Shown here: one piece after another, positions 1 through 64,000 of the stretch
Numbering within the stretch: the first letter of the stretch is position 1
Layout of the letters: every line of letters begins with the position of its first letter
NCBI GenBank assembly: GCA_025057895.1
Contig: JANXEF010000002.1
Coordinates: forward strand, 62,001 to 126,000
DNA length: 64,000 bases
Source of the DNA: Archaeoglobaceae archaeon
GTDB lineage: Archaea > Halobacteriota > Archaeoglobi > Archaeoglobales > Archaeoglobaceae
Reading direction: 5' to 3'
Program-made: the position numbers and the translations under genes
Notes under the pieces: model-generated
What the model was told of the DNA's origin: nothing
Seen by the model: the letters and a program-made list of their open reading frames with translations, nothing else
The model's database searches: none

Positions 1-176
1 CTAAGAGCTCCTTGCATTGCAGTATATGGATTCCCCTCATCTCGTGCAGCTTTTACAATCATCCCTCCACTCACTCTTGCAATGATCTCAGCTCCTGTTA
101 TGTCCGTTATCGTTATTATCGTGTTGTTGAAGGATGAATAGATATGTGCTATACCCCATCTGATCTTTTCAGGCAT
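1..176 (-). CDS. rps11: 30S ribosomal protein S11 (uS11), N-terminal part
   Basis: This is the first 58 codons of uS11, running off the left edge of the window. The translation opens [19 protein letters not shown] and continues through the typical TDITG and ARVSGGM segments. uS11 binds 16S rRNA in the platform of the small subunit. The ATG overlaps the 3' end of the S4 gene by 8 nt, so the two are probably translationally coupled in the S13-S4-S11 operon seen in many archaea. The rest of the gene lies outside the window. Confidence 0.95.
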
Positions 177-669
177 TACCTTTCACCCTTAACGCGACTT
201 TTGATTCGAGATCTTTGTGTACTATGTAACTCGGACATGTAACTTTCCTACCATCCACTTCTACATGTCCATGGACGATCACTTGTCTTGCCTGCTTTAT
301 AGTTTTTGCAAGTCCCTGACGATATACGATCGTCTGTAACCTTCTTTCAAGGAAATTCTCAACAGATAAGCCCAGAACATCATCAAGTGTTGAATTCTCT
401 GAAAGAATCCCAAATTTTTGCAGTCTTTTTGTCACAGCCTGGACTTTAGCTTTTGCGATTTCCCCTTCTTTTCCAGGAAGATTTATTTTTCCGAGTAATT
501 CTCTTGCAACTCTTCTATATTTTCTGAGTAAGTTTTGGAATCTCCAAAGCTCTCTTTTATTTCTCAATCCATATTTTATCACTAGCTGGGTATCTCTTTC
601 AAGCCTACTTCTATCCCAGGGACGTACAGGAGTTATGTAGCGTTTCCTGCCCCTCTTTGGATCACCCAT
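169..669 (-). CDS. rps4: 30S ribosomal protein S4 (uS4)
   Basis: The 166-residue product matches the archaeal form of uS4, a primary 16S rRNA-binding and assembly protein. The N-terminus ([19 protein letters not shown]) is characteristic, and an S4 RNA-binding domain follows at about residues 108-158 ([20 protein letters not shown]). An archaeal Shine-Dalgarno GGTGATC lies four bases before the ATG, which fixes the start. The gene sits 12 nt downstream of S13 and overlaps S11, as expected for one operon. Confidence 0.97.
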
Positions 670-681
670 ATGAGATCACCT

Positions 682-1119
682 TTACTTTTTCTTCCTTATA
701 ACTCCTATAGTTCTACCCTTTCTTCCAGTTGATCTTGTCCTTTGACCCCTTACCTTCTTTCCCTTTGCGTGTCTTACGCCACGGTAGCACTTCATTTTAA
801 TCATTCTTTCAATGTCTAGCATTCTCGCGAACTCAACATCTTTTGATAATAAGTGTAAATTCTGTCCAGTAATAGGATCAAACCTTCTGTTTAACATCCA
901 AGATGGAATTTTTTCAATTTCTTCTTCGATCAGTTTTCTGAGCCTCTCTAAGTCTTCATCAGGAAGATATCCGAGTTTTCTCTTTCCTTCTAATCCTGCT
1001 GAGTTAACTATACTTCTTGCCATCCTTATACCTATACCTGGAATTCTTGTTAGAGCATGAACGACGTTTTTGTTCCCATCGAGATCAGTATCAGCTATTC
1101 TCACTATATGCTTGAACAT
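682..1119 (-). CDS. rps13: 30S ribosomal protein S13 (uS13)
   Basis: The 145-residue product is archaeal uS13, which sits in the head of the small subunit near the P-site tRNA and the S19 contact. The helix-hairpin-helix segment RIPGIGIRMA and the basic C-terminal tail (RGQRTRSTGRKGRT) are visible. A longer reading from an upstream TTG is possible. The ATG chosen here is preceded two bases away by GGTGATC and gives the usual family N-terminus (MFKHIVRIADTDLDG). It is the first gene of the visible S13-S4-S11 operon. Confidence 0.95.
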   Translation of the reverse strand: MFKHIVRIADTDLDGNKNVVHALTRIPGIGIRMARSIVNSAGLEGKRKLGYLPDEDLERLRKLIEEEIEKIPSWMLNRRFDPITGQNLHLLSKDVEFARMLDIERMIKMKCYRGVRHAKGKKVRGQRTRSTGRKGRTIGVIRKKK

Positions 1120-1151
1120 GTGATCACCGATATAAGGCAAAGTTCCTGGGA

Positions 1152-1166
1152 CGATATTTAAATATT
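1152..1166 (-). promoter_or_regulatory. Putative TATA box of the S13-S4-S11 operon
   Basis: On the minus strand an ATATTTAAATAT element lies about 40 nt upstream of the S13 ATG. It would place transcription start roughly 10-15 nt before the start codon, leaving a short leader with the GGTGATC site. The call rests on spacing and composition only. Confidence 0.5.
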
Positions 1167-1209
1167 TTGTGAATGGTTTATCAATTTCTGAAAAAAGAAT
1201 GGTAAATTT

Positions 1210-1791
1210 TTACATCATCCAGAGAACTTTTTTATCTGAATCTCTTCTTGGAGGTATCGGGGGTTTTTTTGCAGGATAACCCAATGGAATTACAGCTACG
1301 AGCTTTTTATCCTTTATTCCAAGTTCTTTGTTTATTTCTTCTTCCATGTACACAGGCCCTGTCATCCAACAGGTTCCAAGACCCAAGGCATGTGCGGATA
1401 GCAGTAAATTTTGTATTGAAGCACAAACGCTCTGTAAATCTGCAAAATCATCTCCAGTTGGTGTGTAGTAGACAAAGATAACGATTGGTGCATTTCCTAG
1501 GGTTTTAAAAAATTGCTCTGTGAGATCTATGACCTTTGGATTTCCTGCAAAGAACTTTTGAAGTCTTGGAAGGATTGAGTTATAGCTTTCTTTTATAACT
1601 TCTCTTAACTTCTGCATTCTCTCTCTATTGACAACTACAAAAAACCATTGCTGTCTATTCATCGCGGAAGGGGCCCACATGGCAAGCTCAAGAATCTTTT
1701 CTAACTTTTCTTTTTCAACAGGTTTGTCGATGAAAAATCTATGACTTCTCCTCTCTTTTATTATCTTTTCAAGACACTCGAAGCAATCCAT
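1210..1791 (-). CDS. Nitroreductase-family FMN-dependent oxidoreductase
   Basis: This 193-residue protein belongs to the nitroreductase fold, homodimeric flavoproteins that use NAD(P)H to reduce nitro, quinone or flavin substrates. Visible landmarks are the N-terminal RRSHRFF phosphate-binding stretch, the APSAMNRQQWFFVVV segment that lines the FMN site, and the C-terminal GYPAKKP motif. The central region IQNLLLSAHALGLGTCWM is also typical. The substrate cannot be told from sequence. The gene is divergent from the SAH-hydrolase-like gene across 48 bp with one AT-rich element, and its ATG is probably leaderless. Confidence 0.88.
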   Translation of the reverse strand: MDCFECLEKIIKERRSHRFFIDKPVEKEKLEKILELAMWAPSAMNRQQWFFVVVNRERMQKLREVIKESYNSILPRLQKFFAGNPKVIDLTEQFFKTLGNAPIVIFVYYTPTGDDFADLQSVCASIQNLLLSAHALGLGTCWMTGPVYMEEEINKELGIKDKKLVAVIPLGYPAKKPPIPPRRDSDKKVLWMM

Positions 1792-1839
1792 GGTAGGTAT
1801 AGGACAATAATTTAATAAATATTTCCTATAACAGAATCT

Positions 1840-2832
1840 ATGCTCTCAATGGAATGGTTTTATCAGAGAATGAAACTCTTGAAAAAATTTGCAAAAGATA
1901 TAGAAGTTGAAGAGGTTGCAATTTGCGTTCCATTAGAATTTAAAACAGCATGCATGATCTATGAGCTCTCAAAATATACCAAAGTTTTTCCAGTAAAACT
2001 CGATGAGTATTCGACAAAAAAAGAAGCTGTTAACTGGCTTGAAGAACTTGGGATAAAAATTGTCAGAAAAAGAGATGCTATAAAAGCTAGGTATTTTTTT
2101 GACTGCTCTGCAGTGTTATCAAGAATCGCTGAGAGAGCAGGGAAGGAGGAAATAAATGTTGTAGAGCTTACGAAGACTGGGGAAGAATACTTAAAGAGGA
2201 TGAGATGTAAGATTAAAGCCATTTCGGTTGACTCATCTAACTTAAAGGAAATAGAGAGTGTTCATGCGACATCTTTAGGTCTTCTCGAGGCACTTCTCAA
2301 ACTCAACATTTTTTTACCTGGAAAGAAGGTTAAGATCATTGGATTTGGAAAAGTTGGTCAGGGATGTGCAGATATACTGAGAAGAATTGGTTGTGAGGTT
2401 TTTGTTTGGGATAAAAAAGATGAAAAAAGAGTTAAAGCGACTTTTGCAGGTTATAAAGTTTCAAAAAATTGTAAAACAGATATTGTAGTCCTTTGTACAG
2501 ATTCCAAAGTAGATTTAGATTGTATTTCCGATGATGCAATTGTTGTGAACATGGGTGCAGAAAAATTTTATGCTAATGGCAGACTTTTAGAGGACTTTGG
2601 AATTCTCAAAACTTATGAGAAAGATGGAAAAAAATATCACCTTATGGTAGATGGTTATGCAGCAAATCTTGCAATTGGATATGGTACTCCTATTGAAGCA
2701 ATGGATATAACATTTTCTGCAGGTATACTCGCGCTTAACTATCTAAAAAAAGATTTCGATGGATTAATTCCATTACCGGAGGAAATAGAAGAAAAAATAA
2801 TCAAAAGTTTAGCTTCTTCAAAAATCTTTTGA
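1840..2832 (+). CDS. S-adenosylhomocysteine hydrolase-like NAD-binding protein, probably not catalytic
   Basis: The C-terminal half (residues about 150-310) resembles the NAD-binding domain of adenosylhomocysteinase: a Rossmann motif GFGKVGQGCADILRRIGCEV, then VNMGAEKF where the enzyme has a conserved His, then DGYAANLAIGYGTP matching the substrate-domain return segment. At 330 residues it is shorter than true SAH hydrolases (about 400-430). The catalytic Lys/Asp/Asn block before the Rossmann fold reads VDSSNLKEIES, so key residues look lost. It may be a regulatory or altered-function paralogue. Starts at 1840 and 1849 are both possible; a TATA-like element near 1815 favours a leaderless start. 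The 3' end overlaps the convergent hydrolase gene by 32 nt. Confidence 0.7.
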   Translation: MLSMEWFYQRMKLLKKFAKDIEVEEVAICVPLEFKTACMIYELSKYTKVFPVKLDEYSTKKEAVNWLEELGIKIVRKRDAIKARYFFDCSAVLSRIAERAGKEEINVVELTKTGEEYLKRMRCKIKAISVDSSNLKEIESVHATSLGLLEALLKLNIFLPGKKVKIIGFGKVGQGCADILRRIGCEVFVWDKKDEKRVKATFAGYKVSKNCKTDIVVLCTDSKVDLDCISDDAIVVNMGAEKFYANGRLLEDFGILKTYEKDGKKYHLMVDGYAANLAIGYGTPIEAMDITFSAGILALNYLKKDFDGLIPLPEEIEEKIIKSLASSKIF

Positions 2833-3544
2833 TGACTTCGTTCACTCTTTTTGGATTTTCGAGCATGACCATGTGACCTGAATTATCGATGATTTCGATC
2901 TCTGCTCCAAATTCTGCGAAAAATCTTGAATACTTCACTGGAGTTAGTAAATCTTTCTCTCCAACAATTGCTAAGGTTGGAATTTCAAATCTAAGTTTTC
3001 CAACCTTAAAATCTTCGATTATATCGAATCTGTTGCAAATATTAAGATCTCTTAAGAGAATCTGCACTCTATCCTTGAAAATTTTTTTAAAATCCTTCAA
3101 GAGTTCTTTTTTTGCAAAGGCTAAATCTAAAAGAAAATTAACAGCCTCATCAGTATTTTTCGAGAGTTCTTCAAGAATTTTTGGAAATACCTTAAGTCTA
3201 GCTCCAGTTCCGATCAATATTAGAGCTCTGACCAAATCTCTATGCTTTAGATAAATCATCTGAGCTATTGCACCTCCTAGACTATGACCAGCTATTATAC
3301 CTTTTCCAGATGTTTTTTTAACAACTTGAACAACGAATTTAGCATAATCCTCAACACTATCGATCTCTGCTCCATCACTATCCCCATGATTTGGAAGATC
3401 AATCGCATAACCTCCAATCTCTTCAAGCTGCCCAATCCACAAAGTTGAATCACAACCAGAGCCATGGATGTAAAAAAGAGGTAGGTTCGATTTCTTTAAG
3501 ACTGAAATATTTATCTTTTCAACTTCAATCTTGATTCTTTCCAT
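2801..3544 (-). CDS. Alpha/beta-fold hydrolase
   Basis: This 247-residue single-domain alpha/beta hydrolase shows the nucleophile elbow GHSLGG, the acid in VGEKDLLTPV and the catalytic His in NSGHMVMLENP. The oxyanion-hole region YIHGSGCDSTLW near residue 25 is also in place. Such enzymes cleave esters, lactones or C-C bonds; the substrate is unknown. Its ATG lies only 2 nt after the Orc1 stop on the same strand, so it is probably co-transcribed and translationally coupled with orc1. No functional link to replication is evident. Confidence 0.88.
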   Translation of the reverse strand: MERIKIEVEKINISVLKKSNLPLFYIHGSGCDSTLWIGQLEEIGGYAIDLPNHGDSDGAEIDSVEDYAKFVVQVVKKTSGKGIIAGHSLGGAIAQMIYLKHRDLVRALILIGTGARLKVFPKILEELSKNTDEAVNFLLDLAFAKKELLKDFKKIFKDRVQILLRDLNICNRFDIIEDFKVGKLRFEIPTLAIVGEKDLLTPVKYSRFFAEFGAEIEIIDNSGHMVMLENPKRVNEVIKRFLKKLNF

Positions 3545-3546
3545 AT

Positions 3547-4776
3547 TTAAGTCTCAAAAATACCAAGTTTCAAGATTTTTCTAGTCTCCTCTTCATATTT
3601 CTTAAGTTCTTGTAGTCTGTAATCTTCTTCTAGAGCTTTCTTTAGTGCCTCGACATCTGAATCTATCTTCATCTCTCTTGTTCTACCGTATCTGCCCTTT
3701 GAGATTACGATTGAATTTATTATCCCTAAAGAATCGAGTTCTGAAAGAAGATCACTCACCCTACGCTGAGTCAATGCTTCAACGCTTATTTTTGAGCAAA
3801 GCCTTTTGTAAACGCAATAAACTTCCCCAGTTGTGAACTTCTCCATGTTTTCTGCGAGTAAAGTCATACTATACAATAAAATTTTTGTTTGAAGTGGTAA
3901 AGTTCGAACAGTTTCGAGCATGTAGTCGGTTTCTATCTTTTTTACAGCTTTTCTCACGTGTTTTATTCTTACTTTGTTATCTCCTTCTCTCTCGGCAATC
4001 TCTGCACTTACTCGTAGCAAATCAAGAGCTTTTCTCGCATCTCCATGTTCTTGAGCTGCAATTGCAGAACAAAGCTGAATTACTCCATCTTCTAGAACTC
4101 CATCATTGAAAGCTATTTTGGTTCTTTGTCTGAGAATATCTTCGAGCTGTTCCGCATTGTATGGGGGAAAAACAAGTTCTTCTTCACTCAGTGAGCTTAA
4201 AACTCTCGCGTCAAGAAAGTTCTTGAACTTTAGGTTATTTGAAATACCTATTAGACAAATTCTTGCATTCGATAAATCTGCATTAATTCTTGTAAGACTA
4301 TAAAGTGCTTCTTCTGCTCTTTTAACTAGTTTATCGATTTCGTCGAGTACGATTACCATTTTTGCTCCTTTGCTTTCTACAGTACTTTTAACTTCTTCAT
4401 AAACTTGATCTGTAGGCCAACCAGTCATAGGAACATTTCTTCCGAGTTTTCTGGCAATAGTTGCTAAAACACGGTAAGCTGTGTCTATTATTTCACAGTT
4501 AAGATACTGGACGACTACTCTTGCGTCCACTTTTTTGCTGACTTCTTCGAGGTTTTTCATTACTAGTTTAACAGTAGCAGTCTTTCCTGTACCGGTTTTA
4601 CCATATATAAAAATGTTTGATGGAGTACCCCCTTTCAGTAATGGGGAGAGAAGTTCTACGAGCTGTTTTATCTGTTCCTCCCTGTGGGGGAGGTTCTCAG
4701 GGGTATAACTATGCCTCAGAACATCTCTATTTTTAAAGATACATACTGAGCTTAAAAAGTTGTCGAATATATTCAT
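3547..4776 (-). CDS. orc1: Orc1/Cdc6 replication initiator
   Basis: The 409-residue product is an archaeal Orc1/Cdc6 AAA+ protein that binds replication origins and helps load MCM. Walker A is GKTGTGKTATVK, Walker B is VIVLDEIDKL, and a sensor-like ISNNLKF follows. The C-terminal third is the winged-helix DNA-binding domain (about residues 310-409). The listed ATG is preceded by GGTGATA at good spacing and gives the usual N-terminus (MNIFDNFLS). An upstream in-frame start 18 codons earlier is less likely. The flanking non-coding DNA is only 110 bp, with no repeated ORB-like boxes, so this is not obviously an origin. Confidence 0.95.
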   Translation of the reverse strand: MNIFDNFLSSVCIFKNRDVLRHSYTPENLPHREEQIKQLVELLSPLLKGGTPSNIFIYGKTGTGKTATVKLVMKNLEEVSKKVDARVVVQYLNCEIIDTAYRVLATIARKLGRNVPMTGWPTDQVYEEVKSTVESKGAKMVIVLDEIDKLVKRAEEALYSLTRINADLSNARICLIGISNNLKFKNFLDARVLSSLSEEELVFPPYNAEQLEDILRQRTKIAFNDGVLEDGVIQLCSAIAAQEHGDARKALDLLRVSAEIAEREGDNKVRIKHVRKAVKKIETDYMLETVRTLPLQTKILLYSMTLLAENMEKFTTGEVYCVYKRLCSKISVEALTQRRVSDLLSELDSLGIINSIVISKGRYGRTREMKIDSDVEALKKALEEDYRLQELKKYEEETRKILKLGIFET

Positions 4777-4850
4777 TTTATCACCTTCATTTTCATGCAT
4801 CTCCTCGTTTATAGCTTTTTCGATTTTCAATCTTTTTTATTTATGTTTTA

Positions 4851-4866
4851 ATGGTATTCTTACCAT
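4851..4866. promoter_or_regulatory. Perfect inverted repeat upstream of orc1
   Basis: The sequence ATGGTA-TTCT-TACCAT is a perfect 6-bp inverted repeat with a 4-nt spacer. It sits about 75 nt upstream of the orc1 ATG, directly next to an AT-rich TATA-like stretch (about 4837-4847). It could be an operator or a weak terminator for the upstream gene. No function is proven. Confidence 0.35.
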
Positions 4867-4886
4867 GATGAGTTTTTTCGAGGTTA

Positions 4887-6467
4887 TTATTCCACCATGA
4901 AAAACAATTCTGCGTTTTCGATATAGTTCTTTAGATCTTCTAACTTACTAAAAGGTCTTCTTTTTGCAATTTCAACAGCTTTAGCTCCAATAAGAGCTTC
5001 TAATTGCTCCAATTTAGCTCTGTTAATGTTAAGTGGTGTTTCTACTGCAGTAACACTCCGATAACCGTAGTCTACAACTCTTGCATCTATGAAGATACCT
5101 TTACTGTATCGTCCAATGAGTCCTACCAGTATTGGATAGGTCGCGATTTGTCTTGCAAAACTTATTTTTCCCTCTACTTCTACCATAAGATTTGTTATTT
5201 TTCTACCTTTTGGAAGAATTTTTCTGAGCATTTTGTTGTCTATCTCTTCCCTAACACGGTTTTTAAAAGTATAAAAATATTTTTTGTGCTTTATTAGTCT
5301 GCTATATCCTTCTCTCTCCATCGGAGTTCCAGAGAAAATTTTTACTTGTCTTATGTTTATCCTTCTCAGAAGTAGACCTCTTTCTAGTACTTCTCTAAGA
5401 AATTCGAAATTTTTTTCGAAAGTCTCTTTTGTTTCTCCTTTTAGACCGATAACAAAGTTTATTCCAGGTAGAAAGACTGGTAAACCATTATAACTAATTG
5501 TTTTACCATATTTGTTCATGATTTCTATCGCTTTCATGACTTCTTCTGGGTTTGCACAGAGAGTGTTCTTTTTCACAACTCTTTCGTCTGCACTTTCCAT
5601 ACCAAAGGCAGCAACGTTTCCAGGCGTCTGATAAATGGAAATTACCTTTATGATTTCCTTTGATTCTTCAGGATATTCTGTAATTGTTTTTGGATTTACA
5701 TTGTCTAGGTGGAGTGTTTTTATCTTCGGACAAGAATTCCAAATTGCACGATGGAAATTTTTAATAGCTTCAACGTTAGGTTTGGGGAAATCGTAGCTGA
5801 AATCCGCTAGATATGTGAAAAAATCTGTTTGCTTACCAATACGAAAATGTCTAACACCAGCATCATATAGTGCCTTTATTTCTGAAACAACGTTCTCTGG
5901 ATTGCGAACAAAAAATTTCTGGAATCTTTCAATGCAAAAGGAGCATTTTGACCAATAGCAGCCCCTATATGTTTCTATTTCGCAGATAACATTTGGAAAC
6001 CATGGATGTTGAGTTACGATTTCGGAGCCAATGATGAGAAGTTTGTCAAATTCGAATTTAACACCAAGAGTTTCGCATAGTACTCTTTCGAATGGAAATT
6101 TGAGAACTTCGATCGAACTGTCTTCTAGAGCTGATATCTCTTTTTTACTCAATTCAAGATAAATTGGTCCAACGAGAATGTTTTTCTTTGCTAGATTTAG
6201 GGAAAATATCTCTTTTTTACTCAATGGTTTACCTCCGAGGTAATTTCCAGGAACTGCAATACCAGCGATTATGAAGAGAAATTCAAAATCTTTAACTTTT
6301 CTTTTTATATCTGGTCTTTCTCTAAATGAATCGATCGTCGTGTATAGTGCACTTATCTTGGCCTCTTTTAGTACACCACTAATAAATCGAGGATATGGAG
6401 ATATGAATGGAGGTACACCCAGACAAGATGGTTCATCAACATATCCGTCGAGTATTAGAGCTTTCAT
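4887..6467 (-). CDS. Radical SAM protein with C-terminal helix-hairpin-helix domain
   Basis: The 526-residue protein has an N-terminal domain of about 170 residues, a radical SAM core at about 185-420 and a C-terminal helix-hairpin-helix segment (PLNINRAKLEQLEALIG near residue 480). The cluster motif reads RGCYWSKCSFC, giving a CX4CX2C spacing instead of the usual CX3CX2C; the codons were checked. The HhH end suggests nucleic-acid contact. The reaction is unknown. The last 4 nt of the nucleotidyltransferase gene upstream overlap its ATG, so the pair is an operon. Confidence 0.85.
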   Translation of the reverse strand: MKALILDGYVDEPSCLGVPPFISPYPRFISGVLKEAKISALYTTIDSFRERPDIKRKVKDFEFLFIIAGIAVPGNYLGGKPLSKKEIFSLNLAKKNILVGPIYLELSKKEISALEDSSIEVLKFPFERVLCETLGVKFEFDKLLIIGSEIVTQHPWFPNVICEIETYRGCYWSKCSFCIERFQKFFVRNPENVVSEIKALYDAGVRHFRIGKQTDFFTYLADFSYDFPKPNVEAIKNFHRAIWNSCPKIKTLHLDNVNPKTITEYPEESKEIIKVISIYQTPGNVAAFGMESADERVVKKNTLCANPEEVMKAIEIMNKYGKTISYNGLPVFLPGINFVIGLKGETKETFEKNFEFLREVLERGLLLRRINIRQVKIFSGTPMEREGYSRLIKHKKYFYTFKNRVREEIDNKMLRKILPKGRKITNLMVEVEGKISFARQIATYPILVGLIGRYSKGIFIDARVVDYGYRSVTAVETPLNINRAKLEQLEALIGAKAVEIAKRRPFSKLEDLKNYIENAELFFMVE

Positions 6468-7462
6468 CCTCCTTGTATTTTTGCATTTCCTCCTATTATC
6501 GAACCGACAAGCTGTATATTTCTGATCTCACATTTATCGTCCACAATGCTTCTCCAGAGCTTTACATTAGAAAGACTCGTCCTCTCAAAAACTATGCTCT
6601 CACTAACATCTGAAGATTCAATTCTGCATTGATTTCCGATAAAGGCATAGGGACCAATTATACTTCTTCCAGTGATTTTTGCACCTCTCCCAACGACTAC
6701 AGGTTCAATTATCTTAGCAGATCTCTCGATCTCTGCGGATCTGTCGACGTAGTGGTCGGTATAACTCTTGAAAGCTTCAATGTAAGAATCGGCGTTTCCA
6801 ACATCATACCAGATCCCATTGAATTTTTGTCCGTAAACTTCCTCCCTCTCGCAAAGAAAACTTATGAAATCTCCCAAGTTATCACTTCTCTTCATACCTG
6901 CGACATATTCCAGGAGAATTTCGACACTTTTTTTTGGTAGGAAATAAACACCAATACCTATAAGTGATGAAGGTGGTTTTTCAGGTTTTTCATAGAATCT
7001 AATCACTTTATCTCCTTCCATTTCTGCAACTCCATACCTTTTAGCGAGCTCTAAATCACCAACATCGTAGAGGGCAACAAAAGGCCTTCTCTTTTCCACA
7101 AACTTATTGTAAAGCTCTTTTAAAGAGAATGAAAAAACATTGTCTCCAGCTACTACGAGTAAATCGTCTTTGATCTCCTTTGCAATCTCTGCTAGAGCTT
7201 TTACAGCTCCAAGCTTCTCTTCTTCACTTTTGGTGTTCTCGGCTATTACTTCCACTTTTTTACCTCTTGCCCACTCTCTAAAATCATCTTCAAACCTTTT
7301 GTTTGTGGAAAGAACTACAGAAAGTTCAAGGTCAATCACTTTTTCATAAATGAGATCTATTATTTTTTTACTTCCAATTGGAAGTAAAGGTTTTGCCCTT
7401 GTTTTTGTTATAGGCCACAATCTCGTCGCATATCCTCCTGCCATTATCACAGCTCTCATCAT
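6464..7462 (-). CDS. Sugar-phosphate nucleotidyltransferase with left-handed beta-helix tail
   Basis: The N-terminal two thirds carry the nucleotidyltransferase signature AGGYATRLWPITKTRAKPLL, with a later VAGDNVFSF metal-site segment. The C-terminal part from about residue 245 has hexapeptide-type repeats (VVVGRGAKITGRSIIGPYAF) of a left-handed beta-helix. Enzymes of this type make NDP-glucose or GDP-mannose from NTP and a sugar 1-phosphate, and the product would feed surface glycan or N-glycan synthesis. Substrate and base specificity cannot be read. Two adjacent ATG codons (7462 and 7459) are possible starts. It overlaps the radical SAM gene by 4 nt. Confidence 0.9.
   Translation of the reverse strand: MMRAVIMAGGYATRLWPITKTRAKPLLPIGSKKIIDLIYEKVIDLELSVVLSTNKRFEDDFREWARGKKVEVIAENTKSEEEKLGAVKALAEIAKEIKDDLLVVAGDNVFSFSLKELYNKFVEKRRPFVALYDVGDLELAKRYGVAEMEGDKVIRFYEKPEKPPSSLIGIGVYFLPKKSVEILLEYVAGMKRSDNLGDFISFLCEREEVYGQKFNGIWYDVGNADSYIEAFKSYTDHYVDRSAEIERSAKIIEPVVVGRGAKITGRSIIGPYAFIGNQCRIESSDVSESIVFERTSLSNVKLWRSIVDDKCEIRNIQLVGSIIGGNAKIQGG
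7367..7388. repeat. 22-bp perfect palindrome inside the nucleotidyltransferase gene
   Basis: Eleven-base arms (TTTACTTCCAA and its complement) meet without a spacer, across the codons for the LPIGSKK part of the active-site signature. It may simply reflect codon choice in a conserved segment. Confidence 0.6.
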
Positions 7463-7562
7463 AGCAGATTCTTTGTTTAAAAATAAAAGCTTGTCGGAAA
7501 AGTTGGAAGAGAGAAATCAAAAATATAACATGAGCTAGCAAACTCAAAAGAAAGGAACATAA

Positions 7563-10280
<2,718 letters not shown>

Positions 10281-10284
<4 letters not shown>

Positions 10285-11054
10285 TTCTTTTCTCTTCGAT
10301 GTTTTTATATGAATACTCAACCGAGATGATCGCAAAAGCAGTTGAGCTTGCAGGATGCGACGGAGTCGAGTTTTGGATAGAAACACCTCACTTCTGGGTT
10401 GACAGAGATATTAAAAAGCTTCGATACTTCTCTGACTTCGAAATCGCTCTCCATGCACCAGTTTTGGATCTTAATCCAGTCTCTGTTAACAAATCGATTA
10501 GTGATCTAAGTTTAAAAGAGACCCTCTATACGATCTCTCTTTGTAAGAAAATCAACGGGTCTCTCGTTACAATTCATTCTGGAAAAAGAACTGCACTGCG
10601 AGAGCCTGTTTTGGCAGACTATGAATCTCTTCACAAGTATCTTCGAATCTCTTCTAGTTTTTCGAAAATTAAGAGAGTTCGTCTATCTTTAGAAAATTCA
10701 GAAAAAAGAATTAATAGTCTTTGTAAGACTGCTGAAGAACTGAGAAAATTTGTGGAGATCTATGATCTCAAAATAACCTATGATATAAAGCATTCAAACT
10801 ACGACGATAGTTTCTATGATCTTTTAAATCGAATTTGCAACGTTCATGTCAGTGGAGATGGTGGTGGGAAACATGTTAGAGCGAGCAATAGTGAGAAGGT
10901 TACTGCAATTCTAAAAGAGCTTTCAGAACTTGGCTATGATGGTATATTAACTATCGAACTCGATGATCTTGGGATTGGTAGCCTAGATTTCAGAAAAAAA
11001 GTTGAAATTTTGAGAGAAGAGACGCTATTTTTGAGGAAAATATTTTCAAGGTGA
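10281..11054 (+). CDS. Xylose isomerase-like TIM-barrel protein (sugar phosphate isomerase/AP endonuclease 2 family)
   Basis: The 257-residue protein looks like a TIM barrel of the AP endonuclease 2/sugar isomerase superfamily. Metal-ligand type positions are seen in LHAPVLDLN, VTIHSGK, LSLENSEK, TYDIKHSN, NVHVSGDGG and LTIELDD, each at the end of a predicted beta strand. Members bind two or three divalent metals and act on sugars or abasic DNA. It starts within the ATGA that ends the DUF460 gene, so RIO2-DUF460-TIM barrel form one transcription unit. The substrate is unknown; the link to nucleic-acid genes makes an endonuclease role possible but unproven. Confidence 0.78.
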
Positions 11055-11143
11055 AGTCAACGACCTCTCATTAAAAAATTTGTTATCAATTTTACTGAAT
11101 TTTCTTCGTAAATATTTTTAAAGAGCAAGGCTTTGAAGTTTTG

Positions 11144-11356
11144 ATGATCGTAAAACTCATTCTTTACGGTCTGAAATGTAAGAGTTGTATAAGCGCTGTT
11201 ATAAAGACTTTGGAAGAGAATGGAGCAATTGTAAGAGAAATTGGCTTAAAAGAAGCAGAAATTGAGCTATTTAACGATGATAAAAAAATTGAAAAAATAA
11301 TAGATGAAATAAGGGAACTCGGATATGAAGCAAAAATTGCTGAGATTCAGCGTTGA
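11144..11356 (+). CDS. Small heavy-metal-associated (HMA) domain protein
   Basis: The 70-residue product is a single ferredoxin-like HMA domain with the metal-binding CXXC in GLKCKSCISAV and a final IRELGYEAKI strand. Proteins like this act as copper or other soft-metal chaperones, or as sensors. The ATG at 11144 follows an alternative TTG start at 11141. The 3' end overlaps the convergent DUF2148 gene by 10 nt. No P-type ATPase lies nearby in this window. Confidence 0.8.
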   Translation: MIVKLILYGLKCKSCISAVIKTLEENGAIVREIGLKEAEIELFNDDKKIEKIIDEIRELGYEAKIAEIQR

Positions 11357-11898
11357 ATTGCTCTATCAAAGAACGGATTCTTACCCTCAGATGCAATAGG
11401 AATTGCAAAAAGAATATCACTGTTGACAATTCCAAGTTTTTTCACAGCTATTGCTACGCGGTACATTATTCTCGTATCTACTCCAAGCATTGCAGACGTT
11501 TTAACTGCACTTCCCAAGGCTATGCCGAGGTCTACAATTTTAAAAGCACAATTTGGGCCTCTAAACTTTTTATCTTCTCTTTTTGCTCTTTCGAATTCGG
11601 TGCAACTCCTGAAACCACATGCTCCACAGTTAATTCCAAGAGATTTACTTCCTTTTATTCCAAGAACAAGAACACCTTTTGCTTTTCTCAAGCTATTTGC
11701 GTCTCTTAAAAAATCTCTGTCCTCTTCTGCAAGTTCTTCCATTTTCTTTGCAATTTCTTCAGTTTTCTCCCTCCCAATATAAATGATCTCGAGATCATCT
11801 ATTCCCTTAGATTTTGGCGCTGTTCTTGCGCTTTCTGCCATTATAAATGCGCAAATCTTAACAGCTTCGTCGGAAAAATCCCTTTCGTTAAGTACCAT
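11347..11898 (-). CDS. DUF2148 ferredoxin-domain protein
   Basis: This 183-residue protein matches the DUF2148 family, described as containing a ferredoxin-like domain. The N-terminus MVLNERDFSDEAVKICAFIM is followed by ESARTAPKSKG, and a cysteine-rich GINCGACGFRSCTEF cluster-binding segment sits at about residues 88-103, with another Cys in GPNCAFK. Function is unknown. I chose the ATG at 11898 because it gives the usual family N-terminus; an ATG at 11946 would add 16 residues. It lies downstream of cobA on the same strand and could be part of the tetrapyrrole operon. Confidence 0.82.
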   Translation of the reverse strand: MVLNERDFSDEAVKICAFIMAESARTAPKSKGIDDLEIIYIGREKTEEIAKKMEELAEEDRDFLRDANSLRKAKGVLVLGIKGSKSLGINCGACGFRSCTEFERAKREDKKFRGPNCAFKIVDLGIALGSAVKTSAMLGVDTRIMYRVAIAVKKLGIVNSDILFAIPIASEGKNPFFDRAIQR

Positions 11899-11992
11899 GA
11901 AGGATATTATCTCTGAGGTTAATTTTCTTTTCGAGCTCCCTCTCATAAATTTTGGTTCAGCTAGTTAAAAAGCTAAGATGATGAGAATAGCT

Positions 11993-12733
11993 TTAATCTC
12001 TTTTCTCAGGCTTAGAAAGCCCTCTTCGAATTTTTACGACATTACCTATGACTATAACAGCTGGTGGAGAAATTTTTGCTTCTCTTACTTTTTCTACTAT
12101 ATCTCTCAGCTCTCCTTCAATGACTCTTTGCTCACTAGAAAAACCCTTTTCTACGACTGCAACAGGAGTTTTAGGATCTTTTCCATGTTCGATGAGATTG
12201 CTACAGATCTTTTCAATGTTTGAAAGCCCCATTAGAATGACTATTGTTGCATTGAACTTTGCAAGTGCCTCCCAGTTAAGTCTACCCCTACTCTCGTGAC
12301 CCGTGATGAAGACAACTGCTGGGTCGTAGTTTCGATGTGTGATCGGTATACCTGCGACTCCTGGAACTGCGATTGCAGAACTAACTCCAGGTACATATTC
12401 AAAATCTATCCCTTCTTTAGCAAGAAATTCAATTTCCTCCCCTCCTCGACCAAAAACAAATGGATCTCCCCCCTTCAAACGAACTACTTTTTTTCCAGAT
12501 TTTGCAAATTCTACAAGCATTTTGTTAATTTCTTCCTGTTCGAACTTATGTGTGCCCTTTCTTTTTCCGACATTTATGAGTTTTGCTTTTGTTTTCTTTA
12601 GAACTTCAACAACGTCTCCGATGAGATCATCGTATAGAATGACGTCTGCCTCCTCAATAACACTATTAGCCCTTATAGTCAACAGATCTTTTTTTCCAGG
12701 ACCAGCTCCAACGATAAAAACCTTACCTACCAT
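11993..12733 (-). CDS. cobA: Uroporphyrinogen-III C-methyltransferase
   Basis: The enzyme adds two methyl groups from S-adenosylmethionine to uroporphyrinogen III, giving precorrin-2, the branch point to siroheme, cobamides and archaeal heme. The 246-residue product shows FIVGAGPGKKDLLT at the N-terminus, the SAM-site VRLKGGDPFVFGRGGEE and the GVSSAIAVPGVAGIPITHR loop. No HemD or dehydrogenase domain is fused. It overlaps hemC by 11 nt, forming hemL-hemC-cobA. Confidence 0.95.
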   Translation of the reverse strand: MVGKVFIVGAGPGKKDLLTIRANSVIEEADVILYDDLIGDVVEVLKKTKAKLINVGKRKGTHKFEQEEINKMLVEFAKSGKKVVRLKGGDPFVFGRGGEEIEFLAKEGIDFEYVPGVSSAIAVPGVAGIPITHRNYDPAVVFITGHESRGRLNWEALAKFNATIVILMGLSNIEKICSNLIEHGKDPKTPVAVVEKGFSSEQRVIEGELRDIVEKVREAKISPPAVIVIGNVVKIRRGLSKPEKRD

Positions 12734-13580
12734 CTCTTACTCTCCTCGCAATCTCTAAAGCTTCGGTAATAGAATATTTTGAAATTGAGTCTTCAATTCT
12801 AAAATATTTTTCAGCTAAAACTTCGCAGATTACTTTTATTCTTTCTCCTCTTACTTTTGCATAAACTCCAAAAGGGATAGCACAACCAAAACCAAGTTCT
12901 TTTGTAATAATTCTTTCAACCTGTGATTCAATCCAAGTTTTTTCATCGTTCATAAAGGAGACAAGGTTTTCTTCTCCAATCCTTGTGGCAACAGCTATTA
13001 TACCCTGATTTGGAGAAGGTACAATTACTTCTGGTGAAAAACTCTGATAATTGATTTTCAGCCCGAGTCTCTGAATTCCTGTCTCAGCCACGATTATAGC
13101 ATCGTATAGTCCCTCTTTGAGTTTTTTAAGTCTTGTATCTAGGTTCCCTCTGAGATTTTGGAAAGAAATATCCCCACGCAGTCTAGAAAACTGAGCTTTT
13201 CTTCTCAAGCTAGATGTACCTATTTTAGCCCCTTGTTTGAGTTCATCAAATTTTTTTCCATCCCTTGAAATGAGCGCATCGCATGGGCTATCTCTTTTAA
13301 GAACTGCAGATATCTTTGTCCCCTCTACTCTAAAATTTGGGACATCTTTGTAACTGTGAACAGCCACATCAATCTCTCCATTTGCCAAAGCAGTATCGAT
13401 TGCCCTTACAAAGGCTCCAACCCCCTTAAACTCGTGGAGAGGTTTATCTTTCATGATATCCCCAGCAGTCTTTATTATCTTGATCTCAACTTCATGACCC
13501 TCTTTCTCTAACATCTCCACTACCATTTTCGTCTGTGCCAATGCGAGTTTGCTACCCCTGGTACCAATTTTGAGTTTCAT
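12723..13580 (-). CDS. hemC: Hydroxymethylbilane synthase (porphobilinogen deaminase)
   Basis: HemC polymerises four porphobilinogens to hydroxymethylbilane in tetrapyrrole synthesis. The 285-residue product begins MKLKIGTRGSKLALAQT. It keeps the AVHSYKDVP segment (usually AVHSLKDMP), KIGTSSLRRKAQ and FQNLRGNLDTRL, and the dipyrromethane-cofactor cysteine in GFGCAIPFGVYA. Length is normal for archaeal enzymes, with a reduced C-terminal domain. It overlaps hemL by 29 nt and cobA by 11 nt. Confidence 0.96.
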   Translation of the reverse strand: MKLKIGTRGSKLALAQTKMVVEMLEKEGHEVEIKIIKTAGDIMKDKPLHEFKGVGAFVRAIDTALANGEIDVAVHSYKDVPNFRVEGTKISAVLKRDSPCDALISRDGKKFDELKQGAKIGTSSLRRKAQFSRLRGDISFQNLRGNLDTRLKKLKEGLYDAIIVAETGIQRLGLKINYQSFSPEVIVPSPNQGIIAVATRIGEENLVSFMNDEKTWIESQVERIITKELGFGCAIPFGVYAKVRGERIKVICEVLAEKYFRIEDSISKYSITEALEIARRVRDGR

Positions 13581-14823
13581 ATGCTTCGATTATAGCGTTA
13601 AAAGTCTTTTCAATATCCTCTTCGCTATGTGAATCACTCATAAAACAAACTTCGAACTGAGAAGGGGGGAAAAATACTTTTTTCTCGATCAATCTCCAGA
13701 AAAATTTCATATATGCCTCTTTATCAAGTTTTAGAGCTTCTGAATAGTTTTTGGGAGACTTTCCAAAATATATACAAAACATTGAAGCTATTTGAGCTAC
13801 TTCAACTCTTTTGAGACTATCTTTAAGAGCTTCACATAATTTCTCGGCTTTTTTCGCTACTTTATTTACAATTCCTCTTTTTTCGAGGATTTTCAGGGTA
13901 GTGTACCCTGCAAGAAGGCTTATTGGGTTTCCACTGAAAGTACCTGCTTGATAAACGTCCCCTGAAGGAGCAACTCTTTCCATTATCTCTTTTTTACTTC
14001 CGTAAATACCTATCGGGAAACCGCCGCCTGCAATTTTTCCGAGAGTTGTTATATCGGCCTTGACACCGTAGTATTCTTGAGCACCACCCATTGCTATACG
14101 GAAACCTGTTATTATTTCGTCGAAGATCAGCAAAACATCTTTTTCTTGTGTGATCTTTCGAACTTCTCTGAGATAATCCTTATCTGGTATTATAAGCGAA
14201 GAGTTTCCCATAACCGGTTCCATTATAACCGCTGAAACGTCTTCGTTTTTTTCAAGAACGTCTGAAAGTAATTCAAGATCGTTGAATGGAACTTGTAACG
14301 TTTTTTTAACGAAATCTATTGGAATTCCGGCAGAGTTTGGAACTCCAAAAGTCGTCGCCCCACTACCTGCTTTTACGAGTACTGAGTCATGTGATCCGTG
14401 AAAGCTTCCTTCAACTTTAACAATCTTTTCTTTTCCAGTAAAACCTCTTGCAAGCCTTAAAGCAGACATTGTAGCTTCACTTCCAGTATTCACAAATCGG
14501 AGCATTTCGATTGAGGGGTAATACTTTCTTATCAATTTTGCATATTTTATTTCGAGTTCTATTGGTGTTCCGTAAATCCATCCCTCTCTAAGTTTTTTTT
14601 CTATTTCAAATCTTACTTCATCGTTTGCATGTCCTAGAATAAGAGCCCCATAGGCCATGCAGTAATCTATGAACTCATTTCCGTCAACATCATATATTTT
14701 TGATCCTTTTGCTTTTTTTACAAAAAAAGGATGTGGTTTAAAAGCTCTAACAGGGCTGCTTACACCTCCAGGCATGAGATTTAGAGCTTCGTTGTAGAGT
14801 TTTCTTGATCTGTTGAATTTCAT
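13552..14823 (-). CDS. hemL: Glutamate-1-semialdehyde 2,1-aminomutase
   Basis: This PLP enzyme converts glutamate 1-semialdehyde to 5-aminolevulinate in the C5 pathway. The 423-residue product shows the N-terminal MPGGVSSPVRAF, the PLP-pocket segment NTGSEATMSALRLARGFTGK, LIFDEIITGFR, and the Schiff-base Lys in TLGKIAGGGFPIG. It is the first gene of hemL-hemC-cobA. hemA, hemB and hemD are not in this window, so the pathway genes are split in this genome. Confidence 0.96.
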   Translation of the reverse strand: MKFNRSRKLYNEALNLMPGGVSSPVRAFKPHPFFVKKAKGSKIYDVDGNEFIDYCMAYGALILGHANDEVRFEIEKKLREGWIYGTPIELEIKYAKLIRKYYPSIEMLRFVNTGSEATMSALRLARGFTGKEKIVKVEGSFHGSHDSVLVKAGSGATTFGVPNSAGIPIDFVKKTLQVPFNDLELLSDVLEKNEDVSAVIMEPVMGNSSLIIPDKDYLREVRKITQEKDVLLIFDEIITGFRIAMGGAQEYYGVKADITTLGKIAGGGFPIGIYGSKKEIMERVAPSGDVYQAGTFSGNPISLLAGYTTLKILEKRGIVNKVAKKAEKLCEALKDSLKRVEVAQIASMFCIYFGKSPKNYSEALKLDKEAYMKFFWRLIEKKVFFPPSQFEVCFMSDSHSEEDIEKTFNAIIEAYETQNWYQG

Positions 14824-14930
14824 GAAATTCGTTACAATCTGATTTTAAATCTTTTTACCTAGTTGTGGATAAAAATAAAAACTAATTCTAAACAGATCTC
14901 CTCCTAACGAAATACTAATTAAATGTTTAG

Positions 14931-15674
14931 ATGAATTTTTTTATGATCGAAGACAGTCTGAGAGAAGTCGTGAGGAAGAAGATCATAGAAATCCTTGAAA
15001 GCAGATTGGGCAGGGATATTGCGGTAGAAATTGAAGGGAAGATGAATCACGATGAGAGGGGAAGAATTCTGAAAGAGTACGAAAAAAGAGGACATTTACC
15101 TGAAGAAACGTATAATTTCCTCCTTTCAAAGTATCATTTCAAGGATTTGACTTCCATCGTTTTTGGAATCTCCTCTGACATTCAAGTTTTTCCGAAGATA
15201 ATGAAATCTATGATTGGAAGTGGTAAGTTTGGGGTAAAGGGACTAAGAAAGCATGTTAGAGAACTCGGTTATTCGGAAGATAAGTTCGAAGAAATTCTCC
15301 AGGCTATTTATTTGGAGATTAGAAAGCGTTCAAGATATCCAGAATATAAAAAACTTCTTGCAGTTTCTTCTTTTGAAATTGGCGTTTTTTATCTCGAATT
15401 TGACTATGAAAAGGCTGAGGAGTTTTTGCTTGAGGCTCATGAGTTAAGATCAAATCTCGATGAAAACAACAAAATAAGACTTTTTGATAATTTAGTTCGA
15501 CTTGGGACCCAATATAACCATGTAAAAAATATTGAAAAAGGGAAAATCATCTTTGATAAAGCCTTGGAAATTATGAAAGAGATTGATTTATCCCAAATTG
15601 ATCCTAGAACTGTTAATGCATTGAAAGAGCTGGAAAAAAGGATTGACGAATCTTGTGAAAATATATCGATTTAA
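14931..15674 (+). CDS. Uncharacterised helical protein with TPR-like repeats
   Basis: I do not recognise this 247-residue protein. It is predicted almost all helical. The C-terminal half (about 140-225) has TPR-like helix pairs (SFEIGVFYLEFDYEKAEEFLL and GKIIFDKALEIMKEI). The N-terminal half is charged and has no signal peptide or membrane segment. ATG codons at 14931 and 14943 are both possible starts. It stands alone, divergent from hemL and convergent with the peroxiredoxin. A protein-protein interaction role is only an inference from the repeats. Confidence 0.65.
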   Translation: MNFFMIEDSLREVVRKKIIEILESRLGRDIAVEIEGKMNHDERGRILKEYEKRGHLPEETYNFLLSKYHFKDLTSIVFGISSDIQVFPKIMKSMIGSGKFGVKGLRKHVRELGYSEDKFEEILQAIYLEIRKRSRYPEYKKLLAVSSFEIGVFYLEFDYEKAEEFLLEAHELRSNLDENNKIRLFDNLVRLGTQYNHVKNIEKGKIIFDKALEIMKEIDLSQIDPRTVNALKELEKRIDESCENISI

Positions 15675-15681
15675 AAATATG

Positions 15682-16326
15682 TTAAACACTCTTGTATACA
15701 AACCACCAATCGTAGCCCTCGAGTTCACCTTTTTTTATCTTTTCCAGTCTCTCCATTGCATCTTTGATGTTTCTTGCAGGAGGAATTATTACTTTATTTC
15801 CAATTAACTCATTATTTGGCCAGTTTGCAGGAATTGCAATACCTTTAGTATCGCTCAGTTGCAGTGCTTTTACAGCGCGCAGAATTTCATCTATGTTCCT
15901 GCCGACTTCTTGAGGATAGTAAAGGATTAATCTGACGATTCCATTTGGATCGACTACGAATACAGCTCTAACTGTATTCGTACCTTTTGCTAGATGGATC
16001 AGCCCCATTTTCTTTGAAACCTCTCCTAAATCATCCGCTATAATTGGAAACTCGATCTTGATACCAATTCTCTCTTTTATCCATTCAACCCACTTTATGT
16101 GGCTAAAAGTCTGATCAACGCTGAGTCCTATTAATTCACAGTTAATCTTTTTGAATTCTTCGAATTTCTTCTGAAAAGCGACGAATTCTGTAGTACAGAC
16201 TGGAGTAAAATCTGCAGGATGTGCAAACAAAATGAACCACTTTCCCTTATACTGTTCTGGTAATTTTAATTCTCCATGAGTGCTCTTCACTACCATTTCC
16301 GGAAACTTTTCTCCCAACAGTACCAT
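15682..16326 (-). CDS. Peroxiredoxin (Prx6-type)
   Basis: This 214-residue thiol peroxidase reduces H2O2 and organic peroxides. The peroxidatic Cys is in [15 protein letters not shown] at about residue 46, with the supporting Thr and the Arg downstream in [13 protein letters not shown]. The long C-terminal domain ending DWWFVYKSV is typical of archaeal Prx6 enzymes. A longer reading starts at TTG; the ATG at 16326 is preceded by GGTGAG and gives the family N-terminus ([11 protein letters not shown]). It is divergent from an Lrp-type regulator across 93 bp containing two perfect inverted repeats, suggesting control by that regulator. Confidence 0.94.
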
Positions 16327-16332
16327 GTTCTC

Positions 16333-16348
16333 ACCAATCAAAATTGGT
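16333..16348. promoter_or_regulatory. Inverted repeat ACCAAT-N4-ATTGGT near the prx transcription start
   Basis: A perfect 6-bp inverted repeat with a 4-nt spacer lies between the prx TATA-like element (about 16354-16363) and its ATG. This is where a repressor would block initiation. Candidate operator for the adjacent Lrp-type protein. Confidence 0.45.
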
Positions 16349-16370
16349 TTTTTGATATATAACTTTTTCT

Positions 16371-16383
16371 TTCGAAAATCGAA
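16371..16383. promoter_or_regulatory. Inverted repeat TTCGA-AAA-TCGAA between prx and lrp promoters
   Basis: This perfect 5-bp inverted repeat with a 3-nt spacer lies directly upstream of the lrp TATA box and upstream of the prx TATA box. Archaeal Lrp proteins often bind short palindromes of this kind. Function is inferred from position only. Confidence 0.45.
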
Positions 16384-16389
16384 CCAAAA

Positions 16390-16399
16390 TTTATATAAA
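16390..16399 (+). promoter_or_regulatory. TATA box of the Lrp-type regulator gene
   Basis: TTTATATAAA is centred about 25 nt before the ATG at 16420, the spacing of a leaderless archaeal transcript. Confidence 0.65.
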
Positions 16400-16419
16400 C
16401 AAGAATAAAAGTAGTTGTA

Positions 16420-16842
16420 ATGAATAAAAAGAATAAAGATATAAAAATTGTGATTGAACTCATCAAGAACGGAAGAGTAAAGAAAACTGAACTCGCAAAA
16501 ATGCTTAACGTAACGGAAACGGCGATTAGAAAAAGAATCGAAAAAATGGAAAAAAATAAAACTATTCTTGGTTATAAGGCAATTGTTGACTTTAAAAAAC
16601 TCAATCTCTTTTCATCACTCACAGGAATTGATGTCGAACCGGAGCACCTTTGGCGTGTTGTTGAGATTATTAGAAAGATGAATAACGTGAGCGCAGCTTA
16701 TCTAACTTCTGGTGATCATGTAATTATAATAGAAGTCATCTGCGATTCTGTGGATTCTTTGATCTCTTTCCACGAAAATCTTTCGAAAATCGAAGGTGTT
16801 AAAAGAGTTTGCCCCTCTATGGTCTTAGAAGTTGTGAAATAG
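16420..16842 (+). CDS. Lrp/AsnC-family transcriptional regulator
   Basis: The 140-residue protein has an N-terminal winged helix-turn-helix ([20 protein letters not shown], residues about 20-40) and a C-terminal RAM-type ferredoxin-like domain (about 65-138). RAM domains form dimers or octamers and may bind amino acids. The gene faces the peroxiredoxin gene, and the shared intergenic region holds two inverted repeats, so control of prx and itself is plausible. The Gly-rich ligand loop of amino-acid sensors is not obvious ([11 protein letters not shown]), so the effector is unknown. Confidence 0.9.
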
Positions 16843-17025
16843 TGTAGAAGGCAAATTTATGGAAAAAATTCAATGAGATCTAATGCGAATATTGATCTAA
16901 GTTTCTGCGAAACTCCAGTTCAATTTTAATTAATTTATAATTTCCTAGATCATGCTGTTATTTTTTCTTTTTTAACTTCACTTCGAAAGATTTAAAAAAA
17001 GCTCTTAGATAATGGAAAAGGAGAT

Positions 17026-17802
17026 ATGATTCTGCTTACAAATGACGACGGAATTTACTCTGCTGGATTGAGAGCTGCGCATGAAACGCTTAACGAAATA
17101 GATGAAGTTGTAATCGTAGCCCCTATCACACAGATGAGTGCGGTTGGTAGGAGTATTTCAATAATGCAACCTGTAAGGATTTACGAAATGAAAATAAATG
17201 ATAATAGAGCTTATGCTATCGATGGGACTCCAACAGATGCTGTTATACTTGGAATCTATGAGATAATTGGTAGAATACCTGAGCTAACTGTGTGTGGAAT
17301 AAATCTAGGTGAAAATTTATCTACAGAAGCTGTAACAACATCTGGAACTGTTTGTTCAGCACTCGAGGCTGCGACTCAAGGAAGCAAAGCTATAGCAATT
17401 TCGATGGAGATGCATGAAAAAGATAAGTTCGAGCCAACTTGTGAGCATGATTTTGAAGATGCAAAAAGAGTTCTCAGATGGATAGTAAAAAAGATTCTTA
17501 AAACTGGTCTTCCAGATTGTGTCGATGTCGTAAACGTGAATGTTCCAAAGAAGTTCAATGGAAAAATAAAGATAACAAGGCTAGCGAGAAAGATGTATGA
17601 GACAAGAGTTGAGAAAAGAATTGATCCCAGAGGGAGAGAGTATTACTGGATCCATGGAATTGAAGTTGAAAATGCTGAAGAGGGGACTGATATTCACGCT
17701 TTGCGAAACGGTTTTGTTTCTATAACCCCGATTTCTTTAAATACAATATCTTTTAAAAATCTAGAGGTTTGGAGAGATGAATGGGAAAATCAACGCTTCT
17801 AA
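17026..17802 (+). CDS. surE: 5'/3'-nucleotidase SurE
   Basis: SurE is a metal-dependent phosphatase that removes phosphate from nucleoside monophosphates. The 258-residue product has the N-terminal metal-site LLTNDDGIYSAG, the VVAPITQMSAVGRSIS segment, and GTPTDAVILG with the later SGINxG-type stretch here read as CGINLGENL. A TSGTVCSALEA loop follows. A GGAGAT ribosome site sits just before the ATG. The 3' end overlaps rpiA by 26 nt, so the two are likely co-transcribed; both act on sugar- or nucleotide-phosphate pools. Confidence 0.95.
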   Translation: MILLTNDDGIYSAGLRAAHETLNEIDEVVIVAPITQMSAVGRSISIMQPVRIYEMKINDNRAYAIDGTPTDAVILGIYEIIGRIPELTVCGINLGENLSTEAVTTSGTVCSALEAATQGSKAIAISMEMHEKDKFEPTCEHDFEDAKRVLRWIVKKILKTGLPDCVDVVNVNVPKKFNGKIKITRLARKMYETRVEKRIDPRGREYYWIHGIEVENAEEGTDIHALRNGFVSITPISLNTISFKNLEVWRDEWENQRF

Positions 17803-18454
17803 GCTTGCTCTCGAGCTTATAAAAGATGGTATAACTTTGGGCATAGGTTCCGGGACTACTGTTGAGATTTTTTTAAACCTACTCGGTGAAAAGATAAGAA
17901 AAGAGGGATTGACCGTTTATGGGATTCCGAGCAGTTACCAGGCGATGATGACAGCAATAAAGAATGGAATCAAGACTGTAGATTTTGCAGAGAAGGAGCC
18001 GGATATATGTATAGATGGTGCAGATCAAGTCGATGCTGAACTTAACTGCATCAAAGGCGCAGGAGGTGCGATGATGAGGGAAAAAATAGTCGCTTTTGCA
18101 AGTAGAAGAGTCATAATCATAGTTGATGAATCTAAACTTTCGGAGAAACTTACAGCTAAAGTTCCAGTAGAGATTTTACCATTTGCGTATGGCTATGTTT
18201 TCCGAAAACTTTCCGATATTTGTAAACCAAAGCTCAGAGAGGGCAATGGAAAAGTTGGACCGGTTATTACAGATAACGGTAATTTTATCCTTGATTGTGA
18301 TTTTGGAACAATTGAAAGTCCTGAAGAAGTTGAAAGGAGAATTAAATCAATTCCAGGAGTTCTTGAAACGGGTATATTTCCATCTAAGGTCATAAGCGCT
18401 ATAATAGTTGGAAGTCACAAATGTGCAAGGATGATCGAAAATATTCATAAGTAG
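17777..18454 (+). CDS. rpiA: Ribose-5-phosphate isomerase A
   Basis: RpiA interconverts ribulose 5-phosphate and ribose 5-phosphate. The 225-residue product shows LGIGSGTTVEIFL, the active-site IDGADQVDAELNCIKGAGGAMMREK with its Asp and Lys residues, and VDESKLSEKL. Length is normal for the family. It overlaps surE by 26 nt at the start and ABCE1 by 10 nt at the convergent 3' end. Confidence 0.95.
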   Translation: MNGKINASKLALELIKDGITLGIGSGTTVEIFLNLLGEKIRKEGLTVYGIPSSYQAMMTAIKNGIKTVDFAEKEPDICIDGADQVDAELNCIKGAGGAMMREKIVAFASRRVIIIVDESKLSEKLTAKVPVEILPFAYGYVFRKLSDICKPKLREGNGKVGPVITDNGNFILDCDFGTIESPEEVERRIKSIPGVLETGIFPSKVISAIIVGSHKCARMIENIHK

Positions 18455-20199
18455 TAATAATACTCTCCGACTGCCTTCTGCTCCCTATCTAATCTTGAGT
18501 CGAGTTTGTTCACTCTTGGTCTTTTTGTTTCCTCATCTCTTCTAAAAGTAATTCCAAGTTTCGAAAGAAAAGTGTTCATACCCTCTCTCATTCCTTTAGC
18601 TCTTTTTGCAAAACCTTCTTTTCCAGGTTCACCTTCGAAAAGTATAAGTCTATCACTGACCATATCGATAAAGTAGATGTCATGATCGACGACAAGAACG
18701 CTCTTCGAGTTGTTGAGAGCAAATCTCCTTATAACTCTCGCTGCTTCACTTCTCTGTTCAACATCCAAATGAGCTGTTGGCTCATCTAGTAAGTAAAGAT
18801 CCGCTTCTCTCAAAAGACACGCAGATATTGCAACTCTTTGTAATTCTCCTCCACTAAGTTCTGAGATTTTATGATCCATTAGGTCTTCAAGTGATAGAGG
18901 TTTTAGAATTTCAGTTTTGATATAAGAGGAGTGGATCATAGGGTTTATTTTTCTAAGGAAAACTTCTACCTTCTCCTCGATATCTCCTTTCACATATTGT
19001 GGTTTATAACTGACTTTCAGATCTAGCTTAAGCTTATTCTCATCATCCTGTAGAACCCCAGCTAGAACTTTTACAAAAGTAGATTTTCCAATCGCATTTG
19101 CCCCAACGATTCCAAGTACTTCTCCGACTCTTATGTCTCCTCCTTCAACTATAATTCTAAAACCATTCAAAGATTTTTTAAAGGCTGGATATTGTAAGAG
19201 TATTTTATCAGAAACGCCCTCTCGTGGTTGCAGTACTTCGAATTCTATACTTCTCTCTCTTATTCTAATATTTTCATCCGTAAGATAGCCTGAGAGATAC
19301 TGGTTTATTCCAACTCTTGCTGACTTCGGATTTGTGAAAACCCCGTAAACTCCTGGGACCCCGTAGGTTATATGAACATAATCTGCAAGCATATCAAGAA
19401 TTGCTAGATCGTGTTCAACTATCATGACTGTTTTCTGCTTTGCCAACTCCTTTATAACTTTTGTAACTGCAGTTCTTTGATAAATATCCAAATAAGGAGT
19501 AATCTCGTCGAAAAAGTATAATTCAGCATTTTTCATATAACAAACAGCTATTGCAACTCTTTGCAACTCTCCACCACTCAGATCCGATATATTTCTGTTT
19601 AGTGCACTTTTAAGATTTAGTCTCTCTATTGTAATGTCAAAAATATCTCTTTCGTCGAATTTTTCTAGTAAATCCTTTGTTTTACCTTTAAACACTTTTG
19701 GAATCGTCTCGATATACTGTGGTTTGATGCTCACCTTTATTTTTCCATCTCTGAGCTTTTGCAAGTAATCCATTATTTCGGTACCAGAGAATCGATCTAT
19801 AACTTCATCCCAATCAGCCGAGCTTTTTCCAAGATTTGGTTTCAGTTGTCCAGAGAGAATTTTAACTGCAGTGCTCTTTCCAGTTCCGTTTGCACCAATT
19901 ATTCCAACTACTGCTCCAATTCTAGGTACTGGGAGATTGTATAGAACAAAACCATTTTCACCATATCGATGAATCTCTTTTCCTTCTAACCTTTCGGGTA
20001 GACCGACTATATGAATTGCTTTCATTGGACATTTTTTGATGCAGATTCCGCAGCCGACGCAGAGTTTTTCCGATATTATTGCCTTTTCGGCGATTACAAC
20101 TGTCTCATCTCCAGTTCTAACTTTTGGACAATATTTCAAGCACTCTTGCCCACATTTTTTCGGTTGACATCTCTCTTTATCGATCACAGCAATTCGCAT
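18445..20199 (-). CDS. abce1: ABCE1/Rli1 ribosome-recycling ATPase
   Basis: ABCE1 splits post-termination ribosomes. The 584-residue product starts with a two-cluster iron-sulfur domain (KERCQPKKCGQECLKYCP and CVGCGICIKKCP), followed by two ABC ATPase domains. The first has Walker A GANGTGKST, signature LSGGELQRVAIA and Walker B FFDEITPYLD. The second has GANAIGKST, LSGGELQRVAIS and LLDEPTAHLD. The ABCE hinge and tail are present. It is divergent from the RibBA-like gene across 62 bp and may share its AT-rich TATA element. Confidence 0.97.
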   Translation of the reverse strand: MRIAVIDKERCQPKKCGQECLKYCPKVRTGDETVVIAEKAIISEKLCVGCGICIKKCPMKAIHIVGLPERLEGKEIHRYGENGFVLYNLPVPRIGAVVGIIGANGTGKSTAVKILSGQLKPNLGKSSADWDEVIDRFSGTEIMDYLQKLRDGKIKVSIKPQYIETIPKVFKGKTKDLLEKFDERDIFDITIERLNLKSALNRNISDLSGGELQRVAIAVCYMKNAELYFFDEITPYLDIYQRTAVTKVIKELAKQKTVMIVEHDLAILDMLADYVHITYGVPGVYGVFTNPKSARVGINQYLSGYLTDENIRIRERSIEFEVLQPREGVSDKILLQYPAFKKSLNGFRIIVEGGDIRVGEVLGIVGANAIGKSTFVKVLAGVLQDDENKLKLDLKVSYKPQYVKGDIEEKVEVFLRKINPMIHSSYIKTEILKPLSLEDLMDHKISELSGGELQRVAISACLLREADLYLLDEPTAHLDVEQRSEAARVIRRFALNNSKSVLVVDHDIYFIDMVSDRLILFEGEPGKEGFAKRAKGMREGMNTFLSKLGITFRRDEETKRPRVNKLDSRLDREQKAVGEYYYYL

Positions 20200-20229
20200 C
20201 CCTATTGCAAAGGATTGCTGAGTATAAGA

Positions 20230-20241
20230 ATATTTATATTG
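20230..20241. promoter_or_regulatory. AT-rich element usable as TATA box in both directions (ABCE1 / ribBA-like)
   Basis: ATATTTATATTG lies 26 nt before the RibBA-like ATG. Read on the other strand (CAATATAAATAT) it lies about 37 nt before the ABCE1 ATG. It is the only TATA-like sequence in the 62-bp divergent gap. Confidence 0.5.
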
Positions 20242-20261
20242 CTCTCCATGATCTTGGAGCT

Positions 20262-21404
20262 ATGGAGAATCTTAGCTCTCAATTGAAGACAGGAAAGTTC
20301 GTAATCGTTCGTGAAGATGATGTCAGTTTTCTTTGCATCCCTGCAGAGCTCGTTACAGCCGAAAAAATAAATTTTATCATGAGAAATTGTGATGAGATCA
20401 GAATATCTCTTCCATGGAATAAGATCTCATCTCTTGGGCTAAACAAGTTTTATCATTTCAATGGAAATCAGATTCCGATAGATCCAAGAAAAGAGAAGAT
20501 CTCTGCTGAGGAAAGAGCAGAATTCATAAAAAAGATTGTCTCTTCTGATCTCTCAATATCCGAAATTAAGGTTCCTGGGAGAATATTCGTTGAGGAAACA
20601 AAAGAAATGGGCGTACTTGAAAGACCAGGAATCGCTGAGGCGTGTTCCGATCTCTCAAGACTTTCAGGCTTTGGAACATTTGCAGTATATGCCCCCTTAC
20701 TGAATCCAGAAGGTGAAGTTGCTGACCACACTTATACAGAAAAATTTGCAAGAAATTTTTCGATACCTGTCATCAGCATAAAGGAACTCATAGAGTTTAG
20801 GTTAAAGACAGAGAAAATCGTAGAAAGAGTTGTTGAAGCGACAATTCCTACTAAGTTTTATGGAACCTTCAAAGCTATAGGTTATAGAAGTCCAATGGGA
20901 GAAATATTAGTTCTCGTAAAAGGAGATGTTAGCTCTGAAAAAGTTCTTGTGAGAATACATTCAGAATGTTTGACTGGAGATGTTCTGCACTCTCTTCGTT
21001 GCGATTGCGGCGAGCAGTTGGAGAGCGCTTTGAAGATGATAGATAGAGAAGGTAGAGGAGTTATGATATACATGCGAGGACATGAAGGAAGAGGAATTGG
21101 ATTAATCAACAAACTCCTAACTTACAATCTACAGGAAAAAGGAATTGATACTGTTGATGCGAACATAAAATTGGGATTTCCGCCAGATATGAGAAGTTAT
21201 GGTATTTCAGCTCAGATTTTGATGGACTTGGGAGTTAGGAGTATAAGATTGCTGACAAACAATCCTTTGAAGATAGAAGAACTTGCGAAATATGGTTTTG
21301 AAGTTAAGAGAGAGGCAATAGAAGTCGAGCCAACAGAGATAAACTTTACTTATCTGAAGACAAAGAGAGATAGGATGGGCCATTTTCTCTGTATCAACGA
21401 CTGA
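20262..21404 (+). CDS. RibBA-like protein: GTP cyclohydrolase II with degenerate DHBP synthase domain
   Basis: The 380-residue protein combines an N-terminal RibB (3,4-dihydroxy-2-butanone 4-phosphate synthase) fold and a C-terminal RibA (GTP cyclohydrolase II) domain. RibA looks intact: zinc cysteines in HSECLTGDVLHSLRCDCGEQL, then MRGHEGRGIGL and DMRSYGISAQIL. In RibB the acidic metal loop (normally ENEGD) reads VREDDVSFLC, and the catalytic His of the GHTEA motif is lost (ERPGIAEAC), although GVLERPG and DLSRLSGF persist. The N-terminal half is probably not a synthase. The ATG at 20262 has a TATA box 26 nt upstream; the open frame extends further 5' but would overlap ABCE1. Confidence 0.85.
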   Translation: MENLSSQLKTGKFVIVREDDVSFLCIPAELVTAEKINFIMRNCDEIRISLPWNKISSLGLNKFYHFNGNQIPIDPRKEKISAEERAEFIKKIVSSDLSISEIKVPGRIFVEETKEMGVLERPGIAEACSDLSRLSGFGTFAVYAPLLNPEGEVADHTYTEKFARNFSIPVISIKELIEFRLKTEKIVERVVEATIPTKFYGTFKAIGYRSPMGEILVLVKGDVSSEKVLVRIHSECLTGDVLHSLRCDCGEQLESALKMIDREGRGVMIYMRGHEGRGIGLINKLLTYNLQEKGIDTVDANIKLGFPPDMRSYGISAQILMDLGVRSIRLLTNNPLKIEELAKYGFEVKREAIEVEPTEINFTYLKTKRDRMGHFLCIND

Positions 21405-21525
21405 GCGTGTGTTTTTTAAATTCGTTATCTATGAAAGAGTTAGAAAGATCGTATTAAGTTATTAAAATTTATAAATTTGTTATTTATTTTTATATCAAAA
21501 ATATCTAAAAACCTATTTTCGCAAT

Positions 21526-21538
21526 CTATTTATATTTC
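21526..21538 (+). promoter_or_regulatory. TATA box of the hydrogenase operon
   Basis: CTATTTATATTTC lies about 50 nt upstream of the hydB ATG, in the 178-bp AT-rich gap after the RibBA-like gene. It predicts a short leader that contains the GGTGGTATC ribosome site. Confidence 0.5.
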
Positions 21539-21582
21539 TGTGTTTGTTACAGGGCATAAGTCTCAAAAGGGTGGTATCTTTG

Positions 21583-22554
21583 ATGGGAAAAAAGATTAAG
21601 AAGGAGAATTTAGAAAAATTGTTTGCTGATATAGGGAAGGAATACAAAATCATTGCACCAATTAAAAAAAGAGAAAACTACGTCTTCGCGGAAGTAGAGG
21701 ACTTTAGTGAGATTGTATTGGATTACCCGATGACAATACTCCCACCTAAAGAGTTTATCATGCCTTATAAAGAGCCAATTTTTGTCTTTGAGAATGGTGA
21801 ATTTGGGGAAGTCATTCCAAATGAAAAGATAGCTCTCTTTGCTCTGCATATGTGCGATGTAAATGCTATAGGTAGACTTGACTTTGTTTTCTGGAATGAT
21901 CTTTATTATAAGGCTAGGCGTGAAAAAATGCTAATAGTTGGTATCTCTTGTAAACCAATAGAAACTTGCTTTTGTAAATCCACTGGAGCGAATGTTTTAA
22001 CAAATACTTGTGATCTTTTCCTTAAGGCTGAAGAAGATTACTATGTTGGATTTTCGATGACGGAAAAAGGTAGAAAACTTCTTTCACAGCTATATTTTGG
22101 TCCGGAAACTGTCTATGTGAGAGAAGTTAAGATAGATTACGATGAAAAATTGCAGTTCGATATCTATGCAATTGGTAAAAGAATCCTCGAGGACTACAAC
22201 AACCCAGTCTGGGAAGAGACTGCGAAAAATTGTTTGGCATGTACAAACTGTACACTTGTGTGTCCACTTTGTTATTGCTTTGACGTAATCGATGAGACTT
22301 TTGTGGTCCCAGAAGAGGGTAAAAGGATTAGATGTTGGGATTCGTGTCTTCTCCTTAGTTTTGCAAGGGTTGCTGGGGGGCACAATTTTAGAAAGGATCT
22401 GAAAGCAAGATATAGAAATGTTTACACCCATAAGTTCAGAACTTTCGTCGATGAGTTTGGGGTTCCGAGCTGCGTTGGCTGTGGTAGATGTACCACTTTC
22501 TGTCCAGCGGAAATAGATATGAGAGAGATTTTATTCAGATTGGGAGGTGCTTAA
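21583..22554 (+). CDS. hydB: Soluble NiFe hydrogenase (sulfhydrogenase-type) beta subunit
   Basis: This 323-residue iron-sulfur subunit transfers electrons between the hydrogenase module and the flavin subunit in group 3b enzymes. Two ferredoxin-like cysteine groups are seen: LACTNCTLVCPLCYC (about residue 220) and SCVGCGRCTTFCP near the C-terminus, plus a Cys-rich KPIETCFCKS region. The listed ATG follows GGTGGTATC; a longer reading begins at an upstream TTG. Gene order beta-gamma-delta-alpha is the same as in Pyrococcus-type sulfhydrogenases. Confidence 0.88.
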   Translation: MGKKIKKENLEKLFADIGKEYKIIAPIKKRENYVFAEVEDFSEIVLDYPMTILPPKEFIMPYKEPIFVFENGEFGEVIPNEKIALFALHMCDVNAIGRLDFVFWNDLYYKARREKMLIVGISCKPIETCFCKSTGANVLTNTCDLFLKAEEDYYVGFSMTEKGRKLLSQLYFGPETVYVREVKIDYDEKLQFDIYAIGKRILEDYNNPVWEETAKNCLACTNCTLVCPLCYCFDVIDETFVVPEEGKRIRCWDSCLLLSFARVAGGHNFRKDLKARYRNVYTHKFRTFVDEFGVPSCVGCGRCTTFCPAEIDMREILFRLGGA

Positions 22555-22555
22555 A

Positions 22556-23377
22556 ATGGAGAACATATACAAACCCTTTAAGAGCAAGATTCTGAAGATC
22601 GTAGAGCAAACTTGTGATACTAAAGTGTTCAGACTTGAAGTTAAAGACTTTAAATATATGCCTGGGCAATTCGTTGAGCTATCAATACCTGGAATTGGTG
22701 AAGCACCCATTTCGATAACTTCAAGTCCACATGAAGAAGGTTATATCGATCTTTGTGTTAGAAGAGTTGGAAATGTTACCAATGCGCTTCACAGAATGAA
22801 TGTTGGTGATTATGTGTGGATTCGTGGACCTTACGGTGTAGGTTTTCCATTCGAAACGATAAAAGGTAAGGATATCGTATACGTTGCTGGAGGTATAGGA
22901 ATGGCTCCACTTAGGAGCTCGCTTAGATATGTTTTGCACAAAAAGAAAGATTTTGGAAAGGTCACATTGCTTTATGGTGCAAGAACTCCTGCAGATTTGC
23001 TATACAAGGAAGAATTTGATATATGGGCTAAAGAGTGTAATTTTCTTGTGACTGTTGACTCCGATAAACTTCCTGATGGAAAACCAAGTGGCTGGAAGGG
23101 AAACATTGGAGTTGTAACAACTCTCTTTGCCAAGCTCGGATATTCGATAAAAGATGCCATAGGAATAGTCTGTGGACCACCAGCTATGTATAAATTCGTA
23201 ATTCAAGAGTTTAGAAAAGCTGGAATGCCAGATTCTTCGATTTACATCTCTCTAGAGAGACATATGAAGTGCGGAGTTGGGAAATGTCAACATTGCCAGA
23301 TCAACAATAGATACGTTTGTATAGATGGACCAGTCTTTAACTATGCTGACGTCAAGCATTTGCCTGAATCCATATGA
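22556..23377 (+). CDS. hydG: Soluble NiFe hydrogenase gamma subunit (FAD/NAD(P)-binding reductase)
   Basis: This 273-residue ferredoxin-NADP reductase-like protein has an FAD-binding barrel (about 1-100, with PISITSSPHEEG), an NAD(P) domain (VYVAGGIGMAPLRSSLRYV; later GIVCGPPAMYKF) and a C-terminal 2Fe-2S site CGVGKCQHCQINNRYVC. It would pass electrons between NAD(P)H and the beta subunit. The ATG follows GGAGGTG and lies 1 nt after the hydB stop, so coupling is tight. Whether NAD or NADP is used cannot be told. Confidence 0.9.
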   Translation: MENIYKPFKSKILKIVEQTCDTKVFRLEVKDFKYMPGQFVELSIPGIGEAPISITSSPHEEGYIDLCVRRVGNVTNALHRMNVGDYVWIRGPYGVGFPFETIKGKDIVYVAGGIGMAPLRSSLRYVLHKKKDFGKVTLLYGARTPADLLYKEEFDIWAKECNFLVTVDSDKLPDGKPSGWKGNIGVVTTLFAKLGYSIKDAIGIVCGPPAMYKFVIQEFRKAGMPDSSIYISLERHMKCGVGKCQHCQINNRYVCIDGPVFNYADVKHLPESI

Positions 23378-23387
23378 GGTGATTTAG

Positions 23388-24143
23388 ATGAAACCGAAAG
23401 TTGCCATTTTTGATCTAACTGATTGTGAAGGTTGTGAAGTCCAAGTGGTGAATTCTAAGTTCATAGATAGGGTCCTTGGAGGAGTGGAATTGTTGCATTT
23501 TCGTCTTGGGCAAAGAGTGAACAGATGGGACAATTTCGATGTTGCATTCGTTGAAGGTGCTGTCATCACGACCCATGAGCTCGAGCTTGTCCATAATATC
23601 AGAAAGCATAGTAATATCGTGGTAGCTCTTGGGAGTTGTGCATGTTTTGGTGGAATTGCTGCAATAAATAATTTCATGGACATAAAAGAGGCAAAGAAGT
23701 ATGTCTATGGAGATAATGCGGACAAAATAGAGACTCTTTATATAAAACCATTACCTGAAATTATAAAGGTTGATTTCATGATTCGTGGTTGTCCTATTGT
23801 TCCAGAGGACTTTGAGAGGGTTGTTAGCGATATTTTTGCTGGAAGAACCCCTAGAGAGCACACTCGTCCGGTATGTATGGACTGCAAGAGTAAAGGAAAC
23901 CCATGCCAATTACTCAAAGGAATTGTTTGTGCAGGTCCTGTTTCTTATGGCGGCTGTGGTGCTCCATGTCCTTCTGCTGGAATGCCATGTGATGGATGCA
24001 GAGGTCCTCTTGAAGATCCACAGATGAATGCAGAACTTGAACTTCTAAAGAAGATAGCCTCAAGAGATGATATCATTAGACTTTTCAGAAAATTCGCTCC
24101 AATGGCTCCCATTTTTAAAGAAGTAGGAGGGGGGAAATTATGA
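23388..24143 (+). CDS. hydD: NiFe hydrogenase small (delta) subunit
   Basis: The 251-residue small subunit carries the iron-sulfur relay. The proximal-cluster cysteines are in DLTDCEGCEVQVV, GSCACFGG and RGCPIVPEDF. A further Cys-rich stretch (CMDCKSKGNPCQ, YGGCGAPCPSAG, CDGCRG) follows. There is no Tat signal, consistent with a cytoplasmic group 3 enzyme. A GAGGTGAT site precedes the ATG, and the stop overlaps the hydA start as ATGA. Confidence 0.93.
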   Translation: MKPKVAIFDLTDCEGCEVQVVNSKFIDRVLGGVELLHFRLGQRVNRWDNFDVAFVEGAVITTHELELVHNIRKHSNIVVALGSCACFGGIAAINNFMDIKEAKKYVYGDNADKIETLYIKPLPEIIKVDFMIRGCPIVPEDFERVVSDIFAGRTPREHTRPVCMDCKSKGNPCQLLKGIVCAGPVSYGGCGAPCPSAGMPCDGCRGPLEDPQMNAELELLKKIASRDDIIRLFRKFAPMAPIFKEVGGGKL

Positions 24144-25390
24144 TCTATGATGAATTTGTAACTCAGATTGAAGGTCATGGTAAAATCCATTTCGACATCA
24201 GAGATGGTAAAGTTGTAGAAGTTCGTGTAGAGATTCAAGAAGGTTCAAGGCTTTTTGAGAGTTTTTTGAGAGGTAGGAGAGCTGAAGAAGTCCCACAAAT
24301 GTCTTCAAGGATTTGCGGAGTATGTCCAGTACCACATAACTTGGCTGCAGTCCAAGCTCTAGAGAATGCGATGGGTATTGAAGTTTCTGAGCAAATAAAG
24401 ATGCTTAGGGAGCTAGCTATAGCTTCACAGATTGTCCATAGTCATGCCCTTCATCTCTACGTTCTTGCAGCAGCAGATTACTTGAATGTAAGTGGTATTT
24501 CTGAGGTTTATGCAAAGTTTCCGGAAGCTGTTAAGAGGTGTATAAGAATAAGAGCCGTCGGTAATCGCGGGGTTGAAGTTGTTGGCGGTAGGGCTGTACA
24601 TCCAATCAATTCAATTCCTGGAGGTTTTGCGAAGCTACCAACAAGATTAGAGATGGAGAAGCTCGCTAAAGATTTTAGGAGCATAATTAATGATTGCATT
24701 GAAACTTTCAATATGTTTGCAAGTCTTAAATATCCTAGATTCGAAAGAGCTACGGAATATCTTGCAATTGATGATGGAAAGCATTTTCCGGCATATTCCG
24801 GAAGACTCGTTACAAATAGAGGTTTAAAGTTTGAGGCAAGGGAGTATAGAAATTACATAAAAGAATTTTTTAAGCCATACTCGAACACGAAGTTCTGCGT
24901 GATGAATGGGCATGGATTTCATGTAGGAGCAATTGCAAGGGTAAACATCTTCAAAGATCGTCTGAACCCGATTGCAAGTGATTTGCTCAAGAACAGTCCA
25001 ATTAGATTTCCGAGTGATAATCCATTCCATAACAACTTAGCTCAGGCATTAGAAATGGTTCACTACACTGAAGAAGCTATTAGGATCTCAGAAGAACTTG
25101 CAGTCAAACTTAAAGATGAAGAGAGACCAAAACAGACAAAAGCTGGCACTGGGGTTGGAGTTGTTGAAGCACCTCGTGGTACTTTGATTCACGAATACAC
25201 AGTTGACGAAAATGGCATCGTACGCGGAGCGAATCTCATAATCCCTACCGGGATGAATACTACGAACATAGAAGAGGATCTCTATGCAATACTTACTGAG
25301 AACATAAAAAAACCAAAAGATGAGCTTAAAAAGCTGGCAGAGCTACTTTTTAGAGCCTATGATCCTTGTCTCTCTTGTTCAACACATTAG
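24140..25390 (+). CDS. hydA: NiFe hydrogenase large (alpha) catalytic subunit, without C-terminal extension
   Basis: This 416-residue subunit holds the NiFe centre. The N-terminal ligand motif is RICGVCPVPH (Cys59, Cys62) and the C-terminal one is DPCLSCSTH (Cys410, Cys413). In most hydrogenases the reading frame continues past the His and the extra peptide is removed by a maturation protease. Here the TAG stop follows the His codon directly, so no cleavage is needed. The sequence best fits cytoplasmic group 3b enzymes that couple H2 to NAD(P)H and can reduce polysulfide. No maturation genes lie nearby. Confidence 0.93.
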   Translation: MIYDEFVTQIEGHGKIHFDIRDGKVVEVRVEIQEGSRLFESFLRGRRAEEVPQMSSRICGVCPVPHNLAAVQALENAMGIEVSEQIKMLRELAIASQIVHSHALHLYVLAAADYLNVSGISEVYAKFPEAVKRCIRIRAVGNRGVEVVGGRAVHPINSIPGGFAKLPTRLEMEKLAKDFRSIINDCIETFNMFASLKYPRFERATEYLAIDDGKHFPAYSGRLVTNRGLKFEAREYRNYIKEFFKPYSNTKFCVMNGHGFHVGAIARVNIFKDRLNPIASDLLKNSPIRFPSDNPFHNNLAQALEMVHYTEEAIRISEELAVKLKDEERPKQTKAGTGVGVVEAPRGTLIHEYTVDENGIVRGANLIIPTGMNTTNIEEDLYAILTENIKKPKDELKKLAELLFRAYDPCLSCSTH

Positions 25391-25472
25391 TTTTACTTAA
25401 TTATTTATTTTTATTATTTAAAAAATTTTTTCTTATCTGATCTCTTCGACTTTTCAAGTTATTTCATGAAAA

Positions 25473-25482
25473 ATTTATAAGC
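25473..25482 (+). promoter_or_regulatory. TATA box of ilvD
   Basis: ATTTATAAGC is centred about 25 nt before the ilvD ATG, in the 111-bp gap after hydA. The transcript would be leaderless. Confidence 0.6.
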
Positions 25483-25501
25483 TTTTACAAAGAATAAAGA
25501 T

Positions 25502-27142
25502 ATGAGAAGTGATACTATTAAGGTAGGTATTGACAGAACTGCACATAGAGCATTGTTAAAAGCCCTTGGAGTCTTGGATGAGGAAATGGGGAAGCCCTTT
25601 ATTGGAATTGCGAATTCCTACAATACGATTGTACCTGGTCACATAGCTCTTGACAAGATAACACAAGCAGTTAAAGATGGTGTTTATTCTGCTGGTGGTA
25701 TACCTTTTGAATTCGGAATTCCTGGTATTTGTGATGGAATTGCAATGGGGCATCGTGGAATGCTCTTCTCTCTTCCCTCTAGGGAACTCATCGCGGATTG
25801 CATCGAAGCTATGGTAGAAGCTCACGCTTTCGATGGTTTGGTCGTTGTTGGTAGCTGTGATAAAATTGTTCCTGGAATGCTTATGGCAATGTTAAGGCTT
25901 AACATTCCTACTATCGCTGTGACTGGTGGTCCAATGCTTTCAGAGAAGGTTAGAGGAGAAAAAGTATCGATAAAAGATGCATTTGAAGCTGCAGGTCTTT
26001 ATAAGGCGGGAAAAATAAGCGATTCAGAGTTGAAGCTTTATGAAGACTTTTGTGCCCCTTACTGTGGTAGCTGTCAAGGGCTTTACACTGCTAACACGAT
26101 GCAAATTTTGACTGAAACTCTTGGATTGAGTTTGCCATATTGTTCTACTTCTCCCTGTGCTTCATCAAGAAAGCTAAGAATTGCAAAATTGAGTGGTGTG
26201 AGAGTTGTTGAGCTCGTAAAGGAAAATTTGAGGCCTTTGGATTTTTTAAATGAGAGATCTTTTGAGAATGCGATAACGATGGACATGCTGATTGGTGGAT
26301 CAACTAATACAGTTTTACACTTACCAGCAATTGCGAATGAGGCTGGAATAAGACTTGAACTTGATAAGTTCGATGAATTGAGTAGAAAGACTCCTCATAT
26401 AGTTTCTTTGGATCCATCAAGCAAAGAAACAGTCGTCGATCTCGATGAAAGCGGAGGAGTGCCAATGATATTAAAGAAAGCTAAGAAGTTCTTCAATAAC
26501 GAGATGACTGTTAGTGGTAAAAGACTTTTCGAAATTGCAGAGGGAGCTATTTTGAGAGGTAGAGATATAATAATGGTGGAAAGACCTTATAGGAGCGAAG
26601 GCGGAATCGCAATCTTAAAAGGGAATCTAGCTGAAAGAGGAGCAGTAGTTAAAGTTTCTGCGATTAAAGAAGACATGCTAAAATTTAAAGGTATTGCAAA
26701 GGTTTATGATGGCGAAGAATCTGCTCTGAAAGCCATTTTGAATGGTGAAATAAATGAAGGGGAAATCGTTGTGATTCGATACATGGGTGCGAAAGGTGCT
26801 CCTGGAATGCCTGAAATGCTTCTACCAACAGCAGCGATTGCAGGTTTAGGACTTCAGAGGGTCGCTCTTGTTACGGATGGCCGCTTCAGCGGTGCAACTC
26901 GTGGTCCCTGTATAGGGCATGTTTCACCTGAAGCTATGGAAGGAGGTAACATTGCTCTAGTTGAAAATGGGGATATTATTTCTATAGACATTCCTAGAAG
27001 AAGACTTGAAGTCGATCTCGGAAAAGATGAGCTCATGAAGAGAAGAGAAAAATGGAAGAAAAAGAAGATTGAGCTTAAAGGGTATCTTGGGAGATATTTA
27101 AAGCTTGTAAGTTCCTCGGACAGAGGAGCAATACTTGAATAA
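25502..27142 (+). CDS. ilvD: Dihydroxy-acid dehydratase
   Basis: IlvD dehydrates 2,3-dihydroxy acids to 2-keto acids in valine, leucine and isoleucine synthesis. The 546-residue product shows the iron-sulfur cysteines in [13 protein letters not shown] and [26 protein letters not shown], and the C-terminal [20 protein letters not shown]. Length is normal. It appears to be a single-gene unit ended by a palindromic T-rich region shared with the convergent rrmJ gene. Confidence 0.97.
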
Positions 27143-27145
27143 TTA

Positions 27146-27163
27146 AAAAATAGATCTATTTTT
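27146..27163. terminator. Palindromic T-rich bidirectional terminator between ilvD and rrmJ
   Basis: AAAAATAGATCTATTTTT is an 18-bp perfect palindrome in the 38-bp gap between convergent genes, followed by further T runs on both strands. It gives oligo-U in both transcripts, which favours archaeal termination. Confidence 0.5.
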
Positions 27164-27180
27164 ATCTTATTAAAAATTTT

Positions 27181-27756
27181 TTAGATTTTTTTGAAACCCT
27201 TTCCAACAAAGTATATCTCTGCACTGCTTTTTCTAGAAGCTTTAGGACTGTGAAATTTCTTAAAAGCGAAATAAGGTTTTAAGTCATCGTAAAAGTTCTT
27301 GATTTCCTCTCCCTGAAATACTTTGACTAGGAAATTGCCACTGTTGCGGAGAACTTTTTTAGCAATATTGAAACTCGCTCTTGCAAGATCGATTGAGCGT
27401 AAATGGTCGATAGTCCATATTCCGGTTATTTTTGGAGATGCATCGCTCATAACGACATCGTATGAATCGCTTATCTCGAGAAGAATATCTATAAGCTTCT
27501 CATCCATTATATCAGCTTTTATGAAAGTGACACCTTTTAAATCTTCCATTGGATTTATGTCAACAGCTACAACAAAAGCTCCAATTTCGACTGCAACTTG
27601 ACTCCAGCCACCAGGACTTGAGCCAAGATCTAGAACTAGATCTCCTTTGCGAATTAGTTTGAAATCTCTATTTATCTGCAACAGTTTAAATGCAGCTCTG
27701 CTCCTATATCCCTTCTTTTTTGCCTCCCAATAGTAATGATCTCTTTTATCTTTCAT
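27181..27756 (-). CDS. rrmJ: RrmJ/FtsJ-type 2'-O-ribose methyltransferase
   Basis: The 191-residue SAM-dependent enzyme is predicted to methylate a ribose in 23S rRNA. The K-D-K-E catalytic set is visible: Lys in RSRAAFKLLQI, Asp in VVMSDASPKITG, Lys in FLVKVFQGEE and Glu in SSAEIYFV. The SAM loop is VLDLGSSPGGWSQVA. There is no TRAM domain. Its ATG overlaps the yjbQ stop by 4 nt, forming a two-gene unit. Confidence 0.95.
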   Translation of the reverse strand: MKDKRDHYYWEAKKKGYRSRAAFKLLQINRDFKLIRKGDLVLDLGSSPGGWSQVAVEIGAFVVAVDINPMEDLKGVTFIKADIMDEKLIDILLEISDSYDVVMSDASPKITGIWTIDHLRSIDLARASFNIAKKVLRNSGNFLVKVFQGEEIKNFYDDLKPYFAFKKFHSPKASRKSSAEIYFVGKGFKKI

Positions 27757-28133
27757 ATTACTTTTAAGAAGACTTTTCTGGTCCTTGGACCATCGAATTC
27801 AAGAAATAGAATTCTTTGCCAAGTACCAAGCTGAAGCTTTCCGTTTTCGAAGGGCAAAACAACAGAGTTTCCAAGAAGAGAAGCTTTTAAATGCGCATCG
27901 GCATTGTCATCGATTTCGTTATGCTTGTAATACGAATTGTATGGAGCAATTTTTTCAAGAAAGCTTAAAATGTCTTCAAGCAATCTGCTTTCAGCTTCGT
28001 TTAGGATTATGGAAGCAGTAGTGTGAGGTGTGAAAATCAGAACAACTCCGTTTCCTTCGAGAAATTTTTCAATATCTGTAGTTATGTCTAGAATTTCATT
28101 TCTTTTCCTTGTTTTTATCTCTATTGTTATCAT
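27753..28133 (-). CDS. YjbQ/UPF0047 family protein
   Basis: The 126-residue product fits the small YjbQ family, trimers with a conserved metal-like site; some members show weak thiamine-phosphate synthase activity. Motifs are FTPHTTASIILNEAE, a later HLKASLLGNSVVLPF, and GTWQRILFLEFDGPR. I chose the ATG at 28133, which gives the usual length and N-terminus. The open frame continues upstream to 28259 and would add a 42-residue helical extension. It is coupled to rrmJ through an ATGA overlap. Confidence 0.88.
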   Translation of the reverse strand: MITIEIKTRKRNEILDITTDIEKFLEGNGVVLIFTPHTTASIILNEAESRLLEDILSFLEKIAPYNSYYKHNEIDDNADAHLKASLLGNSVVLPFENGKLQLGTWQRILFLEFDGPRTRKVFLKVI

Positions 28134-28261
28134 TCTATTCACTTCCCTATCCTTGCTATTTATCTTTTCTGCTCTCTTTAAGTTTTCAAAGTTTATCATC
28201 TGGATCGAGGAGATAATCTCTTGAAGGATTTCCTCGTTAAATCTCTTAGACAATTTCAATT

Positions 28262-28287
28262 TTGAAATTTCATATAGAAAATTTCAA
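28262..28287. promoter_or_regulatory. Perfect 9-bp inverted repeat upstream of the archaellum operon
   Basis: TTGAAATTT and AAATTTCAA are separated by 8 nt. The element sits about 40 bp upstream of the TATA box of flaB1 and between flaB1 and the divergent yjbQ gene, so it is a candidate binding site for a regulator of motility genes. Confidence 0.45.
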
Positions 28288-28324
28288 CTTAGAAAAAAGA
28301 AATTCCAATATTACAGAAAAACTA

Positions 28325-28333
28325 TTTATATTT
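28325..28333 (+). promoter_or_regulatory. TATA box of the archaellum operon
   Basis: TTTATATTT lies about 38 nt before the flaB1 ATG. The predicted transcript has a short leader containing the GAGGTGGTGAT ribosome site. Confidence 0.6.
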
Positions 28334-28367
28334 ACCATTAAAGCTCTGATTGCCAAGAGGTGGTGAT

Positions 28368-28877
28368 ATGGGAAGTAGGATTGAGTTTAAGAAAAATGAG
28401 AAAGGATTTACAGGTCTGGAAGCGGCGATAGTGCTGATAGCGTTTGTAGTGGTTGCAGCTGTTTTCAGCTACGTAATGCTTGGCGCGGGTTTCTATACGA
28501 CACAGAAGTCGAAGCAAGTGGTGGACACTGGAGTAAAGCAAGCTTCGAGCTCACTCACACTTGATGGGCAGTATATATATTTGAACTGCACAAATTCTGC
28601 AGGAGGGACAACGGGTTCTAATGGTAAAGTAGGTCAGATCTACTTCTACGTTACACAAACCGCAGGTGGCAGTCCAGTGGATTTGAACAAGACTTCAATA
28701 GCTATCACATCCGCAACTGGCTATAAACAGGTTTTCTACAATGAAACCAATTCTACAGATTGGTGGTGGTATGAGTCGATAGTCGGAGATGGAGACAACG
28801 TTGTGGAGATGAACGAGAAGTATAAGAGCACGATCAACGTGACAGCAACTGGCTGGAAAAGCGACATAGGAGAATAG
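28368..28877 (+). CDS. flaB1: Archaellin FlaB1, interrupted by an in-frame TAG
   Basis: Archaellin is the filament subunit of the archaellum. The N-terminus has a class III signal (FKKNEKG, cleaved after Gly13) and the hydrophobic assembly helix FTGLEAAIVLIAFVVVAAVF. N-glycosylation sequons occur as NCT, NKT, NET, NST and NVT. Translation from the ATG (after GAGGTGGTGAT) stops at TAG after 169 residues. Reading on in the same frame gives 33 more codons that match the FlaB2 C-terminus, ending at TGA 28977-28979. The restored length would be 203, against 202 for FlaB2. So the gene is either freshly inactivated or truncated, read through, or affected by a base-call error. Confidence 0.9.
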   Translation: MGSRIEFKKNEKGFTGLEAAIVLIAFVVVAAVFSYVMLGAGFYTTQKSKQVVDTGVKQASSSLTLDGQYIYLNCTNSAGGTTGSNGKVGQIYFYVTQTAGGSPVDLNKTSIAITSATGYKQVFYNETNSTDWWWYESIVGDGDNVVEMNEKYKSTINVTATGWKSDIGE

Positions 28878-28979
28878 CCAAACGATATCGTTACAATTGA
28901 AGTCAGACCTCCAATTGGAGCACCGTTGTCGATAAACAAGCAATTGCCACCGAGCTTTGTTAATTTGACATACGTATGA
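28875..28979 (+). other. In-frame TAG and untranslated archaellin C-terminus of flaB1
   Basis: After the TAG the frame continues with PNDIVTIEVRPPIGAP and then PPSF, and ends at TGA. The paralogue FlaB2 has PNDNFVIEVKPPIGAT and PPSI at the same place. There is no frameshift; one codon separates the product from full length. Confidence 0.85.
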
Positions 28980-28989
28980 GGTGATGCGA

Positions 28990-29598
28990 ATGAAGTTCTT
29001 CAGAAATGAGAAAGGTTTTACAGGTCTTGAGGCTGCGATCGTGCTAATAGCATTCGTAACAGTCGCTGCAGTCTTCAGCTATATCTTACTCGGAGCGGGC
29101 TTTTTTGCAACTCAGAAGAGCCAAGAAGTTGTTCATACGGGAGTTAAGCAGGCTACGAGTAGCATGGAGCTCGTTGGCTCTGTAGTTTCAACTGGAAATA
29201 CTACGGGCAACAAGATCAGCAATGTCACTTTCACACTGCAATTAGCAGCTGGAGGACAGCCGATCGATCTGAACAAGACTTTGGTCACTGTGCTCGTTCC
29301 TGCGGATGGTGACTATAAAGAGCTATCGTACTATACTGGAAGTAGTCCTCCAAATACAGGAGATAGAGCAAAGAAATACTACGTGCGCTGGGTCTACTCT
29401 CTCCAGGGTTCATCACCGGATAACTACCTTGAGGAATTCGAAAAGGCGGAGGTGACGATCTACTTAGAGGAGGCGGGATTTAATGTGAATCCAAACGACA
29501 ACTTCGTAATCGAAGTAAAGCCACCAATTGGTGCAACTTATCCAATTGAGCTCAAAGCTCCGCCAAGTATAGACAGAGTGATGGTGCTGTTGCGTTAA
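28990..29598 (+). CDS. flaB2: Archaellin FlaB2
   Basis: The 202-residue major-type archaellin has signal FFRNEKG (cleaved after Gly9) followed by FTGLEAAIVLIAF. The outer beta domain carries sequons NTT, NVT and NKT and ends with the conserved IEVKPPIGA stretch. The ATG at 28990 follows GAGGTGAT at good distance; GTG and ATG codons just upstream are less likely. It is 50-60% similar by eye to FlaB1 at both ends and lies 10 nt after that gene's final TGA. If FlaB1 is truncated, this would be the functional filament protein. Confidence 0.95.
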   Translation: MKFFRNEKGFTGLEAAIVLIAFVTVAAVFSYILLGAGFFATQKSQEVVHTGVKQATSSMELVGSVVSTGNTTGNKISNVTFTLQLAAGGQPIDLNKTLVTVLVPADGDYKELSYYTGSSPPNTGDRAKKYYVRWVYSLQGSSPDNYLEEFEKAEVTIYLEEAGFNVNPNDNFVIEVKPPIGATYPIELKAPPSIDRVMVLLR

Positions 29599-29633
29599 AA
29601 ATCTTCAATTTTTTATTTTTTTAGGTGATCTCC

Positions 29634-30377
29634 ATGGCGGACGTTGATCAAACAGTTGTAGATCAGATTCTCGCAAAGGCTACAGAGGATACAGAGGAGG
29701 GAAGACTTGAAAAGCTAGAAAGAGAAGTAGAGACGCTCAAGGGTTCGATTAAAAGACTACTCTTGGACATCCGCGAAACAATGAACAAGCTTGAAAATCC
29801 TTTTGTGAATTTGCAAAGCCTTGCTGAAGCTAACATAGTCCCACAAAGTGCACCACAGATACAAATTGTGCCTACAAACATTCCAGAGTGCAAAACTGAA
29901 AAAGAGGAGAAAAAAGAGGAAAAACTACAGAACTTAGCTGAGGAGACTGAGAAAATAGAGGATCGTAGATCCGAAGTAGAAAAATTTGAAAAGAAAGGAG
30001 AAGAAAGAATGAAAGCTATGTTTGAGGCACCAGTAAAACCTCTAATTGAGAAGAGAGAGGCAAAAATTGAGAACTTGGGAGTTTTTGATGAAAAAAAGGA
30101 ATTGGAATTCATGACTCTCTTCAATCTGATGGAGTGGGTTCATAGCATCGTCTCAAGGCACAGCTACGAAACATTCAAGCTACTGCTCGAAGTTTTCGAA
30201 ATGACAGGATATATTAATAGTAGAATCAAGGAACTGATGATAAAGCTCGCAGATCTCGTTAAGGTAAATGGATCAAAAGAAGTGCTGATAGAGCTTTATA
30301 GATTAAACAGAGTTTTAAATCCAAACGATCATTCTCTCGACTCTGATCTGCTTGCCTTTTTGTTGGAGAAGAGGTAG
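29634..30377 (+). CDS. flaD: Archaellum accessory protein FlaD/FlaE-type
   Basis: The 247-residue protein has an N-terminal coiled coil (about 25-60), a charged middle region rich in Glu and Lys, and a C-terminal FlaC/D/E domain (about 150-247; LEFMTLFNLMEWVHSIVSRH). In Euryarchaeota such proteins form the cytoplasmic switch/collar complex that links the motor to chemotaxis. Only one FlaC/D/E protein is present in this operon. A GGTGATC site precedes the ATG. Confidence 0.88.
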   Translation: MADVDQTVVDQILAKATEDTEEGRLEKLEREVETLKGSIKRLLLDIRETMNKLENPFVNLQSLAEANIVPQSAPQIQIVPTNIPECKTEKEEKKEEKLQNLAEETEKIEDRRSEVEKFEKKGEERMKAMFEAPVKPLIEKREAKIENLGVFDEKKELEFMTLFNLMEWVHSIVSRHSYETFKLLLEVFEMTGYINSRIKELMIKLADLVKVNGSKEVLIELYRLNRVLNPNDHSLDSDLLAFLLEKR

Positions 30378-30393
30378 TTGATGAGGGAAAGTA

Positions 30394-30852
30394 ATGGCAA
30401 AGGAGGTGGTAACAACATCGATTCTCATGATAGCAGCTGTTGTAGCTGTTACTGTAGCAATCACTGTTATGATGCCAGCCATTCGAGATTTGGCCCATTC
30501 TTATACCTCTGTTTCTGGAAAACTGAGTGATAGAATTCAGACAGACGCCGAGATAATCTTCATAAGAACTTTTTCAGAAAGTAAAGGTGTTGAATTCTGG
30601 ATAAAAAACCTCGGTAAATCGTTAAACGTAGATCTAATCAGTAGGGGCGACATCTTTCTTTACTCAGAAAAATCCTACTGGCATATAACAAACTTCTCTT
30701 TCTCCATAGAGAACGGAGATGGAGATGACTATTGGGAATATGGAGAGACTGTAAAAGTATCTTTTGAGGTCGAAGAAACTCTTAGTGGACAATACACACT
30801 CACTTATGTCTTTTATAATGGTGTAAAGATCAGTGATATATTCTCGAGGTGA
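30394..30852 (+). CDS. flaG: Archaellum stator protein, FlaG-type
   Basis: The 152-residue protein has one N-terminal membrane helix (TSILMIAAVVAVTVAITVMM, residues about 8-27) and an outer beta-rich domain. In other archaea FlaG and FlaF form a pair anchored to the S-layer and act as stators. Assignment as FlaG, not FlaF, rests on the N-terminal sequence and on the gene order G-F that I recall for Archaeoglobus; it could be the reverse. It ends just before flaF. Confidence 0.75.
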   Translation: MAKEVVTTSILMIAAVVAVTVAITVMMPAIRDLAHSYTSVSGKLSDRIQTDAEIIFIRTFSESKGVEFWIKNLGKSLNVDLISRGDIFLYSEKSYWHITNFSFSIENGDGDDYWEYGETVKVSFEVEETLSGQYTLTYVFYNGVKISDIFSR

Positions 30853-30856
30853 AGAA

Positions 30857-31318
30857 ATGGGCTTCGATTCTGTTGCCGTTGCAATCATGCTCTCTGCAGT
30901 AGTTCTTGCAATAGGTTATTTACTAATCGTTGGAAACAGTATTCTTGCTGAACAGGCGATGGAGAGCTATAAAGAAATAACGCACTCAGCAGTGAAGAGA
31001 TTGCAGTCAAATGTGGAGATAATCTCAGCAAGTTATGGAAATGGAAAAATAGTTATCTTCTTCAAGAACGTTGGAGCGACGAAGTTCAAGAACTTCGAAA
31101 GTTTTGACATCATTGTCTATGGAAATTCTTTTGTTTCTGATTATCTCAGGGGAAATTTTGTTATAGTCAAGGAACTCACGAATCCTGAAATCTTTGATCC
31201 TCAAGAAACTGCGATGGTTGAGATAGATTTTCAACTACCAAGAGGTAATTACACGCTTTTGATTTGCACAACAAATGCTGTTTGTGATAGTTTTGAGTTT
31301 TATGTTGAGGGTGGTTGA
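30857..31318 (+). CDS. flaF: Archaellum stator protein, FlaF-type
   Basis: The 153-residue protein has an N-terminal helix (MGFDSVAVAIMLSAVVLAIG) and a beta-sandwich outer domain. The MGF start is typical of FlaF. It would bind S-layer protein and FlaG outside the cytoplasmic membrane. The ATG at 30857 follows GAGGTGA; a longer reading from an upstream GTG overlaps flaG and is unlikely. The stop is next to the flaH start. Confidence 0.78.
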   Translation: MGFDSVAVAIMLSAVVLAIGYLLIVGNSILAEQAMESYKEITHSAVKRLQSNVEIISASYGNGKIVIFFKNVGATKFKNFESFDIIVYGNSFVSDYLRGNFVIVKELTNPEIFDPQETAMVEIDFQLPRGNYTLLICTTNAVCDSFEFYVEGG

Positions 31319-31319
31319 A

Positions 31320-32054
31320 ATGGTAAAGAGTATTTCGGAACTTGAAGAGGAAAGGAAAAAGAATATTCTTTCAAGTGGAAATGATGAGATAGACAAAAGG
31401 CTTGGAGAAGGTATTCCACTTGGCTCTTTAACTCTAATCGAAGGAGAGAATGATACTGGTAAAAGCGTTCTATGTCAGCAATTCACATATGGTGGTTTAG
31501 TCCAAGGACACAGGATAGCTTATTATACTACTGAGAACACGATTAAGAGTTTGTTGAGTCAACTGGAGTCTTTAAGTCTAGATGTTTCCGATTTTTATGC
31601 TTGGGGATATCTTAGAATCTTTCCTGTACATCTTGAAGGTGTGGAATGGGGGCCCGAGCAGATGAAAAGCATTCTAAACCTTGTTGCAAACCACATAAAG
31701 ACTACAAAAGAGAATGTCATCATCATCGACTCTTTGACCATGTTCACTGCATACAGCACTGAGGATGATGTTCTTGAGTTTCTTACAAGGCTCAAGAATT
31801 TCTGTGACAATGGAAAAACGATTCTAATCACTCTCCACCAACATGCTTTTAAAGAAGACACACTTGTTCGAATTCGAAGTGCTTGTGATTGTCATTTGTT
31901 TCTGAGAAAAGAACAAGTTGGAGATCGATACGTGAGCGTTTTAGAGGTTTCAAAGATCAGAGGAGCGAAAAAGACTACTGGGAACATAGTTAGCTTCGAA
32001 GTTCATCCTGGGTTTGGGCTCAAGATAATACCCATATCGGAGGCTAGGGCTTAG
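31320..32054 (+). CDS. flaH: Archaellum motor regulator FlaH (RecA/KaiC-like)
   Basis: FlaH is a KaiC-type ATP-binding protein that docks to FlaI in the motor. The 244-residue product has Walker A EGENDTGKSVLC and an incomplete Walker B NVIIIDSLTMF, as usual for FlaH, which binds ATP but hydrolyses poorly. The ATG follows GGTGGTTGA, 1 nt after flaF ends; an upstream reading overlapping flaF is rejected. Confidence 0.94.
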   Translation: MVKSISELEEERKKNILSSGNDEIDKRLGEGIPLGSLTLIEGENDTGKSVLCQQFTYGGLVQGHRIAYYTTENTIKSLLSQLESLSLDVSDFYAWGYLRIFPVHLEGVEWGPEQMKSILNLVANHIKTTKENVIIIDSLTMFTAYSTEDDVLEFLTRLKNFCDNGKTILITLHQHAFKEDTLVRIRSACDCHLFLRKEQVGDRYVSVLEVSKIRGAKKTTGNIVSFEVHPGFGLKIIPISEARA

Positions 32055-32085
32055 AAAAGTTTAAGTTCTAATAACTACCATTATC

Positions 32086-33915
32086 ATGAAGATGAGCAAA
32101 GTAGATAAAATGAAACCCAAGGGAATAAATCAAGTTGTTGCTAACTTTCCATTCACACCTAAGGATAGCGAAGAGCATGAACACACAAATCTCATCAATT
32201 GTGGTATCTATAGACTTCTACCAGAAGAAATGAAAAAAGAGGTCGAAAAAAATCTCCATTTGCTCGAGTATATTCACATTCTTCCAATAGACAGGATCGG
32301 TATTCCAAAGCTCGTTCAAAAGCTTGATAGAAAGAAGCATGGCGAGCTTGAAAATCCAAATTTGATTTATCCAGCCGATGAGCAGATTTATATTCACATA
32401 TATCCGGATAAGAACGATGTTCGAAACTTCTACATACCTATAGAGCCAATCCTACTTACTGGAGTAGATGATTTACTCAGAGAGGTCGAAATTAGGCTTG
32501 TGGATCACATCACAGGGATAGATTTTGATCCTACTGATGCTGAAGAGAAGAAGAAGATTCTGAAAGAAGCTTTACAAAAGATCTGTGAAATAAGGGATAG
32601 TTTTGTAGAAAATGTAAGAGCAGAAGCTAAACTTATTCCGAAATTAAAACTAAACTTCAAAGGAAATAGCATTGGAAAGTTGAAAGTTACAGAGCAGCAA
32701 TACAAAGCCCTTGAATATGCGCTGATTAGAGACAAAGTTGGTTTAGGAGTTCTTGAGCCATATATAAGAGATAAATATATCGAAGACGTTTCTTGCAGCG
32801 GTCTTGGACCGATATTCATAGAGCACAAAATTTTCAAAGGTCTTAAGAGTGTAATAGAGTTTAAAGATGAAGATGCTCTTAACAAATTCGTTCTTCGCCT
32901 TGCAGAAAGAGTTGGGAAGCCTGTTACTTACAAAGATCCGATAGTCGATGCAACACTACCAGATGGGAGCAGAATTAACATAGTTTATGGAAAGGACATA
33001 AGTAAGAACGGTAGCAATTTCACGATTAGAAAGTTCAACGAAGTTCCATTCAGTGTACTTCAGCTGGTCGAATTTGGAAGTTTGGATTACATGATAGCTG
33101 GATATCTATGGCTTCTGATCAGTGAAGGTATGAGCGGTTTTATCTGTGGTGAGACTGCAAGCGGTAAAACTACGCTTCTAAATGCGATTACAGCTTTTAT
33201 CCGCCCAGAGGCGAAGATAGTTTCAATTGAAGACACACCAGAGCTTCAAGTTCCACACAAAAATTGGACGAGGGAGGTTACTAGAGGGACTACGAGGGGA
33301 GGTAAGATAGGTGAGGGTACTGGGAGTGATGTGACCATGTTTGATTTGCTAAAAGCAGCGTTGAGACAAAGGCCAAATTATATCCTAGTTGGAGAAATAA
33401 GAGGAGTTGAAGGAAACATAGCCTTTCAAGCTATGCAGACTGGGCATCCAGTCATGTCCACTTTTCACGCAGCCACAGTTGAAAAACTGATTCAAAGACT
33501 CACAACAGAACCAATAAGTGTTCCAAAAACTTTCATAGACAACCTGAACTTTGTTGTTATCCAGAGTGCAGTCCGTCGCCCTGATGGGAAATTGGTGAGG
33601 AGAGTTTTGAGTGTTTCGGAGATAGTTGGCTACAACCCACAGAAAGGTGGAGTAAGCTTCATAGAGGTCTTTCAGTGGGATCCTGTAAGTGATAGGCACA
33701 TCTTCACAGGTTTTGGAAGTTCTTACGTTTTAGAACTGAAAATAGCTACGAGACTTGGTATTCCACCTAGTAAGAAAAAGCTCATCTATGAGGAAGTTGA
33801 AAAGAGAGCTAAAATCCTCAAAAAATTGCATGAACAGGGAATTGTTGACTTTTATGAGTTCTTTAGAGCTATTTCAAAGATAACAAAAAGCGGTATGCTC
33901 TCGATAAAGGTTTAA
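32086..33915 (+). CDS. flaI: Archaellum assembly and rotation ATPase FlaI
   Basis: This 609-residue type II/IV secretion ATPase powers assembly and rotation of the archaellum. Walker A is GETASGKTTLLN, the Asp box is SIEDTPELQVP, Walker B is YILVGEIRG and the His box is MSTFHAATVEKLIQRL. The N-terminal 200 residues are the FlaI-specific domain. Two nearby starts exist (MKM and MSK). It lies 31 nt after flaH and 1 nt before flaJ. Confidence 0.96.
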   Translation: MKMSKVDKMKPKGINQVVANFPFTPKDSEEHEHTNLINCGIYRLLPEEMKKEVEKNLHLLEYIHILPIDRIGIPKLVQKLDRKKHGELENPNLIYPADEQIYIHIYPDKNDVRNFYIPIEPILLTGVDDLLREVEIRLVDHITGIDFDPTDAEEKKKILKEALQKICEIRDSFVENVRAEAKLIPKLKLNFKGNSIGKLKVTEQQYKALEYALIRDKVGLGVLEPYIRDKYIEDVSCSGLGPIFIEHKIFKGLKSVIEFKDEDALNKFVLRLAERVGKPVTYKDPIVDATLPDGSRINIVYGKDISKNGSNFTIRKFNEVPFSVLQLVEFGSLDYMIAGYLWLLISEGMSGFICGETASGKTTLLNAITAFIRPEAKIVSIEDTPELQVPHKNWTREVTRGTTRGGKIGEGTGSDVTMFDLLKAALRQRPNYILVGEIRGVEGNIAFQAMQTGHPVMSTFHAATVEKLIQRLTTEPISVPKTFIDNLNFVVIQSAVRRPDGKLVRRVLSVSEIVGYNPQKGGVSFIEVFQWDPVSDRHIFTGFGSSYVLELKIATRLGIPPSKKKLIYEEVEKRAKILKKLHEQGIVDFYEFFRAISKITKSGMLSIKV

Positions 33916-33916
33916 T

Positions 33917-35503
33917 ATGTTTGAGACATCAAAGTTACCAGTTTTCAAATTAAAACTACCCTTCTCCGATAGGTTGAAGAGATTGAAAGAGGATTTTCTT
34001 TCTGATAATGATCTTCTTTTCCTTCTGACTTACATGGCTTCTCTTTCGACAGCACATTTGAGTAGGGATAAAATATTCGCGATGGCTTCGGAAACAAAGT
34101 ATTCTCCAGGCAAGTATTTCGCAATGGTAAGGGATCTAACCCAGAAATGGCACTATGATTACGCAACAGCCTGTGAACTTGTTGCAGAAAGGATAAAAGC
34201 TGAAAGAGTAAAAAAGCTATTCAATAGATTAGCTAACGCAATCTCGGCTGGAGAACCAGATAGAGAGTTTCTAGAACGGGAATGGAAAGCTTTTAAGACT
34301 ATAAGGAAAGATGAATACGATAGAAGCCTTGAAAGTCTGAGAAAGTGGAGCGATGCTTATACTTCACTTTTGGTTTCGGCCTCTCTAATATCTGTTGTTA
34401 TTTTACTCTCCGCTGTCATATATAGTGTTAGTAATCCAGCTTCAACGCTCATATTCTCAGCATTCGGAAATTTTTTAATTTGCCTTTTTGGTGTTTTCAT
34501 GCTCTTCAAAGCTGTACCAAAAGATAGAAAGATTCATGATTTCAGGATAAAATCAAAGGAGCAAGATTTCGCTCTTAAACTTTTCCCTCTGATCCTTCTT
34601 GGAATAATCTTGTTCATAATCTTTGGTCTAATTCCTGTGCTATTTGGCAATTACGAATTTGGCGGATATGGTTTTTTAGCCATAGGACTTTCCGTATTAC
34701 CAATAGGGTTCTTAGCTAAGAGAGATGATAAAAAGGTAAGCAAAAGAGATGAAGCTTTCACGAGCTTCATAAGAAGTCTTGGAGCAATAAAGGGTGGGGC
34801 AGGTGTTTCAATTGCTGAAGCGATAAGGAGAATAGATCAGAAAAACCTTGGAGAGCTTAGGGATCTTGCATTAGAGCTACAAAAAAGACTATCCCTTGGG
34901 CTCGAAGCTAGGATTTGTTGGGAGAAATTCATTGGAGAAAGTGGTAGCTACCTTGTCGAGAAGTTAACTCCAATCTTCATAGACTCTATAGAACTTGGAG
35001 GGGATGCAAATGCTGTTGGAGAAATAGTTAGTTCATCGAATCTAGAAATGGTCCTTCTAAGGCTGAAGAGAGATCTAATAGCTTCAGGTTTTGTAAATCT
35101 CATCATACCCTTGCACATTGCGATGGTTTCACTAATGCTCTTCATAGATCAGATACTCACAATCTTTACGGAATACTTGTCACTTCTATTTGCATCTCAG
35201 GTTGGTAGCGGAGACGTTTTCAGAAATATCCCATTACAAGGAGTAAATCTTGGAATTTTCTCTGGAATCCCAACAGAACTTCTCGCGCAATATACATTTT
35301 TCATAGTTCTTTCGATAACCGTTGCAAATGTTCTGGCTTCCAATGTAGTCAAAGGAGGTGGAAGGATTCTTTACATGTACTACGCATCGATTCTGTTCAC
35401 TTTGTCTGGTATTTTGATGCTTTTAATACCTCCCATAGTCAAATTGGCTTTTTCTTTACCTAGTTTTGTTGAAGTAATTGTGGGGGTGGTTGAAAATGTT
35501 TGA
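33917..35503 (+). CDS. flaJ: Archaellum membrane platform protein FlaJ
   Basis: This 528-residue polytopic membrane protein of the GspF/TadC superfamily anchors FlaI. Two cytoplasmic T2SF domains (about 30-135 and 275-385) alternate with clusters of membrane helices, e.g. LLVSASLISVVILLSAVIYS and FPLILLGIILFIIFGLIPVL, with further helices at the C-terminus. The 3' end overlaps the next gene by 8 nt, which ties that gene to the operon. Confidence 0.94.
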   Translation: MFETSKLPVFKLKLPFSDRLKRLKEDFLSDNDLLFLLTYMASLSTAHLSRDKIFAMASETKYSPGKYFAMVRDLTQKWHYDYATACELVAERIKAERVKKLFNRLANAISAGEPDREFLEREWKAFKTIRKDEYDRSLESLRKWSDAYTSLLVSASLISVVILLSAVIYSVSNPASTLIFSAFGNFLICLFGVFMLFKAVPKDRKIHDFRIKSKEQDFALKLFPLILLGIILFIIFGLIPVLFGNYEFGGYGFLAIGLSVLPIGFLAKRDDKKVSKRDEAFTSFIRSLGAIKGGAGVSIAEAIRRIDQKNLGELRDLALELQKRLSLGLEARICWEKFIGESGSYLVEKLTPIFIDSIELGGDANAVGEIVSSSNLEMVLLRLKRDLIASGFVNLIIPLHIAMVSLMLFIDQILTIFTEYLSLLFASQVGSGDVFRNIPLQGVNLGIFSGIPTELLAQYTFFIVLSITVANVLASNVVKGGGRILYMYYASILFTLSGILMLLIPPIVKLAFSLPSFVEVIVGVVENV

Positions 35504-36098
35504 AATTCCGCCTGAATTGATATTAGGGGTAGCCTTTCTTGGATTTGTTCTTTTTTTGAGCTATATGCCGAGAAAAAAGATAGGAACCCCATTTAAAATC
35601 CCAAGTTTTAATTTTTCAAGGAAAAATATGGAAAAAAAGATAAAAGAAATAGACAAGAAACTCGAAGAAGTCGTTTCTGCGGATATTAGCTCAAAGGAGA
35701 AGATTGTGAAACTCGAAGAAGCTACTGAAGAGATTGCAAAGAAGTTTGAAGTGAAAGGTGATTTGCTTTCGGAAATGCAAATTTCCAATAATTTGAAAGA
35801 AGAAAAAGAAAGCAATTCATTGCCAGAGATATCTTTACCAAGTGCAGATCTTGGAGAACTTGAAAAGATGAAAGTGGAAAGTGAAGTTAAACTTGAAGAG
35901 AATAAGGAAGCGGAAACAGAAAAAGTTGAATTTGACGAATCTGATGAATTGCTTGAAGATCTCGCAAAAGAAGTGGAGAAAAGAGATGAAGAGCATTTTG
36001 ATTTGCTTAGAGAGCTTGGAGGACAAAAGTTCAGCGTTCAAGAACTGGAAAAAGAGCTTGGAGAAGTTCTTGAAAGAGTTAAAAGGTTGAAAGCATGA
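35496..36098 (+). CDS. Membrane-anchored coiled-coil protein of the archaellum operon
   Basis: I do not recognise this 200-residue protein. It has one N-terminal membrane helix (PPELILGVAFLGFVLFLSY, residues 4-22), a short basic stretch, then a Glu/Lys-rich coiled coil (about 40-95) and a second acidic helical region to the end. Topology suggests the coiled coil faces the cytoplasm. The ATG follows GGTGGTTGA and lies inside the last codons of flaJ, and its stop overlaps the next gene as ATGA, so it is translated with the motor genes. A structural or signalling role at the motor base is an inference. Confidence 0.75.
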   Translation: MFEIPPELILGVAFLGFVLFLSYMPRKKIGTPFKIPSFNFSRKNMEKKIKEIDKKLEEVVSADISSKEKIVKLEEATEEIAKKFEVKGDLLSEMQISNNLKEEKESNSLPEISLPSADLGELEKMKVESEVKLEENKEAETEKVEFDESDELLEDLAKEVEKRDEEHFDLLRELGGQKFSVQELEKELGEVLERVKRLKA

Positions 36099-36700
36099 AC
36101 TCACTGCTGATGGTCGCCTTCTCGATAGTAAGCTATGTTTGGCTTTTTGATTCAAAAGAAAGAATTTTTAAATTTTTATGCGATGAATTAATACAACTAG
36201 ATCTTTGTAGAGCAGTCTTTGTTATCGATGAGATAGAGTATTACAGAATAAAAGAGGGAGAAAAAGTTCTTGATTATGAATTTCTCAATTATCAACCAAA
36301 GAATTTTTACTTTATCGAGAAGGATAAAGTGATATCAGCACCAATTTCTCCCCAATCTGTAATTTTTATTTTTCTGAAAGATTACGATGAAGAAGTTCTT
36401 CAGGTATTCCAAGATCTCCTACAGGTTGTTAGATTGGCTTGTGAAAACATAGAATTCAGAAAAAAGAAGGAGAAAATAATTGAGGTTCTGAAGGAGAGCC
36501 TTGAACACTTCCAATTTCTTGCAGATAAACTAAGAAATCCCCTCTCAATCATCTTTGGGGCTTTAGAGATAAAAGACGAGGTTGGGATTGAAAAAGCTTG
36601 TATTTTCGTAAAGGAAGGAGCAGAAAGGATAAGAAATATCCTCGATGAGCTTTCAGATCATGAGGGAAGGATTAAAAACATTTCAAAAACTATTTTTTGA
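36095..36700 (+). CDS. Histidine-kinase-like dimerisation protein lacking the phospho-acceptor His
   Basis: This 201-residue protein ends with a helical hairpin like the HisKA dimerisation domain of archaeal sensor kinases: FLADKLRNPLSIIFGALE at about 141-158, then EGAERIRNILDELSDHEG. In active kinases the motif is HxLRNP; here the His position is Asp144. No ATP-binding domain follows. Residues 1-120 form an alpha/beta region that could be a divergent sensor domain. It starts in the ATGA that ends the preceding gene and is the last gene of the archaellum operon. It may act as a decoy or scaffold for a two-component or chemotaxis input; this is inference. Confidence 0.7.
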   Translation: MNSLLMVAFSIVSYVWLFDSKERIFKFLCDELIQLDLCRAVFVIDEIEYYRIKEGEKVLDYEFLNYQPKNFYFIEKDKVISAPISPQSVIFIFLKDYDEEVLQVFQDLLQVVRLACENIEFRKKKEKIIEVLKESLEHFQFLADKLRNPLSIIFGALEIKDEVGIEKACIFVKEGAERIRNILDELSDHEGRIKNISKTIF

Positions 36701-36848
36701 TCAACAGAGTGCAGAAGGATGCCGTTAGAAGTGCAGAGTAGAAGAGTAATACGTAGTCTGTGATCTCAAATAAGGAAAGAAAACGATGCATGATCATAAC
36801 CGCAGAAAAAACCGCTATTGCTATTAGTCCAAACTTCTCTCTTTCCAT
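36690..36848 (-). CDS. Small two-helix membrane protein
   Basis: A 52-residue open frame encodes two hydrophobic segments (FGLIAIAVFSAVMIM and VLLFYSALLTASFCTLLI) with a charged N-terminus (MEREK) and a Lys-Lys end. The upstream frame extends to a TTG at 36890. No ribosome site is obvious. It is convergent with the archaellum operon, overlapping its end by 11 nt. Composition suggests a real small membrane protein, but no family is recognised. Confidence 0.45.
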   Translation of the reverse strand: MEREKFGLIAIAVFSAVMIMHRFLSLFEITDYVLLFYSALLTASFCTLLIKK

Positions 36849-36980
36849 ATTTCTAGTTTTTCTTTTTAGGATAAAAAGAATTCTATTCAAATAGAAATTT
36901 CAGAAATGAAAGTTCAATTTTAAAAAATATAAATTATTATGAATTAATTAGGTATATAAAGAATTGCGGGAGTTTGAAAC

Positions 36981-38518
36981 ATGAAGTGTAATTTATTTAC
37001 AGTAATCTTAAATTGAAATTGAGGAAATAACAGCTTTTAAATCTTCAAAAGATTTTGAAGAATACTTGATCAAATCTGGAAATTATTATTTTCCGTTTGG
37101 AAGGATTTAATATTCAAGAATCATTTCTAGCTACATCACTTGCTTCATTTCCAACTAGCTTAGAAATTGATAGATTCTCAGGAACCAATGTACAGGTTTT
37201 TGGAATAGATGAGCCAGATATTGTGAAAAATAATGGAAAAATGATCTTCATCTCGAAAAGTGAAGTTTCTGACTTTTTATTTATGAAAAAATTTATTGGT
37301 TGGACAGGCTAAAGAGAAAACGATTGCTATAAAAGCTTTTACAACAGAACAAATGGAAAAAGTAAAAGAACTCTACTTCAGTGGTAGCCTTCTTATCTAC
37401 TCCAATCTTTTCTTAATTCTAAAAGAAAATAGTATCGTGGCATAAGATACCGAAAATTATAGAATCGATTTGAACGCAAAGATTGTTACTGCTAGACTAT
37501 GATGGTAAAATTTACTTGATAACATCTCAGTATTTGTAGATTTGTCCGATTACTCCGTTGTAGTCGATTTTGTAGTTGAATGCAGTAGAATCTACCACCT
37601 AGTCAAACCAATTCCATTAGAAACGATTTACACGATTTTTAAAATCGATGCTAACAGTTGAAAAGTTGAAAAAGCAATAGCCTTCACTGGAACTTATAGC
37701 TCTGTGGTTTATATGTCAAGAAATGCCATCTAAGTTGCTCATTATTCGCCTATGAGTTATGCAGAACAGATTTTGAAGTTTAAAGATGAAAAAAAGGATT
37801 TATTTCTAGATTGGTTTGTGGAAAAGATTGAAAAGCTTCATAAGTATGAAATAAGTGCTCAAGCTAAGCAAGTTGAGATATGGGAAATTTTAGGAATTTT
37901 AAGGATTACAATGAAACCAGATGAATGCAAATGATTTATACATCCTTGATCCAAATTTGAAAATTTTTGGATCTCTTGGGGGTTTTGGAGATATGGAAAG
38001 GATTTTTGGAGTGAGATCCATCGGCGATAGTTGCTACGTTGTTACCTTTCGATCCATTCTTCATCATCGACTTAAAAGATCCATAAAAAACTGTGATCGT
38101 TGGAGAACTGAAAATTCCTGGATATTCTTCTTATCTCCACCCTCTCAACGAAGATCTAATCTTGGGTATAGGAATGGAAGATTGGAACGTTAAGATATCG
38201 CTTTTCAATGTGAGTGATCCCTAGGAGAGCAGTAGAAGTTGATAAGTATATTTTAGAAGAGAACTGGAGTGAAGTAATAAGCAATCATAGGGCTTTTTTG
38301 AGCGATGAAAAAAATAGAATTTTTTCTTGCCAGCCAGTAAAGGATACGTTTTTACCTATAGGGAAGGTTTAAAGTTGATCAAAGTTACAGAAGCTGGTTT
38401 TAGAACAATCTTTATAAACAACTATTTATAAATGTTGGGAAACAAGATCGTGGTATTCCATTAAGATACTTGGGAGAAAGTTGCAGAACTTGAGCTAATG
38501 AATTCTCATACTCTTTGA
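36981..38518 (+). pseudogene. Decayed gene for a secreted C-terminal beta-propeller protein
   Basis: Pieces of one protein family can be read in order across several frames. They are ITAFKSSKDFEEYLIKSGNY, then FSGTNVQVFGIDEPDIVKNN, AIKAFTTEQMEKVKELYFSG and SSVVYMSRNAI, and later WNVKISLFNVSDP, FLPASKGYVFTYREGLKLIK and DTWEKVAELEL. This is the archaeal secreted beta-propeller family typified by the TNVQVEGVDEPDIVKTDG motif. At least ten stops or frameshifts interrupt it, so it is not functional. The start is placed at an ATG followed by a short hydrophobic stretch. Its 3' end overlaps tatC by 13 nt. Confidence 0.85.
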
Positions 38519-39336
38519 CTCAATCCTATAAATAACATTCCTAATTCGTATAAAAGGATCATTGGAAAGGCTAGCATTGTTTGTGTGAAAATGTCAACTG
38601 TAGGTGTTGCAATTGCTGCGAGGATGAAAAAGAGGACGTAGGCATGTCTACGATAGTATTTCAGTGTTCTATATTGAATCAATCTATTTCGAACAAGAAA
38701 GAACATTACAACTGGAATTTCGAAGAAAAAACCAAATATTAAAATCATGAAAAGGACAAAAGTTACAAACTCTGAGAGGGAGTAGAGAGGAGTTACACCA
38801 TATGCAACTGTTATACCATGGAGAAATTTTATGACTAAACGAACGATAAAGAATCCGTAAAAGCAGCCAAGGATGAAGAGAAGCAGCGAAGCTACTACAT
38901 AATATTTTGTGGAAACTTTAAGCCAACCTTTTGCTTTTAAAGCTTTTGATAGCAAAAATATGATGTATGGGATGGTTAAAGCTACACCAATGGCGAGTGA
39001 CATCTTGAGACTGAGAACTATTGCTTCCATTGGTGTTAAAACTACGGGACCTAAAAAGGATGTAGAAATTCTCGATAGCTTCTTCAATTCTTCTCGTATC
39101 AGTGTGGTATTATCTGTGCTGGTTATGTTTTCGGCAATCCTTTTAAGCTGTTCTGCAATCTTTTCAACATCTTCCTGACTCAATTGCTGATATGGAAACA
39201 TTTCATCGCATATGAAAGAGATCAATTTTGGTGAAAATGGAAAAAAAGAAATACTGGAGATTGCTATGATTGCGAAGATCTTTATCAGATTCTTTCTAAC
39301 ATCAACAAGAAAATTAGCCCAGTCTTTAGCCTCCAA
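38506..39336 (-). CDS. tatC: Sec-independent translocase protein TatC
   Basis: TatC is the core membrane receptor for twin-arginine signal peptides. The 276-residue product has six predicted membrane helices and, between the first two, an enlarged outer loop (about 45-100). Typical segments are LTPMEAIVLSLKMSL, FEIPVVMFFLV and TPTVDIFTQTMLAFPMILLYE. The start is a TTG preceded by GAGGTG at good spacing; no ATG occurs before residue 46, so the TTG is needed. TatA is not in the window. It lies 9 nt downstream of an MBL-fold gene. Confidence 0.9.
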   Translation of the reverse strand: MEAKDWANFLVDVRKNLIKIFAIIAISSISFFPFSPKLISFICDEMFPYQQLSQEDVEKIAEQLKRIAENITSTDNTTLIREELKKLSRISTSFLGPVVLTPMEAIVLSLKMSLAIGVALTIPYIIFLLSKALKAKGWLKVSTKYYVVASLLLFILGCFYGFFIVRLVIKFLHGITVAYGVTPLYSLSEFVTFVLFMILIFGFFFEIPVVMFFLVRNRLIQYRTLKYYRRHAYVLFFILAAIATPTVDIFTQTMLAFPMILLYELGMLFIGLSQRV

Positions 39337-39345
39337 AAGAACACC

Positions 39346-40266
39346 TCAAAGGCAGTACTTTTCCGATACGTACTGTTTTATTCCTCTTATTGTATTGTTG
39401 ATGAAGAAGTCTTCTCTTTTCTTTATGTCATCGTCGAGTAACTTGTAGTTTGAAAACTTAGAATCTTTTTCAATTAGATCTTTTTTTGCAATTTTAACGA
39501 TCTCCTCTTCGTTCTTTATTTCCTTCCTGCAAAGTATATCATATACTGTTGATACCCAAAGCTTTAACTGCTTTAAAGCTTTTTCACCAATTTCTATGCT
39601 ATCTCTTTTGAATCCAAAGTGCCCAAAACATAGTTTTTTACTCCCAAGAGCTATAAGCTCTTCGATAGAATTCACGGCAACTTCGTATTCGAACTTTGGT
39701 GGAGTAGCTGGGCGGAGATAGTAGTCATTTTTGAGAGGTAAATGAACTCCAAAAGCTTCGCCAACAAAAAGAAAATCGTTGTGGAGATAACTTTGATGAT
39801 GAGGAGCATGTCCTGGGCTTTCCAAGATTTCGACTTTCTTACCAGCAAATTCTATCTTACCTTCGTAAATTCTATTCTCTTCGATGCCACTTGGTTTTCC
39901 ATAAGTTTCAGCAATACTACCAAGAGTTTCGAGTGAAGCTTTCCACAGCTTTTCCGGATTAACTAGATGTTTTCTACCAGCTTTGTGGACTACCAAAGCT
40001 GCATCTGTAAATTGATTCAAGATCTCTGCAACTCCACCTGCGTGATCTAGATGGATGTGAGTTAGAAGTACGAATTCGACTTTTTTAATTTTCAAGAAAT
40101 TCAAAGCTTCTAGCAATTTCGGAATTGTTGATCTTGGGCCAACATCTATTAGCATTGCAAGATTCTCATTTTTGACTACCCAACAGCTTATGAACTTCCT
40201 AAAACCCTCGAGATTTTGTGGCAGATCCACGAGATAGAGGTTATCCGCAACTTCGATTATGTTCAT
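39346..40266 (-). CDS. MBL-fold metal-dependent hydrolase
   Basis: This 306-residue metallo-beta-lactamase-fold protein has the metal motif LTHIHLDHAGG at about residue 65, the GHAPHHQSYLH His, and an acidic VGEAFGVHLP. The C-terminal helical extension of about 90 residues is like glyoxalase II-related enzymes. The ATG at 40266 follows an upstream TTG reading of two more codons. The substrate is unknown. It is probably co-transcribed with tatC. Confidence 0.88.
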   Translation of the reverse strand: MNIIEVADNLYLVDLPQNLEGFRKFISCWVVKNENLAMLIDVGPRSTIPKLLEALNFLKIKKVEFVLLTHIHLDHAGGVAEILNQFTDAALVVHKAGRKHLVNPEKLWKASLETLGSIAETYGKPSGIEENRIYEGKIEFAGKKVEILESPGHAPHHQSYLHNDFLFVGEAFGVHLPLKNDYYLRPATPPKFEYEVAVNSIEELIALGSKKLCFGHFGFKRDSIEIGEKALKQLKLWVSTVYDILCRKEIKNEEEIVKIAKKDLIEKDSKFSNYKLLDDDIKKREDFFINNTIRGIKQYVSEKYCL

Positions 40267-40384
40267 GAGCAAAGTTTTTTGAGGGATTTAATATCTTTTT
40301 CTGTTCAACTTGTTTTTTAATCTTAATAATCTTCTTTTCTTGTACAAAGGACTATCGCTATATTCTCTCCCACTAACTAATCTC

Positions 40385-41815
40385 ATGGAATTCAATCCGT
40401 TTCAGAAGAGGTTTAGGAAAGGAAAAAGAAGAGTTGCACTTGTCTACCCAAACAGATACGTGGGAGGAATAGCGAACATCGGACTTCAGTTACTCTATGC
40501 TAAGATCAACGAGTTTGCTCACTGTGAAAGATTCTATTCCGACGTTTTTGATGGTCTAAGGAGTCTTGAGAGTGGAAGTAGACTAAATGAATTTGAGATA
40601 GCAATGTTCAGCTTACATTACGAAAAAGATTACTTCAAGGCATTGGAGATCATAAAGAGAAGCGGATTCAGAGGTATAAAGATTGCAGGCGGTCCCTGTG
40701 TGATGGAAAATCCGAGACCTTTGATGCCTTTTTTCGATGCTTTTTTTATAGGCGAAGCTGAAGATAGAGTAGAAGAAATAATAGAAGCTAGAAGTGTTGA
40801 AGAATTGAGTGATATAGATGGTATCTTCACAGGAAAGGAAGAGAAGGTTAAAAGAGTTTTTTGTAGAATTGAAAAACACATTGAAGATGAAATAATCGGA
40901 GAAGGGGCTTATGGAAAATGTTTCTTGATTGAGATAGGTCGTGGATGTGTAAGAAGATGCAGTTTTTGTCTTGTTCGGCAGATTTATTTTCCTCCACGTT
41001 GGAGAAATTTGGAAGATTTTCCCGAGATTAGAGGTGTTAATAAGGTTGCTTTAATAGCTCCCTCTCCCACAGACCATCCTCAATTCAAAGATATACTTCA
41101 GAAGTTTGTTGAAAGAGGATTCGAAATCTCTCCCTCCTCCTTGAGGGCAGATGCTGTGGATGAAGAACTCGTCGAAATCCTTAAAGCTGGAAAAGTTAAA
41201 ACTCTAACTTTAGCTCCAGAAACTTCTTCACCAAAGCTTTCTGAATTTTTAAAGAAAGAGATTAGCTTCGAAGATTTAAGAAATGCTGTTGAAATTTCTG
41301 CAAAAGCGTTTGAAAAGCTTAAACTTTATTATTTGATCGGTATTCCTGGAGAACTCGAAGAGGATGTGAAAAAGATCGTTGAAGATGTAGTTTTTTTAAA
41401 GAAATTCATTCAGAGAGTTGAAATATCTGTGAATCCTCTCGTTCCAAAACCTCATACACCATTACAGTGGATTCCCTTTGCAAAAATCCCTGAATTAAAA
41501 AGAAAAATATCTCTGCTATTCGAAGAATGTAAGAAGCATGGAATTGAAGTATCTTTACCCAATTTGAGGGAATTCGTAATTCAAAGTATTCTTGCTCGCG
41601 GGGATGAGAGTTTGTCAGAAATGGTAGCTGGAAATAGGAATTACAGAGAATACTTGCATTTTCTTAAAGGTTATAGATTAGAAGAAGCTCTGCCTTGGGA
41701 CTTTATCGATCACGGTTATAAAAAATCGAAATTGCTCTCGGAATTCCTAGAACTCGTTGAAATATTGGACAAATCTTATAAATCGATGGGAGATAAGATC
41801 TTCAGGGGCCGGTAG
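40385..41815 (+). CDS. B12-binding-domain-like radical SAM protein; stop codon inside tRNA-Lys
   Basis: The 476-residue protein has an N-terminal cobalamin-binding-like Rossmann region (RVALVYPNRYVGGIANIGLQ; IKIAGGPCVMENP) and a radical SAM core with IGRGCVRRCSFC (CX3CX2C). Later LTLAPETSSPKL and YYLIGIPGELEEDV are typical. The reaction is unknown. The ATG at 40385 is preferred; an upstream TTG would add 25 residues. Its last codons and TAG stop (41813-41815) are made of the first 10 nt of the tRNA-Lys gene on the same strand. Confidence 0.86.
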   Translation: MEFNPFQKRFRKGKRRVALVYPNRYVGGIANIGLQLLYAKINEFAHCERFYSDVFDGLRSLESGSRLNEFEIAMFSLHYEKDYFKALEIIKRSGFRGIKIAGGPCVMENPRPLMPFFDAFFIGEAEDRVEEIIEARSVEELSDIDGIFTGKEEKVKRVFCRIEKHIEDEIIGEGAYGKCFLIEIGRGCVRRCSFCLVRQIYFPPRWRNLEDFPEIRGVNKVALIAPSPTDHPQFKDILQKFVERGFEISPSSLRADAVDEELVEILKAGKVKTLTLAPETSSPKLSEFLKKEISFEDLRNAVEISAKAFEKLKLYYLIGIPGELEEDVKKIVEDVVFLKKFIQRVEISVNPLVPKPHTPLQWIPFAKIPELKRKISLLFEECKKHGIEVSLPNLREFVIQSILARGDESLSEMVAGNRNYREYLHFLKGYRLEEALPWDFIDHGYKKSKLLSEFLELVEILDKSYKSMGDKIFRGR

Positions 41816-41879
41816 CTTAGCCAGGTAGAGCGCGGGACTCTTAATCCCGCAGCCGTGGGTTCAAATCCCTCCCGGCCCG
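41806..41879 (+). tRNA. tRNA-Lys (anticodon CTT)
   Basis: The acceptor stem pairs GGGCCGG (41806-41812) with CCGGCCC (41872-41878), followed by discriminator G. The D arm is GCTTAGCCAGGTAGAGC. The anticodon stem CGGGA/TCCCG encloses CTCTTAA, giving anticodon CTT. The T loop is TTCAAAT. The T stem GTGGG/CCCTC has one T-T mismatch. CCA is not encoded. No intron is seen. The 5' end overlaps the preceding protein gene by 10 nt. Confidence 0.95.
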
Positions 41880-41935
41880 GTTTATAACAGTTTTGAATAC
41901 TTTTAAAATCCTTATTGAAATTTTAGTTGAAATTC

Positions 41936-41950
41936 CGGTCAACCTGACCG
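41936..41950. promoter_or_regulatory. Perfect inverted repeat CGGTCA-ACC-TGACCG upstream of aglB
   Basis: A 6-bp perfect inverted repeat with a 3-nt spacer lies just upstream of the aglB TATA box. Its G+C-rich arms stand out in an AT-rich gap. It could be an operator of aglB, or a hairpin at the end of the tRNA transcript. Confidence 0.4.
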
Positions 41951-41954
41951 CAAA

Positions 41955-41965
41955 ATCTATAAATT
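41955..41965 (+). promoter_or_regulatory. TATA box of aglB
   Basis: ATCTATAAATT is centred about 24 nt before the aglB ATG, consistent with a leaderless transcript. Confidence 0.55.
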
Positions 41966-41983
41966 GCACAAAATCCTTAGAAT

Positions 41984-44485
41984 ATGCGGTTGAGTAAGAA
42001 TATCCATCTGTTGTTGTTACTAATTCCTATAATTCTGGCAATCAAGATTAGAATCCTGAACCCATGGGATGGGGTTTTCACTTTTACTGTTAGATTGAGT
42101 GAAAATGATCCTTGGTATTATTATAGACTCATCGAGAACTGCATTCATAACTTCCCCTCTAGGATTTGGTTCGATTCAATGACACAATATCCTTATGGCA
42201 CTTATACTCATTATGGTCCATTTCTCGTCTATCTAAGCTCAATTATTGCAATTCTGAGTGGATCAACTAGCGGAGAGGCTTTGAGAAGTATTATTGTTTT
42301 CATTCCAGCAGTTGGCGGAATTCTAACTATTTTTGCTATTTTCTTCCTCTCAAAGAATGCTTTTGGGGATAAAGCAGCTTTGATCTCAGCTTTTCTTATA
42401 TCTATAATTCCTGGACAGTTTTTACACAGAAGTATGCTTAGTTTCAACGACCACCACGTGTGGGAAGTTTTTTGGATGTGTCTCTCTCTCTCATTTTTCA
42501 TTCTACTCATAAAGGGGGAATGGAATAGAAAGAGCATCTTTTGCGCAATACTTGGTGGAATAAGTTTTGGAATGTACATACTTACCTGGGCAGCTGGATT
42601 TACTTTTGGTCTTTTAATAGTTGGTACTTTCTTCTTGGCACTCTTGTTCAGGATAAGGGTTCTAGAAAATACTTTCAAGTTGACAGTAATTTATTTTGTT
42701 TTTGCAATTCTAGTTTACCTTCCATTTGCATTCAACGCTCCGAGCAATCCGGTACTTTATTCTCCGATGCAGCTCGTGATGTTAATCTTTTATACTATTG
42801 CTACTATTTTTCTTTGGCAGTTCGATGTCAAATTTGATAAGCTGAGGAAATACTTGAGGGTTGGAAAAGAAACTATACTTTTTTTAATTGCAATCCTTGG
42901 GTTAATCGTAATCTCTACCATTTTTCCAGAATTCTCAATCACAATCGGAACTGTAACTGGATACTTACAGCCAAGAGGAGGAGCGCTTACTATTGGAGAA
43001 GTTTATCCATTCTTCACTCAGGGAGGGGGTTTTACTCTTGCACCAGCGTTTTACCACTTTGGTATAGCCTTCTTCTTTGCAGTTCCAATGATGTTATATT
43101 TTGTTTACAGGGTTTACCAAAAAAAAGATCTTAAAGATTTTGCAATGTTACTATGGGCAATCACTCTTTTCATTGCTCTCTGTGGACAGAATAGATTTGC
43201 TTACTACTTTGCGGCAGTTTCTGCAATCTTTGCTGGTTTAGCTTTGGATAGATTATTCGAAATTTTACATGTCTATCGAGCATTTTCCAGAGAGAAGAGG
43301 GGTTTAAACCCGTTTAGAATTGTATTTGCGGTACTTCTAGCTTTCATACTCTTTTATCCAACCTACTCATTAGCAGAAGCGCAGAGTCATGGAGTTGGAG
43401 CTTTGAACAAGCAATGGTTCGATTCGATGGTTTGGCTTAGAAATAATACTCCTGACAATGGTTTTGAAGAGTATTATCATAGGCTTTACACTCCAAACAA
43501 AGCTGGAGAGACTTATCCTTATCCATTTGAAACGTATGGAGTAATAAGCTGGTGGGATTATGGACACTGGATCCTAGCTATAGGTAAGAGGATGGCAATA
43601 GCGAATCCATTCCAACAGGGAATTGGAAATTTTTATGATGAAGTTCCTGGTGCTGCGCCTTTTTTTGTTTCGAGAAATGAAAGTTATGCGGAAAAAGTTG
43701 CTGAGAAGTTGAATGTCCGTTATGTGGTCAGTGATATAGAAATGGCAACAGGAAAGTTTTACGCAATGGCAACTTGGGCTGAAGGCGATTTGCCTTTGGC
43801 TGAAAAATATTACGACGGAATTCTCTATTTAACTCCTCAAGGAAATCTTGGAATTGGCTACATGGTTCCTCCAAACTCTTTTGGGCTTTCGAGAATTCCG
43901 AGTAAACTCTACTATGAGACAATGGAGGCAAGACTTCACATCTATGACGGCTCAGGATTAAGTCATTACAGGTTGATCTACGAAAGTGAACCAAGTGATG
44001 AGTGGAGGTTTTACACAAATCTACTCCAGCAATCAAATCCCATTGAGATTGCAGTTTACGAAACTATTCAAAGAGCAAGGTATGGCATTTCGCCAAGTTT
44101 TACCGCGAGTGAAATTTTCATAAAGTTTGTTTATAAAAACCTTTACGAGAAGGAGTTCGGAATTCCAATTGATCTGAACGCTACGGGATACGTCAAAATC
44201 TTTGAAAGGGTGGAAGGAGTAATGGTGAGGGGTAAAGCAAATTCAGAGTTCGTGGAAGTCAGTACAAAGATAAAAACTAATCAAGGAAGAATTTTCGAAT
44301 ATTACCAGAGATTAAGGGTAGAGAATGGGGAATTCATAGCGATATTACCCTATTCTCATGATTCGGTCTATCCAGTGGTTCCAGTAACTCCTTATAAGTT
44401 CAAAAGTGGTGAAGTTTTGAAAGAGCTCAAGGTCACCGAGATACAAGTCATCAAGGGTGAAGTGGTTGAGCTAGATCTTCTTTAA
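41984..44485 (+). CDS. aglB: Archaeal oligosaccharyltransferase AglB (STT3 family)
   Basis: AglB transfers the lipid-linked glycan to Asn in N-X-S/T sequons of exported proteins. The 833-residue product begins with about 13 membrane helices (residues 5-460). The outer domain contains the hallmark WWDYGHW (about residue 523). Catalytic acidic loops are present: ENDPWYYYR near residue 42 and FNDHHVWEVFW near 155. Archaellins FlaB1 and FlaB2 in this window have many sequons and are likely substrates. The downstream radical SAM gene follows by 21 nt. Confidence 0.95.
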   Translation: MRLSKNIHLLLLLIPIILAIKIRILNPWDGVFTFTVRLSENDPWYYYRLIENCIHNFPSRIWFDSMTQYPYGTYTHYGPFLVYLSSIIAILSGSTSGEALRSIIVFIPAVGGILTIFAIFFLSKNAFGDKAALISAFLISIIPGQFLHRSMLSFNDHHVWEVFWMCLSLSFFILLIKGEWNRKSIFCAILGGISFGMYILTWAAGFTFGLLIVGTFFLALLFRIRVLENTFKLTVIYFVFAILVYLPFAFNAPSNPVLYSPMQLVMLIFYTIATIFLWQFDVKFDKLRKYLRVGKETILFLIAILGLIVISTIFPEFSITIGTVTGYLQPRGGALTIGEVYPFFTQGGGFTLAPAFYHFGIAFFFAVPMMLYFVYRVYQKKDLKDFAMLLWAITLFIALCGQNRFAYYFAAVSAIFAGLALDRLFEILHVYRAFSREKRGLNPFRIVFAVLLAFILFYPTYSLAEAQSHGVGALNKQWFDSMVWLRNNTPDNGFEEYYHRLYTPNKAGETYPYPFETYGVISWWDYGHWILAIGKRMAIANPFQQGIGNFYDEVPGAAPFFVSRNESYAEKVAEKLNVRYVVSDIEMATGKFYAMATWAEGDLPLAEKYYDGILYLTPQGNLGIGYMVPPNSFGLSRIPSKLYYETMEARLHIYDGSGLSHYRLIYESEPSDEWRFYTNLLQQSNPIEIAVYETIQRARYGISPSFTASEIFIKFVYKNLYEKEFGIPIDLNATGYVKIFERVEGVMVRGKANSEFVEVSTKIKTNQGRIFEYYQRLRVENGEFIAILPYSHDSVYPVVPVTPYKFKSGEVLKELKVTEIQVIKGEVVELDLL

Positions 44486-44506
44486 TTTTTGAGCCTTTAG
44501 TACATC

Positions 44507-45532
44507 ATGCTCTATATTCTCTTTCTAACTACGAGGTGCAATTCGAATTGCAGATATTGCGGAGGGTTCGATGAAGATTTAATGCCATGTAAAATTCAAT
44601 ATGAGCTTGAAGATTTGAAAGAATTTTTAAGAAAAGATCAAAAAACATCAATTGCATTTTATGGTGGAGAACCTTTGCTTGAAAGTGAAAGAATGAAGGA
44701 AATAATGGATATGATTTCAGCAAAACATTATATCCTCCAGACCAATGGATTGCTCCTTCACGAAATTGAAGATAGATACTTGAAAAAGTTTTCTACGATT
44801 CTTGTTTCCTTAGATGGAAGGGAAGAAGTCCACAATTTTTACAGAGGTAATTACGAGGTTGTTCTAAGGAACGTGAGAAGAATCAGAGATTACAAAGGAG
44901 AAATCATTGCGAGGATGACTGCAAGTCAAGAAACAGATATATATGAGGATGTGATGAGTCTTTTATCTTTGAATACCTTTACCCATGTTCATTGGCAGAT
45001 AGATGCCGTATGGAGCAGGGAAAATACATGGAGAAACTTCGAAAAATGGGTGGAAGAATATAACAAGAAGATAAGAAGACTTGTGAAGTTTTGGGTTTCA
45101 GAAATGCTGAAGAAGAGGATCCATGGAATAGTTCCATTTCTTGGTGTTGCTACTGCAATCTTTAAGAGATTTAAAAACTTTCCCTGTTCTTCTGGTTTTG
45201 AATCCTTTGCTATAACAACAGAAGGTAGAATCTTAGCATGTCCTGTTTGTCCAGAATTCGATTGGAACCATTTGGGTAACATAAAGGACGGGATAAATAA
45301 GAGGATTGATATTTCAGACCCATGTCCAAATTGCCGTTATTTCAGCTTTTGTGGTGGTAGATGTCTCTTTTTCAACAAGGAGAGACTGTGGGGAGATAAA
45401 GGTTTTAAACTCGTTTGTTCAACAGTAAAAAATCTGGTTGACTCAATCTTGAGATATAGAGGCATTTTAGAGAGATTTAAGGATGAGATAAGATATCCAA
45501 AATTTTTGAATACAACCGAGATCATTCCTTAG
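44507..45532 (+). CDS. SPASM-domain radical SAM enzyme (AF1577-type, putative peptide modification)
   Basis: The 341-residue protein has a radical SAM core (TTRCNSNCRYCGG, CX3CX2C at residues about 10-18), FYGGEPLLE and LVSLDGREEVHNFYRG. A C-terminal SPASM-like Cys-rich region follows (CPVCPEF, then DPCPNCRYFSFCGGRC). It fits the family I know as the AF1577-type putative peptide-modifying enzymes. No precursor-peptide gene was found beside it. It follows aglB by 21 nt and may be co-transcribed. The target is unknown. Confidence 0.85.
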   Translation: MLYILFLTTRCNSNCRYCGGFDEDLMPCKIQYELEDLKEFLRKDQKTSIAFYGGEPLLESERMKEIMDMISAKHYILQTNGLLLHEIEDRYLKKFSTILVSLDGREEVHNFYRGNYEVVLRNVRRIRDYKGEIIARMTASQETDIYEDVMSLLSLNTFTHVHWQIDAVWSRENTWRNFEKWVEEYNKKIRRLVKFWVSEMLKKRIHGIVPFLGVATAIFKRFKNFPCSSGFESFAITTEGRILACPVCPEFDWNHLGNIKDGINKRIDISDPCPNCRYFSFCGGRCLFFNKERLWGDKGFKLVCSTVKNLVDSILRYRGILERFKDEIRYPKFLNTTEIIP

Positions 45533-45833
45533 TTTTCTTTTTTAGCAAAGAAGGCAAATGAATCACGTATCTACCATCTTCTTCAAGCGCAATTATTATT
45601 TCATCTCTTTCAAAAAGCTTTTCGAGGTTGATCTCATATTGTCCTGGAGATATTATGCGAATACTCTCAATTCCAAAGCGAGCGAACTCTTTTTTAATTT
45701 CTTCGACTTCTTTTCTCTCTTTTCTCTCTTTAGGAATATATAAAAATTTGTTATTTCCGCATTCACATCCTTGAAGCAATCGCATGTCTCCATCTACATA
45801 TATTTTACCACATTTGGTGCAACGATGGGGCAT
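45522..45833 (-). CDS. Zn-ribbon protein (COG3364-type)
   Basis: The 103-residue protein has an N-terminal zinc ribbon with CTKCGKIYVDG and GCECGNNKFLY, a charged linker, and a small C-terminal alpha/beta domain (IRIISPGQYEINLEKLFERD). It belongs to an archaeal three-gene cluster with the DUF2073 protein and the Era-like GTPase. A translation or ribosome role has been guessed for the cluster; nothing in the sequence proves it. It overlaps the convergent radical SAM gene by 11 nt. Confidence 0.82.
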   Translation of the reverse strand: MPHRCTKCGKIYVDGDMRLLQGCECGNNKFLYIPKERKERKEVEEIKKEFARFGIESIRIISPGQYEINLEKLFERDEIIIALEEDGRYVIHLPSLLKKKTKE

Positions 45834-45834
45834 A

Positions 45835-46176
45835 TCAGGTAATTAGAGCTTTGATCAAATCTTCTTGCTTTTCAATCGTCTTTAATCTATTAGCTGGTCC
45901 TATTATCGTTAGCCTTCCATGTTTTTTACCAAGAATTTTGGAGATGAGAGATTTCTCTCTCTGTGGATAACTCTCTAGTTCTATTCCAACGAATTTCTCG
46001 TGATCGATTTCAAGCATAGTAAATTCTATCAGCTTTGCCTCCTCTTCTGGAGTTAAACCACTCTCAAGAACGACAATTTTTCCTTCTTTGACATTATCTA
46101 GGATCATCCTTATTTTCTCCATTGAACCCATCTTGTTTAACTTCTCTTTAGATATCAGATTGACTTGAACACCCAT
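45835..46176 (-). CDS. DUF2073 family protein
   Basis: This 113-residue protein matches DUF2073 (COG3365-type). Visible segments are VQVNLISKEKLNKMGSMEKI, GKIVVLESGLTPEEEAKLIE and the C-terminal RLTIIGPANRLKTIE. No catalytic motif is evident. A GGGTGATTTAC site precedes the ATG, which lies just after the GTPase stop; its own stop lies 1 nt before the Zn-ribbon start. Gene coupling implies a role with that GTPase. Confidence 0.85.
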   Translation of the reverse strand: MGVQVNLISKEKLNKMGSMEKIRMILDNVKEGKIVVLESGLTPEEEAKLIEFTMLEIDHEKFVGIELESYPQREKSLISKILGKKHGRLTIIGPANRLKTIEKQEDLIKALIT

Positions 46177-46181
46177 GTAAA

Positions 46182-46817
46182 TCACCCGAACTTTTCAGCC
46201 ATTGCTTTGTAAAGAGAATCCAAATTTATTCCTTTTAAAGCCGAAATTGGAACTACTTGGTGCTGTGGAAAAGCAGATTTTATTCTTGCGGGTGAAGCAG
46301 TTGGTAAATCGATTTTGTTTGCGACTATTATCAATGGCAACTTTCTAGCTTCGATGTTTCCAACTATAGTTACGTTTACTTGAGTAAAAGGATCCTCTGT
46401 AGCGTCCATGACAAGAAGAATTCCATCGAGATCATCAAGCCACTTTATTGCCTCGATGACACCTTCTGTAGCTTCTTTAGCTCTTCTTTTTGCTTCCTCC
46501 TCACTTAAACCATATTTGAGGAAATCGTGAAAATCGACTTTCGCAGCTATTCCAGGTGTATCGACTACGTCGATGGTTATGCTTTTTCCATCAACTTGGA
46601 TCTTAACACCTTCTCTTAATTTCACTCTCCTCGTTTCGTGTGGGATTTCACTTGGAGTTCCTATTATCTCTCCAATCCAATCACGGAGAATTCTATTTGC
46701 AAGAGTAGTTTTTCCAGCATTTGGAGGACCATAGATTCCAATTTTAAGCTTATCTTTTCTAAGAAAAATTTTATAGAGGAATCTGAGCTTTTTTTTCAGA
46801 GCAGATAGGATACCCAT
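46182..46817 (-). CDS. Era-like GTP-binding protein
   Basis: This 211-residue single-domain GTPase has G1 GPPNAGKTT, a G2-type Thr in HETRRVKL, G3 VDTPG, G4 NKIDLP and G5-like ISALKG. A basic N-terminus ([17 protein letters not shown]) may contact RNA or membrane. It is the first gene of the GTPase-DUF2073-Zn-ribbon operon and is divergent from TIP49. The cellular role is unknown; related cluster genes occur widely in Euryarchaeota. Confidence 0.9.
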
Positions 46818-46898
46818 TTAAACACCTCATGTCTCATGATCTTTTGATAATTAAGGCTATTAAAATTTATCTCTTCCTCCGCCCTCATTGGCGATCAA

Positions 46899-46908
46899 GA
46901 TATATAGC
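46899..46908 (+). promoter_or_regulatory. TATA box of the TIP49 gene
   Basis: AGATATATAG is centred about 25 nt before the ATG at 46929; leaderless arrangement. Confidence 0.55.
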
Positions 46909-46928
46909 AGTTCCATGACTGATTTCTG

Positions 46929-48266
46929 ATGATAAGGGAGCTTGGGAAGTTTGAGAGGGTTGGTGCCCATTCACACATACGTGGACTAGGACTCGATGAA
47001 AATTTCAAAGCTAGAGATGTTTCTGATGGACTTGTGGGGCAGAAAAGAGCAAGAGAGGCTGCAGGAGTAATTGTTAGGCTTATAAAAGATGGTAAAATGG
47101 CAGGAAGAGGAATACTTCTTGCTGGTCCTCCTGGAACTGGAAAAACAGCTATAGCAGTTGCCATAAGCAAAGAACTCGGTAAAGATATCCCATTTGTTCA
47201 TGTCTCTGCTAGTGAATTCTACAGTGCAGAGATGAAAAAAACAGAAGCTCTTATACAAGCGATGAGAAGGGCAATTGGTGTTAGGATTAGGGAGCAGAGG
47301 ACAGTTCTTGAAGGAGAAGTTGTTGGTTTGGATTACAACATGATTCCAAATCCATACAATCCAACGCAAAAGATTCCAGAATCTGCAACACTAACTCTTG
47401 CAACCAAAGATGAAAAGAGGAGTTTTAGCGTTGGTGGTAGAGTTGCACTTCACTTTCTTACTCAAGGTGTTGAAATAGGAGATGTCATACTCGTAGACAA
47501 GGAAACTGGTAGGATTAGCAAGCTTGGAAAAAGTGAAAAAGCGAAAAAGAGTTTTGATATTGGTGAAGAGGAAGTTGTTGCAGTACCTTCGGGAAAAGTA
47601 GAAAAAGAAAGAGAGTTCACATATGTATTGACACTACACGACTTCGATGAAGCTAATGCAAGGCGAGGGAGCATATTCAGCCTTTTTGGTGGGGCGAGTA
47701 GAGAGATAGATAATGAAGTCAGACAGGCAGTGGATGAACAAGTGCGAAGACTAATCGAGGAAGGTAGAGCAGAACTGCTTCCTGGCGTGCTTTTCATAGA
47801 TGAGACACACATGTTAGATATAGAGCTCTTTGCCTTCATGAATAGGGCAATGGAATCGGAGATGGCTCCAATCATAATACTCGCATCTAACAGAGGATTT
47901 TCAAAGATAAGGGGAACAGATGTAATCGCTCCTCACGGAATTCCACTTGATTTGCTTGACAGATTGCTGATAATAACTACCGAACCGTATACTAGAGATG
48001 AGATAAGGGCAATAATAGAGATAAGAGCTGCTGAAATGGGGGTAAAAGTTTCTAAAGAGGCGATTGAAAGACTCACAGAAATTGGAGAAAAGATGAGTCT
48101 GAGATATGCGGTTCAATTACTCGCTCCTGCTAACGAGTTTGCAAAACTTAGAAACTCAGAGAAAATAGAATTGCAAGATGTTGAAAGAGCTTCGAGTATT
48201 TTCAGTGATGTTAGCCAGAGCTCTGTTTATCTCAGAAAATGGGAAGAAAAGATGCTTGGAATGTAA
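46929..48266 (+). CDS. TIP49/RuvB-like AAA+ ATPase
   Basis: The 445-residue product is an archaeal homologue of eukaryotic RuvBL1/2 (TIP49), hexameric AAA+ ATPases in chromatin remodelling and RNP assembly. Walker A is GPPGTGKTAIA, Walker B is LFIDETHML and sensor 1 is ILASNRG. The family-specific insert domain (domain II, about 120-295) with TLTLATKDEK is present. The N-terminal VGAHSHIRGLGLD matches the family. No partner gene of the INO80 or box C/D type is next to it. Confidence 0.95.
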   Translation: MIRELGKFERVGAHSHIRGLGLDENFKARDVSDGLVGQKRAREAAGVIVRLIKDGKMAGRGILLAGPPGTGKTAIAVAISKELGKDIPFVHVSASEFYSAEMKKTEALIQAMRRAIGVRIREQRTVLEGEVVGLDYNMIPNPYNPTQKIPESATLTLATKDEKRSFSVGGRVALHFLTQGVEIGDVILVDKETGRISKLGKSEKAKKSFDIGEEEVVAVPSGKVEKEREFTYVLTLHDFDEANARRGSIFSLFGGASREIDNEVRQAVDEQVRRLIEEGRAELLPGVLFIDETHMLDIELFAFMNRAMESEMAPIIILASNRGFSKIRGTDVIAPHGIPLDLLDRLLIITTEPYTRDEIRAIIEIRAAEMGVKVSKEAIERLTEIGEKMSLRYAVQLLAPANEFAKLRNSEKIELQDVERASSIFSDVSQSSVYLRKWEEKMLGM

Positions 48267-48335
48267 TTTCCTGATAGAGAGAAAAAGCAAAAAGAATAAA
48301 TATTTCTCATCCTCTGGCTGTGAGGAGGTGATTGG

Positions 48336-48527
48336 ATGGCAGTTGTTACGGTTGATCAGGATAAATGCTCTGGATGTGGAGAGTGTATCTCAGTATGTCC
48401 AGCGAGTGTATTTGAACTCAACAATGAAGGAAAAAGTGTAGTAGCTCGCCCAGAGGACTGTCAAGAGTGCTGCGCTTGTGTAGAAGTTTGTCCAGAGTCA
48501 GCAATAACTGTAGATGTATGTAAATAA
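48336..48527 (+). CDS. 2[4Fe-4S] ferredoxin
   Basis: The 63-residue ferredoxin has two cluster motifs: CSGCGECISVCP and CQECCACVEVCP, both CX2CX2CX3CP. It would carry low-potential electrons in the cytoplasm. GAGGTGAT precedes the ATG by five bases. Its last 67 nt are antisense to the end of the NOG1-like gene. Confidence 0.95.
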   Translation: MAVVTVDQDKCSGCGECISVCPASVFELNNEGKSVVARPEDCQECCACVEVCPESAITVDVCK

Positions 48528-49438
48528 CTTTGCTTTGCCATTTTTGTAACTTCTTCCAGAACCTCTTTTATTCCCTCTCCATTTTTTGCAGAAAAAGCTA
48601 ATTTGTCTCTAAAGTTGTGCATGTCAGATTTGCTGTAGACTTCAAGGATTGGTTTTCCAAAACTCTTCTTTATATCTTCGAGTAAAGATAGCTGGGAGCT
48701 CAAAGAATAGCCACAAGTTTCTGTTGGATCTAATATGAAGAGAATTGCATCTGCAGCATTTTTAAGACAAAGAATTGCTTTTCTCTCAAATTTATTCCTC
48801 TTTGCTAATGGACGATCGAGAAGTCCAGGTGTATCGATTATTTGAATTTCTGGGGTGTAACCTATTATTATTTTTTGAGTTGTGAACGGATAATCCGCTA
48901 TTTCTGGTTTTGCAGTTGAAACCAATGCTACAAAACTTGATTTTCCAACATTGGGACTTCCAGCAACAACAACTGTTGGCATTTTTCTAATTGATGGTAT
49001 TTCACGCATTTTCTGCTTAGCTTCATTCAGAAATCTAAGATCATTGTCTATTTCTTCGATGACTGAAGAAATTCTACCACATGCACTTCTAAAAATTGCT
49101 ATTGGGTCCTTACCGTTTCGAATGTTTTCTATACTCTTTGTCACGATTTTTTGGATCATTCTATCTGCCCAGTTGAGCGAAGAAAGGGATTTTTTAAGAT
49201 CTTTTATTCCAACTATGAGATCTATCATTTCTTTGTAGAAGGTTGGCAAAGAATCGTAATTTGGATGAGAAAATATTATCTTATTAAAATAATTTCTAGA
49301 AATGTTAGATATTGTGGATAACTTGTTTATGATCCTCTCATTGGTATTTTTACCACTAACTTTGGAGCTCTTACTAAATATTTTGTCAAGCAGCTCTTCT
49401 GCAGTCATTACTGTGGGTATTTTCCGTAAGTATTGCAT
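48461..49438 (-). CDS. NOG1-family GTPase
   Basis: The 325-residue protein has an N-terminal helical NOG1 domain (about 1-155) and an OBG/NOG-type G domain: G1 GSPNVGKSS, Thr in YPFTTQK, G3 IDTPG and G4 SKSDM. NOG1 proteins bind the large ribosomal subunit during assembly. The C-terminal tail past residue about 300 (YLHTSTVIADSGQ) lacks family similarity and is antisense to the ferredoxin gene, so it may be an extension that arose by loss of a stop. A second start, ATG at residue 11, is possible. Confidence 0.9.
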   Translation of the reverse strand: MQYLRKIPTVMTAEELLDKIFSKSSKVSGKNTNERIINKLSTISNISRNYFNKIIFSHPNYDSLPTFYKEMIDLIVGIKDLKKSLSSLNWADRMIQKIVTKSIENIRNGKDPIAIFRSACGRISSVIEEIDNDLRFLNEAKQKMREIPSIRKMPTVVVAGSPNVGKSSFVALVSTAKPEIADYPFTTQKIIIGYTPEIQIIDTPGLLDRPLAKRNKFERKAILCLKNAADAILFILDPTETCGYSLSSQLSLLEDIKKSFGKPILEVYSKSDMHNFRDKLAFSAKNGEGIKEVLEEVTKMAKQSYLHTSTVIADSGQTSTQAQHS

Positions 49439-50225
49439 GAGTTGAATTGTCCTGAGGTTAAATTATTTTATTATTTTTGTACACACTTTTAAATCATCAG
49501 TGATCTGTTCTAGCAGACATCTAAATAGAGTTCATTAAGAGTAGTTTTTTGAAGGTTATAATTTCTTCGTTATTAAATTCGGTTTAATTTAGATTCGACA
49601 ATCGACTTTAAAAAGCCAGAGTTATGGGGAACGTTTGAGGAATAGTTATAAATCTAGGCTTTAATAGTGACTTTAGATTAATTTGAGATTCTTTGAAAGA
49701 GAAGCCATATGAGCTAAAGGGCTATTTCTGAGTTGACTACTCTCCTTATCTATCTATCAATTTTAATTCCAATTTCTTTTTCAAAAACTCCTTTCAATCC
49801 TGCTATAAAAAATCTCTCACTCATTATCCCCCATCTTGCTCTAATTGCGGAAATCTGGTTCTTAAAAATATAAATCCTTCATTTATGTCTTCTCTTAAGA
49901 ATTTCTCGCGCTCCAGTAGCTCCAGTTAAAGCATAACGGAACTCATTATCTTTTTCGAGTATATATTATTATTTCTTTCACGTAATTGTATATTTTGAAT
50001 AAAAATTATTCCCATAAATTTTTGTAATCTTGTTCTCGTCACTACAAATCTTAAAAAGATTCTAGTTAAATATATTCTTTGCCTAATTTAAAAGTGTAAT
50101 ACTAGAAAGTATTAACCACTAAAAATAAAAAGTTTTAAGTGGAAAACTTTTCTAAATAAATAAAATATAAGATTTAATTTCAAAATTTCCTAAAGATTTA
50201 AAAATTCATCTACCATTTACTACTT
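49439..50225. other. 787-bp stretch without an intact gene
   Basis: AT-rich DNA with no open frame over 60 codons and no rRNA or tRNA. On the minus strand at about 49750-49960 short coding-like pieces can be read, described separately. The last 200 bp, before the UbiA gene, are T/A runs with possible TATA elements. Confidence 0.6.
49750..49960 (-). pseudogene. Possible decayed protein remnant
   Basis: Minus-strand fragments in different frames look protein-like: DNEFRYALTGATGAREIL, then KFLREDINEGFIFLRTRFPQ, then RARWGIMSERFFIAGLKGVF and FEKEIGIKID. Stops and frame changes separate them. I cannot name the family. Confidence 0.3.
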
Positions 50226-50957
50226 ATGATAAGAATGTTAAAAGATCTCTTCATCTCAATGCGTCCTCAACAGTGGTATAAAAATTTCTTAGTCTTTGCG
50301 GCTCTTGTCTTCTCAAAAAATTTGCTCGATTTGGAACTTCTAAAGCTGACAATTTTAGGCTTCATCGCTTTTTGCTTAGCTTCAAGCAGTCAATATATAT
50401 TTAACGATATTCTGGACAGAGAAAAAGACAAAAGACATCCGAAGAAATGTAAAAGACCGATAGCTTCAGGAAAAATAAGCTTGCCAATAGCAATAGCTTT
50501 TTCAGCAATTCTCCTGATTTTTTCAATTCTAATCTCTCTTCTGCTTAACTTTTGGTTTCTCATGGCAATAATCAGCTATCTAATCTTGAATTCTCTTTAT
50601 TCGGCCTTTTTAAAGAATTTAGTTTTGTTCGATGTTTTAACAATCTCTGCCGGCTTTGTAATCCGAGCAATTTCTGGATGCTTCATAATAAATGTCTTAA
50701 TTTCTCCATGGCTAATTCTATGCACATTTCTTTTGGCAATATTCTTGGCTTTGGGAAAAAGGAGGCATGAACTGATTTTACTCGAGGAAAATGCTAAGAA
50801 GCACAGAGAAGTTCTTGGTTTGTATTCAAAGGAAGCAGTTGATCAAATGCTTTCAATCATGACCATGGCGGGTACCAAAAGATGCCTTAGATCAAAATTT
50901 TCGATCGAAATACCTTCTTTAAAAACTATGGCAAGGTTTACTGTGTCCCAATCGTAG
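50226..50957 (+). CDS. UbiA-family prenyltransferase, C-terminus replaced or truncated
   Basis: The first 215 residues match UbiA-type enzymes related to decaprenyl-phosphate phosphoribosyltransferase. They contain MRPQQWYKNFLVFAAL, the metal-binding NDILDREKDKRHPKKCKRP, and several membrane helices. Such enzymes normally run to about 280-300 residues. Here the membrane sequence stops at VDQMLSIMTMAG. The last 28 residues are polar and encoded by DNA that is antisense to a broken glycosyltransferase gene, so the enzyme is probably inactive. Confidence 0.7.
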   Translation: MIRMLKDLFISMRPQQWYKNFLVFAALVFSKNLLDLELLKLTILGFIAFCLASSSQYIFNDILDREKDKRHPKKCKRPIASGKISLPIAIAFSAILLIFSILISLLLNFWFLMAIISYLILNSLYSAFLKNLVLFDVLTISAGFVIRAISGCFIINVLISPWLILCTFLLAIFLALGKRRHELILLEENAKKHREVLGLYSKEAVDQMLSIMTMAGTKRCLRSKFSIEIPSLKTMARFTVSQS

Positions 50958-51097
50958 AAAAAATGTAAGTTAACGAAGTAAGCTATATAAAAACAGGAAA
51001 ATATTATTAAAAGGAACTCAGCCCGAATTTTTCGTAGCTTTTCTCTTTTCTCTATCTCGTTCTTACTTAGTCTTCTTTTAGAAGCTTTTTTCCCCAT
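50843..51097 (-). pseudogene. N-terminal fragment of a membrane glycosyltransferase
   Basis: The minus-strand frame starts at an ATG and encodes a basic N-terminus, one membrane helix (FLLIIFSCFYIAYFVNLHFF) and YDWDTVNLAIVFKEGISIENFD. This resembles the start of archaeal multi-spanning dolichol-sugar glycosyltransferases, in which the acidic loop is followed by HQPHPPG. After FDLRH the similarity ends, where the frame enters the UbiA coding DNA. Only about 72 of several hundred residues remain. Confidence 0.55.
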
Positions 51098-51220
51098 TGC
51101 GCTAATAAAATCATTTATAGAATTTAAAATTTTCTGTCTTTATTTTAGTTTTAAAAGTTGTAAATTACTTTTCTGAGTACCTACGAAAGATATTTATTTC
51201 TTCGTGCTGGAAGAATTTAA

Positions 51221-51904
51221 ATGCGCCAAAGATTTGTGCTCGATACGACTGCGATTACAGATTCTGGACTAAGAGAAAAGGAACATTACACTTCGATATG
51301 TGAATCTGCGAACGAAATTCTCGACTTAATAGCACTTGCGAGGCTAAAGTTAGAGATAAGTTGTTACATTCCTTATCCTTCTGTCTATTCAGAACTAACC
51401 AGTTTCTTAAGAAGAAATGAGTGTAATGAAAACACCTTCATCAAACTGGATACGTGGCTTGTAAAGAAGACACCAAACAGGTATGAAGTAAAGATTCCCG
51501 CTGCCATTTTTTATGAATATATAATATCAGTTAGACAAAAAACCAATCGCGGAAGAAGATTGGCAGAAGATTATATTCTTGAAGCTTCTGCTATTGGAAA
51601 ATCCTCGGAAAAACTAGAAGAAGATACTGGAAATCTGATTTCAAAGTTTAGGGACAAGTTTCGTACCGTTATGAGACAAGGATTGCTTGACAGTGCTCCA
51701 GATCTTGATGTTCTTTTGCTTGCCAAGGAACTCGAGGCAGGAGTCGTTAGTAGTGATATAGGAATAAAGAAGTGGAGTGAGAAACTTGGCTTGAGATTTG
51801 TAGAAGCTTCAAAGTTTCCTAGAATGCTGAAGGAATACCTCATCCTTCTTGGTGTAAAGGAAAAAATAGATGAAGAAAGTATGCCAAGTGGGGAAGTTGA
51901 TTAG
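51221..51904 (+). CDS. HARP-type protein-only RNase P (RNA ligase partner family)
   Basis: The 227-residue PIN-domain protein matches the family once called RNA ligase partner (UPF0278), now known as homologues of Aquifex RNase P, which remove 5' leaders from pre-tRNAs. The first acidic residue is in [11 protein letters not shown], the second acidic cluster is in [20 protein letters not shown] with SSDIGIKKW, and a helical spike region (about 80-150) is present. A TATA-like GATATTTATTTC lies about 26 nt before the ATG, so the transcript is leaderless. Confidence 0.88.
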
Positions 51905-51957
51905 ATAAAAAGAAAAAGAATAAAAACTTTCGTCAACACTTCTCCTCGGGTGGTAAG

Positions 51958-52902
51958 ATGTTGAGTGTGAATGAGATTACTGTTGAAATAGTCGAAACGA
52001 TGTTAGACTACGAAGAAGAGCTCAGAATTCAGTCGAAAAAACTTGGAAACAATGCAACAGTTATTGACTGTGGTGTAAATGTTCCTGGTAGCTATGAAGC
52101 TGGAATACTTTATACTCAGATATGCATGGGGGGTCTTGCAGAAGTGAACATAGTTGTTGACACCATAAGGGATGTCCCATTCGCTTTCATAAGTGAGTAC
52201 ACAGACCATCCTGCAGTTGCGTGTCTTGGCAGTCAAAAAGCTGGATGGGCTATAAAGGTTGAGAAATACTTTGCAATGGGTAGCGGTCCTGCGAGAGCTT
52301 TGGCTTTGAAGCCTAAGAAGACTTATGAAAAAATAGGATATGAGGACGATGCAGATGTAGCAGTCATCGCTCTTGAGGCGAATAAATTGCCGGATGAGAA
52401 GGTGATTGAATACATAGCGAAAGAATGTGAAGTTGATGCGGAAGATGTTTATGCAGTTGTTGCTCCAACAGCTTCAATAGTAGGTAGTGTTCAGATATCG
52501 GGAAGAATTGTTGAGACCGCGATTTACAAGATGACAGAAATTGGATATGATCCAAAGCTAATCGTAAGCGGTGCAGGAAGATGTCCAATAGCACCGATTC
52601 TCGAAAACGATTTAAAGGCAATGGGTGCTACGAATGATAGCATGATGTATTACGGCAGTGTCTTTCTAACGGTTAAAAAGTATGATGAAATTCTCAAGAA
52701 TGTACCCAGTAGTACGAGCAAAGATTACGGCAAACCATTCTATGAGATTTTCAAAGCTGCGAACTATGATTTCTACAAGATCGATCCAAATCTCTTTGCA
52801 CCAGCACAGATTGCGGTCAACGATTTATCCACTGGAAAAACATACTTCCACGGCAAATTGAACGCTGATGTCTTATTCAAGTCATATCAGCTCGTTATCT
52901 AA
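51958..52902 (+). CDS. mch: Methenyltetrahydromethanopterin cyclohydrolase
   Basis: Mch interconverts formyl- and methenyl-tetrahydromethanopterin in the archaeal C1 pathway used for CO2 reduction or acetyl oxidation. The 314-residue product shows [36 protein letters not shown] and the C-terminal [29 protein letters not shown] site precedes the ATG. No other pathway gene is adjacent. Its presence supports an archaeon with methanopterin cofactors. Confidence 0.97.
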
Positions 52903-52923
52903 ATTTTTATATTAATATTTTTG

Positions 52924-53262
52924 TCAAACTCTTATTTCAGCCCATTTATCCACGTTCTCTGCTACTTTTACTCTGACTACGTTAACTCTCCTCTTTTTCA
53001 GCTCTTGAAAAACGTATAGAGCGATGTTTTCCGAAGTAGGATTTTCAAGAAATTCATTTAGCATTGAATGGTCGAATCTCTCCAGAATCTCCTTTAGTAA
53101 CTTTTTTAAATCGAAAAAATCCATTACCATACCGTTTCTCAGTTCTCCTTCAACTTCTACACTAACTTCGAAATTATGTCCATGTACTTTTCCACACTTT
53201 TTATGTCCTGGAATCGAGTGTGCAGCACTGAATTTTTCTCTCACACCAACGACGAACTTCAT
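52924..53262 (-). CDS. queD: QueD/PTPS-family 6-carboxytetrahydropterin synthase
   Basis: This 112-residue PTPS-fold enzyme converts dihydroneopterin triphosphate to 6-carboxytetrahydropterin in 7-deazaguanine synthesis (archaeosine precursor). The zinc histidines are in FSAAHSI and KVHGHNF, the catalytic Cys is in HKKCGKVHG, and DHSMLNE and the PTSENIA motif follow. Its ATG is directly next to the queE stop. It is the last gene of the dapB-moeA-moeA-queE-queD run. Confidence 0.92.
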   Translation of the reverse strand: MKFVVGVREKFSAAHSIPGHKKCGKVHGHNFEVSVEVEGELRNGMVMDFFDLKKLLKEILERFDHSMLNEFLENPTSENIALYVFQELKKRRVNVVRVKVAENVDKWAEIRV

Positions 53263-53940
53263 TCATTTCACCCCTATTAACTTATGGACTTGTGGAATAA
53301 GCCTAACATCGGCGAATTCAAGAATTTCTTTCTGAAGTTTAAAAATATTATCAAGTTCAACTCCAAAAACAGGTTGTAATACGAAGCAACAAACATAATC
53401 CTTAATCTGTAGAGCTGAATTTATGATTTCTTTGTTTTCAAACTCTGAAGGGAGTATTATTTTGCAGAATGTAAGCCTTTTTTTAGTATTTCTCAGTATT
53501 TTAAAGGATTTAAAAGTTCTTTCGATTATATCATCATAATTTTTTATTCTAGCCTCTCTTACTTTCAAATCTCCTGCTACAAAATCGACAAACTTTAGTT
53601 CTTTAGCTTTATCAGGCAAAGTCATATTTGTTTCTAAGTAAAAAGGTTTTGTTTTTCTTAAAGACTTTATGAACTCAGCTTGAAGCATGGGTTCTCCGCC
53701 TGTAAAACTCACAGAGTGAACCTTGCTTGAGTCAATGACTTTTTGCACGTAATCTATTTCGATAGGGTTTTTCAAAAATTTCCGATTAACTTCATCTTTA
53801 CATAAATCAGAATCTTTGATGGTGTCACAGTAGTAACAGTTTAGATTACAACCACAGAATCGAATAAAAAGCTGCAGAACTCCTAAAAGAATACCTTCTC
53901 CTTGAATTGACTCAAATATTTCGCTTATTCTTGCCATCAT
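53263..53940 (-). CDS. queE: 7-carboxy-7-deazaguanine synthase (radical SAM QueE)
   Basis: QueE makes the 7-deazaguanine ring from carboxytetrahydropterin. The 225-residue product has the N-terminal ISEIFESIQGEG, the cluster motif RFCGCNLNCYYCDT (CX3CX2C), and VSFTGGEPMLQ. Length is normal. The adjacent queD supplies its substrate. The start overlaps the end of moeA2 by 4 nt; two tandem ATG codons are possible. Confidence 0.94.
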   Translation of the reverse strand: MMARISEIFESIQGEGILLGVLQLFIRFCGCNLNCYYCDTIKDSDLCKDEVNRKFLKNPIEIDYVQKVIDSSKVHSVSFTGGEPMLQAEFIKSLRKTKPFYLETNMTLPDKAKELKFVDFVAGDLKVREARIKNYDDIIERTFKSFKILRNTKKRLTFCKIILPSEFENKEIINSALQIKDYVCCFVLQPVFGVELDNIFKLQKEILEFADVRLIPQVHKLIGVK

Positions 53941-55880
53941 ATTTCGAGAATTTCTCCAGTCCTTTCATATACCTTCAATCCATCGACTTTTTCAAGCTGA
54001 AGGGCAAACTCCCGGCTATTTAGAACAGCAAGGAATTTTTTCACAACTTCTTTTTCAATTTTGTCTTTAGGAATTAGGAAGTCATATTCTTCATTTCTGA
54101 TTGGAATGAAATCGAGATCATAGAGATTTGCCACACTTTTTATTCCAATTCCAACATCAGCTCTTCCATTTGCTACTGCTACAGCTACTGCGATATGTGT
54201 TTTTGCTTCGACTTCATATCCTTTAATTCTTTTTATAATATCTCTAAAATCAAGCCCAATTTCTTTTGCAAGTTCATTTAAATGTAAATCTAGAAGTTGT
54301 CTTGTTCCTGAGCCTTTGTTCCGGTTTATTAGTCTTATGTCTTCTCTTATCAAGTCTTCAAAGCTTTTTATCTTCTTGGGATTACCTTTGGGTACTATAA
54401 AACCTTGTTCTCTTAAATAGCCTTTTACGAGAACTGCATTTTTAATTTCAAGTTTTTTTATCATTTCTTCATTGTAAACTCCATTTTCGCAAAGAAAATG
54501 TGTTCCAGCCACATCAGCTTCACCCCTTCTAACTGCAAGAATACCACCAATTGAGCCAATGTTTATAATTTTTGCTCTAACTTTCATTATTTTAAGGATT
54601 AGATTTACACCGATGCAGTGGCTTCCGATGAAGACAAATTCTGCAGGATTTATTCCACTGAACAACTTTACTTCTACTTTTTCATTTTCTTCGAGCATTA
54701 GGACTTCTTCAGGGATTTCAACTATGCCGTCACTAAAAGTCAGAGCAGAAATTGCTCCACTATAACTTCCAGTCACAGGATAAGCTGAATAGCCATCCTT
54801 TCCTAAAACGATGTTTACGGGAAGAAATTCTCTTCTTCCAATCTCTGAAAAAACCTTAGTTGCAAGCTTTGCTTCTATTTTTTCACCTTCAACATAAAAA
54901 CCAGCCATTTCCCTTAAGAGTGGAGCAACGAGTATTTCAAAAATGGTCAAAGCTGAAACTGGATAGCCTGGAAGACTGAATATGGGTTTTCTATCATGAA
55001 TTGCGATTATCGTCGGTTTTCCTGGCTTAACAGCAATTCCATGGACTATCACATCTGCAAAATCTTCGAGAACTCTGTACATCCTATCTCCAAAGCCTGC
55101 AGAAGTGCTACCGCTTGTTATAACTATATCCGCAATTTTTAAACCTCGAAGAATAGCTTTGGCGATCTCTTCTTCATCATCTTTGATAATTCCTATTCTT
55201 ATACTAATTCCGCCGTTCTTTTCAACTGCGGAGCAGATAGTGTAGGAGTTCACATCATATATTTTTCCAAGTTCTAGTGGAATTCCTGGTTCTACTAATT
55301 CGTTTCCCGTAGAAATAACTGCGATTCGTGGTCTCCTAAAAACTTTAACCTTTCTAATTCCACATGCAGAGAGAAGTCCTATTTCTCGAGGGCTCAACTT
55401 CGTTCCATTTCTCAGTATCATTTCTCCCACCATTATTTCACTTCCTGCAGACATCAGATTCTCTCCTGGAGCAATTGCTTTAAAGATTTCAACAAAACCA
55501 TCTCTCTCTCTTGTGAATTCGACCATTACGACTGCATTTGCTCCTTTAGGAATTGTTGCCCCAGTAGCGACTTCAAAAGCTTCTCCACTTTTTATTTCGA
55601 ATTCACACCATTCTCCAGCTTCTATTCTTCCTAAAACTCTCAATTTTACAGGATTGTTTTCATCGGCGGTGAAAGTATCTTCTGCTTTAACTGCATAGCC
55701 ATCCATTGTTGCTCTATCGAATGGGGGAACACTAACTGAGGCAAAAACGTCTTCTGCTAGGATTCTATCAGTTGCATTTATTATTTCAATCTCTTCTATT
55801 TCTTTTGGAATTCTACAGTGTTTGAGGAGAAGATTTTTCGCTTCTTCAATCGTGATTATCTCTCTAAAAACTTTTCTCAT
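53937..55880 (-). CDS. moeA: MoeA molybdopterin molybdotransferase fused to a periplasmic-binding-like domain
   Basis: The 647-residue protein has an N-terminal MoeA region (1-400) with PPFDRATMDGYAVKA, ISTGNELVEPG and the molybdopterin-site TSGSTSAGFGDRM and SLPGYPVSALTIF. A C-terminal PBP-like domain (about 430-640; GSHCIGVNLILKIM, NRNKGSGTRQLLDLHLNEL) follows, as in archaeal MoeA/LysR-substrate-binding fusions. It would insert molybdate or tungstate into molybdopterin; the extra domain may bind the oxyanion. It overlaps both neighbours by 4 nt. Confidence 0.92.
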   Translation of the reverse strand: MRKVFREIITIEEAKNLLLKHCRIPKEIEEIEIINATDRILAEDVFASVSVPPFDRATMDGYAVKAEDTFTADENNPVKLRVLGRIEAGEWCEFEIKSGEAFEVATGATIPKGANAVVMVEFTRERDGFVEIFKAIAPGENLMSAGSEIMVGEMILRNGTKLSPREIGLLSACGIRKVKVFRRPRIAVISTGNELVEPGIPLELGKIYDVNSYTICSAVEKNGGISIRIGIIKDDEEEIAKAILRGLKIADIVITSGSTSAGFGDRMYRVLEDFADVIVHGIAVKPGKPTIIAIHDRKPIFSLPGYPVSALTIFEILVAPLLREMAGFYVEGEKIEAKLATKVFSEIGRREFLPVNIVLGKDGYSAYPVTGSYSGAISALTFSDGIVEIPEEVLMLEENEKVEVKLFSGINPAEFVFIGSHCIGVNLILKIMKVRAKIINIGSIGGILAVRRGEADVAGTHFLCENGVYNEEMIKKLEIKNAVLVKGYLREQGFIVPKGNPKKIKSFEDLIREDIRLINRNKGSGTRQLLDLHLNELAKEIGLDFRDIIKRIKGYEVEAKTHIAVAVAVANGRADVGIGIKSVANLYDLDFIPIRNEEYDFLIPKDKIEKEVVKKFLAVLNSREFALQLEKVDGLKVYERTGEILEI

Positions 55881-57124
55881 TCGAAAACCTCCGTAATGTC
55901 TCTGAAAAGTGTAACTTCAACTTCTTCTCCTGTTTCGTATCCTTCAAAATTTTCTGGAATAACGAGTATCGCATTCGTGCTTACTATTGAGGTTAGAATT
56001 CCAGATCCGGAAATCTTTACTGGATAAATTTTACCATTTTTCCAAAAAACTCTAACATTACTCCTTATACCGATTTCTGAAGCTAATCTTGATTGAAGAA
56101 TACCTTTTTTCTTACTCCACTTTCTTTCCAATATTCGGACATTCATCATTCTGAAGAGAGCAGGAACAACAAAAGTATGAAAGGACAAAAAGGTTGCAGC
56201 TGGAGATCCAGGAAGCATGAAAACAGGTTTCTCTCTCACGATTCCAAAGGCAGTTGGTAAACCAGGTTTCATGGCAACACCATGAAAAACAATTTCCCCA
56301 TACTTTTCTACGATCTCTGGTACGAGATCATGAGATCCAACTGATGTCCCTCCTGTGAAAATCACGGCATCGAATTCCAGTGCTTTAAGTAGTTTTTTCT
56401 CTATCTCTTCAGCTCTATCTTTTGCAATTCCTAAGGAAAAAACTGGAAAATCAAGTTCTTTGAGAGCGTTGCAAATCATGGGGTTGTTTGAATTATATAT
56501 CTTTCCAATTTCGCGCTTTTTACCTGGGGGTATTAATTCGTTTCCAGTTGATATTACAGATACTCTTGGTTTTTTGTAAACTTCTACGAATTCAAATCCA
56601 AGAGAAGCAAGAAGCCCAGCGTCCTGAGGTTGTAGGATTTCACCTCTCTTCAGAATCAAATCACCTTTTCTTATGTCTTCTCCCTTCTTTATTACATTTT
56701 TAAAAGGAGGAAGACTTTTGAAGATTTGAACAAAGTTACCTTCTTCTCTTGTGTGTTCGAGCATTATGACTGCATCTGCCCCTTTTGGAATTGCTGAACC
56801 GGTAAAGACCCTTACAGCTTCACCTTTTTTTATCTCTATTTCTGGAATTTCTCCCACTTCGATTTTCCCTATAACTCTAAGTATTGCGGGATTTGTCTGA
56901 GAAGATCCAAATGTATCTTCTGCTTTAACTGCATAGCCATCCATTGCAGACTTATCGAATTCAGGGACTTCGAATTCTGCAATTATGTCTCTTGCAAGAA
57001 CCCTACCTACGCAGTTGTAAATGCTGACATTCTCTATTCCAAGAGTTCTCAGTTTTTTCATCATCTTTTCAATCGCTCTATCAACGGGTTCAAGAACCTT
57101 GAATCCTTGATCTCTTACCATCAT
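55877..57124 (-). CDS. moeA: MoeA molybdopterin molybdotransferase
   Basis: This 415-residue MoeA without fusion shows PEFDKSAMDGYAVKAEDTF, ISTGNELIPPGKKREIG, the active-site FTGGTSVGSHDLVPE and MLPGSPAATFLSFH. It is paralogous to the gene just downstream, with which it overlaps by 4 nt. Two MoeA types side by side are common in archaea that use tungsto- and molybdoenzymes; one may be metal-specific. It follows dapB by 20 nt. Confidence 0.94.
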   Translation of the reverse strand: MMVRDQGFKVLEPVDRAIEKMMKKLRTLGIENVSIYNCVGRVLARDIIAEFEVPEFDKSAMDGYAVKAEDTFGSSQTNPAILRVIGKIEVGEIPEIEIKKGEAVRVFTGSAIPKGADAVIMLEHTREEGNFVQIFKSLPPFKNVIKKGEDIRKGDLILKRGEILQPQDAGLLASLGFEFVEVYKKPRVSVISTGNELIPPGKKREIGKIYNSNNPMICNALKELDFPVFSLGIAKDRAEEIEKKLLKALEFDAVIFTGGTSVGSHDLVPEIVEKYGEIVFHGVAMKPGLPTAFGIVREKPVFMLPGSPAATFLSFHTFVVPALFRMMNVRILERKWSKKKGILQSRLASEIGIRSNVRVFWKNGKIYPVKISGSGILTSIVSTNAILVIPENFEGYETGEEVEVTLFRDITEVFE

Positions 57125-57144
57125 TCAAAAGATCGTATAGGTAA

Positions 57145-57933
57145 TTAAAGATTTGACCATCTATTCAAACCAATAACATCTATCATGCTGTAGATACCAG
57201 GTTTATCAACCTTTGAAATCCATTCTGCAGCAATAAGGGCCCCCATTGCAAAGCAATCCCTGCTAGTCGCTCTATGGGTTAGCTCTACTCTTTCTCCTTC
57301 ACCAAAGAAAAGAACCGTATGTTCTCCTACAACGTCCCCACCGCGAAGCCCAAAAATCCCTAAGTCTTCTCCTTTTTTTCCTTTTCTGTAAAATATCATT
57401 TCTAAATCTTTTCCTTTTCTAGCTAGAACTTCTCTTATTATCTCTGCAATCCTTATCGCAGTACCGCTTGGAGAGTCTTTTTTGTGTCTGTGATGAATTT
57501 CAAAGATCTCAACGTCGTAATTGTTAAGAAGAGAGGCTGTAAATTCTACTATTTTGAAAAAAACATTGACTCCGATGCTAAAATTTGGTGAGATTATTGA
57601 AGGTACTTTTCTACAAATTTCTTCGAGTTCTTTTCTCTCTTTCTCATTAAAACCAGTTGTACCAATCACAATTTTAATTCCTTTCAACGCTGCTACCTTT
57701 GCATTTTTCAAACAGGCTTCTGGAGTTGTAAAATCGATAAGAACATCAGCATTCAGTTTTTCTATGTCGTTTTCAATCTTGACTCCAACATTTCCAATTC
57801 CTGCAACTTCTCCAACATCCTTTCCGACATGAACAACATCAAAAGCCTGTACAAGCTTTAGATTCTTGTTTATAGCATGTTTCACGACAAGCTTCCCCAT
57901 TCTTCCCGCTGAGCCCGATATGGCTAGTTTCAT
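57145..57933 (-). CDS. dapB: 4-hydroxy-tetrahydrodipicolinate reductase
   Basis: DapB acts in lysine/diaminopimelate synthesis, reducing hydroxytetrahydrodipicolinate with NAD(P)H. The 262-residue product has ISGSAGRMGKLVV, GTTGFNEKE and the substrate motif EIHHRHKKDSPSGTA with its catalytic His and Lys. Length is normal. It begins the minus-strand run that continues into the two moeA genes; no other lysine gene is adjacent. Confidence 0.95.
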   Translation of the reverse strand: MKLAISGSAGRMGKLVVKHAINKNLKLVQAFDVVHVGKDVGEVAGIGNVGVKIENDIEKLNADVLIDFTTPEACLKNAKVAALKGIKIVIGTTGFNEKERKELEEICRKVPSIISPNFSIGVNVFFKIVEFTASLLNNYDVEIFEIHHRHKKDSPSGTAIRIAEIIREVLARKGKDLEMIFYRKGKKGEDLGIFGLRGGDVVGEHTVLFFGEGERVELTHRATSRDCFAMGALIAAEWISKVDKPGIYSMIDVIGLNRWSNL

Positions 57934-58041
57934 AATGCTAGTTTTTTTAAGTGTTAAAAAACTTTGGAGATTTCAAAGCAAAGATTGAAATATTTTGAGA
58001 TGATTAGAAAAACGATGGTTATGAGTGGAGAAGTTAACAGA

Positions 58042-58488
58042 ATGGTAACACTTTGTGGAAAGAATTGGGCTAAGATTGGAGTTGAATTCATGTTCCTTGG
58101 AGGAAAGCCTGAATGTGAGAACTGCAAAATAAAAAAAACTTGTTTGAAACTGCGAGAAGGAGCAAAATATAAGATCGTTGGACTAAGAGATGGGACTGTC
58201 CAGGAATGTCAGCTTCACGAAGATGGTGTTGTGGCAGTTGAAGTCGTTGAGCTCCCAATAATAGCTTTGGTCGAATCTACACTAACGGATGGAGCTAAGT
58301 TTAGATACGAGGAGAGGAAGTGTGAACATTATGAATGTGGAATGTATAACCTTTGCCACCCCCTTGAGCTCAGAGATGGTGAAATAGTGATAGTTTGGAA
58401 AGTGATAGGAGATTCTCCAGAAAAATGTTCTCTTGGATATAACTTTGCCATTGCAGAACTGATGAGAGAACAAAAAAATTCATTTTAG
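58042..58488 (+). CDS. UPF0179 family protein
   Basis: The 148-residue product matches the archaeal UPF0179 family. It is rich in cysteines: CENCKIKKTCLKL near residue 32, then CEHYECGMYNLCHP near 95-108 and another Cys in PEKCSLGYN, suggesting a metal or iron-sulfur site. The ATG at 58042 gives the usual family start (MVTLCGKNWAKIGVEF); the open frame extends upstream to a TTG at 57964. Function is unknown. It overlaps the convergent MBL gene by 9 nt. Confidence 0.85.
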   Translation: MVTLCGKNWAKIGVEFMFLGGKPECENCKIKKTCLKLREGAKYKIVGLRDGTVQECQLHEDGVVAVEVVELPIIALVESTLTDGAKFRYEERKCEHYECGMYNLCHPLELRDGEIVIVWKVIGDSPEKCSLGYNFAIAELMREQKNSF

Positions 58489-59103
58489 CATTGGCTTTAA
58501 GACTACGGCATTCGGGACCTTTAATCTAAAATCTTCAGGATTTGCTTCTGTTTTTGGAATGGCTCCATAGTGCATTGGAATGTATAACTTTGCTTTTATA
58601 TCCTTTGCAGCCTCAACAGCCTCTCTTAAATCCATTGTATAGGTTCCACCAATTGGTAGAAGAGCAACGTCAACTTCTATTTCCTTCATTTCTGGAATTC
58701 TGTCAGTGTCCCCTGCATGATATATGCTAACGTTGTCGATTTCGATGACGTATCCTACTCCACCTTTTTTGTGGAATGGTTTGTTGATGTTATAGGCTGG
58801 AACAGTTCTTATCTTCACACCTTTAACAATCTTTTCATCTCTTTCATCCAAAGAAAAACTTTCAAAACCTTTTATAACACAACCCTTTGGAGTCACAACT
58901 GTAGTGTCACTTCTCGAAAGCCTTTTAATAGATTTCATGTCAAGATGATCGAAATGATCGTGTGTTACGAGGATCAAGTCTGCTTTTTCAAATCCTTCTG
59001 TAATTTCGTATGGGTCGATATAGAGAACTTTTGATCCTTTTATCTTGAATCCTGCATGCTTCAAATAGGTAATCTCTACGTTTTCGAATCTCAATTTGTT
59101 CAT
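58480..59103 (-). CDS. MBL-fold hydrolase (UlaG/UPF0173-like)
   Basis: This 207-residue metallo-beta-lactamase-fold protein has LKHAGFKIKG at the start, metal motif VTHDHFDHLD at about residue 47, IYHAGDTDRI and a late IPMHYGAIP. This pattern is like UPF0173/UlaG-type hydrolases. The substrate is unknown. The ATG at 59103 is favoured over a TTG two codons upstream. Confidence 0.9.
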   Translation of the reverse strand: MNKLRFENVEITYLKHAGFKIKGSKVLYIDPYEITEGFEKADLILVTHDHFDHLDMKSIKRLSRSDTTVVTPKGCVIKGFESFSLDERDEKIVKGVKIRTVPAYNINKPFHKKGGVGYVIEIDNVSIYHAGDTDRIPEMKEIEVDVALLPIGGTYTMDLREAVEAAKDIKAKLYIPMHYGAIPKTEANPEDFRLKVPNAVVLKPMLK

Positions 59104-59186
59104 ACTCAATGTTCTTTTTATTATTAAAAAATTTTTCTCCGATTTTTTTCTGATAGCTAGAATCTCAACTAAAATGAAAAGGGAGA

Positions 59187-59197
59187 GTATATATATT
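59187..59197 (+). promoter_or_regulatory. TATA box of gltX
   Basis: GTATATATATT is centred about 25 nt before the GTG at 59217. This spacing argues for a leaderless GTG start, because the upstream TTG at 59196 would fall inside the TATA box. Confidence 0.6.
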
Positions 59198-59216
59198 GAA
59201 GCGTGGAAAAGAGAAC

Positions 59217-60866
59217 GTGAGAGATATCATAATGAAACACGTTGCGATTAACTCTGCAAAATTTGGAAAAGCTGACGAAAAGGCTGTAATAGGGAAAGTC
59301 ATCGCAGAGAAACCAGAATTAAAGGCTAAAGCTAAAGAACTCATACAATTTGTTAGAGAATGTATAAAAGAATTTGAATCAATGAGTGAAGAACAAAAAA
59401 AGGAGCTTATAAGCAGATATTCATTTGAAAAGAGAATTTTAGAAAGAGAATTAGAGCTTCCAGCACTTCCAAATGCCAAAAAAGGGGAAGTTGTGATGCG
59501 TTTTGCTCCAAACCCAAATGGACCGCCGACACTTGGATCTGCAAGGGGGATTGTAATAAATGGAGAGTACTGCAAGATTTATGATGGTAAATACATAATG
59601 AGGTTTGATGATACAGATCCTAAGACTAAAAGACCCATGATCGAAGCTTATGACTGGTACCTCGAAGATATGGAGTGGCTTGGTTATAATCCGGATGAAA
59701 TAATTTATGCATCAAAGAGGATCCATCTTTACTATGATTATGCGAGAAAGTTAATAGAAATAGGAAAAGCTTACACCTGCTTTTGTAAAAAGGAAGAATT
59801 TAAAAAGTTTCGTGATAGCGGTTTTCCCTGCTCACATAGGGAGAATGAAATAGAAAGGAATCTGGAGACATGGGAAAGGATGCTCGAAGGTCGTTATGGT
59901 GAAGGAGAAGTCGTTTTAAGAATAAAGACTGATATGTCTCATAGGGATCCAGCTGTTAGAGACTGGGTCGCTTTCAGAATAATCTACACACCTCATCCAC
60001 TCGTTGGGGATGCTTATTTCGTCTATCCAACCCTTGATTTCGAGTCAGCGATAGAAGATAGACTTTGCAAAACTACACACATTCTTCGCGGCAAAGATTT
60101 GAGAGATTCAGAGTTGAGGCAAAGATACATATACAACTATTTTGGCTGGGAATATCCTATAACAATGCATTGGGGAAGGGTGAACGTGGTCGAGTTTGGA
60201 AAGCTGTCAACTTCACTAATAAAAAGAGAGATTGAAAGTGGGAAATATGAGGGTTGGGATGATCCAAGGTTACCGACTGTCAGAGCTTTGAGGAGACGTG
60301 GAATCACAGCAGAAGCGATAAGAAAATTTTTCATTTCACTTGGCTTGAGTGAAAGTGAAGTTAACATAAGTATGAAAAACTTATTTGCAGAGAACAGAAA
60401 AATCGTGGACCCAGAAGCTAACAGATATTTTTTCGTTGCAAATCCTGTAGAGATCGAAATCGAAAATTTGCCAAATGAAAATCGCGTGGAAATCCCTTTG
60501 AACCCAAAAAAGAATGAGAAAAGGGTTTTAAATGGGGAAAAATTTGTTTACGTGTCATTGGAAGATTTTGAGAAACTTAGAGGAGAGAATGTAAGACTAA
60601 AGGATTTCTGCAACGTGATTTTGGATAGGAAAGCGAAGTTCGTCAGCTATGAGCTTTTAGGAGCAAAGAAGGGAAAAAACATCATTCATTGGCTACCAAA
60701 GAGCTTTGCTATTAAATGCAGGGTTCTTGGAGAAAATGTTTGGGAAGGTTTTGTAGAGAAGGGCGTTGAGAGAGAAGTTGGAAGGGTTGTACAATTCGAG
60801 AGATTTGGATTTTGTAAAATTGAAAAGGCTGAAAAAGAAATTTTGGCAATATACACACATGACTAG
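59217..60866 (+). CDS. gltX: Glutamyl-tRNA synthetase (archaeal class I)
   Basis: GltX charges tRNA-Glu, and in archaea also tRNA-Gln for later amidation. The 549-residue product has the ATP motif FAPNPNGPPTLGSARG (TLGS where bacterial enzymes have HIGH), RFDDTDPKTKRP, and the KMSKS-like FGKLSTSLIKRE. The C-terminal beta-barrel anticodon domain is present. The start is taken as GTG at 59217 from the TATA spacing; ATG at 59232 is the main alternative, and TTG at 59196 is disfavoured. Confidence 0.93.
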   Translation: MRDIIMKHVAINSAKFGKADEKAVIGKVIAEKPELKAKAKELIQFVRECIKEFESMSEEQKKELISRYSFEKRILERELELPALPNAKKGEVVMRFAPNPNGPPTLGSARGIVINGEYCKIYDGKYIMRFDDTDPKTKRPMIEAYDWYLEDMEWLGYNPDEIIYASKRIHLYYDYARKLIEIGKAYTCFCKKEEFKKFRDSGFPCSHRENEIERNLETWERMLEGRYGEGEVVLRIKTDMSHRDPAVRDWVAFRIIYTPHPLVGDAYFVYPTLDFESAIEDRLCKTTHILRGKDLRDSELRQRYIYNYFGWEYPITMHWGRVNVVEFGKLSTSLIKREIESGKYEGWDDPRLPTVRALRRRGITAEAIRKFFISLGLSESEVNISMKNLFAENRKIVDPEANRYFFVANPVEIEIENLPNENRVEIPLNPKKNEKRVLNGEKFVYVSLEDFEKLRGENVRLKDFCNVILDRKAKFVSYELLGAKKGKNIIHWLPKSFAIKCRVLGENVWEGFVEKGVEREVGRVVQFERFGFCKIEKAEKEILAIYTHD

Positions 60867-60971
60867 TGATCTTTTAAATTTTCATTTAAAACTGAGATTG
60901 CCTATAATTGAAACGAAAGATTAATATAACTCATATGGGTGAAGAAAGAAAAAGAAAAGGAGGGATCGGGA

Positions 60972-61241
60972 ATGGCAGAGAATTCGGTGTTTGTTGGGAA
61001 CAAACCTGTTATGAATTACGTTTTGGCAGTGTTGACGCAATTTAACAGCGGAGCAATGGAGGTTTCGGTAAAGGCCCGTGGTAGAGCAATCAGTAGAGCA
61101 GTGGATGTAGCAGAGATAGTCAGAAAGCGCTTTTTGCCTGATGTAGATATTAAGGACATAAAGATTTCGACTGAGCAAGTAAGTAGTGAGCAAGGTACTG
61201 CGAATGTTTCTGCAATTGAGATAACACTTTACAGAAAATAA
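60972..61241 (+). CDS. alba: Chromatin protein Alba
   Basis: Alba is a small dimeric DNA- and RNA-binding protein that coats archaeal chromatin. The 89-residue product shows [36 protein letters not shown] and the C-terminal [10 protein letters not shown]. The conserved Lys and Gly of the DNA-contact loop are present. GGAGGGATC precedes the ATG; the open frame extends 11 codons upstream but without a site. Confidence 0.96.
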
Positions 61242-61264
61242 AATTTTTATATTTTATTATTTTG

Positions 61265-61684
61265 ATGATTATTTTTGAGATCGAAGCTTTTGGACATCCA
61301 AACATAACTGCGAAACATAGCACGACACTTGAAGTGACTAAAGATCTAGAAATTTCAAAGAAAGCTGACTGTGTAGTTGGAGTTAGAGCTGATAAGAGTG
61401 TTTTTGAAATCCCAGAGAGGGCAAAAATTGAGTTAAAAAAGGGTTTAAAAGTTAAAGTTGAGTTTTTTTTACCAGATTACGGAATTAAAGAGTTTCTTAT
61501 TGGCTTTGGTGATGAAAAGCTCAACTTCACCAGCAAAAAAGACATTGTTATAAGAAAGAGTTCCTTCATATGTGGAAGAACTTTATTGATCTCTGCAGAC
61601 AAATCTGCAAGAGATTTGAACAGAGAAATGGTTGAACTTTTAAAAGATGGGAAAACAAAGTTAAAGATGTTCTTTAAGATTTAA
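61265..61684 (+). CDS. DUF371 family protein
   Basis: This 139-residue archaeal protein resembles DUF371. It begins with IFEIEAFGHPNITAKHSTTLE, then CVVGVRADKS, and the late HKS-like segment reads IVIRKSSFICGRTLLISADKSARDLNREM. All beta-rich. Function is unknown; the family is typically close to information-processing genes. It follows alba by 23 nt on the same strand. Confidence 0.85.
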   Translation: MIIFEIEAFGHPNITAKHSTTLEVTKDLEISKKADCVVGVRADKSVFEIPERAKIELKKGLKVKVEFFLPDYGIKEFLIGFGDEKLNFTSKKDIVIRKSSFICGRTLLISADKSARDLNREMVELLKDGKTKLKMFFKI

Positions 61685-61776
61685 AAGAAAAGATCTCTAG
61701 ATTTGGAATAGGAACCTTTAAAAATTTTTTAATCTTTTCCAAAATTTCTCAACCAAGTTGAATTACAAGGGCATGA

Positions 61777-61786
61777 CTTATATATT
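61777..61786 (+). promoter_or_regulatory. TATA box of rfcL
   Basis: CTTATATATT lies about 22 nt before the ATG pair at 61803/61806, consistent with a leaderless transcript and against the longer upstream reading. Confidence 0.55.
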
Positions 61787-61802
61787 CTCTTTTCAAATTG
61801 CG

Positions 61803-63263
61803 ATGATGCTGTGGACTGAAAAATATAGACCTTCAAAAATAAACGAAATAGTTGCAGACAAGGAGATAATTGATAAAGTGGTTGAATGGGCTAAAAAATG
61901 GATTGAAAATAGCTGGAAACCTCTCCTCCTTTCAGGTCCTCCTGGAGTTGGGAAGACATCCATAGTTCTAGCTCTTGCCAATACTATGGGCTGGGAAATA
62001 GTCGAGATGAATGCAAGTGATCAGAGAAACTGGGAAATAATCGAGAAGGTTGTTGGTGAAGGTGCTTTTAATGAAACCATCAGCAAAGAAGGCGAATTTC
62101 TGTCTACGAAGTATGGAAGAATGAAGTTGATAGTTCTTGACGAGGTCGATAACATTCACAAAAAGGAAGATGTAGGTGGAGAAACTGCTTTGATAAGAAT
62201 ATTGAAGAAAAGACCAAGACAGCCGCTTGTTTTAATCGCAAACGATCCTTATAAGTTATCTCTAGAGCTTAGAAAACTCTGTGACTTTATAGAACTCAAA
62301 AAACTAACAAAAAAACAGATTTTGAAAGTTTTACAGAAGATTTGCGAGAAAGAGGGAATAGAGTGTAAAAAAGAGGCACTCGATAAAATTGCAGAGAATG
62401 CGGGAGGAGATTTAAGAGCAGCGATAAACGATTTGCAAGCTATTGCAGAGGGTAAAAATAGTATTTCTATTGAAGATATTGTGATAGGGAAAAGAGCGCA
62501 GGAAGTGGAGATATTCAGACTGCTGCAAAAGATATTCAAAACGAATTACTCTGCTTATGGTGATGCAATGGTTATAGATGAGGCTCCGGAAGATTTGATA
62601 CAGTGGATAGAAGAGAACTTGCCTTTAGAATATCAGGAAAAAAGTCTACTGGCGGGATATATAGCGATTTCGAGAGCAGATGTATTTCTAGGGAGAGTTC
62701 GAAGAAGACAGGCATATCAACTTTGGAAATATGCTACATTTCTCATGACTGATGGAGTTCAGCAGATCAGAGAAGAGAAAAAATCGGGGTTTATACGCTA
62801 TAAACGCCCCCAAATTTGGCAACTTCTTTTCCAGACAAAGCAAAAAAGAGAGATTAGAGATAGAATTCTAAAAAAAATCTCAATATATTCTCATCTTTCA
62901 ACAAAAAAGGCTAATAGCGAGATGTTACCTATTATCTCCTTCTTACTCAGGACTATTGATATCGAAAGGAGTGCAAGAATAGTAACTTTCTATGAATTCA
63001 GCAAGGAAGAACTCGAATTCTTAATTGGGGAAAAATCAAAGGAAGTCTTTGAATTCATAGAAAAAAATAATCTTCATCGAATTGATGAAACTTGGTTGAA
63101 TTCTAAAAGAGTTCCAGGAGAAATCGAAGAAGAAGTGGAGGAATTAAAGGAACTAAAGAAATACAATGAAAGAAAAGAATTTAGAGAAACTTTAAAAGGA
63201 GAAGAAAAAGGGAAAGAAGAACGAAAAGCAAAAAGTTTAACTCTAGAGGACTTCTTCTCTTAG
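61803..63263 (+). CDS. rfcL: Replication factor C large subunit
   Basis: RFC-L with RFC-S loads the PCNA sliding clamp. The 486-residue product starts MMLWTEKYRPSKINEIV, has Walker A GPPGVGKTSIVLA, Walker B LIVLDEVDNI, and the sensor region AGGDLRAAINDLQ. The C-terminus ends with a PCNA-interaction-like LTLEDFF. A longer frame begins 15 codons upstream but would overlap the TATA box, so ATG 61803 is preferred. Confidence 0.95.
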   Translation: MMLWTEKYRPSKINEIVADKEIIDKVVEWAKKWIENSWKPLLLSGPPGVGKTSIVLALANTMGWEIVEMNASDQRNWEIIEKVVGEGAFNETISKEGEFLSTKYGRMKLIVLDEVDNIHKKEDVGGETALIRILKKRPRQPLVLIANDPYKLSLELRKLCDFIELKKLTKKQILKVLQKICEKEGIECKKEALDKIAENAGGDLRAAINDLQAIAEGKNSISIEDIVIGKRAQEVEIFRLLQKIFKTNYSAYGDAMVIDEAPEDLIQWIEENLPLEYQEKSLLAGYIAISRADVFLGRVRRRQAYQLWKYATFLMTDGVQQIREEKKSGFIRYKRPQIWQLLFQTKQKREIRDRILKKISIYSHLSTKKANSEMLPIISFLLRTIDIERSARIVTFYEFSKEELEFLIGEKSKEVFEFIEKNNLHRIDETWLNSKRVPGEIEEEVEELKELKKYNERKEFRETLKGEEKGKEERKAKSLTLEDFFS

Positions 63264-63265
63264 TC

Positions 63266-63511
63266 ATGAGTTTCGAAACTGAGGAACTCAGTAGAATAGA
63301 ATTAGAAGATAAGATAGTTGGAGAAATAGCTAAAAAAACTGGGAAGAGTTATCAGGAAATCTTTTCGATGATAAGCGAGAAACAAGAAAGAATGGGAAAT
63401 CTTCTCAGCTTCGAGATCGTAGCTTTGATAGTTGCGAAAGAAGTAGGTGTAAAAATTTCTGAGTATATCTCATTGGTAGAAAAGAGAATTTTAAATGAAG
63501 ATTCTAGGTGA
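63266..63511 (+). CDS. Small helical protein resembling the N-terminal domain of archaeal RPA (DUF2240-like)
   Basis: This 81-residue protein is predicted all helical. ISEKQERMGNLLSFEIVALI and VAKEVGVKI resemble a short helical domain found at the start of archaeal RPA-type proteins and DUF2240 proteins. It has no OB fold of its own. The ATG lies 2 nt after the rfcL stop and its end overlaps the phosphoesterase gene by 17 nt, placing it in a replication-linked operon. Confidence 0.65.
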   Translation: MSFETEELSRIELEDKIVGEIAKKTGKSYQEIFSMISEKQERMGNLLSFEIVALIVAKEVGVKISEYISLVEKRILNEDSR

Positions 63512-64000
63512 TGCCCTCTCTATAGGGAAAAAAGTAGTAATCGCAGATCTTCACTTTGGTCTTGTCCCATTTTACGATAGAGAATTACTTGAAAAAGTTT
63601 TAAGGCTTGCTGAGAAGTTTCAGACACTCGTTATAGCAGGCGATATAAGACATCTTGGTAAAAAGAGCCCATTTCAAGATTTTTTAAATAAGATATCTGG
63701 GATTGTAGAGGTTTTAATAGTTCGCGGAAATCATGACATTGGAATAAGTGGTTACAAGTCGTTGAAGATTGGAAGATATTCGATATTTCATGGTCACGCA
63801 ATTCCTGAAGGATTTTTGAATTCAAAGTTTTTCATCTTTGCACATGCACATCCATCTGTGGTCATATCATCTGAGATAGGTGGATTGAAGGAGAGGGCTT
63901 TTCTAGCTGGAGAAATAGAGATTCAGGATGAAAGAAGGAAATTATTAGTTCTTCCAGCTTTTAACGAGCTATGTTCTTCTACAGCAGTCAATCTCGAAAA
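63495..64000 (+). CDS. Metallophosphoesterase (COG1407-type), N-terminal part
   Basis: The first 168 codons run off the right edge of the window. The start is an ATG (MKILGDALSIGKKVV). Calcineurin-type metal motifs are in order: VIADLHFG, AGDIRHLG, VRGNHDIG, FHGHAIP and AHAHPSV. Archaeal members are annotated as ICC-like or SbcD-like phosphoesterases with unknown substrate. It overlaps the small helical gene by 17 nt. Confidence 0.9.
   Translation, partial: MKILGDALSIGKKVVIADLHFGLVPFYDRELLEKVLRLAEKFQTLVIAGDIRHLGKKSPFQDFLNKISGIVEVLIVRGNHDIGISGYKSLKIGRYSIFHGHAIPEGFLNSKFFIFAHAHPSVVISSEIGGLKERAFLAGEIEIQDERRKLLVLPAFNELCSSTAVNLE

Follow-up and report, generated by a model that had tools for sequence, protein, structure and literature searches.

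What does a single in-frame TAG within an otherwise complete archaellin gene represent: a gene that has just been inactivated, a codon that is translated by read-through or amber decoding, or an erroneous base in the assembly? The question is raised by flaB1, located at 28368-28979 (+) of a 64,000-nucleotide stretch (hereafter, the window) from the genome of an Archaeoglobaceae archaeon. Frame translation from the ATG at 28368 yields 169 sense codons, the TAG at 28875-28877 and, without a frameshift, 33 further codons (encoding PNDIVTIEVRPPIGAPLSINKQLPPSFVNLTYV) followed by a TGA at 28977-28979. If the TAG is read through, FlaB1 comprises 203 amino acids, compared with 202 in FlaB2, the second archaellin of the locus. 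These coordinates and lengths, including the one-residue difference from FlaB2, are the same as those in the original prediction, which had also described the gene as free of other lesions, and we likewise found none. The similarity of the tail to the FlaB2 C-terminus that had been noted there is confirmed as well, and the intact ortholog from genome G054 is identical at 29 of the 33 tail residues, beyond chance.

The archaellin gene and its operon

The components of flaB1 and the genes that follow it are:

28368..28874, + strand: flaB1 upstream of the TAG; its 169 codons specify the signal peptide, the N-terminal helix and the greater part of the beta-domain
28875..28877, + strand: in-frame TAG of flaB1; Lys (AAA or AAG) or Asn in most of the aligned relatives
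28878..28979, + strand: 33 intact codons of flaB1 and the ancestral TGA (last three predicted beta-strands)
28990..29598, + strand: flaB2, second archaellin, intact
29634..30377, + strand: flaD/E, intact
30394..30852, + strand: flaF, intact (PF01917 match)
30857..31318, + strand: flaG, intact (assigned from its location and its homologs in same-genus operons, without a Pfam match)
31320..32054, + strand: flaH, intact (88-94% identity to same-genus FlaH)
32086..33915, + strand: flaI ATPase, intact
33917..35503, + strand: flaJ, intact

The identity of FlaB1 as an archaellin is supported by the profile score, the fold and the operon context. The part preceding the stop matches the Pfam family Arch_flagellin (PF01917) with 122 bits over profile positions 1-137 of 162, and the read-through sequence matches it with 139 bits over positions 1-160, both above the gathering cut-off of 29.5 bits. 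The read-through protein was modeled with AlphaFold2, with Lys at the TAG position (mean pLDDT 77, based on 11 sequences only). The model has an N-terminal helix and a beta-domain, and its best 17 Foldseek matches are all archaellins, among them the solved structures from L. aerophila, H. salinarum, A. pernix, M. villosus, M. hungatei and others. The gene order is B1 B2 D F G H I J, and the products of all genes from flaB2 to flaJ show 43-94% identity to their same-genus counterparts, with no damage detected in any of them.

Orthologs and the age of the stop

A search with PF01917 across 55 Archaeoglobaceae genomes produced approximately 140 archaellin-family matches in 44 genomes; an internal stop occurs in just one of these matches, flaB1 of the present genome. 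The orthologs of FlaB1 from G054, G051 and G050 (84%, 79% and 71% identity, respectively) are intact, as are those from Archaeoglobus and others (about 70-78%), and none of the orthologs that cover the site in the genomes searched has a TAG there. The corresponding column lies in a loop of variable length and, besides the prevalent Lys and Asn, contains Ser and Gln. Every complete Archaeoglobaceae ortholog that we checked terminates with TGA, the same codon that follows the 33 extra codons of flaB1. The nearest relative, G049, is 95% identical over 108 residues; its contig ends within flaB1, at residue 114, before the TAG site. The comparison with sister genomes suggested in the original prediction thus fell into neither of the outcomes envisaged there: the sisters that cover the site lack the stop, the tail in the present genome is undecayed, and G049 ends too early.

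The region downstream of the TAG is constrained as strongly as the region upstream of it, which points to a young stop. Compared with G054, dN is 0.086 and dS is 0.854 3' of the TAG (dN/dS about 0.10), against 0.135 and 1.597 on the 5' side (dN/dS about 0.08); only 6 of the 19 differences in the tail are nonsynonymous (P about 1e-4 under neutrality). These values indicate that selection has acted on the tail over almost the whole period since the split from the G054 lineage. Three explanations are compatible with this: a recent stop, continued translation of the tail, or an erroneous base. A premature stop that is missing from intact orthologs is expected of a pseudogene or nonsense allele, and flaB1 has one; the further sequence decay typical of an old pseudogene is not seen, so only a young lesion fits.

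In 4 of the 10 genomes of the genus (g1), namely G046, G047, G048 and G053, two of which are 99% complete, no archaellin match was found, which points to the absence or loss of archaella in some species of the genus. Other members of the same genus have arrays of up to four archaellin genes in tandem, including one enlarged copy of about 300-310 residues (G050:C13:100629-103324 and G051:C22:129955-132559). Elsewhere in the family, a single open frame of 498 codons encompasses two archaellin domains (L012; G014:C1:772709-774106) and is possibly a fused tandem archaellin.

Mutation, base error or recoding

Given the single lesion, the intact orthologs, the constraint on the tail, the intact operon and the failure to find recoding machinery in the sequence covered, we consider a very recent nonsense mutation in an ordinary, partly redundant archaellin gene, without any special decoding, to be the best explanation, with a probability of roughly 0.6. 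Under this scenario, a single base change, e.g., AAG to TAG, would have occurred in the loop preceding the last strands of the beta-domain. We also considered an origin of the TAG from GAA-ATA-AAG through two indels, and rejected it in favor of the simpler path, one base substitution in a Lys or Gln codon. Several circumstances favor recent loss of flaB1: other lesions in the genome, a precedent in Halorubrum (see below) and the same-genus genomes without an archaellin match. Conversely, the conservation of the orthologs across genera implies that loss of flaB1 should be costly, which speaks against inactivation.

The main rival of a recent nonsense mutation is an error in the consensus or the assembly, or the capture of a minority allele in the metagenome-assembled consensus, such that flaB1 of the organism itself would be intact; we regard this as a possible, if clearly less probable, explanation. 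A lone lesion followed by fully constrained sequence is compatible with such an error, and because the tail is undecayed, a real young mutation and a wrong base look the same at the sequence level. The assembly is a draft of 1.01 Mb in 40 contigs, estimated to be 79% complete, with 19 short contigs (about 17 kb) masked, and the break of the G049 assembly inside flaB1 hints that this tandem of archaellin genes may pose difficulties for assembly. Against an error, the TAG lies outside any long homopolymer run.

A genome-wide scan for in-frame stops with homology on both sides, limited to likely genes and run against about 1.36 Mb of relatives (with G050 compared over about 1.1 of its 1.6 Mb), bears on both explanations. 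Isolated single stops, as in flaB1, were found in two genes with premature TAA codons, 34 codons before the gene end at C4:22807(-) and 27 codons before it at C11:159189(+), both with open homologs in G050, and frameshifts were found at C2:22.8-24.4 kb, C11:78.0 kb(-) and C35:75.6 kb(-); such cases are consistent with base errors. Yet the genome also contains remnants with multiple lesions that reflect real gene decay, at C35:74543 (amidohydrolase-like), at C40:886(-) and, in the window at 36900-38500, 8 kb downstream of flaB1, a Beta_propel (PF09826) gene with many stops and frameshifts in several frames. A further single TAG interrupts a gene at C11:9342(-), described below. The assembly thus contains both nonsense lesions (TAA and TAG) and frameshifts, and no special decoding need be invoked for flaB1. 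Many other in-frame stops followed by coding sequence were discarded as neighboring genes with their own starts. Searches for phage and viral contigs gave no matches. A CRISPR-like repeat array is suggested at C8:200-1050 (L085) by recurring motifs in the translation (KSDQNGIE, VEIRPKWD), which G050 also has.

Programmed read-through of the TAG, yielding a short and a long FlaB1, appears improbable. It would account for the intact and constrained frame and C-terminus within an otherwise intact operon, but the stop is not conserved (every ortholog with sequence at this site lacks it), and no stimulating structure was detected: the RNA 3' of the TAG is no more stable than its shuffled versions (z -0.30) and has no Rfam match. 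Furthermore, the short form is predicted to lack core strands, and the archaeal read-through events that have been reviewed are those of selenocysteine and pyrrolysine (PMC8211752).

Amber decoding by pyrrolysine or a suppressor tRNA is less probable still. A remark in PMC5424206 holds that PylRS is perhaps present in some groups of Archaeoglobus. However, the N-terminal PylS profile (TIGR03912) and PylD (TIGR03911) had no hits above the cut-off in the 55 family genomes, nor did the C-terminal PylS profile (TIGR02367) in the 10 genomes of the genus; each of the three scored above the cut-off in exactly 1 of 14 control genomes. The lack of pylS and pylD weakens, for the genomes searched, the pyrrolysine conjecture for Archaeoglobus. 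None of the 36 tRNAs detected by ARAGORN in the readable 997 kb has a CUA anticodon, although unusual forms of tRNA-Pyl could escape detection, and a tRNA of this type was not found in 1.1 Mb of G050 either. As the original prediction had pointed out, TAG serves as a normal stop for many genes: codon-usage scoring of 946 genes gave 453 with a terminal TGA, 334 with TAA and 159 with TAG. The presence of TAA among the internal stops supported by homology is also at odds with amber decoding.

In favor of amber decoding, a second gene, C11:8842-9600(-), has a single in-frame TAG, at 9342, in a frame that is open on both sides; it encodes a PKD-like domain followed by GHGSLNG ... FVNTCSAEQ, which resembles a cysteine protease motif, and for the part behind the TAG, the 54 other genomes of the family yielded no homolog. 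In addition, with 79% of the genome available and 17 kb masked, aRF1 was not found, the sole match being Pelota-like (C1:25951-26457), whereas nine of nine sister genomes encode a complete aRF1. That some TAG codons of this lineage, those in flaB1 and at C11:9342, are partly decoded by an amber tRNA encoded in the fifth of the genome that the assembly lacks, resulting in a short and a long form of FlaB1, is a very remote prospect. Of the four options raised in the original prediction, recent inactivation is the best supported and base error is a less probable alternative, whereas read-through and amber decoding found no support, the search for pylS and suppressor tRNAs proposed there having detected no PylS, PylD or tRNA-CUA in the sequence covered.

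Predicted consequences and comparison with known systems

If the nonsense mutation is real, translation would halt at residue 169. The structural model places residue 170 in a loop of low confidence, with strands 174-180, 187-192 and 200-202 located beyond the stop, so the truncated product would be missing the last three strands of the beta-domain and is probably non-functional. Such a short FlaB1 would be expected to stay out of the filament, and filaments, if made, would be built on FlaB2. The locus would then capture an archaellin paralog shortly after its loss of function, in a genus with archaellin-free species, and would lead to the prediction of FlaB2-only filaments. The known genetic code of the Archaeoglobi is unchanged by this TAG.

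Among known systems, the proteins in which pyrrolysine is inserted at UAG resemble flaB1 in having an in-frame TAG with intact sequence behind it. They differ in that the pyrrolysine residue occupies a conserved active-site position, whereas the TAG of flaB1 falls in a variable loop, in that no Pyl genes were found here, and in that an archaellin is not a methylamine methyltransferase. The Archaeoglobus-type FlaB1 proteins of PF01917 are alike in sequence (71-84% for G054, G051 and G050), position in the operon and fold; the in-frame TAG sets flaB1 apart from all other family members searched.

With respect to the loss of one archaellin of two, the reported outcomes differ, and the outcome here should therefore not be assumed: in Methanococcus, archaellum synthesis stops upon loss of either flaB1 or flaB2, whereas a natural strain of Halorubrum lacusprofundi with flaB2 only has functional archaella but is less motile (PMC7349177). 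The Halorubrum system, like the present one, includes two archaellins; the differences are that flaB1 is missing altogether from that strain but is interrupted by one nonsense codon here, and that the two organisms belong to different archaeal classes.
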